Positions 1-49,803 of a stretch of 49,803 bases of DNA are shown piece after piece. The notes under the pieces were generated by a model. It was not told the DNA's origin. It saw only the letters and a program-made list of their open reading frames with translations, and made no database searches. The first letter of the stretch is position 1. Each line of letters opens with the position of its first letter. Both the position numbers and the translations under genes were made by a program. Location of the stretch: contig JABICL010000004.1 of assembly GCA_018652265.1 (NCBI GenBank), forward strand, positions 1 through 49,803, written 5' to 3'. This DNA is from Candidatus Peribacteria bacterium. GTDB lineage: Bacteria > Patescibacteriota > Gracilibacteria > Peribacterales > Peribacteraceae.

Positions 1-77
1 AGAGAATCATGGAGATATGAAGCGAGGGTATGTCGTTCCTCAAGGGAGAGGTGGTGATACTGTGATTTTGATGCCAT
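1..77 (-). CDS. IS30-family transposase, N-terminal fragment
   Basis: The minus strand starts at ATG (77-75) and encodes MASKSQYHHLSLEERH followed by TLASYLHDS before running off the contig. The pattern Y-x-x-L-S-L-E-E-R-x-x-[IL] is typical of the N-terminal helix-turn-helix of IS30-type transposases, which bind the terminal inverted repeat. Only about 25 residues are present and the catalytic DDE core is not visible. A -10-like TACACT lies 9 nt before the ATG, so even this gene may be read from a leaderless transcript. The same sequence occurs at 49728-49803. Confidence 0.7.
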   Translation of the reverse strand, partial: MASKSQYHHLSLEERHTLASYLHDS

Positions 78-140
78 GAGATGAACAGTGTAGAGAATCA
101 AGGATTCTCAGAGTGTTCGGCTTCGTTTCTGAACTTGGGA
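1..140 (-). mobile_element. IS30-family insertion sequence, 5' end (left copy, cut by contig end)
   Basis: Bases 2-140 are the exact reverse complement of 49665-49803 at the other end of the window. The match stops abruptly after TCTGAACTTGGGA at 140, which therefore marks the IS outer end. The element reads leftward out of the window and contains the start of an IS30-type transposase gene on the minus strand. The remainder of the element is beyond the contig. The insertion lies at the 5' end of the neighbouring rightward gene, whose reading frame continues into the IS. Confidence 0.8.
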
Positions 141-1016
141 GAATTCTGTGAATTAGAAGAAGGCCAAGAGAATCAGCATATATTGCGAGCTATTGATTTA
201 GCTAGAAAGCCATTTCACGTAATGGTTACATATCTGGCGCTTACTGCAAGCAGTGAAGCATTGCAATTGGGAGTTGTAAGAAATCCACAAGGTAATAATC
301 CGGATTGCAGACACGAAGTAGGTACAGACTTATGTATAGAAGAATTAGATGCACATCCATGTGTACATAAAGCAAATAGAGTTCTGAATCCAGAAAGACC
401 AAAAATATCAATCATTCATTTACTAGATGCTCACTATATATCAGTTACTGATCTAGCAGAATTAATGGGCCTAGGTGTAAATGCTACAGATGAACAATTA
501 AAAGTTGTTGCAGAACTACATCTTGATTACATGGATCTGGTAGAGATTATTCAGAGAGAAAATAAGTTGGTACTGGAGACAATTGTAAAAGATCTTGGGA
601 TAACGGAAATTTGTATAGAAGCTGCACAAGAAGACATGCGAAGGATAAATGGTGCCTTGGGTAAGCTTAGAGCTAGTGAAGATTACAAAGGCAGAAGAGA
701 AGATGAGTTGCTAATAGGTGCTGCGGGACAGATGCTCCTGGAAGGAAAAATAGACAGGCTTGTTCCTGTGGATGATGCTGAGACTAGAGATAGAGCTCAG
801 TCTCTTATGCGCGTAGGTCGCACCGAAGAAGCGAATGCTATGCAAAACAAAAGAGAGACAATGGTTTTGCGTAATATGGTTAAAAATGGCGGAGGTAATC
901 AATTGCTTGTTTTCGGCGGATTGCATGGATTTCCAGATAACATCAAATGCACTTTCCCAGCATGTGAATACACGACCGTAAAAACCAATGCATATCACGA
1001 ACATGGGCCAAAGTAG
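81..1016 (+). CDS. Possible ChaN/TraB (Tiki-superfamily) protein, 5' end replaced by IS30
   Basis: The open frame is 311 codons, but its first 20 codons (81-140) are IS30 end sequence, so the native N-terminus was probably lost to the insertion. The native part starts at EFCELEEG; the next in-frame ATG is residue 48 (222). I see a LLDAHY segment near residue 115 and, near residue 280, an arginine-rich helix followed by LLVFGGLHGFPDN. A hydrophobic strand ending in G-x-H after an RN-rich helix is reminiscent of the ChaN/EreA/TraB fold. This is a weak resemblance, not a firm assignment. Whether the gene is still expressed is unknown; the IS end may supply a start and promoter. Confidence 0.35.
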   Translation: MNSVENQGFSECSASFLNLGEFCELEEGQENQHILRAIDLARKPFHVMVTYLALTASSEALQLGVVRNPQGNNPDCRHEVGTDLCIEELDAHPCVHKANRVLNPERPKISIIHLLDAHYISVTDLAELMGLGVNATDEQLKVVAELHLDYMDLVEIIQRENKLVLETIVKDLGITEICIEAAQEDMRRINGALGKLRASEDYKGRREDELLIGAAGQMLLEGKIDRLVPVDDAETRDRAQSLMRVGRTEEANAMQNKRETMVLRNMVKNGGGNQLLVFGGLHGFPDNIKCTFPACEYTTVKTNAYHEHGPK

Positions 1017-1090
1017 TAGTATTTGGAGCTCAGAAAATTTTTAACACAAATACTTGAAAAAAATATGTAGAAGTAGACAATATTCCTCCT

Positions 1091-1699
1091 ATGTTCTCTG
1101 AAAGAAAGACAGTTACATTATTGCGACCTTCCGATACATCTTGGGAAGCTGCAATGAGGCAGTCGGAAAATGGCAGTTCCTATTGTGGTGATGGTATGGA
1201 TGTTTATGGTGAATATACCGATAATAGTATAGATTCAATTCGCGATGAAGTTTGTAGATTATCGGAAGAATTAAATATATTGGCGCGCGTTGAAGATTTT
1301 CAGATATCTTATGGACAATCTACTCCTGGTAGAAAGCGCATGAAATTTTTGAATGAATCAGATGTAATTGCAGCTTATGATCCATCAGATTGTTTAACTG
1401 CATGTATATATTCAATTTTACGTACTAGGCCGGAAATTTGTGCTTTATTTGCATATTCATGTCGTGATGCATTGGAGGCTTCTTATCATATAGTCGGCGC
1501 AGTTAAAGTCCCTGTCTTTGAAAATGGTACAGAAAGTAAATGTGAGCTAGGCGATGATAAATCTGCAAGGAGAAAATTTTTGCCTAGAGCATTTGCTTTT
1601 TTTACGCAAAATGAGAATCTTATGCGAAATGCAATCGAACAAGCCCTAATATTTCCAAATGGAAAATTGATTGATGTGATGGATAATACAAATTTGTAA
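1091..1699 (+). CDS. Hypothetical protein (202 aa)
   Basis: The 202-residue product has no signal peptide or membrane segment and resembles no family I recognise. It is mixed alpha/beta in character, with a charged helix around residues 50-70 (SIRDEVCRLSEELNILARV) and scattered single cysteines. AT-rich codon use matches the neighbouring genes, which supports real coding. It lies 75 bp after the IS-damaged gene and 81 bp before another unknown gene, all on the plus strand, so the three may be a small unit. The window contains no clue to function. Confidence 0.6.
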   Translation: MFSERKTVTLLRPSDTSWEAAMRQSENGSSYCGDGMDVYGEYTDNSIDSIRDEVCRLSEELNILARVEDFQISYGQSTPGRKRMKFLNESDVIAAYDPSDCLTACIYSILRTRPEICALFAYSCRDALEASYHIVGAVKVPVFENGTESKCELGDDKSARRKFLPRAFAFFTQNENLMRNAIEQALIFPNGKLIDVMDNTNL

Positions 1700-1780
1700 G
1701 ATGTATATATAAAAACAAGTTTACAAATCCCAATATTTCCTCCACAATTTCTTCCTTTATTTAAATTCCAAAATATCAAA

Positions 1781-2440
1781 ATGTCAGTAGAAACATCAGT
1801 ACAAGCATATCTGGATCAAGTCGAAAGTGGTGAATACAATAGGTCTTCGGTTGGGGAAAAGTATGCTCATGAAAATGATTCCTCTTTTAGAGAAGTAATA
1901 AAGGATGTAGCTACTGATGAAGATCTGTTTGATCCTTTTGAGAAAAATAAAGCTCATATTATTGAAGGATGTAGAGCTGAAATTTTGGATAGAATCCTTG
2001 AAATAGAGTTATCAGAAGGCGAGTTAACAGTTTCTGATGTTATTCAGATTATTAGAGATGAATTACAAATGTGGGAAGCAGCTCCAGTTCATGATCTCGA
2101 ATGGAAAGTTGATCATATGTTGAATTTACGAGAGTTAAGTGAAGATGAAACGGAAATGGTTATAACTGTTCGCAAAAGTTTTGGTACACAACAAATTGGG
2201 AAAAAATTTCCATTCTCTGTAGATGCGATTCGGTGCTCATGGAGAGCTCAGGCAAATAATTGGAGCCCTGTTCCAGGCATGGAAAGAAAAACAGATGATG
2301 TTTATACAGATGAGAGAGATCTTTTAGTTAGATGTCCAAATTCAGGAGAAGCTCTGGGTATAATTCGATGGAAACTTATCCACAACGATCCAGATGGTGA
2401 TACTACTTCTGATGATAGCTTAGAGCTTGTAGAGCTATAA
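1781..2440 (+). CDS. Hypothetical acidic protein (219 aa)
   Basis: A 219-residue, strongly acidic, soluble protein. It is predicted helical in the first 120 residues (for example EILDRILEIELSEGELTVSD) and more strand-like afterwards, with a single RCPNSGEALG segment near residue 185 and an acidic tail (DPDGDTTSDDSLELVEL). No catalytic motif, signal peptide or transmembrane helix is visible. The start ATG at 1781 follows a long AT-rich gap without a Shine-Dalgarno. Function unknown; coding potential is supported by length and consistent codon use. Confidence 0.6.
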   Translation: MSVETSVQAYLDQVESGEYNRSSVGEKYAHENDSSFREVIKDVATDEDLFDPFEKNKAHIIEGCRAEILDRILEIELSEGELTVSDVIQIIRDELQMWEAAPVHDLEWKVDHMLNLRELSEDETEMVITVRKSFGTQQIGKKFPFSVDAIRCSWRAQANNWSPVPGMERKTDDVYTDERDLLVRCPNSGEALGIIRWKLIHNDPDGDTTSDDSLELVEL

Positions 2441-2494
2441 TCTTAGCCACTATTTACTCTCTATTCTTCGTATTTCAGGGTATGCTCTGATTAT

Positions 2495-3814
2495 ATGAAT
2501 GAAAGTGATAAAAAAGATAAGCGATATGATGATTTTAGTAGTATGGGAATTAATCCTAAAATTTTGAAGATTCTAGAGAAGCAAAAAATCTCAAGACCAA
2601 CTCCTATTCAACATCAGGCCATTCCATCCGGACTTAAGGGCAAAGATCTTATTGGTGTAGCACAAACTGGTACAGGTAAGACGTTTGCATTTGGAATTCC
2701 AATGCTTCAGCAACTTTCCTCTGGGAAAAAGAGGGGACTTATAGTTCTTCCAACGCGTGAGCTAGCTTATCAAGTAGAAGAAGCGCTCAAGCCATTTGCA
2801 TCTGCACTTGGAATTCGTATGGCAGTTTTTGTTGGAGGAGCTTCTATGCAATTGCAGCGTAGAGATATAAAAAGAAATCCACGTATTCTTATAGCTACTC
2901 CAGGAAGATTAAATGATCACTTAGAAAGAAAGACAGTATCTCTAAAAGAAGTAGAACTTCTTGTGTTAGACGAAGCAGATCGAATGCTTGATATGGGATT
3001 CAAGCCACAGATAAATAAAATTCTTTCTCATATTCCACGCGAGCGTCAGACATTACTTTTCTCTGCGACTATGCCACAAGACATAGTGAAGCTTGCTACT
3101 GCTCAGATGAATCTACCACTTCGTATAGAAGTAGCTCCAGCAGGAACCGCAGCTGCAAAAGTTGAGCAAGAGCTAATAATAGTTAGGCAACACGATAAGC
3201 AATCACTACTTATTTCGCTTATAAAAGAATTCAAAGGACAAGTTCTTGTCTTTTCACGAACGAAGCATGGTGCCAAAAAAATTACTCACGCTTTAAACGA
3301 GGCAGATTTTCGTGCAGCAGAAATTCATTCAAATAGATCATTGGTACAGCGTAGAAAAGCACTAGAGGGATTCAAGAGGGGTAGTTATCAAGTATTGGTT
3401 GCTACAGATATAGCTTCGCGTGGTATTGATGTGACGGATATTGGATTGGTAATAAATTACGATCTTCCTGATGATCCATCTGATTATGTTCACAGGATTG
3501 GTCGTACAGGTCGTGCTGACCGTGAGGGGTTAGCTATTTCTTTTGCAACTCCTACGCAGGCTAAACATATTCGTGATATTGAGAAACTTATTCGTACGCC
3601 TCTGCAACGTAGAGAACATGAATCGATCCCTTCTCTTTCTATGGACAGTAGATCTTCTAGCCCAAGACGTTCTCGTGGAGGAGGCGGTAGAAGTAGAGGA
3701 GGAAGTGGCGGAAGTAGAAGTAGAGGAGGTAGCAGCAGAGGAAGAAAGCCATCTTCTCGTGTTTCAAATAATCGAAAGCCTAAATCAAATTTTAGTAAGA
3801 AGCGTAAGGGGTAA
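2495..3814 (+). CDS. DEAD-box RNA helicase (RhlE-like)
   Basis: An ATP-dependent RNA helicase of the DEAD-box superfamily 2 type, acting in ribosome assembly or RNA turnover in the cytoplasm. The classical motifs appear in order: Q motif (SRPTPIQHQAIP, about residue 34), motif I AQTGTGKT, Ib TPGR, motif II LDEADRMLDMGF, motif III SAT, then TDIASRGIDV and HRIGRTGR in the second RecA domain. From about residue 380 the tail is Ser/Arg/Gly-rich (SRSSSPRRSRGGGG, SRGGSGGSR) and basic, a typical nonspecific RNA-binding extension. Length (439 aa) is normal for RhlE-type enzymes. The 3' end overlaps the convergent permease gene by 30 bp. Confidence 0.93.
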   Translation: MNESDKKDKRYDDFSSMGINPKILKILEKQKISRPTPIQHQAIPSGLKGKDLIGVAQTGTGKTFAFGIPMLQQLSSGKKRGLIVLPTRELAYQVEEALKPFASALGIRMAVFVGGASMQLQRRDIKRNPRILIATPGRLNDHLERKTVSLKEVELLVLDEADRMLDMGFKPQINKILSHIPRERQTLLFSATMPQDIVKLATAQMNLPLRIEVAPAGTAAAKVEQELIIVRQHDKQSLLISLIKEFKGQVLVFSRTKHGAKKITHALNEADFRAAEIHSNRSLVQRRKALEGFKRGSYQVLVATDIASRGIDVTDIGLVINYDLPDDPSDYVHRIGRTGRADREGLAISFATPTQAKHIRDIEKLIRTPLQRREHESIPSLSMDSRSSSPRRSRGGGGRSRGGSGGSRSRGGSSRGRKPSSRVSNNRKPKSNFSKKRKG

Positions 3815-4759
3815 GGTATTAAATAAATACCCAATAATAATAATACCAATAGTTACAATTGCGAAAAATCTTCCAAGTAATTTCCAGCTCATTACACGCT
3901 TAAGTATGAGTGCTTCTGGAAGAGATATTCCTACAATGGCCATCATGAAGGCAAGTGCAGTTCCTAGTGCCACTCCTTTAGAGATTAAGGCTTGAACTAT
4001 AGGTATTACACTGCTTGCATTTGCATATAGTGGAACAGCTAAAATTACAGCTATAGGTACAGAGAATATATTGTTGCCAGATAGAGAATCTTCGAAGTAT
4101 CCCTCTGGAACATATCCATGTATGCCAGCTCCAATTGCTATTCCAAGTATTACAAATGGCATTATTTTTTTGGTTATAGAAAAGGCTTCGTTTGAAATCT
4201 GTTTAAATATATTTTGTGTGTCTTTTTTACATTTGCAGCAACAAGGCTTTTTAGCTTCTGTAAATATTTTTGTATCTATCTCTTTTTCCAGATTCATTTT
4301 TCCTAATATAAGACCACTTAGCATTCCTATTGTCATTCCTGCTAGTGTGTAGAGCAGTGTGATTTTCCATCCAAATGCACTTAGAAAAATTACAATGGCT
4401 ACTTCGTTTACAAGTGGTGATGTAGTAAGAAATGCAAAAGTAAGGCCAAGAGGAATCCTGGCTTGTAGAAATCCTATGAATAGGGGAATAGAAGAGCAGG
4501 AACAAAATGGAGTTATAGCTCCGAAAGTCGATGCGAGAAAATAATCTAGTCCAAAGAAATGCCTAGAAGAGAGATATTCCTGCATTTTATCTATTGGTAG
4601 ATAATGTCTAAATAAACTCATCACATGTGTCATAGCGATAAGCATGAGCATTATCTTTACTGTTTCATATACAAAGAAGTGAATACTTAAGCCCATGTGG
4701 GAATCTGCGGCGATATTTAGAGTCTCAAATGTTAGCCAACTTGCAAAAGAATCGATCAT
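3785..4759 (-). CDS. YraQ/ArsP-type permease (UPF0718 family)
   Basis: An integral membrane permease of the YraQ/ArsP (DUF318) family, some members of which export organoarsenicals; the substrate here is unknown. There are about eight hydrophobic segments and the diagnostic pore motif TPFCSCSSIPLFIGF at about residues 81-95, followed by LTTSPLVNE. A second half starts near FSITKKIMPFVILGIAIGAG. The loop between the halves carries a dense cysteine cluster (KKPCCCKCKKD, about residues 170-180) that could bind a soft metal or metalloid. The 324-aa length fits the family. Its tail overlaps the helicase gene by 30 bp on the opposite strand. Confidence 0.85.
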   Translation of the reverse strand: MIDSFASWLTFETLNIAADSHMGLSIHFFVYETVKIMLMLIAMTHVMSLFRHYLPIDKMQEYLSSRHFFGLDYFLASTFGAITPFCSCSSIPLFIGFLQARIPLGLTFAFLTTSPLVNEVAIVIFLSAFGWKITLLYTLAGMTIGMLSGLILGKMNLEKEIDTKIFTEAKKPCCCKCKKDTQNIFKQISNEAFSITKKIMPFVILGIAIGAGIHGYVPEGYFEDSLSGNNIFSVPIAVILAVPLYANASSVIPIVQALISKGVALGTALAFMMAIVGISLPEALILKRVMSWKLLGRFFAIVTIGIIIIGYLFNTLPLTLLTKI

Positions 4760-4804
4760 AAGTGCATTATTACATACAATTAAATTTCTTTTTTTATTTT
4801 AAAT

Positions 4805-5437
4805 TTAATATTGATATCCATGATTAGTGCCAATCATATCTTTGATTAGTGCCCAAAATCTATTTTGCTCAGTTGTAAGTTCTTCACTTGATATGTCAGC
4901 ATCTTGTCCAAAGAAAATATTTTCGTGTTTTCCAGTTATGCGCCGCATTAATCTGCCTGCTTCGTTAGTTGCAAAGATGCCTTTAGAATTTAAAATTCTT
5001 CGAATTTGATTAGTAAATTGCTTAGCAAAATTGACCATCGATCTATCAGTTGGAAATATTACATCCATTGCGTTGTGCATTGTCACTATATGAGCAGAAT
5101 TTTTTTCGAATACAGCAAGAGATTCAGGATATCTCAAATCAAGTGCCAGACTTTCAAAAGGCTCTTGAGACATATCTGCTACATCCACTGCAGTGACTTT
5201 TATACCAAGATCATGAAAAATACGTGGAGTATATGGGGGATAGTCTCCTTCTAGCCAGCAGCTGCTAATGCCTGCTTCTTTTAGTTTTTTGAGTGTTTCT
5301 TCTTGTGGTGTTCTGCCTCCAGAACACAAGCAAAGTGCATTCAGGCCTGTGAGATCACTTGGTGTATCTTTCCCAAAATGCTGCACTAGATTTGGAATAG
5401 TTCTTGTGTTATGCCAGGATATGTAGTCAGTGACCAT
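4805..5437 (-). CDS. Methyltransferase-like protein (210 aa)
   Basis: A 210-residue cytoplasmic protein. Residues 33-43 (LNALCLCSGGR) resemble a glycine-rich motif I of a Rossmann-type SAM-dependent methyltransferase. They are followed by an acidic strand (IKVTAVDVAD) and AHIVTMHNAMDVIFP, which could be motif IV. The order strand-GxG, strand-D, strand with downstream helix is compatible with class I methyltransferases, but the usual GxGxG is replaced by CSGG and no substrate domain is recognisable. It lies just upstream (in transcription sense) of the permease gene with a 45-bp gap, so co-transcription is possible. Confidence 0.45.
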   Translation of the reverse strand: MVTDYISWHNTRTIPNLVQHFGKDTPSDLTGLNALCLCSGGRTPQEETLKKLKEAGISSCWLEGDYPPYTPRIFHDLGIKVTAVDVADMSQEPFESLALDLRYPESLAVFEKNSAHIVTMHNAMDVIFPTDRSMVNFAKQFTNQIRRILNSKGIFATNEAGRLMRRITGKHENIFFGQDADISSEELTTEQNRFWALIKDMIGTNHGYQY

Positions 5438-5540
5438 GGCATTGCATGGTATTGTTTTTAAAGTGTTTGTTAAAGATTTTTCGATAAATTTTTAATCTCA
5501 AATGCTTTGTTTTGAATACAAAATTTGTACAACTAAGATT

Positions 5541-6566
5541 CTAATTTATTCTTCTTCCTTCATACCTCACAAGTTTCAAAGCATCTTGCTGTCCAAGAAT
5601 CTCTTTAGAGAGTGCATCATCGTAATCTGAGTCGTATACGACTTTAGATATTCCTGCGTTCAAGATCATCTTTGTGCAGATCACACATGGGAACGTATTG
5701 CAGTACAGAGTAGAGCCGCTGATATCTATCCCAAACTTAGCAGCTTGAGTTATAGCATTTTGTTCTGCGTGTGTACCACGGCAAATTTCGTGACGCTGTC
5801 CGGAAGGGATATTCATCTTTGCGCGTAGACATCCTCCCATCTGAGCACAATGGGGGACTCCGCGAGGAGCGCCATTATATCCTGCAGTAAGCTGCTGTCC
5901 GTCTTTTGCAATTACTGCTCCTACTTGCCTACGTAAACATGTAGAGCGCTTAGACCATATATGAGAAATTTCCATAAACACCTCATCAAATGTTGGACGT
6001 TCGGTTCCTTCAGATAATTTTATAAAATGCTCAAACTTATTTTCTAGCTCTTCTAGTGTTCCTTCGTTTAGGATCAAATAATCTGTGTGATCTATACATT
6101 TTTTTACTTGTTGTCCTTCTGGAGGTTCGCCGATTCCACTTTCACGTTTTAGTTTTTCTAGGATTGTTTCTTCTGTAAGTGAATCTCCTTGTCTACGTCT
6201 TTCCATAAGTCGATTTACAATTGTTTTGTGACTTGCAGACACTCCAACCATTTTGAAATTATTTATCTTCTTAAGCTCATTCCATTCTCCTGGATTTCTA
6301 ATTCCGTCTATTACCCAGTTTGAATCTGGAGAAGCAGACACTGTTTCACGAACTTTCGTACCAAGTACTCCAGCACCACCTTGTTCTCTAAGCTCATTTC
6401 CAATCTTTTGTAGATTCTCACGAGAATGTTCTAGGCCACGTTTTGTAGCTTCGTTACGAACCATGTCGGATAAGGATACATACTTAAATCCACGTTTCTT
6501 GAGGATATTTGCTATCTCTCCCTTTCCGCTACCCATAAAGCCAGTGAGACCTATACATTGAGACAT
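5541..6566 (-). CDS. Fusion of P-loop (d)NMP/dephospho-CoA kinase-like domain and dCMP deaminase
   Basis: Two domains in one 341-residue protein. Residues 1-185 begin with a Walker A loop GLTGFMGSGKGE and continue as a nucleotide-monophosphate or dephospho-CoA kinase-like fold (LSDMVRNEA; DGIRNPGEW; RLMERRRQGDS lid-like segment). Residues 190-341 are a zinc-dependent deoxycytidylate deaminase: HAEQNAI with the catalytic Glu, then CNTFPCVICTKMILNAG with the two zinc cysteines. The deaminase half would convert dCMP to dUMP for thymidylate synthesis. Fusions of a P-loop domain to dCMP deaminase occur in other organisms, but the role of the kinase half is not settled by sequence. The gene stands alone between the methyltransferase-like gene and a toxin gene. 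Confidence 0.85.
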   Translation of the reverse strand: MSQCIGLTGFMGSGKGEIANILKKRGFKYVSLSDMVRNEATKRGLEHSRENLQKIGNELREQGGAGVLGTKVRETVSASPDSNWVIDGIRNPGEWNELKKINNFKMVGVSASHKTIVNRLMERRRQGDSLTEETILEKLKRESGIGEPPEGQQVKKCIDHTDYLILNEGTLEELENKFEHFIKLSEGTERPTFDEVFMEISHIWSKRSTCLRRQVGAVIAKDGQQLTAGYNGAPRGVPHCAQMGGCLRAKMNIPSGQRHEICRGTHAEQNAITQAAKFGIDISGSTLYCNTFPCVICTKMILNAGISKVVYDSDYDDALSKEILGQQDALKLVRYEGRRIN

Positions 6567-6577
6567 TGGAAGTCATT

Positions 6578-6838
6578 CTAATACACTTTTGAATGTTTCC
6601 CAACATGTAGCATAATCACTATTGTGTGACCATCTTCCTCTATATATAAAATTCTAAGATCAAATCCCGCAGAGAATGATCTAACACCTTTTTTGTCACC
6701 TTTTAGTTTGTGGTTGTAAAGACTTGGATCAAACGGATTTTTCTTGAACAATCTAATGGCATAGTTAGTCTTTTCTCGATCAGAAAATTTTAGTTTTCTG
6801 AACTCTTTTGTGAATTTATGTGAAAATCTAATTTTCAT
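6578..6838 (-). CDS. YafQ/RelE-type mRNA interferase toxin
   Basis: An 86-residue basic toxin of the RelE/YafQ superfamily, expected to cut mRNA in the ribosome when freed from its antitoxin. It shows the family order of features: basic N-terminal helices (SHKFTKEFRKLKFSD), a LKGDKKGVRSF segment, the core strand RILYIEEDGHTIVIML and the terminal GKHSKVY, whose His and Tyr correspond to conserved C-terminal positions of YafQ-like proteins. The gene overlaps the upstream antitoxin gene by 11 bp, a standard translationally coupled arrangement. Confidence 0.85.
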   Translation of the reverse strand: MKIRFSHKFTKEFRKLKFSDREKTNYAIRLFKKNPFDPSLYNHKLKGDKKGVRSFSAGFDLRILYIEEDGHTIVIMLHVGKHSKVY

Positions 6839-7127
6839 CTTCGCTTTCTAGGTAGGCTATAGCTTCTTCAGTAGAATCAAATGCTGGAGACAGATTTTTC
6901 TCATCAAAAGATTCATCATAAGCCTTTTCTATTTCTTTCATTTCCTCTGGAGTGTAGTCATAGTAACCATTATCTTTTATTTCAAATGGCAAGCCACCTT
7001 GTATAGTAATTTGCTTAAAGAAGACTCTCACTGCTGTAGGTACATCCAGACCTAGAGATTTAAGAATTCTTTCAGCTTTCTTTTTTAAATCTTCATCTAT
7101 TCGTACTTGTATGCCTTTTTGTGCCAT
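6828..7127 (-). CDS. RelB/DinJ-type antitoxin
   Basis: A 99-residue antitoxin whose N-terminus (IQVRIDEDLKKKAERILKSLGLDVPTAVRVF) is the ribbon-helix-helix DNA-binding domain of the RelB/DinJ family. It is followed by GLPFEI and an acidic, probably unstructured toxin-binding tail. It should neutralise the downstream YafQ-type toxin and repress its own promoter together with it. An operator candidate with regularly spaced TATGC motifs lies immediately upstream (7157-7190). The start is the ATG at 7127. Confidence 0.88.
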   Translation of the reverse strand: MAQKGIQVRIDEDLKKKAERILKSLGLDVPTAVRVFFKQITIQGGLPFEIKDNGYYDYTPEEMKEIEKAYDESFDEKNLSPAFDSTEEAIAYLESEDEN

Positions 7128-7152
7128 GGCTAATAGTGGTAAAATATATCAA

Positions 7153-7192
7153 TACGTATGCATATAGTATGCAAAAAGCATGCAAATTGCAA
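7153..7192. promoter_or_regulatory. Candidate operator of the relB/yafQ-type module
   Basis: Upstream of the antitoxin start are three similar half-sites at exact 11-bp spacing: TATGC at 7157, TATGC at 7168 and CATGC at 7179. They include the palindromes TATGCATA (7157-7164) and GCATGC (7178-7183), and an ATTGC follows at 7186. One-turn spacing on the same DNA face is what a ribbon-helix-helix antitoxin would bind cooperatively. Confidence 0.5.
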
Positions 7193-7228
7193 GTATTATG
7201 CAGCATATTTATATAAATTAAGAATAAA

Positions 7229-8053
7229 TTATGTATTCAACTTATATGCATTAAGCGCCTTTATAACCACACTTTCTGCATCTTCTAGCTCTATACCTTC
7301 ATTTTTTAATTTATCAGTATTTAGAGTGCAATTGCTACGACCTGCTTTTGTGTGATTGGGGAGTTCCTCTAGAGTCATCCTGTTAAATTCATGTGCAGGG
7401 TCTACTATTTCTTTGTAAAGCTGCATTATTCTGTATGGAGATATTGGGCCTGGATTTATTATGTTGTAGGTTCCGATTTTTTTCTTTTCTATAAGAGTTT
7501 TTGCAATGCGTATTAAATCAGGGACATATGTAATAGAATTTTCTACGTCTAGTACATTTTGGTATTTAGATAACTTCATTATTAAATTCCTAGGATCTCT
7601 TTCGTCACAAAGTGGCATTCGTAGCCTCAAATTAAGTACAGGAAAGTCATGCATTATCTGATCTGACCATCCTTTTGTACGACTGTAGAAACTACCTGTG
7701 AAATTCGGAGGATCATCTTCTGAGAATCCTTTACCACCATTATCTCCGGTATATACGCATCCTGTGCTCAGGTGCACAAAATAAATATTTCTTTTCATGC
7801 ATTCATCTAGAAGTATTAGTGGCCCCTCCACATTTGCTCTCATGGTTTCTAATTTATTGTCTTCACACCAGTCTACATTTGGCCTTCCTGTTTTTCCTGC
7901 ACAGTTGATTACGCAGTCTGGCTTACAGTCTTCTAAATCTTTTATTACAGATTCTTTATCTGCTATATCTGCTTTTGAGGGCGTGGAATTATCAAACTCA
8001 TTCATAAAACGCTTCCCTATAAACCCATTTGGACCGAATATCATAAATGTCAT
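7229..8053 (-). CDS. Nucleotide-sugar epimerase/4-keto-reductase (NRS/ER-like, short-chain dehydrogenase)
   Basis: A 274-residue extended short-chain dehydrogenase. The NAD(P)-binding loop is FGPNGFIGKRF at residues 6-16 and the catalytic Tyr-x-x-x-Lys is SFYSRTKGW. The segments TGRPNVDWCEDNK, LSTGCVYTGD, DPPNFTGSFYSRTK and LRLRMPLCDERDPRNLIMKL closely match the C-terminal half of plant RHM and the NRS/ER enzymes, which epimerise and reduce UDP-4-keto-6-deoxyglucose to UDP-rhamnose. Related proteins occur in giant viruses and scattered bacteria. The likely role is making an activated deoxysugar for surface glycans. No partner rfb genes are in the window. Full length for this class. Confidence 0.82.
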   Translation of the reverse strand: MTFMIFGPNGFIGKRFMNEFDNSTPSKADIADKESVIKDLEDCKPDCVINCAGKTGRPNVDWCEDNKLETMRANVEGPLILLDECMKRNIYFVHLSTGCVYTGDNGGKGFSEDDPPNFTGSFYSRTKGWSDQIMHDFPVLNLRLRMPLCDERDPRNLIMKLSKYQNVLDVENSITYVPDLIRIAKTLIEKKKIGTYNIINPGPISPYRIMQLYKEIVDPAHEFNRMTLEELPNHTKAGRSNCTLNTDKLKNEGIELEDAESVVIKALNAYKLNT

Positions 8054-8098
8054 GTTATTACTTTAGCAGTAATATGAATTTAGACTAAGATAGGAGTC

Positions 8099-8584
8099 AT
8101 GAAAAACTGGATTTCTATAGCCGTCGTTATTTTTTTGAGCGCAGTAGCTTTGTCCATAATTGAGGATTTCTCTGAAAATGGAAATTCAAACACAAACGAA
8201 GTCGAATCTTCTAAGGTTGTAGTAGTGAAGATAGATGATTCTATTGGTGGTTGTGGTTATATATTTGAGGAATATGAAATCCCAGTTGTTTCTAATAGAT
8301 TAAAGTCAGTTTTTTCTGCACTTCCAAATTTTGAGCCAAGAGATGGTTATGAAAATCCTGTTGGGGAACAAGATATAGAAATTGCTGTAAAAGAGGAGAA
8401 AAGAGGATTTTTCGTTGTAAATATTATTGGAGATCTAAAGCTAGGAGGATTATGTGATTCGGATGCTTTTAGAGAGCAAATGGAAAGGACAGTCGAAATT
8501 TATAGTGGAGATTACGAAATGCAACTAAATGGATCTAGTGATGAGTACGAGTGTATGCGGTTAATTACAGGGGGCTGTTCCTGA
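8099..8584 (+). CDS. Exported GerMN-like domain protein
   Basis: A 161-residue protein with an N-terminal hydrophobic segment (residues 4-20, WISIAVVIFLSAVALSI) acting as membrane anchor or signal peptide. The rest resembles a divergent GerMN domain: VVVVKIDDSIGGCGY, the VSNRLKSVFSALPNF helix, then GGLCDSDAFREQMERT and YEMQLNGSSDEYECM. In many CPR genomes small GerMN proteins carry a similar GG-x-C...Q-x-x-x-T block. The three distal cysteines could form disulfides outside the cell. The match is by eye and the function of such proteins is not known. Confidence 0.5.
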   Translation: MKNWISIAVVIFLSAVALSIIEDFSENGNSNTNEVESSKVVVVKIDDSIGGCGYIFEEYEIPVVSNRLKSVFSALPNFEPRDGYENPVGEQDIEIAVKEEKRGFFVVNIIGDLKLGGLCDSDAFREQMERTVEIYSGDYEMQLNGSSDEYECMRLITGGCS

Positions 8585-8595
8585 TCATAGATTTC

Positions 8596-8604
8596 TGTCA
8601 TAAT
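8596..8604 (+). promoter_or_regulatory. Extended -10 promoter of ftsK
   Basis: TGTCATAAT ends 10 nt before the ATG at 8615, with no Shine-Dalgarno between them. A transcript starting about 7 nt after the box would begin a few bases before the start codon, so the message is nearly leaderless. Confidence 0.5.
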
Positions 8605-8614
8605 CTCGTCCGAA

Positions 8615-10915
8615 ATGCCAAAGAAAAGAAAAAGCACAAAAAGACGTAGGGTTACGAGAAAAAATAGTAAAAGGCTGCCAGCACTTGAATCATTGGAGCT
8701 GAAGGATGAGACCAGAAGACATATAAGTGGCTTTGTTCAAATCGCTTTGTCTGTTTTATTCTTTTTAGTTTTGCAGGGTGCAGCTGGAATGGCAGGTGAG
8801 GCTATAGGAAAGGTACTTGCATTCCTATTTGGTTCGGGAGCAATTGTTTTGCCTGCAGCATTATTTATTTCGGGGCTTTTATTTTTATTTGGAAAAGAGA
8901 ATCACTTAGAACTTAGAGCAGGATTTGGCCTTAGTGTTTGTTTAATAGCAATTCTTGGAATTATTCACATACAGGCTCCGTTTGATGAAATAGGAGTTAG
9001 AAGAGATGAGCTTGGAGGTGCTATTGGATTCATGGCAGCGTTTCCTCTGCTTGCATTTACCAGTATTCCAGTTGCTTACACTGTTCTTTCTTCTCTCCTA
9101 ATAGTTGGTGTGCTTATCACTTTCGAGATGAACATTTCAGATATTATGGGATCTATTGTAGAAATGTTTAAAAGTGAAGAAGAAGATGATGAAGAGGAAT
9201 CTCCAAAAAGAAGAAAGAGAAAGTCCGCAGCAGCTAAGGAATCTGAAGATATGGATGCTATAGAAGAGGGGATGGATGAAGTGGATACAGTTGGAAAATC
9301 CAAAAAGAAGAAAAAAGAAGAGGAAGAAGTATTCAATATAGTGAGACCTGCTTTTCTAGAAGAAAATGGAGAAGGGGAGGCAAAAAAGAAGGTAGCTAAA
9401 AAGAAAAAAGCAAAAGCACAAAGTGATGATGAGATAGAGATGAAAGATACAAGATTTGATGACTGGGAATTTCCATCTTTGGATTGTCTAGATCCAGGAA
9501 GAAGTGAGGTTATGGTTGATGATTCCACATTGGAAAAGCAAGCTAAGCTGATAGAAGAGAAATTGCAGGAGTTCGATGTTACTGTAAAAGTACGCGAAGC
9601 TCATCCTGGTCCAACTGTTACACAGTTTGCTTTAGAGCCATCCGAAGGAATTAAACTTAGTAGAATTGCTAATTTGAAAAGCGACTTGGCACTTGCTTTG
9701 GCCGCTCCATCTCTTCGTATAGAGGCACCTATTCCAGGTAAATCACTTGTTGGTATAGAAATGCCAAATGAGAAGAGGACTATTGTTCATCTTCGTGAAA
9801 TTTTGGAAAGTTCTGAATTTCGTGAGAGTGAGTCTCCACTTAGCTTGCCATTCGGACGGGATGTATCAGGAAAATCAGTTGTACATGATCTTGCAGAAAT
9901 GCCACATCTACTAATAGCTGGCGCTACAGGCTCTGGAAAATCTGTATGCATGAATACGTTTCTTACTTCGCTTCTGTTTCAGAATGCGCCACATGAACTT
10001 AAATTTATTTTGATTGATCCTAAACGTGTAGAGCTCTCATTATATGATGGAATTCCGCATTTGCTTACTCCTGTAATTACAGAATCAGAAAAAGCACTTA
10101 AGGCTCTTAGATGGGTGGTTGCAGAAATGGGTCGTCGTCTTGCTAGATTTTCGGAGGTAGGAGCTAGAAACTTACAGGAATTTAATGACAAACATGAAGA
10201 TGAAAAACATCTACCTAGAATTGTAGTAGTTATAGATGAGCTTGCTGATCTTATGATGAGGCAATACAGACGTGATACAGAAATGATGATTACTAGAATT
10301 GCACAAATTGCACGTGCAACTGGAATTCATCTTATCGTTGCAACTCAAAGACCTAGTGTGGATGTTATTACTGGAATCATAAAAGCAAATATTCCAAGTC
10401 GTGTTGCATTCCGTACAGTTAGCTCAATAGACTCGAGAACTATTTTAGATGGAATAGGATCTGAGGATTTGCTTGGCAAAGGTGATTTGCTATACACGAT
10501 GGCACACACTCCTATGCCTGTTCGTGTTCAGGGAATTTATGTTTCTAGTAGCGAAGTGGAAAAGGTTATAAACAAAATAAAAATAGCTGGAGGAGGAGCA
10601 ATTACAGCAGAAATAAGATTGGGTGATTCTGGAGACAAAGATGAAGATGAGTATGGTGATACAGAATCTATGGGACCAGATGATGAAGATGGAGGTGAAA
10701 GTATAGATTTGGATGCAGATGATGATGGAGGAGATAATCTAACTTTTGAAGCTATAGATATTGTGAAGAGGTCAGGAAAAGCATCTGCAAGCTTGCTTCA
10801 GAGGCATTTGAAGGTTGGATATGCGCGCGCAGCGAGAATATTGGATATTCTGGAAGAAAAGGGTGTGATAGGACCAGGTGAAGGAGCTAAGCCTAGGAAA
10901 GTTTATGTGGAATGA
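8615..10915 (+). CDS. ftsK: FtsK/SpoIIIE DNA translocase
   Basis: A septum-anchored ATPase that pumps chromosomal DNA during division. The N-terminus is basic and followed by about four membrane helices (residues 40-175). Next comes a highly charged Glu/Lys linker (about 188-290) and the motor with Walker A GATGSGKSV (436-444) and Walker B VVVIDELADLMM (about 535). The motifs ATQRPSVDVITGIIKANIPSRVAFR and DGIGSEDLLGKGDLLY are diagnostic of FtsK. The C-terminal gamma winged helix (about 705-766; SLLQRHLKVGYARAARILD) reads KOPS sequences. At 766 aa it is on the short side but complete. It ends in TGA. Confidence 0.95.
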   Translation: MPKKRKSTKRRRVTRKNSKRLPALESLELKDETRRHISGFVQIALSVLFFLVLQGAAGMAGEAIGKVLAFLFGSGAIVLPAALFISGLLFLFGKENHLELRAGFGLSVCLIAILGIIHIQAPFDEIGVRRDELGGAIGFMAAFPLLAFTSIPVAYTVLSSLLIVGVLITFEMNISDIMGSIVEMFKSEEEDDEEESPKRRKRKSAAAKESEDMDAIEEGMDEVDTVGKSKKKKKEEEEVFNIVRPAFLEENGEGEAKKKVAKKKKAKAQSDDEIEMKDTRFDDWEFPSLDCLDPGRSEVMVDDSTLEKQAKLIEEKLQEFDVTVKVREAHPGPTVTQFALEPSEGIKLSRIANLKSDLALALAAPSLRIEAPIPGKSLVGIEMPNEKRTIVHLREILESSEFRESESPLSLPFGRDVSGKSVVHDLAEMPHLLIAGATGSGKSVCMNTFLTSLLFQNAPHELKFILIDPKRVELSLYDGIPHLLTPVITESEKALKALRWVVAEMGRRLARFSEVGARNLQEFNDKHEDEKHLPRIVVVIDELADLMMRQYRRDTEMMITRIAQIARATGIHLIVATQRPSVDVITGIIKANIPSRVAFRTVSSIDSRTILDGIGSEDLLGKGDLLYTMAHTPMPVRVQGIYVSSSEVEKVINKIKIAGGGAITAEIRLGDSGDKDEDEYGDTESMGPDDEDGGESIDLDADDDGGDNLTFEAIDIVKRSGKASASLLQRHLKVGYARAARILDILEEKGVIGPGEGAKPRKVYVE

Positions 10916-11028
10916 TTGAAAGGATGGAAAAGAGTGAAAGGATTGAAAGGAGACGCTCATATACGATAATACTGACATTTCCTTTCACTCCTTTAAATCG
11001 TTTAAATCATTTCCATCCTCTATTCTGT
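10916..11028. repeat. Hairpin of 9-bp tandem units, GAAAGGATT type (copy 1)
   Basis: Directly after ftsK the left arm repeats units close to ATTGAAAGG/ATGGAAAAG/AGTGAAAGG every 9 bp. The right arm (TTTCCTTTC, ACTCCTTTA, AATCGTTTA, AATCATTTC) is their inverted counterpart. The loop contains CTCATATACGATAATACTGA. A second copy at 37378-37490 keeps both arms and the loop, so this is a dispersed element rather than a simple terminator. It may end ftsK transcription. Confidence 0.75.
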
Positions 11029-11096
11029 GTATATTTTCTATGTACAGCTAAGTTATTGCCCATAACAACCCCTATGTGGTAATTTTGGCGGTTTTA

Positions 11097-11105
11097 TGCT
11101 ATAAT
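11097..11105 (+). promoter_or_regulatory. Extended -10 promoter of the PrgI-family gene
   Basis: TGCTATAAT is a perfect extended -10 ending 9 nt before the ATG at 11115. The intervening sequence contains AGGAG, so this gene may have either a minimal leader or a Shine-Dalgarno too close to use well. Confidence 0.6.
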
Positions 11106-11114
11106 CAGGAGATT

Positions 11115-11573
11115 ATGGAATACGTTAAAATTCCACAGGATATACGTGTAAAAGACAAGCTAATTGGGCCATTGTCGCTCATACAGATCATCGTGATCGG
11201 AGCAGGTGGTGGAATATCTTATGTCTTGTTTGCTTCTGCAAAAAAGGCTGCAGGAACTGTTCCAATAGCTATGCATGCAGTGATCTGGCTGCCCCTGATA
11301 TTTGCTGTTGCATTTGCAGTTATACGAATAAATGACATCTCTCTATTTAGATATTGTCTACTTATGCTTGAAATGATGAGTAAGCCAAGGCGTCGCGTTT
11401 GGCAACCAAGAAAGGGGATAGATATGGTAAGTAGATTTTCTACTCCAAAGAAAAAGAAAGGAAAGAAAGGCGAAGACGAAATTGAAGAAGAAAAACCAAT
11501 GAATAAATCGGAGGTAAAACTTGATGAATTGAGTGTTATTTTGGATGAAAAAGTTACCGCTACTACTAAATAA
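11115..11573 (+). CDS. PrgI-family membrane protein (type IV secretion-like)
   Basis: I place the start at the ATG at 11115 (MEYVKIPQDI) because the extended -10 lies just upstream; a longer frame from 11076 would include the promoter itself. The 152-residue protein begins with the conserved YxIPxDI(x)xxDKxxGPL pattern of PrgI-family proteins. It has two membrane helices (about 20-42 and 50-72), a basic cytosolic segment (PRRRVWQPRKG) and a charged tail. PrgI proteins accompany the VirB4/TraC ATPase in conjugation-like systems of Gram-positive bacteria and CPR. The next gene, only 2 bp on, is such a TraC-like protein, so the two form an operon. Confidence 0.8.
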   Translation: MEYVKIPQDIRVKDKLIGPLSLIQIIVIGAGGGISYVLFASAKKAAGTVPIAMHAVIWLPLIFAVAFAVIRINDISLFRYCLLMLEMMSKPRRRVWQPRKGIDMVSRFSTPKKKKGKKGEDEIEEEKPMNKSEVKLDELSVILDEKVTATTK

Positions 11574-11575
11574 AT

Positions 11576-12304
11576 ATGGCAAAAGATAAGAATTCAAAGG
11601 CAAAGTCATCTGTGAGAAACAGGAAGAAAGCTTCTGAGGCAACCGCTGTACAAAGGTTTCTACCAATTGCAGAAATAAAACAGAATACGGTTTTGCTAAA
11701 GAATGGTGGAATGAGAGCTGTAGTTGCTGTGGGCAGTATGAATTTCAGCTTAAAAAGCGAAGATGAACAGCAGGCAATAGTTACGAGTTATCAGCAGTTT
11801 CTAAACACTCTCTCTTTCCCTGTGCAGATGCTAGTTCGTTCAACTCAGCTAAATGTAGATGCATATATAAAGGATCTTGAGGAGCGTGCAGGCAAACAAG
11901 AAAATCCATTACTAAAAGAGCAAACTTTAGACTACGCAAAATTCATAGAAAAGCTTGTAGATGTTTCTGAAATTATGCAGAAAAGATTTTATTGCATTGT
12001 TCCTATGGATGCTGCAGGAGCTAAGAGTCTTTCATTTTTCCAGAAATATATGAGTTGGCTTACACCTGGTGACACAAAAGAGAAAGCATTATCTAGAAAG
12101 AGACAATTTGAGGAATCCACAACTAAGCTCAAGGATCGTGTGAACATGGTAGAAACAGGTCTAGAAAATATTGGTGTTACTACTGAGAGATTAAATACAG
12201 CTGAGCTTATAGAGCTTTTCTATAGCGCATACAATCCACAGACAAGTCAGGAGCAAAAGATCGGTGATCCTGATGCATTGAATACTAAGGATTACGTGCT
12301 TTAA
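11576..12304 (+). CDS. TraC/VirB4 N-terminal-like protein without ATPase domain
   Basis: A 242-residue soluble protein with a very basic N-terminus (AKDKNSKAKSSVRNRKKA). The following LPIAEIKQNTVLLKNGGMRAVVAVGSMNFSLKS corresponds to the N-terminal TraC-like region of VirB4 ATPases, where it precedes the motor domain. Helical segments follow (EEQQAIVTSYQQFLNTL-like; DYAKFIEKLVDVSEIMQKRF). No Walker motif is present, so the motor half is either encoded elsewhere or lost. In CPR genomes split PrgI/TraC-like genes are common. It follows the PrgI gene by 2 bp. Likely role: a component of a type IV secretion or pilus-related apparatus at the membrane. Confidence 0.7.
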   Translation: MAKDKNSKAKSSVRNRKKASEATAVQRFLPIAEIKQNTVLLKNGGMRAVVAVGSMNFSLKSEDEQQAIVTSYQQFLNTLSFPVQMLVRSTQLNVDAYIKDLEERAGKQENPLLKEQTLDYAKFIEKLVDVSEIMQKRFYCIVPMDAAGAKSLSFFQKYMSWLTPGDTKEKALSRKRQFEESTTKLKDRVNMVETGLENIGVTTERLNTAELIELFYSAYNPQTSQEQKIGDPDALNTKDYVL

Positions 12305-12328
12305 ATTCCAAGATTTCAAATGCCAAGC

Positions 12329-12434
12329 AGCAAGCGTGCAGGCGGTATTTTGCGTAAGAAATCATTCTTGGGTACCAAGATATGATCAATCCCATGTTGA
12401 TTTCGTCGCATATACCGCCTTAAGCACGCGAGCG
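12329..12434. repeat. MITE-like repeat, copy 1 (106 bp)
   Basis: This intergenic stretch is nearly identical to the reverse complement of 34663-34766, including the blocks AAGAAATCATTCTTGGGTAC and TGATTTCGTCGCATATACCG. Its ends are imperfect inverted repeats sharing GCGTGC near the outer edge and GGC further in (AGCAAGCGTGCAGGC versus CGCTCGCGTGCTTAAGGC). It has no coding capacity. The rest of the gap up to 12588 contains only AT-rich sequence with no gene I can support. Confidence 0.75.
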
Positions 12435-12588
12435 GTGTAGAAAATTTAAGTATCGAAGCATAATATTGGCCCCAAATCTTCTTGCAACAGCCTTTTTAAG
12501 TGCGTAGAGTTATATCTGAAGATTAGATGCGCATAGCAAGGCATCTGCTTTAAAACTTTTTACTACTTCCCTTGCTACCAATATTTTT

Positions 12589-13923
12589 ATGTCACAGAAA
12601 ATTCTAAACAAAGAGAACGAAAAGATGGAGAAGCTACTTTCCGAAGAATCAGCTCCTCCTGTTATTTCTCCTAAGCCAGGTGAGGTTTTGGATGGAGAAG
12701 TAGTATTTAAAGGAAAAAATAAATTACTTTTAGATATAAGTGGATCTGCTACTGGAATAATTTCTGGTAGAGAGCTTAGAGATTCTTTTCATACTTTTCA
12801 GGAGCTAAGCGTTGGGGCTGAGGTAACTGCTATGGTTTTAGAAGAAGAAAATGACGAAGGAATGATAGTAATGAGTTTACGTCGTGTAAGTCAGCAGAAA
12901 GCATGGGATAAGTTCTACAAACTTATAGATGATGATGGAACAATGTCTTTCGTTCCTCAGGAAGCAAATAAAGGAGGACTACTTGCAAACATAGATGGAA
13001 TCAGAACATTTTTGCCTGTTTCTCAGCTTTCTCCAGTTAATTATCCTCGTGTGACAGATAAGTCAGAAATTATGAATCGTTTAGGAAAATTCATTGGTCA
13101 GGAATTCTTTGTAAAGATTATTATGACGGATGAAGATGCAGGAAAGATTGTAGTCTCAGAAAGAGAGGCAATGTCAGAGCATCGTGCAAAATCTCTAGAA
13201 GGACTAAAGACCGGTGATGAGAGAGAAGGTGCAGTAAGTGGAATTGTAAACTTTGGAATATTTGTAACGTTTGATGGCCTTGAGGGACTAGTGCATATAT
13301 CTGAGATTGCATGGGGACACGTAAAGAATCCTTCTGAGTTTGTAAGGGTAGGTGATAGAGTAAAGGTAAAGGTAATAGGAATGGAAGGTGAGAAGCTTTC
13401 GCTTTCTATAAAACAACTTACAAAGGATCCATGGGAAGCAGTTGCAGAGAGATATCCTGTAGGAAAGAGAGTTCAGGGAACAATTACTCGCCTTACAGAT
13501 TATGGTGCATTTGTGAAACTAGAGAATGAGATAAATGGACTTGTTCATCTTTCTGAAATCACACATGCAAAAATTGCTGATGCAAGTGATGTTCTAAAGA
13601 TCGGACAGAAGATCGATGTACAGGTAATAAACATAGAACCAGATGAGCGTCGTATTGGACTTTCTGTAAAGGCGCTTCTTCCTATAGATAAGAAGATGCT
13701 GGAGGAAATGAAGAAAGAAGAGGAGGCATCCAAATCTTCCAAGAAGAAATCTGAGACTGCCAAAGACTCTGATGATTCCAAAGGATCCGGTGGATTCGTT
13801 GCCTCAAAGACTGGTAAGAAATATTACCCAGCAGATAGCGCTGCAGCTAAGAGGATAAAAGAAGAAAACAGAGTTGAATTTGTTTCCGAGAAAGAAGCAG
13901 AGAAAGCAGGATATGCTGCATAG
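12589..13923 (+). CDS. rpsA: Ribosomal protein S1
   Basis: Four S1 (OB-fold) RNA-binding domains lie in 444 residues: about 28-97, 115-185 (divergent), 204-275 (GIVNFGIFVTFDGLEGLVHISEI) and 291-363 (RLTDYGAFVKLENEINGLVHLSEI). Domains 3 and 4 are canonical and recruit mRNA to the 30S subunit. A Lys/Ser-rich linker leads to an unusual tail (about 400-444) with GKKYYPADSAAAKRIKEEN, VEFVSEKEAEKAGYAA. That tail resembles the Ada-type metal-binding fold with its cysteines replaced. In a cell with largely leaderless messages an S1 is notable. The TAG stop overlaps the 9-bp repeats that follow. An alternative start is the ATG at 12625. Confidence 0.9.
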   Translation: MSQKILNKENEKMEKLLSEESAPPVISPKPGEVLDGEVVFKGKNKLLLDISGSATGIISGRELRDSFHTFQELSVGAEVTAMVLEEENDEGMIVMSLRRVSQQKAWDKFYKLIDDDGTMSFVPQEANKGGLLANIDGIRTFLPVSQLSPVNYPRVTDKSEIMNRLGKFIGQEFFVKIIMTDEDAGKIVVSEREAMSEHRAKSLEGLKTGDEREGAVSGIVNFGIFVTFDGLEGLVHISEIAWGHVKNPSEFVRVGDRVKVKVIGMEGEKLSLSIKQLTKDPWEAVAERYPVGKRVQGTITRLTDYGAFVKLENEINGLVHLSEITHAKIADASDVLKIGQKIDVQVINIEPDERRIGLSVKALLPIDKKMLEEMKKEEEASKSSKKKSETAKDSDDSKGSGGFVASKTGKKYYPADSAAAKRIKEENRVEFVSEKEAEKAGYAA

Positions 13924-13960
13924 GTTTTATAGGTTGTAGAAGTTGTAGAGGTTATAGAAG
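13921..13960. repeat. 9-bp tandem repeat (GGTTGTAGA type)
   Basis: Immediately after the S1 gene four consecutive 9-bp units can be aligned: GGTTTTATA, GGTTGTAGA, AGTTGTAGA, GGTTATAGA. The S1 stop codon TAG is part of the first unit's edge. There is no inverted arm here, in contrast with the other two 9-bp families in the window. Confidence 0.6.
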
Positions 13961-14003
13961 TGTCATGCTGAGGAGTCCGCCGTAGGCGGACGTCTCGAAG
14001 CAT
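13961..14003. repeat. Palindromic REP-like repeat (TCATGCTGAG / CTCGAAGCATG), copy 1
   Basis: Outer arms TCATGCTGAG and CTCGAAGCATG enclose a perfect stem GTCCGCC-GTA-GGCGGAC. A related, larger element is at 34775-34872. It lies between the convergent S1 and HIT genes and may act as a bidirectional terminator. Confidence 0.65.
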
Positions 14004-14005
14004 GT

Positions 14006-14335
14006 TCATACCTTCTTCTCCGCAAGTAAGTGCAAATGTATATGATCCACAACCTGTCCACCTTCTCGTCCTACGTGGAAAGTAAGTTTGTATCCTGGAA
14101 TTTCTTTCTCTTCAGCAAACTTCTTAGCTTTTATGATCATCATCCCTGGAATATCTTTTGTTTCCTCGTTTATCGTAATTATAGATTCTATGTGCTGTTT
14201 TGGGATTATGAGCAAATGAGTAGGAGCTTTTGGTTGTATGTCTCGGAAGATCACTACCTCGTCATCTTCGTATACAGTGTCCGATGGAATCTCCTTTGCA
14301 ATTATTTTGCAGAATATGCAGTCTGAATTCGTCAT
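14006..14335 (-). CDS. HIT-family nucleotide hydrolase (HINT-like)
   Basis: A 109-residue histidine-triad protein that hydrolyses nucleoside phosphoramidates or adenylated metabolites. It starts with a paired-cysteine segment DCIFCKIIAKEIPSD and has the central LLIIPKQHI. The catalytic triad is DHIHLHLLAEKKV near the C-terminus, preceded by GREGGQVV. Length and motif order are those of bacterial HINT proteins. The gene is convergent with rpsA and separated from it only by palindromic repeats. Confidence 0.92.
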   Translation of the reverse strand: MTNSDCIFCKIIAKEIPSDTVYEDDEVVIFRDIQPKAPTHLLIIPKQHIESIITINEETKDIPGMMIIKAKKFAEEKEIPGYKLTFHVGREGGQVVDHIHLHLLAEKKV

Positions 14336-14424
14336 GATTCAAGGTTAATGTAGTAATTGCGCTTTGTAAATCATTGCGAAAAAGTCCAATTTTCCTTAAT
14401 CTTTCTTCGTTCTTCTTAAATCAT

Positions 14425-14500
14425 GGGTCAGTAGCTCAGTCGGTAGAGCAGTTGGCTCTTAACCAATTGGCCGTGGGTTCGAGTCCCACCTGACCCACCA
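14425..14500 (+). tRNA. tRNA-Lys (anticodon CTT)
   Basis: A 76-nt cloverleaf: acceptor GGGTCAG/CTGACCC, D-stem GCTC/GAGC, anticodon stem GTTGG/CCAAT with loop CTCTTAA giving anticodon CTT, T-loop GTTCGAGTC, and an encoded CCA end. The T-stem GTGGG/CCCAC pairs fully. It decodes AAG. Confidence 0.95.
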
Positions 14501-14559
14501 AATTCGACAAATACGCTTTATGCGTATTTTTCAAAAAAGACACATTAAAATCAGTGAGC

Positions 14560-14565
14560 TATAAT
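14560..14565 (+). promoter_or_regulatory. -10 box of cysteine-rich paralogue 1
   Basis: A perfect TATAAT ends 8 nt before the ATG at 14574, with no ribosome-binding site between them. This predicts a leaderless transcript. Confidence 0.55.
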
Positions 14566-14573
14566 GGCTACCC

Positions 14574-16247
14574 ATGCAGAATTGCAAAAGCTGTGGCAAA
14601 TCGTTTGATGTTCCAGAAGAGGATATTGAATTTCTAGATAAAATTTCTCCTGTTTTGCATGGAAAGAAGCATTTGATTCCATCACCTGAATTATGTCCAG
14701 ACTGTCGCATGCAGCGTCGACTTATTTTTAGAAACCAGCAAACGCTCTACAGGCGCAAATGTGATGCAACAGAAAGAGAAATCATATCCATTTACTCACC
14801 AGATAAGCCACACAAAGTATTTGCAGCAGATGAATGGTGGTCTGACAAGTGGGACGCTATGGACTTCGGAAAAGATATTGATTTTTCACGACCATTCTTC
14901 GATCAGTTTGCAGACTTGATGAAAGAGGTGCCGCATATTGCTGTGCTCAAAGTAAATTCCGATAACTCAGATTTTACAAATCAAACATACAACTGCAGAA
15001 ATTGCTATCTATCATCTGCCATAAAAGACTGTGAAGATTGCCTTTATTGCCATAATTGCAATCGCCTCCAGAATTGCACAGATTGCTCATTTTGCTTTAA
15101 CTCCCAACTTCTATATCAATGTTATGACAGTTACGATTCATACAACTGTGCATTTGCTGGAAACTGCATACAATGCACAGATAGTACTTTTCTCTATGAT
15201 TGCGTAGGATGTACGAATTGCTTTGGGTGTGTTGGCTTACGTAATAAACAATATCATTTCTTTAATGAGGAATTGACCAAAGAGCAATATGAAAGAAAAA
15301 TTCAAGCATTTCTATTGCATACAAATCCAGGATGCGAAGCGGCGCAAAAAAAATTCACAGAGTTTCTAGCTAGTAAGCCACGTTTATATGCCTGGCTCAA
15401 AAATTGTGAAAACACCATAGGAAATAATGTAAAAAATACCAAAAACTCATCATATTGTTTCGATTGCAACGATTTGGAAGATTGTAAATACAGTAGCTGG
15501 ATATTCGAAGACAAAGATTGTTATGACTGTTATGGAATGGGTGCAAGTGAATTGATTTACGATTCTATAGGGGTAGAGGAAGTGCAAAAAATAGCATTTA
15601 GCTTCGGCACCTCCAATTCTTCAGATTGTTACTACACAGATCTATGTTTCAATTGCAGTAATTGTTTCGGATGTGTGGGGTTACGAAAGAAAAAATATTG
15701 CATTTTAAACAAACAGTACACAGAAGAAGAATATGAAGAACTAGTAAGCAAGTTAATTGAGCACATGAAAGAAACGGAAGAATGGGGTCATTTCTTCGAT
15801 CCTACTGTTTCTGCATTTGCATACAACGAAAGTAAAGCACAGGAACATTTTCCTCTCACAAAAGAAGAGGTCATATCAAAGGGCTGGAAATGGAAAGATG
15901 ATATTGATCAAATACCAGAGGTAGAAAAAATAATTCCTGCAGATCGTTTACCAGACAATATTGATGATATTCCCGATGACATCCTGAACTGGGCTATTAA
16001 ATGCGAAAGAACTTTGCGGCCTTTCCGGATAACAAAGCAGGAGCTTATGTATTACCGCAAGCAAAACATTCCTATCCCACACTTGCATCCAGACGAAAGA
16101 CAAAAAGACAGGATGGTAGTACGAAATCCACAGAAATTATGGCTTAGAGAGTGTGATGAATGTGGCAAGGATATTCAGACGAGCTACTCACCAGATAGAT
16201 TAGAGAAGGTTTTGTGCGAAGAATGCTATCTAGCAGAGGTTTATTAG
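14574..16247 (+). CDS. Cysteine-rich multi-zinc-ribbon protein, paralogue 1
   Basis: A 557-residue protein of a family with four copies in this window. Residues 1-70 form a zinc-ribbon module (C4-x2-C7 and C41-x2-C44, then QRRLIFRNQQTLYRRKC), followed by a conserved DFSRPFFDQFADL segment. A long middle region (about 125-225) has cysteines every few residues (CEDCLYCHNCNRLQNC). FGCVGLRNKQY occurs near 218 and FGCVGLRKKKY near 365, each followed by a YEE helix. The last 75 residues repeat the N-terminal module with HPDER replacing CPDCR, and end with C527-x2-C530 and C548-x2-C551. There is no signal peptide or membrane helix. The family probably binds several zinc ions; its function is unknown. 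The VirD4-type ATPase gene starts 16 bp downstream. Confidence 0.8.
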   Translation: MQNCKSCGKSFDVPEEDIEFLDKISPVLHGKKHLIPSPELCPDCRMQRRLIFRNQQTLYRRKCDATEREIISIYSPDKPHKVFAADEWWSDKWDAMDFGKDIDFSRPFFDQFADLMKEVPHIAVLKVNSDNSDFTNQTYNCRNCYLSSAIKDCEDCLYCHNCNRLQNCTDCSFCFNSQLLYQCYDSYDSYNCAFAGNCIQCTDSTFLYDCVGCTNCFGCVGLRNKQYHFFNEELTKEQYERKIQAFLLHTNPGCEAAQKKFTEFLASKPRLYAWLKNCENTIGNNVKNTKNSSYCFDCNDLEDCKYSSWIFEDKDCYDCYGMGASELIYDSIGVEEVQKIAFSFGTSNSSDCYYTDLCFNCSNCFGCVGLRKKKYCILNKQYTEEEYEELVSKLIEHMKETEEWGHFFDPTVSAFAYNESKAQEHFPLTKEEVISKGWKWKDDIDQIPEVEKIIPADRLPDNIDDIPDDILNWAIKCERTLRPFRITKQELMYYRKQNIPIPHLHPDERQKDRMVVRNPQKLWLRECDECGKDIQTSYSPDRLEKVLCEECYLAEVY

Positions 16248-16249
16248 GT

Positions 16250-16255
16250 TAGAAT
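16250..16255 (+). promoter_or_regulatory. -10 box before the TraG/VirD4-type gene
   Basis: TAGAAT lies 8 nt before the ATG at 16264, just after the stop of the preceding gene. It could drive a leaderless message, but the two genes could also be co-transcribed. Confidence 0.35.
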
Positions 16256-16263
16256 TATTCCTA

Positions 16264-18501
16264 ATGCTCCTACTTGTCCGAATCCAGCAATGGGAAGAGA
16301 AAGAGGCTAAAACAGAGCCAATTTTTGCGCAACTTCTTACAAATCTTCACGAGCAATTAAAGAATAAAAAAATAAGTATGGAAATGGTTTCATATAGACA
16401 ACATGTATATTTCTATATGCAAATTCCAGATAATCTTCGTGAGCTTATAGAAGGACAGATATATGCGATATATCCAGATGCTGTAATAGAAGAGCAGTTT
16501 GAAGATTATGCAAAAAAGGAAAATATAAAAGATGGGATTCTGCTTTCTTCGCAGTTTGGTAGCAAGAGGACAGACCTATATCCATGGAAACGCTTTGATG
16601 AATTTGAGCGTGATTCTCTTGCAGGACTTCTTACTGTAATGAGCAAGGCAAAAGAAGGAGAGCAACTTTGGGCACAGGTTGTAGTAAGCCCAAGACAAGA
16701 TAATTTTAAATTTAATGTGAGTCGTACATTTAAGTTTTTCCGTAACCGAATACGAAAGTGGTTTCGTTTGCGTGATTATGTAAAAGCAAGATCTCAAAAG
16801 GGCTTTAGAACACGTGAAAGAGATGCAATAAGTTCTAAAACAGAAGAAAGGCAATATGATGTTAGTGTTCGTGTTGCAGCTTTTGCAGGAGATGCAGATA
16901 AAGCCCAAAATCAGCTTAAGGCTCTTGAACAAGCTTATTTCCAGTTCAATACCATAGATCACAATGGTTTTACAATTGGAAGTCGTTTACGTGGAGAGGC
17001 AGCGCTCAAGCGTTGGAAAAATAGAGGATTAAGTGGAGGTTCTCTTATGGGAATAAAAGAGCTGGCAGGGATGTACCATTTCCCGGATCCAGACATAGTT
17101 CCACACATAGTTCATGTGATGGCCAGAAGATCTGAACCGCCTATGGATTTACCAAAAGCAGGGGAGAGCGATGTGATTCCTTTTGGTCATTCAAATTATC
17201 ATAATCAAAAAATTCCTTTTGGAATATTACGTGCTGATAGATCGAGACATTTGTATGTGGTAGGAAAATCTGGAACAGGAAAATCTAAAATGCTTGAGCA
17301 TTTAATAGCTAGAGATATGCAAGATGGAAAGGGGGTATGTGTGATGGATCCTCATGGTGATTTGGTAGATGCAGTCATAAAGCAGGTTCCGGAAGATCGT
17401 ATAGATGATGTTGTTTATTTCAATCCAATGGATACAGAGTTTCCGGTAGCTTTTAATCCTATGGAAGCTGTAGATCCTAAGCTTAAGCTTCGAGTAACAA
17501 TTGGATTTATAGAGATTTTCAAAAAGCTATTTGGAGCAAACTGGACTCCTAGGCTTGAACATGTGCTCAGACAGACAACTCTTGCTCTACTTGATTCGAA
17601 GGGGACAACAGTATTTTCGATTTTGAAAATGCTTAGTGACAAGAACTACAGGCAGACTATCGTAAGTAGAATAGAAGACTCGGTAGTAAAAAACTTCTGG
17701 GTAAACGAATTTGCAGCATGGAGTGAGAAGTTTGATAACGAAGCAATTACTCCACTTCTAAACAAAGTAGGTCAGCTTGTTTCTACAAACTTGATAAGAA
17801 ATATAATTGGTCAGCCATTTAATACTTTTAATATAAGAGACATAATGGATAACCAGAAGATCCTTTTGGTTAAGCTAAATAAGGGGTTACTTGGAGAGGA
17901 AAATGCAGCTCTACTTGGAGCTATGATGATTACAAAAATTCAGCAGGCAGCACTTGAACGAGCTGAGATGGATGAAAGCGAGAGAAAGACTTTTTATCTG
18001 TATTGTGATGAGTTCCAGTATTTTGCCACAGATACATTTGCAGAAATTTTGTCTGAAGCTAGAAAGTACAAGCTTTCTCTTACTGTTGCTCATCAGTATA
18101 TGGGACAGCTTATAGATAAGGTAAAAACAACAGTTTTTGGAAACATAGGAACAATAGTTTCGTTCCGTGTCGGAGCAGAAGATGCTGTGAGTTTGGAGAA
18201 AGAGTTTACTCCTATATTTAATGTTCGAGATATTATCAATTTAGCAGTAAGAGAGTTTTATATAAAAATGAGTGTAAATGGTCAGACGCGTGATGCTTTC
18301 TCTGCAACTACTATGGATTGCGAAACTCCGGAGGATAATTATGCAAAACGAATAATAGAGCGATCTCGTGAGAATTATGCGAAGCCAAAGAAGGATGTAG
18401 AAGATTTGCTTCAGAAATGGGATGAGAGTGGGGGAGATATTTCGGAGGAGGCTTGGTACAGTGGGGCTCTAGATGAGGAGTTTGAACCACCAATTGTATA
18501 G
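16264..18501 (+). CDS. VirD4/TraG-type conjugative coupling ATPase
   Basis: A 745-residue hexameric-type ATPase related to TraG/VirD4 and HerA (DUF87). The N-terminal 320 residues are a variable domain without clear membrane helices, containing basic stretches (KFFRNRIRKWFRLRDYVKAR). The motor contains Walker A VGKSGTGKSKM (about 332-342), GVCVMDPHGDLVDAVI, Walker B LYCDEFQYFA (about 577-586) and the sensor TVAHQYMGQL. The C-terminus is acidic. Such proteins bring substrates to type IV secretion channels or translocate DNA. The apparent lack of membrane anchors is common in CPR versions. It sits between two cysteine-rich paralogues, and its last eight codons are duplicated 60 bp downstream. 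Confidence 0.85.
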   Translation: MLLLVRIQQWEEKEAKTEPIFAQLLTNLHEQLKNKKISMEMVSYRQHVYFYMQIPDNLRELIEGQIYAIYPDAVIEEQFEDYAKKENIKDGILLSSQFGSKRTDLYPWKRFDEFERDSLAGLLTVMSKAKEGEQLWAQVVVSPRQDNFKFNVSRTFKFFRNRIRKWFRLRDYVKARSQKGFRTRERDAISSKTEERQYDVSVRVAAFAGDADKAQNQLKALEQAYFQFNTIDHNGFTIGSRLRGEAALKRWKNRGLSGGSLMGIKELAGMYHFPDPDIVPHIVHVMARRSEPPMDLPKAGESDVIPFGHSNYHNQKIPFGILRADRSRHLYVVGKSGTGKSKMLEHLIARDMQDGKGVCVMDPHGDLVDAVIKQVPEDRIDDVVYFNPMDTEFPVAFNPMEAVDPKLKLRVTIGFIEIFKKLFGANWTPRLEHVLRQTTLALLDSKGTTVFSILKMLSDKNYRQTIVSRIEDSVVKNFWVNEFAAWSEKFDNEAITPLLNKVGQLVSTNLIRNIIGQPFNTFNIRDIMDNQKILLVKLNKGLLGEENAALLGAMMITKIQQAALERAEMDESERKTFYLYCDEFQYFATDTFAEILSEARKYKLSLTVAHQYMGQLIDKVKTTVFGNIGTIVSFRVGAEDAVSLEKEFTPIFNVRDIINLAVREFYIKMSVNGQTRDAFSATTMDCETPEDNYAKRIIERSRENYAKPKKDVEDLLQKWDESGGDISEEAWYSGALDEEFEPPIV

Positions 18502-18561
18502 ACGCTTGCCACGGCGTAGTTTCAACGAAGCCGGGAGGAGTTTGAACCACCTATAGTCTAA
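18474..18561 (+). repeat. Direct duplication of the end of the TraG-type gene
   Basis: GAGGAGTTTGAACCACC occurs at 18475 within the final codons and again at 18535. The second copy continues as a remnant encoding EEFEPPIV and stop, the same peptide as the gene's own C-terminus but with different codons (ATAGTC for ATTGTA). Between them lies a short GC-rich hairpin-like stretch (CGCTTGCCACGGCG). The duplication may mark insertion of a small element at the gene end. Confidence 0.6.
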
Positions 18562-18564
18562 ATC

Positions 18565-18573
18565 TGGTAAACT
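18565..18573 (+). promoter_or_regulatory. Extended -10 promoter of cysteine-rich paralogue 2
   Basis: TGGTAAACT ends 8 nt before the ATG at 18582. It fits the TGn-extended pattern seen before the other paralogues. Confidence 0.4.
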
Positions 18574-18581
18574 GTGTCCCT

Positions 18582-20240
18582 ATGCAGAAGGAATGTAAGC
18601 AGTGCCAGAGTGGGTTTACAGTAGACGAGAGAGATCAGGCTTTTTATGAGAAAATGAAAGTTCCAGCGCCTACGTTTTGTCCTGATTGCAGATTGCAGCG
18701 TCGTCTGTCGTGGCGTGTTGAGAGGGTGTTGTATATGAATAAATGTGGTGCGACTGGTAAGAAAATACTTTCACAGTTTCCTCCAGGAAGTTCTTATAAA
18801 TCATATTTTCATGAAGCATGGTATGGAGACGGGTGGAATGCAAAAGATTACGGACGTGACTTCGATTTTTCTCGTCCGTTTTTTGAACAGTTTGATGAAC
18901 TAATTAAAAGTGTGCCACTCCTTGCAACAAATGTTGTGAACTTGCAGAACTGTGATTTCTTAAATCAATGCGGATGGTCAAAGAATTGCTATTTCACAAT
19001 AGAAGCAGATCACAATCAGGACTCTATGTATGGCTATCGTGTTTTCTTTAATAAAACATTTGTAGATTGCACCGAAATGATCACATCCGAGAGATGCTAT
19101 GAATGCATAGATTGTGAAAAGTGTTTTCAGCTCAAGTATTCACAGTTATGTGAGCAATGTAGTGATAGCTCTTTTCTTTTTGATTGTAGAAGTTGTTCAT
19201 ATTGTTTTGGATGTACAGGGCTCAGGCAAAAGAAGTTTTGTATGTTCAATGAGCAGCTAAAAGAAGAGGAATATAAAGAGAAAATCGCAATGTTTGATTT
19301 CTCCAATAGAGAGCATATTTCTGTTGCACAGAATCGTTTTGATGCTCTTAAGGGATCTCAGATACGAAAAGCTTTTATAGGAGAACAGAACGATAACGTG
19401 ACAGGTAATTATATTTATGAATCCAAAGATTGCTTTGATTGTTTTGGTATACGTGGATGCAGGGATTGCAGATATTGCCAATTGGTTCGTGATTCGAAAG
19501 ACTGTATGGACGTTTTTGTGTTTGGAGACAAGACAGAACGTGTGTATGAATCGGAGTGTTGTGGAGAGAATTTGAACAATGTACGATTTTGTACTGGCTG
19601 TTTTTCTGGTGCGCAAGATCTGACATACTGTTTCCAATGCATACAAACAACAGCACATTGCTTTGGATGTGTGGGGTTAAAAAAACAGGAATACTGCATA
19701 TTAAATAAGCAATATACAAAACGGGAATATGAGGAGATGATTCCAAAGATAATTGAACATATGAAAAAGACAGATGAGTGGGGAGAATTCTTTCCAGCAT
19801 CTATCTCTCCATATTCTTATAACGAAACTACTGCCAATGAATATTTTCCTCTATCAAAAGAGGATGTAGTTAAGTGTAGTTTGAAATGGCAGGATAATCT
19901 GCCGTTTACAAAAGGCAAAGAAACTATTTCTTGGGATGATATTCCAGATGATATAGACGAAGTTCCAGATTCTATAATCGATGAAATTATTGCATGTAAA
20001 GAGACTGGAAAAAATTATCGTATTACGAAACAAGAGTTAACCTTCTACAGAAATTTTCGTATTCCTATTCCGAAGCTTCATCCAGATGAACGCCACAAGA
20101 GAAGAATACAACTCAGAAATCCTAGGAAGCTCTGGAAAAGAGAATGTGGGAAGTGTGGAGAGGGGATTGATACTACTTATGCACCCGATAGGGAGGAAAT
20201 CGTTTACTGTGAGAAGTGTTATTTAGATACTGTCTACTAA
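18582..20240 (+). CDS. Cysteine-rich multi-zinc-ribbon protein, paralogue 2
   Basis: 552 residues with the same domain order as paralogue 1: N-terminal knuckles ECKQCQSGF and CPDCRLQRRLSWR, then DFDFSRPFFEQFDELI. A cysteine-dense middle follows (ERCYECIDCEKCFQ, LFDCRSCSYCFGC). The two internal modules are FGCTGLRQKKF (about 211) and FGCVGLKKQEY (about 362), with a conserved SPYSYNETTANEYFPLSKED region. The C-terminal ribbon has HPDERHKRR, ECGKCGEGI and YCEKCYLDTVY. The segment between the internal modules differs strongly from the other copies, as if the central part diversifies while both ends are kept. Followed by a convergent toxin-antitoxin pair. Confidence 0.8.
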   Translation: MQKECKQCQSGFTVDERDQAFYEKMKVPAPTFCPDCRLQRRLSWRVERVLYMNKCGATGKKILSQFPPGSSYKSYFHEAWYGDGWNAKDYGRDFDFSRPFFEQFDELIKSVPLLATNVVNLQNCDFLNQCGWSKNCYFTIEADHNQDSMYGYRVFFNKTFVDCTEMITSERCYECIDCEKCFQLKYSQLCEQCSDSSFLFDCRSCSYCFGCTGLRQKKFCMFNEQLKEEEYKEKIAMFDFSNREHISVAQNRFDALKGSQIRKAFIGEQNDNVTGNYIYESKDCFDCFGIRGCRDCRYCQLVRDSKDCMDVFVFGDKTERVYESECCGENLNNVRFCTGCFSGAQDLTYCFQCIQTTAHCFGCVGLKKQEYCILNKQYTKREYEEMIPKIIEHMKKTDEWGEFFPASISPYSYNETTANEYFPLSKEDVVKCSLKWQDNLPFTKGKETISWDDIPDDIDEVPDSIIDEIIACKETGKNYRITKQELTFYRNFRIPIPKLHPDERHKRRIQLRNPRKLWKRECGKCGEGIDTTYAPDREEIVYCEKCYLDTVY

Positions 20241-20251
20241 TATCACTGAAA

Positions 20252-20542
20252 TTATTTGTATATTTTATTCTTTCCACTATGTTTTCCAATATCCAAAACT
20301 AAGATCATAAGTTTTGCCTTTTTATCAAAATCCCAAACTATTCGAATATCTCCTGTAGCCCATGAGCTCATTTTTATACCATACTTCTTTGTAATAACTT
20401 TATGGGTTTTAAGGGATGGATGCCTAGGATTCAGTGATAGTGTTTGTAATGTTTTATATATTTTCTTTTTGAGTACATTATCTTTTCCTGCAATTTGTTT
20501 ATAGCATTTCCAAAATACTGGCTGAAATTCTAATTTGAACAT
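20252..20542 (-). CDS. RelE/YafQ-superfamily toxin (second pair)
   Basis: A 96-residue basic protein. Its core has the RelE-like order of an N-terminal helical hairpin (FWKCYKQIAGKDNVLKKKIYKTLQTL), a PSLKTHKVITKKYG segment, the central strands SSWATGDIRIVWDF and LMILVLDIGKHSG. The D-I-R-I-V-W strand and the terminal G-K-H correspond to conserved positions of RelE/YafQ-like mRNA interferases. It overlaps nothing but begins 9 bp after the end of the antitoxin gene, indicating an operon. It is not closely similar to the pair at 6578-7127. Confidence 0.75.
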   Translation of the reverse strand: MFKLEFQPVFWKCYKQIAGKDNVLKKKIYKTLQTLSLNPRHPSLKTHKVITKKYGIKMSSWATGDIRIVWDFDKKAKLMILVLDIGKHSGKNKIYK

Positions 20543-20551
20543 TGGATGAGA

Positions 20552-20854
20552 TTATACACCAAAGTTTTTCCTTGCCTGATCATCATCAAATACATCTACT
20601 ATCTTACCTTTTCCGCCTTTGTACTCCTGTATGGCTTTACCAATTCTAATCTCTTCCTCATCTGTCATATCTAAAGTAGGAAGATTATTGATCCATTCAG
20701 AATAATTTTGTTTTTGTCTTTTGCTATAAAATTCAGACAAGGCCAATTTTAAGATATCTGCTTCGGAAAGCAATTTTAACTGGCTTTGTAGAAACTTAAG
20801 CATATCTTTTAGTTCTTTTGTTTTGTTTATGCGGATTTGTGAATAATTAGGCAT
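20552..20854 (-). CDS. Antitoxin-like protein of the second toxin-antitoxin pair
   Basis: A 100-residue protein directly upstream of the RelE-like toxin gene. The N-terminal 50 residues (YSQIRINKTKELKDMLKFL, then LLSEADILKLALSEFY) look like a ribbon-helix-helix DNA-binding domain. The remainder is acidic and probably wraps the toxin, with DDDQARKNFGV at the very end, as in other antitoxins placed before RelE-type toxins. The assignment rests on size, composition and position more than on a family motif. Confidence 0.65.
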   Translation of the reverse strand: MPNYSQIRINKTKELKDMLKFLQSQLKLLSEADILKLALSEFYSKRQKQNYSEWINNLPTLDMTDEEEIRIGKAIQEYKGGKGKIVDVFDDDQARKNFGV

Positions 20855-20960
20855 AAGTGGGGTAGTAGAGAGGTAACAACATGTACATAATAGGGTATTA
20901 AATGTTGAATGTCAATACCATTGCCCTGAGTGCAGCCTGGGCAAACAATCAGTCATTGTA

Positions 20961-20969
20961 TGTGATAAT
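20961..20969 (+). promoter_or_regulatory. Extended -10 promoter of cysteine-rich paralogue 3
   Basis: TGTGATAAT ends 12 nt before the GTG start at 20982, with no Shine-Dalgarno. A small palindrome TTGCCC...GGGCAA lies just upstream (around 20919-20944) and could be an operator. Confidence 0.5.
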
Positions 20970-20981
20970 ATTGCGTTTATA

Positions 20982-22649
20982 GTGCAAAAAGAATGCAAAG
21001 CTTGCGGCATAGAGTTTGAGATTACAGATGAAGATCTGGATTTTTACGAGAGAGTTTCGCCTGTGTTTGGTGGAAATAAAATACAAGTTTCGTCTCCAGA
21101 AATTTGCCCGAATTGCAGAGCTCAAAATAGATTTACCTTTCGCAATTTTTTCAATTTATACAAGAGAAAGTCAGATCTATCTGGAAAAGAAATTATATCT
21201 ATGTATTACGAAGATTCTAAGTTTCCTGTTTATGACATACAGGAGTGGTGGAGTGATAAGTGGGATGCATCAGACTACGGTAAAGATGTCGATCTAGGTT
21301 CTCCGATTTTTCCACAAATACAGGCACTTCATAATTCTGTACCACATATAAATATAGCAAATATACAATGTGAGAATTGTGATTACAGTAACCTCGCATT
21401 TCAAAGTAGGAATTGTTATTTGGTATTTGGGTGTGTTTTGAATGAGGGTTGTGCTTATGGACATATAGTGTGGCAAAGCAAGCATTGTTTTGATTGTTTA
21501 TACACATATAGAAGTGAATTTTGTTATGAGTGCATCGATTGTGTTGGTTGTTATAATTTGTTTTATTCACGAGATTCTGAGGATTGTTCAGATAGTGAGT
21601 ATCTAGCCAGATGTCAGTCTTGTAAGAATTGTTTTGGATGTGTGGGGCTAAAGCAGAAGGAATATTATATATTGAATGAAAAGGTTTCTAAGAACGAATA
21701 TGAGTCTAGAGTAAAGCATCTAAAGCAAAATATGGAAGTGTTCTACGAAAAGATGAAAGAACTTGAATCAAAAGAAGTAGCAAAGCACTACCATGGAAAA
21801 TCAAATGAAAATGTGACAGGGGATTATCTTTACTTCTGCAAGAATACATTTGATTCCTATGATCTGAAAAATTGTGAAGATTGCAAATATTGTGCAACTG
21901 ATGATAGCTTCAAAGATTGTCATGACTGTAATTTTTCTCCGCCATCAGCAGAGCTTTCGTATAGTAATATGTCCGTTACTGGTTTTCATATTCTATTTTG
22001 TCATCGCTGCGTAAGTAATTGTGCAGAGCTTCTTTATTGTGATGACTGTCATTCTAGTAAAAATTGTTTTGGATGTTTTGGTATGAATCAAAAAGAGTAC
22101 TGTATCTTAAATAAGCAGTATTCTCAGAATGAGTACGAGGCGCTAGTTCCGAAGATTATTGAGAAAATGAAGGAATGTGGGGAATGGAGTAAATACTTTC
22201 CAGTAGATCTATCTCCATTTGCTTATAACGAAACTGTAGCTCAAGAATACTTTCCACTGACAAAAGAAGAAGTAGAGTCTAAGGGGTGGAGATGGAGAGA
22301 TAAAGAAGATGATATTCCAGATGTAGAAAAAATAATTCCAGCCTCTAGACTTCCAGATGCTATATCTGACATTCCAGATGATATTCTTAACTGGGCTATA
22401 GAATGCGAAAAAACCAAGAGGCCATTTAGAATTGTAAAACAGGAATTAGAGTTCCATAGAAAAATGAATATTCCTGTACCACATTTGCATCCAGACGAAC
22501 GTCACAAACGAAGAATGCAGCTCAGAAATCCTAGGAAGCTCTGGCAGAGAGAATGTGGGAAGTGCAACAAAGAAATCCAGACAACGTACGATTCTTCGCG
22601 ACCAGAGATAATTTATTGTGAGAAGTGTTATTTATCAGAAGTTTATTAG
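20982..22649 (+). CDS. Cysteine-rich multi-zinc-ribbon protein, paralogue 3
   Basis: 555 residues starting with GTG, chosen because MQKECKACGIEF aligns with the starts of the other copies. It has the N-terminal knuckles C-x2-C and ICPNCRAQNRFTFRN, then DYGKDVDLGSPIFPQ, which is more diverged than in the others. In the middle, cysteines are spaced every 5-10 residues (NCDYSNLAFQSRNCY). Modules FGCVGLKQKEY (about 216) and FGCFGMNQKEY (about 366) are present. The SPFAYNETVAQEYFPLTKEE region and the C-terminal ribbon (HPDERHKRR, ECGKCNKEI, YCEKCYLSEVY) are nearly identical to paralogues 1 and 2. The stop codon lies inside a long inverted repeat (22598-22665). Confidence 0.8.
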   Translation: MQKECKACGIEFEITDEDLDFYERVSPVFGGNKIQVSSPEICPNCRAQNRFTFRNFFNLYKRKSDLSGKEIISMYYEDSKFPVYDIQEWWSDKWDASDYGKDVDLGSPIFPQIQALHNSVPHINIANIQCENCDYSNLAFQSRNCYLVFGCVLNEGCAYGHIVWQSKHCFDCLYTYRSEFCYECIDCVGCYNLFYSRDSEDCSDSEYLARCQSCKNCFGCVGLKQKEYYILNEKVSKNEYESRVKHLKQNMEVFYEKMKELESKEVAKHYHGKSNENVTGDYLYFCKNTFDSYDLKNCEDCKYCATDDSFKDCHDCNFSPPSAELSYSNMSVTGFHILFCHRCVSNCAELLYCDDCHSSKNCFGCFGMNQKEYCILNKQYSQNEYEALVPKIIEKMKECGEWSKYFPVDLSPFAYNETVAQEYFPLTKEEVESKGWRWRDKEDDIPDVEKIIPASRLPDAISDIPDDILNWAIECEKTKRPFRIVKQELEFHRKMNIPVPHLHPDERHKRRMQLRNPRKLWQRECGKCNKEIQTTYDSSRPEIIYCEKCYLSEVY

Positions 22650-22665
22650 ATTTATCTCTGGTCGC
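22598..22665. terminator. Long inverted repeat spanning the end of paralogue 3
   Basis: GCGACCAGAGATAA (22598-22611, coding) and TTATCTCTGGTCGC (22652-22665, after the stop) are perfect 14-bp inverted copies separated by 40 bp that include the stop codon. The RNA could fold over the gene end and act as a terminator or 3' stabilising hairpin; no clear U-run follows. Confidence 0.45.
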
Positions 22666-22678
22666 TATTTGTTCTAAT

Positions 22679-22885
22679 TTATGCCGCAAGAATTCGTTCA
22701 TGAAACTGAGTTCTTTGATCTCTTATAGTATGAGTAGCAACAGATTCAGGAGCTTCGATTGATTCTAGCGCTCGACGTTGGCTCTCTGCTTGTAGATCTT
22801 TAATTGCTCGTTCATGTGGAGATTCTACTACAGGAGTCGGAGGCGCTTCTGGATATGCCGTTGGTGGAAATTCTGCTGTTTCCAT
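22679..22885 (-). CDS. Small hypothetical protein (68 aa)
   Basis: A minus-strand frame from the ATG at 22885 encodes METAEFPPTAYPEAPPTP and continues with VVESPHERAIKDLQAESQRR to a helical end. A longer frame from 22939 would add a hydrophobic stretch (LGLIFCFVLFPLLHI), which might be a signal anchor, but its leader shows no better start. Proline-rich then charged helical, no family recognised. It lies in the 450-bp gap between paralogues 3 and 4, which otherwise holds no feature besides the promoter at 23087. Confidence 0.4.
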   Translation of the reverse strand: METAEFPPTAYPEAPPTPVVESPHERAIKDLQAESQRRALESIEAPESVATHTIRDQRTQFHERILAA

Positions 22886-23086
22886 GATGTGTAGGAGGGG
22901 GAAAAGTACGAAACAAAAAATAAGTCCTAGCTCTTGCAAGGACTGAGATATTGTTAGTTACAATTAGGAATTATTCATGCAATACCAGCCCTCGCTGTGA
23001 GCAGCGTTATTCATGGAGCAGAGGATGGTGTGGAAGAAATGCATTACATATTCATACTAGAGCGTGAGCAGATACATGTCAATTTT

Positions 23087-23095
23087 TGCTATAAT
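23087..23095 (+). promoter_or_regulatory. Extended -10 promoter of cysteine-rich paralogue 4
   Basis: A perfect TGCTATAAT ends 10 nt before the ATG at 23106. Its position decides the start: the in-frame ATGs at 23064 and 23076 lie upstream of the promoter. Confidence 0.6.
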
Positions 23096-23105
23096 CCACT
23101 CCCCA

Positions 23106-24773
23106 ATGGGAATAGAGTGCAAAAACTGCGGCACAGAGTTTGAGATTACAAATGAGGATCTTGCATTCCTCGATAAGCTTTCTCCTGTCTTCAATGGAGA
23201 AAAGAAACTACTTCCTCCACCTACAGAATGCCCGCCATGCAGACAAATGCGACGTATGAGCTTTCGTAATGAGCGCATGCTCCATGAAAGGAAATGTGAT
23301 GTAACAGGAAAAGATATTATCTCTGTTCATGCTTCCGATTCGCCATTCACGATATGCGAGAAGAACCACTGGTACAGCGACAAATTCGATCCACTTGTAT
23401 ATGGACGCAAGTATGACTTTAGCAGACCATTTTTTGATCAGTTTGCAGATCTAGAACGCAGCATGCCATTGCCTTCACTTAGAGTAGAGAAATCAGAGAA
23501 CTGTGAGTACAACAACGACGTACGTGATTGTAACAATTGTTACATATGTGCACGTACGCACATGTCACAAAATCTTCTATATACCTATCGTGGAAACAAA
23601 TCTTCAGATTCTGTCGATTGCATGCAAATCACAAAATGTGAGTCTCTATATGAATGCACTGAATGTGTAAGTTGCTATAACAGCAAGTATCTCTTTTTTT
23701 GCAGCGAGTGCAGCGATTCTGCGTTCCTCTTGGATTGCAGAAACTGCACAAATTGTTTTATGTGTACGAATCTGCGCAACAAAAAGTATTATTTTCTCAA
23801 CGAAAAACTTACAAAGGAAAAATATGAGGAAAAGCTTGTAGAATTTGATTTTGGTTCACACCATATGGTTCGTAAGGCATATAAGATGTATGCAGACATT
23901 AGGAAGAAAACTATAGGACGTGATTTGATGATTATCAATTCAGAAAATTGCTCTGGCGATAATTTGTTTGAATGTAAAAACTGCGCACTGTGTTTCAGCG
24001 CACAACAATCCGAGAACAATCGACATCTGTGGGACGTAAAACTTTTTCATGATTCTATGGATGCTTATAGTGGTGGACGCAATGCTGAGCTTATTTACTT
24101 TACAACCGCAGCTGCAGGTTCACATAACGTGCAATTCTGCTTACGTAGCTCTAATTCGTACAATGTGTGTTACTCCTTCTTCATTAATTCCTCTAACGAT
24201 ATTTTTGGAAGTATTGGGCTGAAACATGAGAAGTACTGCATATTAAATAAGCAGTATACAAAAGAAGAATATGAAGAAATGATTCCAAAAATAATTGAGC
24301 ATATGAAGGACACAGGAGAATGGGGAGAGTTCTTTCCTGCAAATATTTCTCCATTTACCTATAACGAAACAGTTGCACAAGAGTATTTTCCATTGAGCAA
24401 AGAAGAAGCGATAAGCAAAGGTTATCGTTGGCACGATCGTGATCCAAAGAACTATCAAAAGCAAACATACAAAATTCCAAATTGTATCGACGATGTGCAG
24501 GATGAAATCACAGAATCTATTCTCTCCTGCGTACAATGCAAAAAAAATTACAAGATTGTTCCGCAGGAATTATCTTTCTATCGTAAACATCGTATTCCAA
24601 TTCCACACTTCTGCCATGATTGCCGCCATATGGTGCGTTTCTCAATCAGAAATCCACAAAAGCTTCGTAGAGACAAATGTAAAAAGTGTGAGAAGAGCAT
24701 TATGACTACTTTTACAGATGACACAGAAATGCAGATTTATTGTGAATCCTGCTATCTTGACGAGGTATATTAA
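23106..24773 (+). CDS. Cysteine-rich multi-zinc-ribbon protein, paralogue 4
   Basis: 555 residues from the ATG at 23106 (MGIECKNCGTEF). Domain order is as in the other copies, but details differ. The N-terminal ribbon has CPPCRQMRRMSFRN, and the first internal module is degenerate (FMCTNLRNKKY). The second has lost its cysteines (FGSIGLKHEKY), as has much of the later middle region. The C-terminal module is in contrast the most complete of the four: CVQC, CHDC (where the others have HPDE), CKKC and CESC, i.e. four intact C-x2-C knuckles. It probably represents the ancestral form of that module. Last of the cluster, followed by the convergent L9 gene. Confidence 0.8.
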   Translation: MGIECKNCGTEFEITNEDLAFLDKLSPVFNGEKKLLPPPTECPPCRQMRRMSFRNERMLHERKCDVTGKDIISVHASDSPFTICEKNHWYSDKFDPLVYGRKYDFSRPFFDQFADLERSMPLPSLRVEKSENCEYNNDVRDCNNCYICARTHMSQNLLYTYRGNKSSDSVDCMQITKCESLYECTECVSCYNSKYLFFCSECSDSAFLLDCRNCTNCFMCTNLRNKKYYFLNEKLTKEKYEEKLVEFDFGSHHMVRKAYKMYADIRKKTIGRDLMIINSENCSGDNLFECKNCALCFSAQQSENNRHLWDVKLFHDSMDAYSGGRNAELIYFTTAAAGSHNVQFCLRSSNSYNVCYSFFINSSNDIFGSIGLKHEKYCILNKQYTKEEYEEMIPKIIEHMKDTGEWGEFFPANISPFTYNETVAQEYFPLSKEEAISKGYRWHDRDPKNYQKQTYKIPNCIDDVQDEITESILSCVQCKKNYKIVPQELSFYRKHRIPIPHFCHDCRHMVRFSIRNPQKLRRDKCKKCEKSIMTTFTDDTEMQIYCESCYLDEVY

Positions 24774-24852
24774 AAAACGATCAAGATAATAATGTCTCGC
24801 ATGATTTATCCTGAGCGATGAGCGCAATGAGGAATTGAATGGGCGAGCCTTG

Positions 24853-25299
24853 TTATTCTGCAACAACCTCAACCTTTACATCCGCTTCCTGACCATCTGC
24901 CAATTTAATTCTAGCAGTGTGAGAACCAGTGCTTTTGATAGCTTCCTCTATAGTTACGTTTACTTCTGGGATTTCTACGCTAAGTTGTTCAGATAATGCT
25001 TCTGAAATTTCATTTTCGGAGATTGCTGCGTAAAGCTTGCCAGTCTTACTTGCTTTCTTTGTGAAGGTGATTGCAGCGTCTTGAAGTACTCCTGCAGCGC
25101 TGCGAGATAGCTCTACTTCGTGCTGTCTCTCTTCTGCACGGTTTCTAATTTGCTCAGCGTATCTTCTTCTTACAGTTGGAGTAGCGATAAGAGCTCTTCT
25201 ACGTGGAAGTAGATTATTTAGAGCAAAGCCATTTTTTACGACTATGATGTCGTTTTTTTGGCCAACGCCTGGGATGTCTTCTAGTAATAAGAGTTCCAT
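24853..25299 (-). CDS. rplI: Ribosomal protein L9
   Basis: A 148-residue two-domain 50S protein. The N-terminal 23S rRNA-binding domain begins MELLLLEDIPGVGQKNDIIV and continues VKNGFALNNLLPRRRAL, matching the L9 signature (G-x2-G-x4-V-x2-G-[FY]-x2-N-[FY]-L-x-P-x2). A central helix with QIRNRAEERQ leads to a C-terminal domain ending in ADVKVEVVAE. The start is set at MELLLL, one ATG downstream of an alternative at 25305. L9 is reported missing from several CPR lineages, so its presence is useful for placing the organism. Confidence 0.93.
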   Translation of the reverse strand: MELLLLEDIPGVGQKNDIIVVKNGFALNNLLPRRRALIATPTVRRRYAEQIRNRAEERQHEVELSRSAAGVLQDAAITFTKKASKTGKLYAAISENEISEALSEQLSVEIPEVNVTIEEAIKSTGSHTARIKLADGQEADVKVEVVAE

Positions 25300-25404
25300 A
25301 ATCAACTGTTTTATACGCGCTTCAAAAACTGAGCAGCCGGGGCAGTCTAAGCATTCGATGGCTTCTAGTCAATGAGACATTACTTTTTTGTATAAATTTT
25401 GTGT

Positions 25405-27612
25405 TCAGAAAAGCTTAATTAGCCAAGGAAAGAAGCTAAACCACGATTTACCAGCTCTAAACGATCTTTTCTCCTTTATGAACCATCTGTGAACACTCAG
25501 GAATCGGTCAGAATGCAGAGAAGGCTTCCCTAGGTCTACTCCTAGCATCTTATTGCTGATTGCAAACACGTATGTAGGGGAATACAGGACTACAGCTGGG
25601 ATTTCCTCGCTAAATACCTCTCGAAGCTGAGATAGAGCACTCTTTCTGAGGTCAGGATTATGAGTTTCTCTTATTTGTTCAAGTAGTGCATCTGTACGGA
25701 AATCAGTGAATTGAGAAAGGTTATTGGCGTCCAATTTTATTCCCAGGCTCTCGCCTTCTTCCTCTATTTCTTCCAGGGATTGAACTTGGCTACTGTGCCA
25801 GTAAGGATAGCTATCCAGATTATCAAGCAGAGGCTGTCCGAAGATTAAAACATCATATTTTCTATTGATTACCTTTTCTTCGAACTTGGATCTATCTTCT
25901 ATAATTTCTACTTCTGTATCTACACCTATTTCTCTCCACTGCTGCGATATTTTTTCTGCCACTTTGGGATATGTAGGTGGACGAGCGCTTGTAAGAATAT
26001 GCAGCTTAAGAGGTGTTCCATTTTCTCTTATTCTTATTCCTTGTAATTCGTCTTCTTTTTTCATTCTTATAATCCCTTCATCTATTACAAGATCAGATAC
26101 TGATATTCCTGAACCTGAGCCTTTTGATTCTTCGAACATTGTGAGTATCTTTTCTTCTTCTCTTAATCTCATGAAGTCATTTTTATTTGTGCTTCTTGTC
26201 AGAATAAAAGTATCTAAAATATCGCCACCACTTTCTGTGAGCTGCACCCAATTTTCTCCAGGCAAAATACTTCCAGTGCTTCCATCTGTTGGTATAGATA
26301 CAGTCCAGCTTCCTGTATCTGTTTTTGTAACTGATACGTTATTCAAGAAAAGATGTTCACTAGATGCTGCAGCATAAGATCCCGTAACAGTAAGTTGTGC
26401 TCCCGTGTCTAGTAATACGATTGATTGTGGAGGATGAAGATTCCCTGTGACATTCTTTGCTGAATTTATTTGCAGATGTTGCAAGCGAACTTTTTCTGGA
26501 AGATGCCAATCTGATTCATATAAAGCTCCTTGAGCTGCTTCTGGTTCAAACTGATACTTCCAATCTTCTTGAGCAAATTCTAGAAGGGGAGTGTCTACTA
26601 TTACCTGCTCATCTATATCATCTATTATATTTTTCTTGTTTATAGATTTCTGCAGAGCAAGTCGTAGAGTGTTATCAGATAGAAGCTCGCTCTTCATGTT
26701 GAAAAACAGTGCTACGTACTGCGGAAGAGAATAATAAAAAGTATGATATCTGTTTGGGATTATTGCTCTACCTTCTTCGTCGCGTGGTACATGTCTAACT
26801 CCGTCTAAGTTTCTTAGATCAGAGAGTAGTGATGCATAATCAGGAAATGCACGAAATACAACTCTATCTATATATGGTGGAGAACCATAAAAATCATCGA
26901 AGTGCTCTAGTGTTACTTCTGTAGAAAGTTCAGTCTCTACCATACTTCTAAATTTGTATGGACCGGATCCTATAGGCATCAAGTTAAATCCAAGTGCTTC
27001 TGGAAGTCTTTCTGGAGGAATATTTTCCAAGTGATGCATAGGAAGTATTCCGAGTGTTAAATTGCTTTTGAAAAAGTAATAAGGTTTCTCGAGTTTAAAT
27101 TGAACTGTCCTATCATCTATTTTTTCTATCTCTACTCCACGGAAGTTTTTCTGGAGTATAGGATTTGGAAATCCGTGCTCTTTTATAATTTGATATGTAA
27201 AAACTATGTCATCGGATGTTACTGGCCTTGGAGTTTCTTCTGTAGAGTCATGCCAGAAAATATCTTCACGTAGTGTTGCTGTATATATGTGATTCCCACC
27301 AGAGATTTTTATAGTGGCCATATCGTCTTCTACGTTTCCTGTGAATGGGTTGTATCTTTGTAATCCAGAAAATACTAATGATGTAATATCTCTGTTTACA
27401 TCGTTCTCTACAGTGAACCAAGGATTAAGCATTCTTATGGTTCCTACAGATCCTTCTATATATGTTCCACCTCTCTTTGGTGCGCTATCTGTATTTTCTA
27501 AATAGAACTGCCTGAGCAGCATTGTCATGCTTGCAACCAGTAGAAGAGAAAAGCATCCGACGACCCACTTTTCCCATAACTTCATTGCCCGGAAAGTACG
27601 AAGAAGATCCAC
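25405..27612 (-). CDS. ABC transporter solute-binding protein, family 5 (OppA/DppA-like)
   Basis: A 735-residue extracytoplasmic peptide/oligosaccharide-binding protein with an N-terminal membrane anchor (about 17-37, VVGCFSLLLVASMTMLL) and no lipobox cysteine. Family-5 features include GTYIEGSVGTIRMLNPWF, DIFWHDSTEETPRPVTSDDIVFTYQ (split here), MPIGSGPYKF, the VRLALQKSINKKNI-like segment and DRFLSVHRWF near the end. Around residues 360-470 an extra beta-rich domain interrupts the fold (QSIVLLDTGAQLTVTG; LFLNNVSVTKTD; GENWVQLTESGG), resembling an Ig-like or big-type sandwich. No permease or ATPase gene is adjacent. The gene follows secG by 31 bp. Confidence 0.85.
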   Translation of the reverse strand: MDLLRTFRAMKLWEKWVVGCFSLLLVASMTMLLRQFYLENTDSAPKRGGTYIEGSVGTIRMLNPWFTVENDVNRDITSLVFSGLQRYNPFTGNVEDDMATIKISGGNHIYTATLREDIFWHDSTEETPRPVTSDDIVFTYQIIKEHGFPNPILQKNFRGVEIEKIDDRTVQFKLEKPYYFFKSNLTLGILPMHHLENIPPERLPEALGFNLMPIGSGPYKFRSMVETELSTEVTLEHFDDFYGSPPYIDRVVFRAFPDYASLLSDLRNLDGVRHVPRDEEGRAIIPNRYHTFYYSLPQYVALFFNMKSELLSDNTLRLALQKSINKKNIIDDIDEQVIVDTPLLEFAQEDWKYQFEPEAAQGALYESDWHLPEKVRLQHLQINSAKNVTGNLHPPQSIVLLDTGAQLTVTGSYAAASSEHLFLNNVSVTKTDTGSWTVSIPTDGSTGSILPGENWVQLTESGGDILDTFILTRSTNKNDFMRLREEEKILTMFEESKGSGSGISVSDLVIDEGIIRMKKEDELQGIRIRENGTPLKLHILTSARPPTYPKVAEKISQQWREIGVDTEVEIIEDRSKFEEKVINRKYDVLIFGQPLLDNLDSYPYWHSSQVQSLEEIEEEGESLGIKLDANNLSQFTDFRTDALLEQIRETHNPDLRKSALSQLREVFSEEIPAVVLYSPTYVFAISNKMLGVDLGKPSLHSDRFLSVHRWFIKEKRSFRAGKSWFSFFPWLIKLF

Positions 27613-27643
27613 GATGACAGATTCTACCTTATCTTTAGATTAA

Positions 27644-27850
27644 CTAAACGTATAATCTTATTATTCCTAGCGCAAAGAAAGCGACAGAAAGCCAGGTTGT
27701 TGCCTTGAAAATCACAGCCTCTCCGCCTCTACGTTGAACAACTGTAGCACCTGTGCCACCAAAAGTTGCAGATAGCCCAGATGTTCTCTGTTGAAGCATT
27801 ATTGATAAAGACAGTAGTATTGCGATGATTACGTGTAGTGTTGATAGCAT
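27644..27850 (-). CDS. secG: Preprotein translocase subunit SecG
   Basis: A 68-residue membrane protein with two helices (about 2-20 and 46-66) joined by the characteristic glycine-rich loop: LQQRTSGLSATFGGTGATVV followed by QRRGGEA. SecG assists the SecYEG channel in protein export. Length and topology fit the family. Located 31 bp upstream of the solute-binding protein gene on the same strand, so the two may be co-transcribed. Confidence 0.85.
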   Translation of the reverse strand: MLSTLHVIIAILLSLSIMLQQRTSGLSATFGGTGATVVQRRGGEAVIFKATTWLSVAFFALGIIRLYV

Positions 27851-27942
27851 TTCGAAGGGGATTATAGCATGAGGATTCTGATAATTGCCTAAAAATAAAT
27901 GCGATTCGATTTCTTGCTTTTTCGCAAGCTAGTGCTAAGTTT

Positions 27943-28335
27943 TTGGCTATGATCCAAGATGGACGTAGAATTGTTGATGCAGAAAGGTGGCTTATTGAAG
28001 ATGTTTATGGTGCGGAACATGAAGAGGCTAATAATGGTTTAATAATGTCATTATTGGATGGGGGTATTGTTATAAGTTTTATTGAAAACTACATAGATGG
28101 TGGAGATAGAGAATATATGCGTAAACTTCTAGATCGTTTGTTTTACGAAGAAGGTCATGATAGCGTTTCTATAAATATGTCTGGAATGGTAAATGTTGAA
28201 TCTGGATTTTTTGGTATGTTGGATGAATGGAGAGGTAGGGGGCGTGAAGTGCATTTGTTGCATCCATCTGAATTTGTGAGGGGAATAATGAGTACTAAGG
28301 CAAGGATTGAGAAAGATCTGAAAGACGGAGTCTAA
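27943..28335 (+). CDS. STAS-like domain protein (130 aa)
   Basis: A 130-residue soluble protein. From residue 40 the pattern GIVISFIENYIDG, a helix, SVSINMSGMVNVESGFFGML and GREVHLLHPSEFVRGIM follows the order of strands and helices in STAS domains (anti-sigma antagonists such as SpoIIAA). The serine in VNVESGFFGML sits where the phosphorylated serine usually lies. No partner kinase or anti-sigma gene is near. The next gene starts 6 bp downstream. The resemblance is moderate and based on pattern only. Confidence 0.5.
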   Translation: MAMIQDGRRIVDAERWLIEDVYGAEHEEANNGLIMSLLDGGIVISFIENYIDGGDREYMRKLLDRLFYEEGHDSVSINMSGMVNVESGFFGMLDEWRGRGREVHLLHPSEFVRGIMSTKARIEKDLKDGV

Positions 28336-28341
28336 AGTTGA

Positions 28342-28899
28342 TTGTCGTATGTGCGCGGTGCTACCATCACCCTCCTATTTACATTTTTCACATTCTTAAT
28401 TATGTCTGAAGCAGAATCACAAACGGATAAGCTAATCTTGGATCCTGAGGAATATTCGGATGAAGGAGGGCAGTGTAATACTTTAAGAGAGTTTTTACAG
28501 CACGATAAAACAAAGCAGGCGCGTAGAATTTATTGCAGAGTTTCTAATTCAAGAACTACCATGAAAGATATTTTGAATGGCAATGTAAGTATCAGAGATG
28601 TTGAAGATGCAATTAAAGCTCGTATTGAATTATCCAATGGTCCTACATATGATGAGCTTATCGGAAGGTTAGATGACGCAGAAAAGGCAATTGGTTTTTA
28701 TAATGAATTAGTTGCAGCAGGTAAGCAAAGAGCAGCAAGTGCGTTGCTAGATGCCCAATGGGAAAATATGCAGAATCTATGTTCTTTGATGATTGAGAAG
28801 CTTGACGAAGATATGCTGATATCTGGATTACAACATGTGGTTTCTACTGAAGTTGTGGAAGATGCTCCAGAAGATGAAAGTGCTGAAGATGGTGAATAG
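28342..28899 (+). CDS. Exported hypothetical protein (185 aa)
   Basis: Starts with TTG (28342) or GTG (28351), 6 bp after the preceding gene. Residues 4-20 (ATITLLFTFFTFLIM) form a signal peptide or anchor. The mature part is helical and charged with two cysteines (QCNTLREFL; RIYCRVSNS), which could form a disulfide, and a third in NLCSLMIEKL. The tail is very acidic (EDAPEDESAEDGE). No family recognised. It is followed by palindromic sequence and the convergent tRNA-Val. Confidence 0.55.
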   Translation: MSYVRGATITLLFTFFTFLIMSEAESQTDKLILDPEEYSDEGGQCNTLREFLQHDKTKQARRIYCRVSNSRTTMKDILNGNVSIRDVEDAIKARIELSNGPTYDELIGRLDDAEKAIGFYNELVAAGKQRAASALLDAQWENMQNLCSLMIEKLDEDMLISGLQHVVSTEVVEDAPEDESAEDGE

Positions 28900-28910
28900 T
28901 AGTACTTCTA

Positions 28911-28938
28911 GTCCTCCTTCGCTAAAGCTTCGGAGGAC
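28911..28938. terminator. Hairpin between the exported protein gene and tRNA-Val
   Basis: GTCCTCC-TTCG...CTTC-GGAGGAC forms a strong stem 11 bp after the preceding stop. It lies between converging genes and probably terminates one or both; there is no U-run. A further GCAGAC...GTCTGC palindrome follows at about 28974-28995. Confidence 0.45.
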
Positions 28939-29004
28939 ACAGTATCTTGCGACTCAAACTTCGTACGCCTACCGGCAGACTTGTTTTCGTCTGCAATTCA
29001 ACTG

Positions 29005-29081
29005 TGGTGGGCAATACTGGATTCGAACCAGTGACCTCCTCGATGTCAACGAGACGCTCTAACCAGCTGAGCTAATTGCCC
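29005..29081 (-). tRNA. tRNA-Val (anticodon GAC)
   Basis: Minus-strand cloverleaf of 77 nt: acceptor GGGCAAT/ATTGCCC, D-stem GCTC/GAGC, anticodon loop TTGACAT with anticodon GAC, T-arm ACTGG-TTCGAAT-CCAGT, and encoded CCA. Its 5' side abuts the foreign-looking islet that begins at about 29090. Confidence 0.95.
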
Positions 29082-29089
29082 GTTTCGCG

Positions 29090-29570
29090 CATTCTATCAC
29101 ATTACAGTCATAGAACTACTCATGGTCATTGATTGACAAATAATCCAAAAATCTACATAATCCGCCTCCTGTCTGAGCTCTCTGTGAAATATAAGAGAAC
29201 ATGGTTTAGGTGGGATTAGCTCTTTGACAGTATTGTGATTGATTAAAATTTACTGATATTGGTGCTTTGGATATTTTTCTAGTATCTAGTGTGCCAATAT
29301 CAGAATGGTTTACTTAGTTCGGATGTTCCGGACGCCACCCTTGTTTTTAGGAATCTGTAGCACAAATCAAACATTCTAATAGAAAGGAAAAAATAAGAAT
29401 GATTTGATTGGTAGCGAGAGATCTTGAATGGGATTTCTGTGCGTGAGTCCAATGCGCAAGGATTCACAGTTGGATCTTCTTGGCATCTAATGTTAGGTGT
29501 CTTGTTTAATCTTGTTCAGGTTTCGGGAGCTGATTCTTCCTGATGCCTTTGTTTGTGAGGAGATGAATCA
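29090..29570 (+). promoter_or_regulatory. Long untranslated leader of the islet oxidoreductase gene
   Basis: These 480 bases contain no supportable gene. They carry AGCTCTTTGACA (about 29219-29230), an inverted repeat with 10-bp arms CTGATATTGG and CCAATATCAG (about 29254-29304), and a GTTCGGATGTTCCGGAC palindrome. A good Shine-Dalgarno GAGGAG precedes the start codon at 29571. The same AGCTCTTTGACA occurs about 340 bp before the second islet gene. The layout suggests a promoter followed by a structured leader, but I recognise no known riboswitch. Confidence 0.45.
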
Positions 29571-30713
29571 ATGAGAGGTACTGCGATAGTTGGTGCTGGC
29601 TTTGCTGCCGGCATGCATGTAGAAGCCTTGAAGCGTTTGGGCTACCACATTACAGGCGTGCTCGGCTGTGATGATGCCGAGTCGGAATCGTTCCGAGCAG
29701 CTCACGGTCTTCCAAAGGCCTATAAGAGTTACCAAGAAGTACTCGATGACACTGATGTCATCGCGGTTCACATCGTAACGCCGAACAGGTTGCATTTCGA
29801 TATGTGCAAGCGGGCTCTTGAAGCCGGCAAGCACGTGATCTGCGAGAAACCACTTGCCATGACGTCTGCGGAGTCCAAGGAGTTGGTAGAGATCGCAGAG
29901 AAATCTGATCTGGTTGCGGCGGTGTTCTACCAGACACGGTTCTATCCGTTGAATCTGGAAGCAAAAGACATTCGTGAGCGTGGTGATCTCGGAAATGTGT
30001 ACTCTGTCAATGGCAGCTTTGTGCAGGATTGGTTGTTCTACGATACCGATTACAACTGGCGCGTGCTTTCTGAAGAAGGTGGCAAGCTTCGTGCAATCGC
30101 CGACATCGGTACGCATTGGATCGATCTGATCCTAAATATCACGGGCCTCGAGGTTCAGCACGTGTTTGCTGATCTGAGAACCGTGCACAATGCGCGCAAT
30201 CGGCCTACCGGTGAAGTCGAAACTTTCACTACAGAATCGGATGACGATATTGAACGAGAATCGATCGACATTGAAACTGAGGACCAGGGCGTCGTATTGT
30301 TCAAGTTCAAAGGTGGTGCGCAAGGTGTTTTGTGGGTCTCACAGGTTACTGCGGGTGTCAAATGCGCAGAGCGCTACGAAATCGCGGGATCCAATTGCTC
30401 GTTGTCTTGGAACAGTAAAAATCCAAATAATCTGCACATTGGTCATCGTGATCGTGCGAACGAAGTTCTGATACGCGATCCGTCGCTGATGTCAGATGCT
30501 GCGAGTGCCCACACAACATATCCGGGTGACCATAATGAAGGCTTTCCGGACGCCTTCAAGCATTGCGTGAAGGAGGTATACGATGCCATCGAGGCTGGTT
30601 CGGATGATGATGTCGTGAGGCAATTTGCGACGTTTGCCGACGCTCATCACGAGATCGTCCTCTGCGAGAAAATCCTCCAGAGTGCGGCAACGAAACGATG
30701 GGTCGTTATCTGA
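29571..30713 (+). CDS. Gfo/Idh/MocA-family oxidoreductase
   Basis: A 380-residue NAD(P)-dependent sugar dehydrogenase. The Rossmann loop IVGAGFAAGMH is at residues 6-16, followed by the family signature ICEKPLAMT with the catalytic lysine near residue 95. The second domain carries GGKLRAIADIGTHWIDL with conserved Asp and His, as in glucose-fructose oxidoreductase-like enzymes, and DHNEGFPDAFKH near the C-terminus. The substrate is probably a sugar or sugar acid. Base composition is clearly GC-richer than the surrounding genes and a Shine-Dalgarno is present, both unlike the rest of the window. It precedes a xylose-isomerase-like gene, suggesting a transferred sugar-conversion module. Confidence 0.92.
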   Translation: MRGTAIVGAGFAAGMHVEALKRLGYHITGVLGCDDAESESFRAAHGLPKAYKSYQEVLDDTDVIAVHIVTPNRLHFDMCKRALEAGKHVICEKPLAMTSAESKELVEIAEKSDLVAAVFYQTRFYPLNLEAKDIRERGDLGNVYSVNGSFVQDWLFYDTDYNWRVLSEEGGKLRAIADIGTHWIDLILNITGLEVQHVFADLRTVHNARNRPTGEVETFTTESDDDIERESIDIETEDQGVVLFKFKGGAQGVLWVSQVTAGVKCAERYEIAGSNCSLSWNSKNPNNLHIGHRDRANEVLIRDPSLMSDAASAHTTYPGDHNEGFPDAFKHCVKEVYDAIEAGSDDDVVRQFATFADAHHEIVLCEKILQSAATKRWVVI

Positions 30714-30794
30714 AACGGCCATGCTGATGTCAATCGCAAATCCTCAGCTACTCCTGAAGTGGTTGAGGAGAATCTGTCAAAACTAGGAGCTGAA

Positions 30795-30826
30795 GCCCGG
30801 TCTCGCGAGAGACCGGGTGTTTTATG
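30795..30826 (+). terminator. Rho-independent terminator after the oxidoreductase gene
   Basis: A perfect 9-bp stem CCCGGTCTC / GAGACCGGG with a GC-only loop is followed by TGTTTTAT. It ends transcription about 80 bp after the oxidoreductase stop, which means the downstream isomerase-like gene needs its own promoter. Confidence 0.85.
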
Positions 30827-31252
30827 TGTTGACAAAATTTCCTGTGAGAATAGAGTTTCTTTCCTGGATTTTGATTCTTGATTGTCAGATTGGATCTGAT
30901 TTTTTGAGTGTGAAATCTGGGAGAGCTCTTTGACACGATAGATAACGGTAGGCTCGTTGTGGAAATGCGGTATCGATTACGAAGATGCCTTATATTTCTG
31001 TTGCAATCTGTACGACAGTAGCGTGATGGGTATCATATATGCAGTATCTACCATGCTACTGTTGCTGTAGTAGAGCTTCTTAAAGTCTTTATAGGAAACT
31101 GTGTTGGTTTTCTGGACTGGTGAAAGAGTATACGAAGTAGAAATTGAATTCCAAGACGGCAGGGAGAAAAAATGGGCCGAGGGAATGAAATTTCTAGCGC
31201 ATAGATAGTATTCATGCGCAAATGTTAATCGATTCTATCAGGAGAATGTTAC
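30827..31252 (+). promoter_or_regulatory. Long untranslated leader of the xylose-isomerase-like gene
   Basis: No gene is supportable here. Features are GAGCTCTTTGACA (about 30923-30935), matching the motif in the other islet leader, a TTGACA at 30829, and an inverted repeat CAGTAGCgTGatgGGTA / TACCATGCTACTG (about 31015-31062). A Shine-Dalgarno AGGAGA precedes the ATG at 31253. The similar placement of motif, palindrome and start in both leaders argues for shared regulation. Confidence 0.45.
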
Positions 31253-32437
31253 ATGACTAGTTTGATTCTACCGTCGAAATTGGTAGATCCAGCTGAGCGG
31301 TGGCCAGATATCTACTGTCATAATCTGGACGCTATCACCGGAAATGCCTGGGGTGTCAATGAAGGTGGAGGCAGGTTCTTTGCTGCGAGTCGCAGTTGGA
31401 CCTCCACGCGTGGAAAGTTGGATCTGCTGAAGGGAATCGGAATCACACGGTTCGAGTGCCACGACACTGACATCTTGGACTTAGTCCTCGGTTTGATAGG
31501 CAAGGATGGCTATCCAACGGATATGACTGAAGATCAGAAAATGGAGCTCCTACATCAGGCTGTGGGTATCCTCAAGAAAGAACTGACAGAACGCGGAATG
31601 GTGTTGGCAATGTTCACGATGAACTTGTTCAACTCCGATCAATTGTTTGTGTACGGTAATATGAGTTCCGAGGTCAAAGAAGCACGAGATCTCGCAATCA
31701 GCCGTACCAAGATTGGCATTTCGATCGCCCAGGAATTTGGCTGCATCTACGTGTACTGGGTGGGGACGAATGGTGTCAATGGGCTGATGAGCGGCAATCA
31801 CATGCTGAGATATCAGCTCATGTTCGACGCCTGGGTTCAAATTCTCAAGTGGCACAAGAGACAGCATGGCCGCGATGGAAATGTGCCTATTCCAATTGCC
31901 GGCGAAGCGAAACCGGAAGAACCGATGTGGCGAATGTATGCGCCGGTTACACAAAGCTTCCTTTGGATGGCGCTGCAGATTGCGCTGCAATTCCCGTCGC
32001 TTGCTGGGATGCTTGGCGTCAATCCGGAAGAAGGTCACGAGGTCATGGCCAAGCTCGATCCCTCAATGACACTGGGCGAGGCCATGACGCTTGGGCTACT
32101 TTTTCATACTCATTTCAATCAGCAGGGTGGCGATCCAGGTTTCGACCGGGACGGCGCTGCAGGGAGCATAAGTTTGCGCTCTCTGATTGACATGCTGTGG
32201 CAGCTGCATATAACTGGATATAAGGGCCTGATTGGTCTTGATGTCCAGCCAAGGCCGACGGATACGGATGAGCAGCAAGCAGCAGCTATCGAGGAGTCTA
32301 TTCGAAACGTTAAGTGGGCTGTCGACATTGTCCAGAATCACATCGACGACGAGCATCTGCTATCGCTCCAAGCCAAGGGCAATCAAGTCGAAATCAACAG
32401 GTATATAGGCGAAACTGCATTTGGCATCATGGCATAA
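31253..32437 (+). CDS. Xylose-isomerase-like TIM-barrel protein
   Basis: A 394-residue protein matching the sugar isomerase barrel. IYVYWVGTNGVNG corresponds to the YVxWGGREG block and GEAKPEEPMW to the ExKPNEP metal-ligand strand. GVNPEEGHEVMAKL carries the Glu and His ligands, FDRDGAAG the paired aspartates and LDVQPRPTDTD the last Asp ligand. The position of one metal-ligand aspartate (FHxDxN in typical enzymes) is FHTHFNQQ here, i.e. His replaces Asp. It may act on another sugar with altered metal use. GC-rich like the oxidoreductase upstream, with which it probably forms one sugar pathway. Confidence 0.8.
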   Translation: MTSLILPSKLVDPAERWPDIYCHNLDAITGNAWGVNEGGGRFFAASRSWTSTRGKLDLLKGIGITRFECHDTDILDLVLGLIGKDGYPTDMTEDQKMELLHQAVGILKKELTERGMVLAMFTMNLFNSDQLFVYGNMSSEVKEARDLAISRTKIGISIAQEFGCIYVYWVGTNGVNGLMSGNHMLRYQLMFDAWVQILKWHKRQHGRDGNVPIPIAGEAKPEEPMWRMYAPVTQSFLWMALQIALQFPSLAGMLGVNPEEGHEVMAKLDPSMTLGEAMTLGLLFHTHFNQQGGDPGFDRDGAAGSISLRSLIDMLWQLHITGYKGLIGLDVQPRPTDTDEQQAAAIEESIRNVKWAVDIVQNHIDDEHLLSLQAKGNQVEINRYIGETAFGIMA

Positions 32438-32473
32438 GCCGAACAAAGAAACGAAAGGAATCTATCACGTCAA

Positions 32474-32534
32474 AGGGTTGAAACCTCCAGTGGCCTTGTG
32501 CGCTTCGCGCGTACATAGCCGGGGGTTTCACCTA
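32474..32534. terminator. Long imperfect hairpin at the end of the islet
   Basis: GGTTGAAACCTCC and GGGGGTTTCACC pair as outer arms, with an inner TGTGCGC-TTCG-CGCGTACA stem. It lies between the islet gene and the convergent CAP-domain gene and probably terminates both. It also marks the point where base composition drops back to the AT-rich background. Confidence 0.55.
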
Positions 32535-33214
32535 TTCTTAATTCTCCTCCTCACCCTCTCCTCAAATCTATCTCTCCATGCACTTCTTCTTTTTTCTTGT
32601 CTTTCACGAATTCTTTCTGACCATCTATTTGTTTTCGTCAGCTGCGGCTGACTGCTTTGTGACAAAGCATCTGCTTTGTATTTCCCAAAATCCGTTACCA
32701 AAAAAATAGCATTCGATTCAGAAGAAATTTCTCTATGAAGCTCGAGACCTATTCCTACATGTGTGTAATCACCAAGTATTGTTTTTTTGTGACCATCATC
32801 TGGTGGAATTTCTGCCATCATACTGCTGTGCATTAAGTTAATTGCTTTGTCCATACTTTCTTCTGCAGGTGAAAAGGGAATTTGGTAATAGAAGCCTACA
32901 TTTTCTCCAGCAGACATTATCTTCTCATTTTGTATGCGGTCAGAGAATTCATCTCCGTTTGAACTAGTATGAGAAAGATAAGTGTTTCTTCTAGTTTCAT
33001 CTGATGTGTTATCGAAATTTATTGCAGTATCTTCTGCGTGATTTTGTGATATCTGGTTTAAATAGCTATCCATTCTTACTGGAGTAAGTCCAGTTTCTGA
33101 GCGACTTATGTTTATAAGTTGTAGTGTGAGATTTTGCCACTTAGTAATGTCTGGAACCTCGTATGCGAAGGTTTTTACAGGAATTATTAGTAGTGCAAAA
33201 AGAAGAAGTTTCAC
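32528..33214 (-). CDS. Secreted CAP (SCP/PR-1) domain protein with basic tail
   Basis: A 228-residue protein with a cleavable signal peptide (MKLLLFALLIIPVKTFA). A CAP domain follows at about 25-180: LTLQLINISRSETGLTPV, HAEDTA, YLSHTSSNGDEFSDRI, SAGENVGFYY and GHKKTILGDYTHVGIGLEL, containing the family's His and Glu positions. Bacterial CAP proteins are secreted and of uncertain function. The last 40 residues are very rich in Arg/Lys/Glu (RWSERIRERQEKRRSAWRDR), possibly binding anionic wall polymer or nucleic acid. It is paralogous to the next CAP gene. Confidence 0.88.
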   Translation of the reverse strand: MKLLLFALLIIPVKTFAYEVPDITKWQNLTLQLINISRSETGLTPVRMDSYLNQISQNHAEDTAINFDNTSDETRRNTYLSHTSSNGDEFSDRIQNEKIMSAGENVGFYYQIPFSPAEESMDKAINLMHSSMMAEIPPDDGHKKTILGDYTHVGIGLELHREISSESNAIFLVTDFGKYKADALSQSSQPQLTKTNRWSERIRERQEKRRSAWRDRFEERVRRRIKNR

Positions 33215-33270
33215 GGGTTGATTCTATATGATTTCAATATGATTTTCAGAAAGAAGTGTTTACGTATGCA

Positions 33271-33352
33271 TGCTTTCCTCGACTGAGTTACGCTGCCTCT
33301 CGACTTTCGCGATAGGCGAAAGCTCGAGGAAAGCGTAACGAATGGAGAGGTC
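33271..33352. repeat. GCTTTCCTCGA palindromic element, nested copy (locus 1)
   Basis: The outer element GCTTTCCTCGACTGA-GTTACGC ... GCGTAAC-GAATGGAGAGG is interrupted in its loop by a complete inner element CCTCTCGA-CTTTCGC...GCGAAAG-CTCGAGGAAAGC. The stem sequences differ from other copies while the outer flanks are kept. It lies between the two CAP genes. Confidence 0.7.
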
Positions 33353-33356
33353 ATAT

Positions 33357-34619
33357 TTAATGACCTAACAAACTTCTCTCCGGGCCACTTCGTTCTTCTC
33401 CTGCTCCACCTTTTTCTAGCATTACTTGGTATGCGATGTATGCCATTTCTCCTCTAGTCATTCCTCTTTCTGGTCTAAACCATGTTTCATAAGAAGAGGG
33501 GACTAAATTGTTACTCGCAAGCTCTTGTAGCGGTTCGCTAAACCATGAATCTGGTGAAACATCGTTAAACAAAATTATATCTTCTCCACTTCTTTCTATA
33601 TCTATAATCCTAGAAGCCATTGCTATTGCTTCTGCGCGATTTACTTCCCGATCTGGACGATAAGAATTGTCTGCGTATCCATTTACCCATCCTTTACGTT
33701 TAGCGATACAAACATAAGGAGCAAACCATTGATTAAATACATCTTCGAAGCATGCATTAAATTCCATTCCAATAGGAGATAGCCCTACAGAATCCATCAT
33801 CATCTTTATAAACTCAGCTCGATTTACAGTTTTATCTGGTTTAAATGTTCCATCATCATATCCACTAACAATTCCTGCTTCTTTTATCTTTTCTATTTCA
33901 TTTGCAAACTTGTGATTTAGATTTACATCTTCGAATGGTCCACCGTGCGATGCTTCTATTGAGTTTTGTAGAGATCTAGGAGAGGTAGAAGATGCGAAGT
34001 GAATACTTGTTCTGTAATCAATTTCTTCTTCTTTGCTTTGGTATCTACTGTAGTTTGTTACCATGAATATTGTGTTTAGTGCGGAGCCTGGATTATTTAA
34101 AAGAGAGAGCCCCATGCCTACATGTGTGTAATTTCCCAGTATATTTTTTTTGTGTGAATCATTTGGTGGGACCTCTGCCATCATTCCGTCATGCATTAGG
34201 TCTACTCCAAATTTAGATGCTTTAATTGTAATTGCTCCATCTTCTATTCCTGGTCCGTCGAATGGTTCTCGTATCCAGTAGCCTACGTTCTCAGAAAATT
34301 GCCATCCGGTTTCTACTTCTGCATCTCGGAATCTTGCATTTAATGCTCTTCCATCTGAGCTAGTGTGAGCTAGATATGTTGCCTCACGTGTTTCTGTGCT
34401 TTTCGGATCGAAATGTGATGCCAGATCATCCGCATGCCCCTGAGCTACTCTTTGTATATTTTTACTATACGAAATCGCAGACGTTCCATTTTTTTGCCTG
34501 CTTTCATTTATACGATTTAAAAGATGTGTTTTTATTTCTTCAAAATGATTATCAGTTAAGTGTACTGCTTGTGCAGTAGTCGGAAGTAGTAATGCCAGAG
34601 CGATAATCATTCGTCTCAT
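33357..34619 (-). CDS. Secreted CAP-domain protein with three SLH domains
   Basis: 420 residues: signal peptide (1-18), CAP domain (about 25-200; INESRQKNGTSAI, HADDLASHF, AHTSSDGRALNARF, SENVGYWI, HKKNILGNYTHVGMGL) and three S-layer homology repeats. The repeats are at about 225-280 (AGIVSGYDDGTFKPDKTVNRAE), 285-345 (KGWVNGYADNSYRPDREVNRAE) and 350-405 (NNLVPSSYETWFRPERGMTRGE). SLH domains bind secondary wall polymer, so this protein should be fixed to the outside of the wall. It is paralogous to the shorter CAP protein downstream. Confidence 0.92.
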   Translation of the reverse strand: MRRMIIALALLLPTTAQAVHLTDNHFEEIKTHLLNRINESRQKNGTSAISYSKNIQRVAQGHADDLASHFDPKSTETREATYLAHTSSDGRALNARFRDAEVETGWQFSENVGYWIREPFDGPGIEDGAITIKASKFGVDLMHDGMMAEVPPNDSHKKNILGNYTHVGMGLSLLNNPGSALNTIFMVTNYSRYQSKEEEIDYRTSIHFASSTSPRSLQNSIEASHGGPFEDVNLNHKFANEIEKIKEAGIVSGYDDGTFKPDKTVNRAEFIKMMMDSVGLSPIGMEFNACFEDVFNQWFAPYVCIAKRKGWVNGYADNSYRPDREVNRAEAIAMASRIIDIERSGEDIILFNDVSPDSWFSEPLQELASNNLVPSSYETWFRPERGMTRGEMAYIAYQVMLEKGGAGEERSGPERSLLGH

Positions 34620-34662
34620 CTAGTTTGCAATTGTAATCAAAACATAAGGAATGCGAAAGGTT

Positions 34663-34766
34663 CGCTCGCGTGCTTAAGGCGGTATATGCGACGAAATCAA
34701 CATGGGATTGATAATATATTGGTACCCAAGAATGATTTCTTAGTAAAAATAGCCTGCACGCTTGCT
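34663..34766. repeat. MITE-like repeat, copy 2 (104 bp, inverted relative to copy 1)
   Basis: Reverse-complement match to 12329-12434, differing at a few scattered positions and by 2 bp in length. It occupies most of the 310-bp gap before the hydrolase gene together with the palindrome that follows. Confidence 0.75.
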
Positions 34767-34774
34767 AACTCGAT

Positions 34775-34872
34775 ATGTCATGCTGAGCCGTGCTGAGCGA
34801 GTAGAACTGGAAGCAGAGTGAGCCTGCGAACTAGCTTTAAGTTCTACGAGTCGAAGTGCGTGTCGAAGCATA
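34775..34872. repeat. TCATGCTGAG palindromic repeat, copy 2 (composite)
   Basis: Outer arms TGTCATGCTGAG and TGTCGAAGCATA match the copy at 13961-14003. Inside is a larger structure including TAGAACTgga...AGTTCTACGAG arms. The expanded loop suggests insertion of further repeat sequence, as in the nested GCTTTCCTCGA elements. Confidence 0.55.
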
Positions 34873-34931
34873 TTTATGCCATTTTACCTTTTTACTTTTC
34901 CCTTTTGCCTTTATCTTGTATTTATAATTCT

Positions 34932-35699
34932 TTGGATAAATCGATTCACACCATAAGTGGCATCAAAACATTAGTCTCATCAAGTGGCGAAGGCCGTACT
35001 CTACTCTGTCTTCATGGCTGGGGAGGATCACATGAATCGTTTACAGAACTTCGTGAAGCGATGCGAAATGATAATGTAAGAATAATTGCTCCAGATTTGC
35101 CTGGCTTTGGTGAAAGTGATGATCCAGAATTTTCTTGGTCTGTAGATGATTATGCAAACTTCATCGAAGAATTAGTAAAAGAATTAAATCTAAGTAATGT
35201 GCTTTTGATAGGACATTCTTTTGGTGGTCGTATATCTATAAAACTTGCGAGTAGAAAATGTGAATGGATAGATCATTTGTATCTTTGTGCTTCTGCAGGA
35301 CTGAAAAATAGGGAGTACATAAAAAAGAAGATAGGCGCATGGCTAGCTTGTATTGGAAATGCAATATTTAGTCTTCCTGTACTTAAGTCCATAAAAAGCT
35401 TTGCCAGAAAAGTCTTATACAAATTACTTCGTGTGCATGATTATGAGGAGACAAGTGGAATCATGCGTGAAACTATGATGAAAGTAATAGAAGAGGATTT
35501 AGAAGGCTTACTTGATACAATCTCGCAGCCTACAGATATCTTCTGGGGTACTAAAGATAAGATTACTGCACTGCGTGATGGAAAGATTATGAATAAAAAA
35601 ATTGTTCAATCTAACCTATATACCTATCGTGGAACGAGACACGGAGTGCATCGAGATAGAGCTTCTGAAATTGCGGAGATTATAAGAAAGCAGTTATAG
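34932..35699 (+). CDS. Alpha/beta hydrolase
   Basis: A lipase/esterase-like alpha/beta hydrolase: oxyanion strand LLCLHGWGGSHESF, nucleophile elbow GHSFGGR (Ser), the DIFWGTKDKIT strand with the acidic residue, and the catalytic His in GTRHGVHRDR. The open frame begins at 34818, but its first codons lie in a palindromic repeat. I prefer the TTG at 34932 (about 255 aa), next to TATAAT at 34923-34928; a GTG at 34860 is also possible. The substrate cannot be inferred. It is in line with MurF-like and other envelope genes. Confidence 0.8.
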   Translation: MDKSIHTISGIKTLVSSSGEGRTLLCLHGWGGSHESFTELREAMRNDNVRIIAPDLPGFGESDDPEFSWSVDDYANFIEELVKELNLSNVLLIGHSFGGRISIKLASRKCEWIDHLYLCASAGLKNREYIKKKIGAWLACIGNAIFSLPVLKSIKSFARKVLYKLLRVHDYEETSGIMRETMMKVIEEDLEGLLDTISQPTDIFWGTKDKITALRDGKIMNKKIVQSNLYTYRGTRHGVHRDRASEIAEIIRKQL

Positions 35700-35702
35700 C
35701 AG

Positions 35703-35746
35703 GGCTCTCCTCGAGTGAGTCCGCTTCAGCGGACGAGTCGAGAGGT
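35703..35746. repeat. GCTTTCCTCGA palindromic element (locus 2)
   Basis: A single unit: GCTCTCCTCGAGTGA, stem GTCCGC-TTCA-GCGGAC, then GAGTCGAGAGG. It lies directly after the hydrolase stop. The flanks match the elements at loci 3-7, while the stem is unique. Confidence 0.7.
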
Positions 35747-35780
35747 AGACAGATGTGGACTCACTCTAGAAAAGCGCAGG

Positions 35781-35789
35781 TGCTACAAT
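35781..35789 (+). promoter_or_regulatory. Extended -10 promoter of the MurF-like gene
   Basis: TGCTACAAT ends 6 nt before a GTG at 35796. Transcription should therefore start at or next to the start codon. This decides against the longer reading frame from 35715. Confidence 0.55.
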
Positions 35790-35795
35790 GTATTG

Positions 35796-37358
35796 GTGCA
35801 TTACATACTTTTTGTTTTAATTGTTATTGCTGGCCTTTCGCCACTACTTACTTTTGCCAGACTTTGGCAGGTAAAAGAGTGGAGGATAGATAGATTGCGC
35901 GAACACTTAAGGCATGAAGGATGGTTTAAACAGCTATTCGGAGTAGTTAAGCCTTCTGTTACTGCGCTTGGATTAATTGTTTTGATTATTGGAATTATTT
36001 TTGATGTGAAGATAGGTAGATTTCTTTTAAGTGATATTTCTCTATTTTTTACAGTTGGGCTTCTTGCATGGTTCACTCTATTTAGATTTGTGATATTTAA
36101 ACAGGCTCATCCAGTTTGGACACTTAAATCATTTGCTGTTAGTGCTTTTGCATTTGTGTTGTTTTGCACAATTTCTTTTGTGGCTGCAAATTATATGGAC
36201 ATTGCTCTTATTGCAATTATTGCAATAGCTCTACCTCTATTTGCATTTGTGTTTGTTGGAATATCTCTTGGAGTTTTTTATCCTCTAGATCATTTGATGA
36301 AAATAAGAATACTTGTGAGAGCGAGGAATGTACGTGAGAAATGTGAAAATCTTACTGTGGTTGGTATTACAGGTAGTGTAGGAAAAACTACTACAAAAGA
36401 ACTTCTGTCACATATTCTAAAAGACAGAGAAATGCTTGTTACTCCAGCGCATGTAAATACCGAAATGGGTGTTGCAAATTTGATAATCAAAAAACTTAAA
36501 AACAAACATCAAATATTCATAGTAGAAATGGGCGCATATAGAAAAGGAGAAATAAAGTTACTTTGCTCTCTTGCAAAACCCCAGATGGGAATAATTACAT
36601 TTATAGGAAGACAGCATCTTGGGCTTTTTGGAAATCAAGAGGAGCTTTGCAAAGCTAAAGGTGAATTATTCGAAGCGCTGCCTGCAGAGGGTCATGCATT
36701 TTTAAATACAGACTCAGAGCATAGTGCTCATCTTATGGAGAGGTCATCATGCCCTGTGCATACTATAAGTACTGGAGGACATGCTTCTTATGAAGCTTTT
36801 GATATACAAGAAAGTTCAAAAGGAATCACGTTTACTCTTAGGGATGTTCATTTTGAAGTTCCGTTGCAAGGTACTCATCAGATTACAAATGTTCTTCTTG
36901 CAGTTACGTGTGCTGAATCTCTAGGTGTTCCAATTGCTGAATCTGCTAAGAGGCTTAATGATTTTCATGGAATGCCACAAACTTTCGAAAGGAAAGATGG
37001 AGCTCAAGGGCAATTGGTTTTAGATGACACTCACAATACAAGTCCGGCAAGTTTTCGTGCTGCCATAGAATGGGCAAAGCTGCAGAAGGGGAGCCCAAAG
37101 ATTTTAGTTACAGAGGGATTGCTTGAACTTGGTAAAGATGAAGATTTAATACATAGAGAGCTAGGACTTCTTTCGCGAGATGTATTTGATGAGGTAGTTT
37201 TTCTGAGTAAAAAATGTGTTCGATATTTTGAGCAAGGCTTTGGATCTACTGTCACTAGAGCGGATAAGAAGAAGTTCAAGATAGCTCTAAGCGAAGGAAT
37301 GCTTATCGTATGCGAAGGAAGAATGCCGGAGTCTGTAGTACAAAGGCTGTTATCTTAA
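35796..37358 (+). CDS. MurF-like Mur ligase with N-terminal membrane domain
   Basis: About 520 residues from the GTG at 35796. The first about 170 residues hold five hydrophobic helices (HYILFVLIVIAGLSPLL; SVTALGLIVLIIGIIF; further spans to about 165). These are unusual for the soluble MurF enzymes of most bacteria. The ligase core has the ATP loop GITGSVGKTTTKE, NTEMGVANLI, FIVEMGAYRKGEI and GIITFIGRQHLGLFGN, and the MurF-type DDTHNTSPASFRAAI in place of the usual DAYNANP. The likely reaction is adding D-Ala-D-Ala to the peptidoglycan precursor, or a related wall amide bond. A FemX-like gene downstream supports a wall role. Confidence 0.82.
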   Translation: MHYILFVLIVIAGLSPLLTFARLWQVKEWRIDRLREHLRHEGWFKQLFGVVKPSVTALGLIVLIIGIIFDVKIGRFLLSDISLFFTVGLLAWFTLFRFVIFKQAHPVWTLKSFAVSAFAFVLFCTISFVAANYMDIALIAIIAIALPLFAFVFVGISLGVFYPLDHLMKIRILVRARNVREKCENLTVVGITGSVGKTTTKELLSHILKDREMLVTPAHVNTEMGVANLIIKKLKNKHQIFIVEMGAYRKGEIKLLCSLAKPQMGIITFIGRQHLGLFGNQEELCKAKGELFEALPAEGHAFLNTDSEHSAHLMERSSCPVHTISTGGHASYEAFDIQESSKGITFTLRDVHFEVPLQGTHQITNVLLAVTCAESLGVPIAESAKRLNDFHGMPQTFERKDGAQGQLVLDDTHNTSPASFRAAIEWAKLQKGSPKILVTEGLLELGKDEDLIHRELGLLSRDVFDEVVFLSKKCVRYFEQGFGSTVTRADKKKFKIALSEGMLIVCEGRMPESVVQRLLS

Positions 37359-37377
37359 TTTACTAGTAATTGGTAGA

Positions 37378-37490
37378 AGGATGGAAAAGAGTGAAAGGAG
37401 TGAAAGGATTAAAAGGAGAAACTCATATCTGGCGATACTGACATTTCCTTTCAATCCTTTCTATCTTTTAAATCCTTTCCATCCTTTTCC
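37378..37490. repeat. Hairpin of 9-bp tandem units, GAAAGGATT type (copy 2)
   Basis: The left arm has units such as GTGAAAGGA, GTGAAAGGA, TTAAAAGGA. The right arm has TTTCCTTTC, AATCCTTTC, TATCTTTTA, AATCCTTTC. The loop CTCATATCTGGCGATACTGA matches the loop of copy 1 (10916-11028). It sits between the MurF-like stop and the promoter of the next gene. Confidence 0.75.
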
Positions 37491-37492
37491 AG

Positions 37493-37501
37493 TGCTACAA
37501 T
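37493..37501 (+). promoter_or_regulatory. Extended -10 promoter of the DegT-family gene
   Basis: TGCTACAAT ends 12 nt before the ATG at 37514, with no ribosome-binding site. It is identical to the box before the MurF-like gene. Confidence 0.55.
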
Positions 37502-37513
37502 TAAATAACGAAC

Positions 37514-38806
37514 ATGTCACGTGTGCAATTCCCAATCCATCATACTTTCGGCCCACTAGTAACTAGAGAGCAATGGAAGCAGGCATTTTATATGCAGTTT
37601 AAATTTTGGAAGTGGAAGAATGGAAAAGAAAAAGAAGAGCTAAAAGAAGAGCTAGAAGCTCGATTTGGAGAACATGCTACTTTTTTTGGATCAGGTAGAG
37701 ATGCGCTTCTTGCAACTTTGAGAGCTATAGGAATTACTCCGGGAGATGAAGTTATCTTACAAGGTTTTACATGTGGAGTAGTTCCAAATTCTATACATGC
37801 AGCAGGAGGAGTACCTATTTATTGTGATATTGATCCGCAGACATTGAATATAGATATTTCTAAATTTCATCATACAATTACTAGTCGAACACGTGCTGTA
37901 ATTTGCCAACATACTTTTGGAATTCCTGCAGAAGCCAAAAAAATAAAAACCATATGTGAGCGAAGAGGAATAATGTTCATAGAAGATTGTGCTCATATAA
38001 TTCCAGATGATGGTGATAAAAAACAAATGAGCCTATTAGAGGCAGAAGCTCATGCAGGTGGAATAGGATTGCATGGTGATGCTGTGATACTTAGCTTTGG
38101 TAGAGATAAGGCAATATCTGGAGTAACGGGTGGAGCGGTCATCACAAAACACATCGCGCTTGCAAAAGTTCTAAATGAAGAAGAGAAGAAAGCTTCCTCT
38201 ATTTCTATGTGGAAAATTATGCATCTCATCGGATATCCAATTCGTTATAGCTTTGCAAAGTTTTTGTGGAAGCTTCCGCTTGGGCCAATACTAGCTAAAG
38301 CGTATCTTAGATGGATTCGAAAGATTGGCTTCTTGGTTCCTGTTCTTACTAAGAGTGAAAAACAGGGCAGAGTAAATGTGTTACTTAAAAAAATGCCAAA
38401 TGCATGTGCAGTACTTGCGTTACAGCAGCTAAAAGATTTACATAATCTAAATAATCATAGAAGAAAAATTTCTAATATTTATATAGAAGCAGCATCGAAG
38501 AGCGGATGGCATATGCCAGAGGGAACTCTCAAATCTATTGCACTACAAAAGTTTCCTGTATTTGCTCGGGATGCAGTGGGCTTAAGGCGTGATCTGAAAC
38601 GTGAGGAGATTTACTTAGATGATGGATGGTGTGGAGCTGTGGTAAATCCTAGAAACTTAGACCAGGAATCATTTGGTTATGCTGCGGGCACATGTCCTAT
38701 ATCCGAAGATATCGCAAAACATATTGTATCCCTACCTACTCATCCGACGATGAATGAAGAGCAGGCGAAGTATTTGGTGCATGCTCTGAGGTATTATCTG
38801 GGGTAG
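37514..38806 (+). CDS. DegT/DnrJ/EryC1-family aminotransferase
   Basis: A 430-residue PLP-dependent sugar aminotransferase. It shows FFGSGRDALLATLRAIGITPGDEVI, FTCGVVPNSI, GVPIYCDIDPQTLNID, CQHTFGIPA, IEDCAHI and SFGRDKAISGVTGG, in which the lysine should form the internal aldimine. These enzymes aminate keto-sugars for surface glycans. The insertion around residues 215-290 is longer than usual and hydrophobic/basic (MHLIGYPIRYSFAKFLWKLPLG), perhaps a membrane-associating segment. It follows the MurF-like gene and precedes the FemX-like gene in the same direction. Confidence 0.88.
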   Translation: MSRVQFPIHHTFGPLVTREQWKQAFYMQFKFWKWKNGKEKEELKEELEARFGEHATFFGSGRDALLATLRAIGITPGDEVILQGFTCGVVPNSIHAAGGVPIYCDIDPQTLNIDISKFHHTITSRTRAVICQHTFGIPAEAKKIKTICERRGIMFIEDCAHIIPDDGDKKQMSLLEAEAHAGGIGLHGDAVILSFGRDKAISGVTGGAVITKHIALAKVLNEEEKKASSISMWKIMHLIGYPIRYSFAKFLWKLPLGPILAKAYLRWIRKIGFLVPVLTKSEKQGRVNVLLKKMPNACAVLALQQLKDLHNLNNHRRKISNIYIEAASKSGWHMPEGTLKSIALQKFPVFARDAVGLRRDLKREEIYLDDGWCGAVVNPRNLDQESFGYAAGTCPISEDIAKHIVSLPTHPTMNEEQAKYLVHALRYYLG

Positions 38807-38810
38807 TGGA

Positions 38811-38819
38811 TGATATAAT
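38811..38819 (+). promoter_or_regulatory. Extended -10 promoter of the FemX-like gene
   Basis: TGATATAAT ends 9 nt before the ATG at 38829, immediately after the stop of the aminotransferase gene. No Shine-Dalgarno is present. Confidence 0.55.
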
Positions 38820-38828
38820 GACTTTTGT

Positions 38829-40019
38829 ATGGAAGTAAGAATCGCTGAAAATCGTGCAGAGTGGGAGAATTTCTTGAGAAATCAGGAATGGTCGCCGTTT
38901 TTGCAATCTTGGAATATGGGAGATGTTTATGAGAGTTTGGGACAGGAGGTTATCAGGATGGAGGTGAGGGATGAGGGTGAGATTATTGGTGTATGCCAGG
39001 GGGTTGTGGTTCCTGCTAGAAGGGGAAAGCATATTGCGGTGCAGTATGGACCTTTGACCGCGGTTCGCGATCAGTGTTCCGCGATCCGTGTGTTTGCAGA
39101 GGAGTTGAAGAAGATTGCTGTAGAGAAGAATTGTGCTTTTGTGAGGATGAGTCCGTTTTGGCCTGCTAAAAATTCTAATTGCCTCTCAACTCGTTGTGCT
39201 TTCCTCGAGCATCAGCCTATGGCTGATGTCGAGAGGCAGCACAACTCGCTCGAGGAAAGCTTAAAAGAATTGGGGTTTCGAGATGCACCACTTCATATGC
39301 TCGCAGAGCATGTGTGGTACTTAAATCTAGAAGGAAAGACAGAAGAAGAAATACTAGCTGGCATGAGAAAGAACACTAGAAACCTCATAAGGCGCTCAGA
39401 GAGAGAAGGTGTAACTGTGGAAGTATCCGATGATCCAGTAAGAGATATGGAGATCTTCCTGAAGCTTCATGATGAGACGAGAAAAAGACATGGATTTACG
39501 CCTTATACTGATGAGTTTTTTGAAGCGCAAGTGAAAGAGTTTGGAAGTGACAAAGAAGCTTTCCTCGACCGAGTGCCGCTTGCGGCAGGAGTGGAGAGGA
39601 TGCCTCTCGATTCGGCTCCTTGCGAGGAGTCTCACTCGAGGAAAGCAGGCGGCGCTGTTATGTATATAGCTAGACTTAACGGTGAGCCGGTATCTGCTTC
39701 TATACATATGACTTACGGAGGCGAGACGAGCTATCACCATGGAGCGAGTACTTCTAAGTATCCTAAGTGTTATGCGAGTTATTTACTCCAATGGACTGCT
39801 ATAAGAGATGCTCTGAAGAGGGGAGACAAGATATTCAATTTCTGGGGAGTATCTCCAGAGGGCGTAAAAAAACATCCATTTGCTGGAGTGCGCACATTTA
39901 AGACTGGTTTCGGCGGAGAGCTGCTTGAATTGATGCATTGCAAGGATCTTGCTGTATCGAAAAAATATTGGCTCAACTTTGCGATTGAAAATTTTAGGAA
40001 GTGGAAGAGGGGGTTTTAG
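38829..40019 (+). CDS. FemX/FemAB-like peptidoglycan bridge transferase with two in-frame repeat insertions
   Basis: A 396-residue double-GNAT aminoacyltransferase that should add amino acids to the cross-bridge of lipid II. FemX-type features are PFLQSWNMGDVYESLGQEVIR near the start, the NLIRRSEREGV helix, LHDETRKRHGFTPY, and AASYLLQWTAIRDALKRG-like and FNFWGVSPEG segments near the end. Two tracts do not belong to the family. Residues about 118-144 and 244-273 are encoded by palindromic elements (39181-39260, 39558-39646) that keep the frame. Without them the length would be about 340 aa, normal for the family. The 3' end overlaps the convergent gene by 4 bp. Confidence 0.85.
   Translation: MEVRIAENRAEWENFLRNQEWSPFLQSWNMGDVYESLGQEVIRMEVRDEGEIIGVCQGVVVPARRGKHIAVQYGPLTAVRDQCSAIRVFAEELKKIAVEKNCAFVRMSPFWPAKNSNCLSTRCAFLEHQPMADVERQHNSLEESLKELGFRDAPLHMLAEHVWYLNLEGKTEEEILAGMRKNTRNLIRRSEREGVTVEVSDDPVRDMEIFLKLHDETRKRHGFTPYTDEFFEAQVKEFGSDKEAFLDRVPLAAGVERMPLDSAPCEESHSRKAGGAVMYIARLNGEPVSASIHMTYGGETSYHHGASTSKYPKCYASYLLQWTAIRDALKRGDKIFNFWGVSPEGVKKHPFAGVRTFKTGFGGELLELMHCKDLAVSKKYWLNFAIENFRKWKRGF
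39181..39260. repeat. GCTTTCCTCGA palindromic element inside the FemX-like gene, nested (locus 3)
   Basis: An outer unit CCTCTCAACTCG-TTGTGCT ... AGCACAA-CTCGCTCGAGGAAAGC holds in its loop a second complete unit TTTCCTCGA-GCATCAGCC...GGCTGATG-TCGAGAGGC. The 80-bp insertion plus one base adds 27 codons and does not break the frame. Confidence 0.75.
39558..39646. repeat. GCTTTCCTCGA palindromic element inside the FemX-like gene, two-unit form (locus 4)
   Basis: Left unit GCTTTCCTCGACCGAG-TGCCGC-TT-GCGGCA-GGAGTGGAGAGG is joined through AT to right unit CCTCTCGATTCGGCTCC-TTGC-GAGG..CTCACTCGAGGAAAGC. These two units are the same two that flank the GIY-YIG gene at 44934-45308. The 89-bp insertion plus one base adds 30 codons in frame. 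Confidence 0.75.
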
Positions 40020-40432
40020 CGCCTTTTCTTAAATGTTTTATTGTTAATGCCTCTATCAATTGATTCGTGTAATGCATCTTTAGAGCCTAGTTCAATATCT
40101 ATTTCTGATGAAAGCAATCCAGTTCCTAAATTAAAAAATCTCAAGGCACCATTTCTAAAATCAATAGCTATTCTTTGAGTTAAGGTTTCAAAATACAATA
40201 GATGACCGTTTATTTCCCCAGTTGAGTTTATAGTGACTTTAAAGCTAGATGCTATAGCATCAGCAATCTCTTGTGCGGACACTCTAATTTTCGTATGTAC
40301 AGAATCCAGAGACTGATCTCTCTCGGTGCTTAGCGCATCTACTGTTGATATCGATGCCGATGAAGCGTCATGACTAGTAGGATCTGCTTCCATCGTATGC
40401 CTCGAAATTACTCCTCTCCCATGAGAAATCAA
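40016..40432 (-). CDS. Hypothetical protein (138 aa)
   Basis: A 138-residue soluble protein; a shorter start at 40393 (MEADPTSHD) is equally possible. The first 50 residues are Ser/Asp/Thr-rich and likely disordered. The rest alternates strands and helices (KIRVSAQEIADAIASSFKVTI; HLLYFETLTQRIAIDFRNGALRFF split here) and ends with a basic cluster FKKRR. No family recognised. It overlaps the FemX-like gene by 4 bp tail to tail and follows the Tat-signal gene on the same strand. Confidence 0.5.
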   Translation of the reverse strand: MISHGRGVISRHTMEADPTSHDASSASISTVDALSTERDQSLDSVHTKIRVSAQEIADAIASSFKVTINSTGEINGHLLYFETLTQRIAIDFRNGALRFFNLGTGLLSSEIDIELGSKDALHESIDRGINNKTFKKRR

Positions 40433-40464
40433 GACAATTTTGTTTTACCTTAGCCATTTCCACA

Positions 40465-41304
40465 TTATGCATAATGGATAGGCTCCTGCGTATGATGTAA
40501 GCGAAGGCGGGATAGTTCCATATCTTCTTCTGATACAGGATTTGTAAGCTGGTGCCACCATTTTGCGAGTGCGATGTCATATTCAGGTTCTACAAATTTT
40601 ATTATTCCAAGCTCAGGAATAACTTCTCTTGGTATATCAGAGCGATCACATTCATTAACGTATTGTGAAAGTGAGCCATGCCAAATAGTTATTGGATGAT
40701 CTTTGTTATATATAAGGAAGTAATCACGATCACCTTTGCATGCAGCAAATTGATGCCAAGATATTTTGCTTCTAAGATTAGGATCTCTTGGTCGTATAGA
40801 AATCATGTACATAGGAACTCCACGAGCGCTTAGTTTTTGAGGTATCTGATATGCTGGTTCATTACAATCAACGGGTCCACGTCCTTTTGAAACCTGTTCT
40901 TCAGATAAGTGAAAATTCTGGGCCCATTCAAGCCATTCACGAAATTCACTGTATATTTTTTTATATTTTGCATACGTAGAATCATCTGGTTCAAAACTTC
41001 CATTAATCTCCTCTGCCCCGCTATCTATACCCGAATTGATTGTTTCGAGTACAGCAAGATCAGAATTTTGTTCTGGCTGCGGCTTGCGTGCCATCTTTTC
41101 TACGATTTCCATGTGTCCCAGTTCTTCATAAAGAATTTCTGTAACTGTTAGTGATTCAGGTGCTGCGTCTAAAGCAGGATGTCTTCCGTTAGTATGTTTG
41201 GGGCGGACAACCTCATGAAATGTAGCAACACTTCCAACTGCAGCTGCTGAGACAGCTTTAGATATAGTCCTTATGCCTGAATTTATGAAAGCACGCCGTT
41301 TCAT
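40465..41304 (-). CDS. Tat-signal exported protein, possibly cysteine-peptidase/transglutaminase-like
   Basis: From the ATG at 41304 the protein (279 aa) begins MKRRAFINSGIRTISKAVSA and continues AAVGSVATF, a twin-arginine-like signal (R-R-A-F-I then hydrophobic). A longer frame to 41355 adds a basic stretch. The mature part has VDCNEPAYQIPQKLSARGVPMY, then ISWHQFAACKGDRDYFLIYNKDHPITIW. The order Cys-helix with L-x-x-x-G-[VIP], then His, then Asp is that of transglutaminase-like or NlpC-like cysteine hydrolases. This is a pattern argument only. No tat genes are in the window. Confidence 0.5.
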   Translation of the reverse strand: MKRRAFINSGIRTISKAVSAAAVGSVATFHEVVRPKHTNGRHPALDAAPESLTVTEILYEELGHMEIVEKMARKPQPEQNSDLAVLETINSGIDSGAEEINGSFEPDDSTYAKYKKIYSEFREWLEWAQNFHLSEEQVSKGRGPVDCNEPAYQIPQKLSARGVPMYMISIRPRDPNLRSKISWHQFAACKGDRDYFLIYNKDHPITIWHGSLSQYVNECDRSDIPREVIPELGIIKFVEPEYDIALAKWWHQLTNPVSEEDMELSRLRLHHTQEPIHYA

Positions 41305-41390
41305 TATTTTATCCCTTCTTTCGATATTGGTCTTCGAAGAACGAAGTACGTGCATTGGAGGTGAAGTATAAACACTTTTTAATTTTTCAT

Positions 41391-42482
41391 CTAGCTAAGT
41401 GGACATGCCAAAATTTGTGCCTTGTCTCGTAATTTTTCATCTAATTCCACCCCTGTGATTATTACCTGATTTTGTGAGAAGCCATTTAGCACTGCAGTTC
41501 TGTGTTTTTCGTCGAATTCAGAGAATATGTCATCGAGAAGTAGCACTGGCTTTTCGCTTTTTCTTTCTTCTAGAAAAGAAGATTGTAGAAGTAGTAGTGC
41601 AAGCAGCGCAGCTCTTTGCTGTCCACGTGATGCAAATGTAGATATGTCTCTGCTATCTATTTCTAGTATCCAATCATCTCTATGTGGCCCTGTTGTAGTA
41701 TTTGCAATGATGATGTCTCTCTCACGATTAAATGCAAGCTGCTCTATAAGCTCAGATCTTATTTGTGCATCATCTAATCCAGAAGTTTTACGTATGTATT
41801 TAAATTCAGATGAGCTTGGCTTTTCTCCAAGAATAATAAGCTCTTTGAAAATTCCATTTTGTAATCTTTCAAAAAGCCTAAGTCTGTCCACAGTTATTAG
41901 TGATCCAAGTGTTGCTATTTTTTCATCCCATATATTCAGAGAATCAGTATTACATATACCTTCTCGTATTTGTTTTAACATTGTATTTCTTTGCTTGAGT
42001 GATTTTTCGTATTCAGAAAGTGCTTGTAAGTAAGATGAAGACACTTGGCAAAGTAGTTGATCCACAAATCTACGCCTTCCTCCTGGCGATCCTGTGAATA
42101 GGTCTAAATCATCTGGGGCAAAAGTTATAAGTGGCAATGTTCCTACATATCTTTGTGCTGGAGTTCTTACTCCGTTTACAAAAAAGCCTCGTTGTTTTCT
42201 AGGAATAACTTGTGACACAACTTCTAAAGTCTTTTCTTCTCCAGTATCAGATTTTAGTATTCCAGTTATTCTGTAATGAGATTGTTCCCATGAAATCATA
42301 TCTGTTTCATGCGCTTTTCTTTGGGATTTAAGTAGCGCAAGTATAGACACAGCTTCTAGTACATTTGTTTTACCTGTTGCATTTTCTCCAAGTAACATCA
42401 CAGGCTTTTCTTCTCCATTAAATTCGAGGCTTAGGGTTTGATAGCTGCGGAAAGATTCGAGTTTTAGAGAAGTAAGACGCAT
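41391..42482 (-). CDS. recF: DNA replication and repair protein RecF
   Basis: A 363-residue SMC-like ATPase that loads RecA at gaps. The N-terminus MRLTSLKLESFRSYQTLSLE precedes Walker A LLGENATGKTNVLEA (about 30-44). Family motifs follow: LITFAPDDLDLFTGSPGGRRRFVDQLL, GPHRDDWILEI, the signature ASRGQQRAALLALLL (split here) and Walker B PVLLLDDIFSEFDEKHR. Length is standard. The usual dnaA-dnaN-recF-gyrB context is absent. A TTAGGTA-type hairpin lies directly before the start codon. Confidence 0.94.
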   Translation of the reverse strand: MRLTSLKLESFRSYQTLSLEFNGEEKPVMLLGENATGKTNVLEAVSILALLKSQRKAHETDMISWEQSHYRITGILKSDTGEEKTLEVVSQVIPRKQRGFFVNGVRTPAQRYVGTLPLITFAPDDLDLFTGSPGGRRRFVDQLLCQVSSSYLQALSEYEKSLKQRNTMLKQIREGICNTDSLNIWDEKIATLGSLITVDRLRLFERLQNGIFKELIILGEKPSSSEFKYIRKTSGLDDAQIRSELIEQLAFNRERDIIIANTTTGPHRDDWILEIDSRDISTFASRGQQRAALLALLLLQSSFLEERKSEKPVLLLDDIFSEFDEKHRTAVLNGFSQNQVIITGVELDEKLRDKAQILACPLS

Positions 42483-42487
42483 GGAGG

Positions 42488-42592
42488 AGGTATCTTAGGT
42501 AAGTTAGGTAAATTAAGTATCTTAGGTACACCTAAAGTACCTAAAGTACCTAATGTACGTAAAGTACTTAATCTATATGTACCTAATCTAAG
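42488..42592. repeat. Hairpin of 9-bp tandem units, TTAGGTA type (copy 1)
   Basis: Left arm units TCTTAGGTA, AGTTAGGTA, AATTAAGTA, TCTTAGGTA run every 9 bp and are answered by CTAAAGTAC, CTAAAGTAC, CTAATGTAC, GTAAAGTAC in the right arm. The array reaches into the end of the NUDIX gene, whose TAG stop (42583-42585) is formed by a repeat unit. Confidence 0.8.
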
Positions 42593-43014
42593 ATCGATAA
42601 AATTACTTCCAAATATTCTTTCCTCAAAATGTAATTCATAATCTCCTCCACCTCTACCCATTTGAAGTCATCCAATTCTCTCTGATCGACTTTTACTTCG
42701 GTATCATTTGGAACTTCGGCTTTTACAAAAATTAGTTTCTGGCCTATGTATTTAGGATTCTCTGCTTTTATGAAGTGTTCAGGAAAATCATACTGATAAG
42801 TTTGATCGCATATTTCAAATTTATCTGGAGCTACTTCTATGCCAGTTTCTTCCATAAGTTCTCTAGATGCTGCTTCTTTTTCATTTTCTCCTTCCTCTAT
42901 CCCTCCTTGTGCAATCTGCCAGGCATCATCTTTTCGTGGCTTGTGTACAAGTAGTACTTTCCCGTCTTTGCGGGTTATAAGTGCAGATACGCAGTGGCGA
43001 TATTGTGAGTACAT
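42583..43014 (-). CDS. NUDIX hydrolase
   Basis: A 143-residue NUDIX protein hydrolysing nucleoside-diphosphate derivatives. The Nudix box GGIEEGENEKEAASRELMEE continues TGIEV and fits G-x5-E-x7-R-E-x2-E-E-x-G-U. The chosen start at 43014 (MYSQYRHCVSALI) is where family similarity begins. The open frame extends another 92 codons upstream, but these are repeat sequence and the thrS start region. WQIAQGG at the box edge resembles RppH/Ap4A-hydrolase-type enzymes, so RNA 5' end or dinucleotide hydrolysis is possible. Divergent from thrS across a TTAGGTA hairpin. Confidence 0.9.
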   Translation of the reverse strand: MYSQYRHCVSALITRKDGKVLLVHKPRKDDAWQIAQGGIEEGENEKEAASRELMEETGIEVAPDKFEICDQTYQYDFPEHFIKAENPKYIGQKLIFVKAEVPNDTEVKVDQRELDDFKWVEVEEIMNYILRKEYLEVILSILD

Positions 43015-43016
43015 TA

Positions 43017-43138
43017 TTTTAGGTAAATTAGGTATTTTAGGTATGTTACGTATATTAGGTACATACTTAATTCGAGATAATATTGTGTACCTAAAATACC
43101 TAAAGTACCTAATGTACGTAAAGTACCTATACATGCTA
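43017..43138. repeat. Hairpin of 9-bp tandem units, TTAGGTA type (copy 2)
   Basis: Left arm TTTTAGGTA, AATTAGGTA, TTTTAGGTA, TGTTACGTA, TATTAGGTA; loop CATACTTAATTCGAGATAAT; right arm GTACCTAAA, ATACCTAAA, GTACCTAAT, GTACGTAAA, GTACCTATA. It fills the divergent gap between the NUDIX and thrS genes and so must contain or overlap both promoters. Confidence 0.85.
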
Positions 43139-43142
43139 ATAT
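43134..43142 (+). promoter_or_regulatory. Extended -10 promoter of thrS
   Basis: TGCTAATAT ends 6 nt before the GTG start at 43149. It lies at the outer edge of the TTAGGTA hairpin. Confidence 0.5.
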
Positions 43143-43148
43143 TATCTC

Positions 43149-44927
43149 GTGCCAGAAATCGACAATCTTCGGCATTCTCTTGCTCACGTCCTCGCTCAGG
43201 CTGTGTGTAGACTATGGCCTGGAACAAAAGTAAGTATAGGTCCAGCAATAGATACAGGGTGTTATTACGATTTTCTTTTCGAGAATCCAATTTCCGATGA
43301 TGATCTGAAGAAAATAGAAAAAGAAATGAAGAAGATAATAAAAGGAAGTCAAAGTTTCGAAGTGGAAAAATTAAAAGCAGATGATTCCATAAAGCTTTGG
43401 AAAGATCGCGGTGAAGAATTTAAGGTAGAACTAATAGAAGATCTAAAAAAAGAAGGAGAGACAGAGGTTACTCACTACAAGAATTTAAATGATAAAGGCG
43501 AAGAAGTATTTGTAGATCTATGTAAAGGAGGACACGTAGAGAATACAAAAGAAATTCCGGTGGACTGTTTCAAGGTTATAAATCTGGCTGGTGCATATTT
43601 CCGTGGAGATGAAAAAAACAAGCAGTTAACTAGAGTCTATGTTTTAGCTTTTGGATCTAAAGAAGAGCTAGCTGAACACTTAAATATGCTAGAAGAAGCC
43701 AAGAAAAGAGATCACAGAAAGCTTGGCAAAGAATTAGATTTATTCACTTTTAGTGAAATGGTTGGACCGGGATTGCCTTTGTGGACTCCTCGTGGAACTT
43801 TGGTTAGGAATTTACTAGATGATTTTGTGTGGGAACTTCGTAGTGCAAAAGGATATGATCGTGTGACTATTCCTCATATCACTAAAAAAGAGCTTTATGA
43901 AACAAGCGGTCATTGGCAGAAATTTGCAGAGGAGCTTTTTCATATAACTACGCGCGAAGGACACGAGTTTGCAATGAAGCCAATGAATTGTCCGCATCAC
44001 ACACAGATTTATGCTCACATGCCTCGTAGTTACAAAGATCTTCCACAAAGATATGCCGAGACCACAACATGCTATAGGGACGAGCAAACTGGTGAACTAC
44101 ATGGACTTTCCCGTGTGCGTGCATTTACTCAGGATGACGCACATGTATTTTGCAGAATGCCACAGGTAAATGAAGAATTTCTGAAGATTTGGGATATTGT
44201 GGATGCTTTTTATTCAACAGTTGGTTTCGGAGAATTGGAAGTGAGATTGTCTTTGCATGATCCTAATGCTCCCGAAAAATATCTTGGAACTAAAGATCTC
44301 TGGAAAGATGCCGAACAGCGCATACGTGATATTGCAAAAGATCGTGGTATTCCATTTGTAGAGCAAATAGGAGAGGCAGCATTTTATGGTCCAAAGGTTG
44401 ATTTTATGACGAAAGATTCTATTGGTCGCGAATGGCAGGTTGCAACTATACAGCTTGATATCAATATGCCAGAGAATTTTGATCTCTCATGTACGAATGA
44501 GAATGGAGAAAAAGAACGAATAGTAATGATTCATGCTGCAATCATGGGATCAATTGAAAGATTTTTCTCTATCTATCTGGAACATGTTGCAGGACATTTC
44601 CCATTATGGCTTGCTCCAATACAAGTTGCTTTGATTCCAGTTTCAAAAGACTATGAAGAATATGCGTTATCACTTCAGTCTAAATTAAAGGAGGAGGGGA
44701 TTAGAGTGGATTATTATGATTCTTCTGAATCTCTGGGCAAGAGAATACGAATAGGAGAAAAGCAGAGGATTCCTTATTTGCTTGTATGTGGAGAAAAGGA
44801 AAAATCAGATAATTCAGTATCTGCTCGTAATGTAAAAACCAAAGAGCAGGTCGAAATTCCCGTATCTGAGTTTATAGAGAAGGTGAAGGAGGCGGTTGCA
44901 GATAGGAGTCTAGAACATCCTTTTTAA
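43149..44927 (+). CDS. thrS: Threonyl-tRNA synthetase lacking the TGS domain
   Basis: A 592-residue class II synthetase that charges tRNA-Thr. It starts with GTG directly at the editing domain (DNLRHSLAHVLAQAV with H-x3-H, and DLCKGGHVENT). The TGS domain normally preceding it is absent, as in other CPR and some archaeal-like forms. The catalytic core has PMNCPHHTQIY (zinc Cys), CYRDEQTGELHGLSRVRAF (split at family position), FTQDDAHVFC (zinc His) and IHAAIMGSIERF (zinc His). The C-terminal anticodon-binding domain starts at PIQVALIPVSKDYEEYA. Complete apart from the missing TGS. Confidence 0.95.
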   Translation: MPEIDNLRHSLAHVLAQAVCRLWPGTKVSIGPAIDTGCYYDFLFENPISDDDLKKIEKEMKKIIKGSQSFEVEKLKADDSIKLWKDRGEEFKVELIEDLKKEGETEVTHYKNLNDKGEEVFVDLCKGGHVENTKEIPVDCFKVINLAGAYFRGDEKNKQLTRVYVLAFGSKEELAEHLNMLEEAKKRDHRKLGKELDLFTFSEMVGPGLPLWTPRGTLVRNLLDDFVWELRSAKGYDRVTIPHITKKELYETSGHWQKFAEELFHITTREGHEFAMKPMNCPHHTQIYAHMPRSYKDLPQRYAETTTCYRDEQTGELHGLSRVRAFTQDDAHVFCRMPQVNEEFLKIWDIVDAFYSTVGFGELEVRLSLHDPNAPEKYLGTKDLWKDAEQRIRDIAKDRGIPFVEQIGEAAFYGPKVDFMTKDSIGREWQVATIQLDINMPENFDLSCTNENGEKERIVMIHAAIMGSIERFFSIYLEHVAGHFPLWLAPIQVALIPVSKDYEEYALSLQSKLKEEGIRVDYYDSSESLGKRIRIGEKQRIPYLLVCGEKEKSDNSVSARNVKTKEQVEIPVSEFIEKVKEAVADRSLEHPF

Positions 44928-44933
44928 AGACAC

Positions 44934-44976
44934 GGCTTTCCTCGACCGAGTCAGCCGCAGCTGACGAGTGGAGAGG
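44934..44976. repeat. GCTTTCCTCGA palindromic element, left unit before the GIY-YIG gene (locus 5)
   Basis: GGCTTTCCTCGACCGAG-TCAGC-CGCA-GCTGA-CGAGTGGAGAGG. It has the same polarity and flanks as the left unit of locus 4. Confidence 0.75.
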
Positions 44977-44981
44977 TTATT

Positions 44982-44990
44982 TGTGATAAT
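44982..44990 (+). promoter_or_regulatory. Extended -10 promoter of the GIY-YIG gene
   Basis: TGTGATAAT ends 9 nt before the ATG at 45000, between the repeat unit and the gene, with no Shine-Dalgarno. Confidence 0.5.
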
Positions 44991-44999
44991 ATCTAATGG

Positions 45000-45260
45000 A
45001 TGACAAAGGAATCATTTTATCTTTATATGATTGAATGTAGTAATGGTAAATATTACACAGGTACAACTAGCAATATAGAAAGACGATGGCAAGAACATCA
45101 AGAAGGCTTGGGCGCGAATTATACAAGAAAATATCCACCTAAAAAATTAGTCTTTGTTAAAGAGTATCAAAGTATTGATATTGCTAGAGAAGTTGAAATA
45201 AAAGTTAAAAAATGGAGCCAAGAAAAAAAGAAAAAACTAATTTCTGGAGAATGGGAATAA
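45000..45260 (+). CDS. GIY-YIG endonuclease-family protein
   Basis: An 86-residue single-domain GIY-YIG protein of the UPF0213/YhbQ type. YLYMIECSNGKYYTGTT holds the two Tyr motifs in the form Y-M-I and Y-Y-T-G. NIERRWQEHQEGLGANYT carries the conserved Arg and His, and VKEYQSIDIAREVEIKVKKW holds the catalytic Glu. Such proteins are usually freestanding and of unclear function, while longer relatives are homing endonucleases. The gene is bounded on both sides, within 25 bp, by the left and right units of a dispersed palindromic element. This suggests it travels with, or was captured by, that element. Confidence 0.88.
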   Translation: MTKESFYLYMIECSNGKYYTGTTSNIERRWQEHQEGLGANYTRKYPPKKLVFVKEYQSIDIAREVEIKVKKWSQEKKKKLISGEWE

Positions 45261-45261
45261 G

Positions 45262-45308
45262 AGTCTCTCGATTCGGCTCTCTGAGGAGAGCCTCACTCGA
45301 GGAAAGCA
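45262..45308. repeat. GCTTTCCTCGA palindromic element, right unit after the GIY-YIG gene (locus 6)
   Basis: CTCTCGATTCGGCTCTC-TGAG-GAGAGCC-TCACTCGAGGAAAGC starts 1-2 bp after the GIY-YIG stop. It corresponds to the right unit of locus 4, where left and right units are joined directly. Confidence 0.75.
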
Positions 45309-45323
45309 GAAGCGGTGTTATAT

Positions 45324-45677
45324 TTAGTCGTTGCGAACGCTTGCCATAACAGCATGCGCTTGCATTGCGTTTTTTTCAGTTGAATTTTTAATGCTTTCTA
45401 TGTCGCATGCTGTTTCATAAATACTTAAACGAACAGCAAATGCTGCAAGTTTACTTGGTTCGATTAGCGGTATTATATCTTGTAAAAATTCCTGTGTATG
45501 GGTTGGTAAGATTGCTATTACTTCTTCTATTCTTTTAAGCGCAAGCTCATTATCAACTTTTTTGCCAATTTCTACAGCAGGATCAGCTTTCTCATAACTT
45601 GGGCCTTCAGTGTGTGAGAGTTCAATTCCTTTTTGCATGATGTGAATCATCATAATTGCCCCTTGACCCAGTGTCAA
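45324..45677 (-). CDS. Hypothetical helical protein (117 aa)
   Basis: A 117-residue, mostly helical soluble protein (ELALKRIEEVIAILPTHTQEF; SKLAAFAVRLSIYETACDI). Starts at 45677, 45653 or 45638 are possible; the last (MQKGIELSH) leaves room for the divergent promoter of the next gene. No family recognised. Codon use agrees with the neighbours. Divergent from the DUF11-like surface protein gene. Confidence 0.5.
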   Translation of the reverse strand: MTLGQGAIMMIHIMQKGIELSHTEGPSYEKADPAVEIGKKVDNELALKRIEEVIAILPTHTQEFLQDIIPLIEPSKLAAFAVRLSIYETACDIESIKNSTEKNAMQAHAVMASVRND

Positions 45678-45691
45678 ATAAGTTTTACTAT
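45663..45691 (+). promoter_or_regulatory. Promoter of the DUF11-like surface protein gene
   Basis: -35 TTGACC (45663-45668), 17-bp spacer and -10 TACTAT (45686-45691), followed after 25 nt by the ATG at 45717. Unlike most genes here this one has a short leader, which contains TCCTCC but no Shine-Dalgarno. Confidence 0.55.
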
Positions 45692-45716
45692 ATCCTCCTT
45701 TTTGCTCCCAGATTCT

Positions 45717-46979
45717 ATGAAAAAAATCCTATCATCACTATTACTTTTTAGTCTATTTGTAGCCAATATACAGGTCGTACAAGCTATTCCTGCACGTAGA
45801 GGAGGAGAGCATTACACACAGATAGAAACATGTGAACCAGCTGTAAAGAGGTTCCCATACGGGCCTGGTAGAAGATCTAGTTCTACTGCAGTACTAGTAA
45901 CTATTAGGCAGCAAGTATTCAATGTAGGAAGCCAGCTTGATGCTGCTTCTTCTGCTCAGACAATTACAGGAGTGAGAAGTGATGACCAGTTAGGAGTAAG
46001 ACTCTCTATAAGAAATGCATCTATATATGATGTAGGCGATGTAGAGATTAAACATGCTTTCAAATCAAGCCAGCCAGGACTTTTACTAGAAGGAGTGGCT
46101 TCGGTAGATGGTGCTTTTTATGATGAAAGAAGATCTAAATTTACAGTAGATAGAATAGAAAGTGGTGAAACTGCAGAAGTTACTTTCAGGCTACTTCTAA
46201 ATGATGATGTCGATATAAATATGTCACAGAACAAATTCGAAGTTGTAGATTTTGTTGTTCTAGAATCAGAAAGAAGATATCCACCTTCATCTCCAGATAC
46301 CGTTCCAGGTCGTACAACTCAGGATGTTGTAAAGCTTGGGATCGGAGGAACTGCAGTTTCTTGTTTCAAGGCTTACGAGGAATACACAGTAATTCCACCA
46401 AGCACAGTTTCTACGGGTGGATCTAGAGATTGGACAAGCGATAGCACTAGAGATTGGAATAACGAAAGACAAAGTGGTGTCATACAGCTTTCTAAGAGAG
46501 CAAGTAGACAGGAAGCAAAGCCTGGTGAAATAGTTTCATATACTGTGACTGTTCAGAATCGTGGAGATGAGATTGTAAAAAATGCCATAGTTGATGATCG
46601 TTTCGATACTTCCAAGCAGAATGTCGAAAATGCAGGCGGGGGATTGGTTACAGGATTTGGTATTCGATGGGTTATATCTAGCCTTAGTCCTGGAGAGAAA
46701 TGGACAACAAGGTATAGTACTAAAATAAATTCAAGTGCTTCTCAGGGAGATGTTCTTCCAAATACTGTGACTGTAACATCTGATGATCTTTCTAGAGCTG
46801 ACACTGCTAAGCTTAGATCTAATTCTCAGATTCGAGTGGTAAATACATATGTGATACCACAGACTGGTGTTAATTTACCTGCTGCATTACTAGTTGCTTT
46901 GCAGATTCTCGCTGGAGTACTGATTGCGTTTGGGCTGTTTGGAGTGGGGCTTTGGGTGGTTACGAGGAAGGTAATTTAG
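45717..46979 (+). CDS. DUF11-like surface protein with C-terminal IPQTG sorting-type signal
   Basis: 420 residues from the ATG at 45717, chosen because it begins a clean signal peptide (MKKILSSLLLFSLFVANIQ, then VVQA). After about 230 residues of beta-rich sequence comes a DUF11-type domain (about 260-370): IQLSKRASRQEAKPGEIVSY, TVTVQNRGDEIVKNAIVDD and LSPGEKWTTRYSTKI, typical of extracellular repeats. The C-terminus has IPQTG, a hydrophobic helix (ALLVALQILAGVLIAFGLFG) and a final RK pair, resembling a sortase signal. No sortase gene is in the window. The TAG stop lies within the first unit of a TTAGGTA hairpin. Confidence 0.75.
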   Translation: MKKILSSLLLFSLFVANIQVVQAIPARRGGEHYTQIETCEPAVKRFPYGPGRRSSSTAVLVTIRQQVFNVGSQLDAASSAQTITGVRSDDQLGVRLSIRNASIYDVGDVEIKHAFKSSQPGLLLEGVASVDGAFYDERRSKFTVDRIESGETAEVTFRLLLNDDVDINMSQNKFEVVDFVVLESERRYPPSSPDTVPGRTTQDVVKLGIGGTAVSCFKAYEEYTVIPPSTVSTGGSRDWTSDSTRDWNNERQSGVIQLSKRASRQEAKPGEIVSYTVTVQNRGDEIVKNAIVDDRFDTSKQNVENAGGGLVTGFGIRWVISSLSPGEKWTTRYSTKINSSASQGDVLPNTVTVTSDDLSRADTAKLRSNSQIRVVNTYVIPQTGVNLPAALLVALQILAGVLIAFGLFGVGLWVVTRKVI

Positions 46980-47090
46980 GTATCTTAGGTACATTAGGTA
47001 ATTTAGGTGCGCAATATGTATCTCGTATTAAGTATGTACCTAAATTACGTAAGATACATAAAGTACGTAATGTACCTAATATAAGATATT
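46977..47090. repeat. Hairpin of 9-bp tandem units, TTAGGTA type (copy 3)
   Basis: Left arm TTTAGGTAT, CTTAGGTAC, ATTAGGTAA, TTTAGGTGC; right arm GTACCTAAA, TTACGTAAG, ATACATAAA, GTACGTAAT, GTACCTAAT. It separates the DUF11-like gene from the groESL promoter and may end transcription of the former. Confidence 0.8.
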
Positions 47091-47102
47091 GAACAAAAAT
47101 CC

Positions 47103-47144
47103 TTGACCTCATAAAAACTAGCACTCTATAATTTCGAGTGCTAA
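47103..47144 (+). promoter_or_regulatory. groESL promoter with CIRCE operator
   Basis: -35 TTGACC (47103-47108), 18-bp spacer, -10 TATAAT (47127-47132). The -10 lies exactly in the spacer of a CIRCE element: CTAGCACTC (47118-47126), nine bases, GAGTGCTAA (47136-47144), one mismatch from the consensus TTAGCACTC-N9-GAGTGCTAA. HrcA repressor bound there would block the promoter; heat shock releases it. hrcA itself is not in the window. Confidence 0.92.
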
Positions 47145-47148
47145 TCCG

Positions 47149-47243
47149 GCTTTTCTCGAGTGAGGACTGAGCGTAAGCGAAGGACTAATCGAGAGACAGC
47201 CTCTCCACTCGTTCGCTTCGGCGAACTTCGGTCGAGGAGAGCT
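47149..47243. repeat. GCTTTCCTCGA palindromic element in the groESL leader (locus 7)
   Basis: On the minus strand it reads as left unit GCTCTCCTCGACCGAA-GTTCGC-CGAA-GCGAAC-GAGTGGAGAGG joined by CTGT to right unit CTCTCGATTAGTCC...TCCTCACTCGAGAAAAGCC, the same two-unit architecture as locus 4. It lies between the CIRCE promoter and groES, so it is part of the transcribed leader. Confidence 0.72.
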
Positions 47244-47273
47244 TAAATAAATTACTTAACCACTCTAAAAACC

Positions 47274-47603
47274 ATGTCAGATACAACAAATCTAAAAGTA
47301 ACTATTACGCCACTGGGCGACAGGGTCGTTGTGAGGCCTCTAGAAATGGAGCAGGTTACTGCTTCTGGAATAGTGATCCCAGATACAGCTTCTGGTGAAA
47401 AGCCACAGGAAGGAATGGTGATTGCTGTAGGTCCTGGAGAGATAAAAGATAACGGAGAAAGAAAGCCTATGAATGTAAAAGAGGGAGATAAAGTATTATT
47501 TGGTAAATATGCAGGAGATGAAGTTAAGCTAAAAGATGAAAATGGCAAAGACGTCGAAGTAAAAATTCTTCACGAAGATTCTATTTTAGGAATAGTAAGC
47601 TGA
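47274..47603 (+). CDS. groES: Co-chaperonin GroES
   Basis: A 109-residue heptameric lid of the GroEL chamber. It has [29 protein letters not shown] with the mobile loop, then [31 protein letters not shown] and the closing HEDSILGIV. It is slightly longer than the common 95-97 residues because of an N-terminal extension and a [10 protein letters not shown] insertion. First gene of a CIRCE-controlled operon with groEL. Confidence 0.96.
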
Positions 47604-47633
47604 GCGATTAGCGGTTAGCGATCAGCGATTAGT
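47601..47633. repeat. 7-bp tandem repeat between groES and groEL
   Basis: AGCGATT, AGCGGTT, AGCGATC, AGCGATT follow each other directly after the groES stop. This is another short-period array in an intergenic gap, here with a 7-bp rather than a 9-bp unit. Confidence 0.6.
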
Positions 47634-47662
47634 ATTTATATTATTTTATACCCCTACAAAAA

Positions 47663-49312
47663 ATGGCAAAACAATTGATATTCAGTAACGAAGCTCGAGA
47701 CAAAATTCTAGAAGGTGTGCGTAAGCTAGAGAAAGCAGTGCGTGCAACAATGGGTCCAAAAGGACGAAATGTTCTTATAGATAAAAAGTATGGTGCACCA
47801 ACAGTTACAAAAGATGGTGTGACTGTAGCCAAAGAAGTTGAGCTAGAAGATTCATTCGAAAATATGGGGGCTCAACTTGTAAAAGAAGCAGCCACCAAAA
47901 CAAATGACATTGCAGGTGATGGAACTACTACTGCTACAGTGCTTGCTCTTGCGATTATGGAAGAAGGGCTCAAGCATCTTTCTAGTGGATCAAATGCTAT
48001 TAGCATAAAGAGAGGAATAGATAAGGCAGTTGCTACAGTAGAAGGAGAACTAGATAAGATGAAAAAAGATATCAGTAGCCGCGATGAATACAAAGCAGTC
48101 GCAACTATTAGTGCTCAAGACGATGAGATAGGAGAAGTGATTGCAGAGGTAATAGAAGAAGCAGGAAAAGATGGAGTAATCACTGTGGAGTCTGGTCAGA
48201 CAATGGGAATAGAAAAAGAATATGTAGAAGGAATGCAGTTTGATAACGGATATATTTCTCCATACTTTATTACCGATCCTCAGAAGATGGAGTCCATATA
48301 TGAGGATGCATATATTCTGATAACAGATAAGAAGATAGGTTCCATTCAGGAGATTCTTCCACTGCTCGAAGGACTTGCTCAGAAGGGCAAAAAAGAAATT
48401 GTAATAATTGCAGAGAATATAGAAGGAGATGCTCTAGCAACTCTTGTAGTAAACAAACTTCGTGGAACCTTTAGTGCCCTTGCTGTAAAAGCTCCTGGAT
48501 TTGGTGATAGAAGAAAAGAAATTCTTAGAGATATAGCAACTCTTACGGGTGCACGTGTAATAAGTGAAGAAGTAGGACTTAAGCTAGAGAATGCAACAGT
48601 AGAAGATCTAGGTCAGGCAGAAAAAATTAGAGCTACAAAAGACGATACGGTTATAGTGGGAGGAAAAGGAAAGAAAGAAGATATCGATGCTAGAATTGAA
48701 CAGATAAAGTCTCAGATAGATGGTACAGACTCAGATTACGATTGTGAGAAGCTAGCTGAGAGACTTGCTAAGCTCACAGGTGGAGTTGCTGTTATTCGTG
48801 TAGGTGCTGCTACAGAGGTAGAACAAAAAGAACGTCAGCATCGTGTAGAAGATGCTCTATCTGCTACTCGTGCAGCTGCAGAAGAGGGGATTCTTCCTGG
48901 TGGTGGAGTAGCTTACATTCGTACGATCCCTGCTCTAGAAGATATGAAACTAGATGTTGAGGATGAGCAAGTTGGTGTAGACATTGTATGTGGAGCACTA
49001 AGCGCACCACTTGAAAACATTGCAAAAAATGCAGGTGCAGAAGGTAGTGTAGTAGTAGAAAAAGTAAAAGAAGCGGGTGGTACAGAAGGATGGAATGCTC
49101 TTACTGGTAAGTACGAAGACTTGGTAAAAGCAATGGTTATAGATCCAAAGAAAGTAACTCGCAGTGCCTTGAAGAATGCAGCATCTGTTGCTTCTATGTT
49201 CTTGACGTTAGAGGCTGCAATTACCGACATTCCACAGAAAGAAGAAGCTCCTGCTATGCCTCCTGGAGGTATGGGGGGAATGGGAGGTATGGGGGGAATG
49301 GGGATGATGTAA
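47663..49312 (+). CDS. groEL: Chaperonin GroEL (Hsp60)
   Basis: A 549-residue 60-kDa chaperonin subunit folding proteins in an ATP-driven cage with GroES. Family blocks are present throughout: [34 protein letters not shown], the ATP-binding [15 protein letters not shown] (about 86-98), [43 protein letters not shown], and the C-terminal Gly-Gly-Met tail ([15 protein letters not shown]). Full length. The gap to groES is 59 bp and a terminator follows. Confidence 0.97.
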
Positions 49313-49355
49313 TCATCAATTAATAATGAACAATGAAAAATGAATAATTATGGAG

Positions 49356-49380
49356 AGCCCCGCGTATGCGGGGCTTTTTG
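49356..49380 (+). terminator. Rho-independent terminator of groESL
   Basis: An 8-bp perfect stem AGCCCCGC/GCGGGGCT with loop GTAT is followed by TTTTTG. A short array of 7-bp ATG-containing units (AATAATG, AACAATG, AAAAATG) precedes it after the groEL stop. Confidence 0.9.
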
Positions 49381-49430
49381 TGTTGTAATAAGATCTTGCC
49401 AATAGAAAATGTAGGGAGTAATGTTTGGAT

Positions 49431-49574
49431 ATGGAAGCAAGAACTGACACAGATTCAAATGGGCTTTTGCTTACTCCTATAGCAAGACAAGCGGCACTTA
49501 AAATTACTCAAGATTTTAGAGAAAGGCTTATTTCTATTGAAACAGACGACAAAAATGAAAGTGATGATGAGTGA
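49431..49574 (+). CDS. Small hypothetical protein (47 aa)
   Basis: An open frame encoding MEARTDTDSNGLLLTPIARQ followed by a charged helix (AALKITQDFRERLISIE) and an acidic end. No family is recognisable. The start has only a distant GGGAG upstream and no clear -10 box. It is listed because the 350-bp stretch between the groESL terminator and the IS otherwise contains only a direct repeat. Confidence 0.3.
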   Translation: MEARTDTDSNGLLLTPIARQAALKITQDFRERLISIETDDKNESDDE

Positions 49575-49581
49575 AGTTGAA

Positions 49582-49648
49582 ATGACATATTTTGGTATTA
49601 CTAGTTTTGAGAGGGGGCAGGCAGCATGACATATTGGGGGTTTACTAG
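49582..49648 (+). repeat. Direct repeat pair next to the right IS30 copy
   Basis: Two 23-bp copies (49582-49604 and 49626-49648) begin ATGACATATT and end TTTACTAG or ATTACTAG, 44 bp apart start to start. They stop 16 bp before the IS outer end. They could be remnants of the insertion target or of an older element. Confidence 0.5.
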
Positions 49649-49664
49649 CTTAAATTGACTACTA

Positions 49665-49803
49665 TCCCAAGTTCAGAAACGAAGCCGAACACTCTGAGAA
49701 TCCTTGATTCTCTACACTGTTCATCTCATGGCATCAAAATCACAGTATCACCACCTCTCCCTTGAGGAACGACATACCCTCGCTTCATATCTCCATGATT
49801 CTC
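49665..49803 (+). mobile_element. IS30-family insertion sequence, 5' end (right copy, cut by contig end)
   Basis: Exact inverted copy of bases 2-140. The outer end is TCCCAAGTTCAGAAACGAAG, and the element reads rightward out of the window. The transposase promoter candidate TACACT (49713-49718) lies 9 nt before the ATG at 49728. Confidence 0.8.
49728..49803 (+). CDS. IS30-family transposase, N-terminal fragment (right copy)
   Basis: ATG at 49728 followed by ASKSQYHHLSLEERHTLASY and LHDS up to the contig end. Identical to the left copy. This is the start of the helix-turn-helix that binds the IS ends; the rest is missing from the window. Confidence 0.7.
   Translation, partial: MASKSQYHHLSLEERHTLASYLHDS

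Follow-up and report, generated by a model that had tools for sequence, protein, structure and literature searches.

We place at about two in three the probability that the locus described here is a minimal mobile palindromic element driven by a nuclease, in which a GIY-YIG gene stands between a hairpin unit and a second, inverted hairpin unit. The window (the whole analysed stretch of 49,803 nucleotides) is contig C38 of a Candidatus Peribacteria genome of 1.07 Mb in 48 contigs. The gene thrS ends at 44927 and is followed by the left unit, the GIY-YIG gene, the inverted right unit and a convergent ORF, the whole unit-gene-unit element covering about 373 bp. The preliminary description had placed the gene exactly between the two units at distances of about 25 and 2 bp, and this arrangement was confirmed, the spacers measuring 23 and 3 bp. 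The directly joined left and right units that it had reported, with gaps of 2-4 bases, are also real (gap ATG at 39558-39646, gap CAG at 47149-47242). The features of the window are the following, with arm types as defined further below:

33272..33350, plus strand: A-type unit whose loop contains an inverted C-type unit (sequence, fold)
35704..35775, plus strand: B-type copy, right part degenerate (pair extraction, core search)
39182..39260, minus strand: B-type unit whose loop contains a C-type unit, in frame within a femX-like ORF (sequence, alignment, fold)
39558..39646, plus strand: joined A-B copy without gene, 3-bp gap, in frame in the femX-like ORF (cloverleaf fold)
44935..44976, plus strand: left hairpin unit of arm type A, GCTTTCCTCGACCGAGT-hairpin-CGAGTGGAGAGG, in full GCTTTCCTCGACCGAGTCAGCCGCAGCTGACGAGTGGAGAGG (sequence; 22 distinct A-type arms in the genome; invariant ends, covarying inner stem)
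44977..44999, plus strand: 23-bp spacer from left unit to start codon
45000..45260, plus strand: GIY-YIG nuclease gene, ATG to TAA, 86 aa, UPF0213/YhbQ type (Pfam, alignment, PDB relatives, fold model)
45264..45307, minus strand: right hairpin unit of arm type B, inverted, TCTCTCGATTC-hairpin-CTCACTCGAGGAAAGC, 87% identical to 39604-39648 (sequence; 15 distinct B-type arms in the genome)
45324..45677, minus strand: convergent 117-aa ORF
47149..47242, plus strand: joined B-A copy without gene, 3-bp gap

Several other repeats were detected in the window. Arrays with a 9-bp period (AGGTATCTT / ACCTAAAGT), with inverted halves, occupy 42488-42590, 43012-43147 and 46969-47096, adjoining thrS or lying near 47 kb, and a second array family of the same period (AAAGGATGG..) occurs in both orientations at 10907-11019 and 37364-37487. 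The segments 12346-12434 and 34663-34751 form an 89-nt inverted repeat pair (94% complementary) of a further dispersed repeat family, and the contig ends (2-140 and 49665-49803) are a perfect 139-nt inverted repeat, possibly an assembly-graph repeat.

The 86-aa protein matches the Pfam GIY-YIG profile PF01541 with 66.3 bits (cut-off 22.6, E = 3.1e-18), and alignment revealed that the clade-invariant residues Y9, Y19-G21, R29, H33 and E66 are kept, which together place it in the UPF0213/YhbQ group of the GIY-YIG superfamily. Its closest PDB sequences are 1zg2 and 1ywl (UPF0213). The predicted fold (pLDDT 90.6) is also nearest to these two structures and then to Slx1, with I-TevI far away, and it leaves no separate DNA-binding domain outside the catalytic fold. 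Among eight pairs of related nuclease genes most differences fall at third codon positions, so the nuclease protein has been kept. The closest homologues of the window protein are 45% identical within the family (74 genomes including the window genome, all Patescibacteria) and 53% identical in the phylum sample, and defence-system models gave no match. Eight GIY-YIG domains are present in the window genome, one of which is bracketed by the unit family of the window; six other small GIY-YIG genes of this genome are without that family. Two other GIY-YIG genes of the same genome (L032 and L034, on contigs C43 and C44) are each preceded by a palindrome of a different type, CATTCGAYTCG, and gene and repeat together are 76% identical between the two.

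The units belong to a family that, among the 74 same-family genomes, is expanded only in the window genome. Their 11-base core, GCTYTCCTCGA, has 10 matches in the window, where shuffles give 0.02, and 99 in the 1.07-Mb genome, where the reversed control pattern has 0, while the 73 other genomes contain 0-11 cores each, near their reversed-control counts of 0-6. About 43 left-right pairs of 63-111 bp were extracted from the genome, a number that includes a few overlapping readings of single copies, and most unit copies are such joined pairs. Three arm types were distinguished, A (CCTCGACCGAG..GAGTGGAGAGG), B (CTCGAGTGAG..GAATCGAGAGG) and C (CTCGAGC..GTCGAGAGG). By inspection, the two arms of the listed pairs differ in type, and sequences and folds identify the 63-bp class as a C unit in the loop of an A or B unit. 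The nuclease-bearing copy has the same ends as the gene-less joined copies. The genome-wide and cross-genome search for units that the preliminary description had proposed yielded the 99 cores, the roughly 43 pairs and nuclease-bearing copies elsewhere, but only one nuclease-bearing copy in the window genome itself. The same description had offered two origins for the joined forms. The first, as deletion products, was dropped after the gap sequences were found to resemble the interior of the element no more closely than shuffled sequences do (best p = 0.06, in one copy). As to the second, the joined pairs of 63-111 bp are plausibly non-autonomous counterparts of the gene-bearing element.

Analysis of the unit sequences revealed that the ends are invariant (GCTYTCCTCGA and GAGTGGAGAGG / GAATCGAGAGG) and that changes in the inner stem are compensated (pairing in 93% of cells; 20 cells with a double change, matched by 0 of 500 shuffles). 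As a single strand, the copy at 39558-39646 is predicted to fold into an 11-bp outer stem, two hairpins and a centre stem GAGAGG/CCTCTC (z = -4.25), and the ends of the nuclease-bearing copy fold in the same way with the gene in the centre loop; the copy at 47149-47242 folds no better than shuffles (z = -0.32). Flank folding energy of GIY-YIG genes and control ORFs was tried as a test of association and did not discriminate between them, probably because the controls contained spurious ORFs and GC-rich DNA, and motif, k-mer and inverted-repeat tests were used instead.

These tests revealed that the nuclease is associated with the units far beyond the window. The question raised at the outset, whether GIY-YIG genes recur between such units, was answered positively, as homologues lie between cognate inverted hairpins across the phylum. 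In the nuclease clade of the window, cognate hairpins are found on both sides of 22 of 35 genes and on at least one side of 30 of 35, with median spacings of 19 bp from unit to start codon and 5 bp from stop codon to unit, which resembles the window. A unit of a named type lies within about 160 bp on at least one side at 90 of 150 GIY-YIG loci and 6 of 253 control windows, and on both sides at 29 of 150 (same type in 27 of the 29) and 0 of 253 (Fisher tests), the named patterns, but not the k-mer counts, having been written after some loci had been seen. Among unbiased k-mers, AGTCGAGAA was counted 37 times within 150 bp of the gene where 0.4 were expected from the region 450-900 bp away, and CCCTTCGAC 34 times where 0.7 were expected. 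Inverted-repeat brackets scoring at least 26 were found at 25 of the 147 GIY-YIG loci with full flanks (17%), whereas the rate was 0.7% among 425 control ORFs and 2.3% among mismatched pairs. In some nuclease clades the units are confined to one side or are lacking altogether.

Other GIY-YIG clades (the HYFYLARC and HVYILEL types) lie a few hundred bp from tRNA genes, several of them near the 3' end (L073, L081, L085, L089, L084, L095, L243, L244, L260 and L262). At L073 (1400-1860), about 20 bp of the 3' end of tRNA-Tyr are repeated beyond the GIY-YIG gene, which resembles an integration duplication.

Hairpin type follows the nuclease lineage and crosses phyla. On the nuclease tree, which has 89 columns and few strong branches and was accordingly used for clustering only, unit type changes 17 times compared with 45.4 times after shuffling (0 of 200 shuffles as low), and the G-type group mixes Patescibacteria and Omnitrophota. 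Among 380 genomes of the phylum, at least five G-type units are present in 8 of 16 genomes carrying the nuclease clade and in 7 of 363 others (p = 7e-9, kinship uncorrected), and the two highest counts, 63 and 47, both belong to carriers. S-type units are present in 14 of 16 carriers and 133 of 363 others, again uncorrected for kinship. These patterns bear on the rather unlikely alternative that the hairpins are REP-like sequences spread by a HuH/Y1 TnpA-REP enzyme, either lost or acting from elsewhere, with the GIY-YIG gene as an accessory (compare TnpB in IS605) or a passenger. RAYT/TnpA enzymes can spread such palindromes in other genomes, and the TnpA-REP genes of REPtrons are flanked by REPs of subclass-specific types, those of class 3 having a CnGA foot (PMC6006769), a shape like that of the window units. 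However, a profile search of the window genome, which is 100% complete, found no Y1_Tnp match, unit type tracks the GIY-YIG lineage, and in genome G396 the G pattern matches three times genome-wide, always flanking the nuclease gene.

Insertion was shown at a related element. The preliminary description had asked for empty sites in sister genomes, and one was found, at this related element and not at the window locus. In Candidatus Doudnabacteria G388, a block of about 438 bp (unit, GIY-YIG gene, units) separates a stop codon from the start codon that follows, and at the same site the same-genus genome G210 reads TTTTTAATTGATATGG with nothing between, which is a clean empty site. G210 likewise lacks a joined pair without gene that G388 carries a few hundred bases farther along. 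No obvious target-site duplication was seen by eye at this site or in the flanks of the listed copies. Comparison of G311 with its sisters was one-sided only (rplI without units), so the G388/G210 pair was used, and the reading of L079 and L091 as one element at two sites was dropped because their left flanks are homologous, so the pair is not evidence of mobility. Paralogous GIY-YIG genes within one genome (L226 and L231 in G069, L249 and L250 in G070) are 82% identical in the gene and a short stretch beside it, which suggests duplication to new sites.

It is quite unlikely that the palindromic repeat was there first and was entered by a free-standing homing endonuclease gene that does not mobilise it. 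GIY-YIG is a classic homing fold, and a single copy in the window genome carries the gene. Against such an invasion, units and gene are gained or absent together in the G388/G210 comparison, the short-spaced brackets stand on both sides in 22 of 35 clade members, and the fold, with no added DNA-binding domain, is nearer UPF0213 and Slx1 than I-TevI.

Copies of the units are also found within coding sequence. The femX/FemAB-like ORF at 38829-40019 contains two different palindromic copies in frame, which are absent from 20 of 20 aligned family homologues, suggesting that the elements are tolerated there as peptide loops. Beside GIY-YIG genes, units lie both upstream and downstream in inverted orientation, and longer motifs are 4.5-11 fold denser there than elsewhere between the genes of those loci. 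All of this argues against the reading, very unlikely in our view, that the gene serves the host in ordinary DNA repair and that the hairpins act as terminators or messenger-stabilising repeats gathering in intergenic gaps, as does the low identity of the closest homologues, although GIY-YIG domains are present in most control genomes and hairpins commonly come after stop codons. That two independent copies came to lie around an unrelated gene by chance has the roughly 43 paired copies scattered over 1.07 Mb in its favour, but it is effectively refuted by the recurrence of the bracketing in other genomes; moreover, at some 50 sites per Mb we estimate that two-sided bracketing of a given gene within 30 bp would be expected about 2e-6 times.

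The nuclease-driven element is thus the reading we prefer. The preliminary description had proposed the gene as cargo or mobilising nuclease; recurrence, the match of type with lineage and the empty site indicate that it belongs to the element, and from co-variation, bracketing, the lack of a Y1 enzyme and the joint gain of units and gene we infer that the nuclease mobilises the units. Slx1 recognises branched DNA and is a member of a repair complex with Slx4. The Slx1-like fold of the model, together with the covarying hairpins, suggests that the nuclease may prefer a branched structure. The paired ends, with their 11-bp outer stem, two variable hairpins and GAGAGG/CCTCTC centre stem, could form a cruciform, or a single-stranded cloverleaf during replication. 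The small SLX1-like nuclease would recognise this structure and nick it at the conserved TCGA-containing base, and the hairpin DNA released or copied would be inserted elsewhere through host repair or replication. The host step would be needed because GIY-YIG enzymes hydrolyse DNA and are not known to join it. Besides its own copy, the nuclease may act in trans on copies that have no gene but the same unit type. That only 1 of about 43 copies in the window genome carries the nuclease is a point against this reading, as are the six small GIY-YIG genes there without the unit family, the nuclease clades with units on one side or none, and the lack of a visible target-site duplication.

Small bacterial palindromes are abundant and mostly without a known mover outside RAYT/TnpA-REP systems, and a nuclease that lies between palindromes, with lineages matching palindrome type across the sampled loci, is a candidate mover. 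The broader reading, that UPF0213/SLX1-like GIY-YIG nucleases form a widespread class of mobile elements in Patescibacteria and Omnitrophota, each mobilising its cognate cruciform-forming hairpins by structure-specific cutting and host repair as an independent counterpart of the REPtron with no transposase, we regard as evenly poised between true and false. If true, it could account for several abundant palindromic repeats in these genomes, those of the CCTGAGCTTGTCGAAGG, TTCTCGACnnnGCTCGAA and TGTCATnCTGAG types. If GIY-YIG nucleases do mobilise hairpins, mobile palindromes would have evolved at least twice, with unrelated enzymes; many genes annotated as 'hypothetical GIY-YIG/UPF0213' would be mobile-element nucleases rather than repair genes, and the in-frame palindromes in conserved genes of small, streamlined genomes would be explained.

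Comparison with known systems revealed partial likenesses. UPF0213/YhbQ and SLX1 are closest in sequence and in fold, but SLX1 works in the Slx4 repair complex, and no hairpin-flanked mobile form of either was described in the open-access literature searched. More generally, no system combining GIY-YIG with palindromic repeats is described in that literature (a result that is no proof of novelty), and the main GIY-YIG phylogenomic study does not mention palindromes (PMC1564403). GIY-YIG homing endonucleases of the I-TevI type share the nuclease superfamily and are also selfish nuclease genes; here, in contrast, there is no intron or intein and no DNA-binding domain beyond the catalytic fold, and the window copies occupy many unrelated sites instead of one cognate site.

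Like prokaryotic MITEs, which are short, gene-less, multi-copy inverted repeats needing an enzyme in trans (PMC10969869), the joined copies of 63-111 bp are short, have 11-bp inverted ends and encode no transposase. They differ in that the window family comes without a transposase or visible target-site duplication and in that each copy has a pair of independent hairpins in place of simple terminal repeats. Rickettsia palindromic elements (RPE), to which the family is likened by description, are small palindromes dispersed in a reduced genome and lie in frame in genes (PMC10969869), as do the two copies in the femX-like ORF. The RPE review does not mention GIY-YIG or an endonuclease (PMC10969869), whereas a nuclease-bearing form exists in the window family.

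In the REPtron (REPIN-BIME with RAYT, TnpA-REP), a single-copy enzyme gene is accompanied by inverted imperfect hairpins that are also dispersed, often as inverted pairs, the hairpin type is specific to the enzyme subclass, and distribution is horizontal and patchy (PMC6006769). The window element is alike in these respects, its inverted units standing on either side of the enzyme gene and being scattered over the genome as well. The gene-bearing form here can be gained as a unit, as in G388 and G210, whereas such joint movement is reported not to occur in REPtrons (PMC6006769). The enzyme here is a GIY-YIG nuclease, not a HuH/tyrosine transposase, and the window units have a TCGA foot, not GTAG, the GT[AG]G foot being absent from the unit ends. 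Because it lacks both the HuH enzyme and the GT[AG]G foot, two features that define a REPtron, the element was not filed as one; it is best read as a REPtron-like mobile palindromic element with a YhbQ/UPF0213-type GIY-YIG nuclease, in place of a HuH transposase, as its cognate enzyme.
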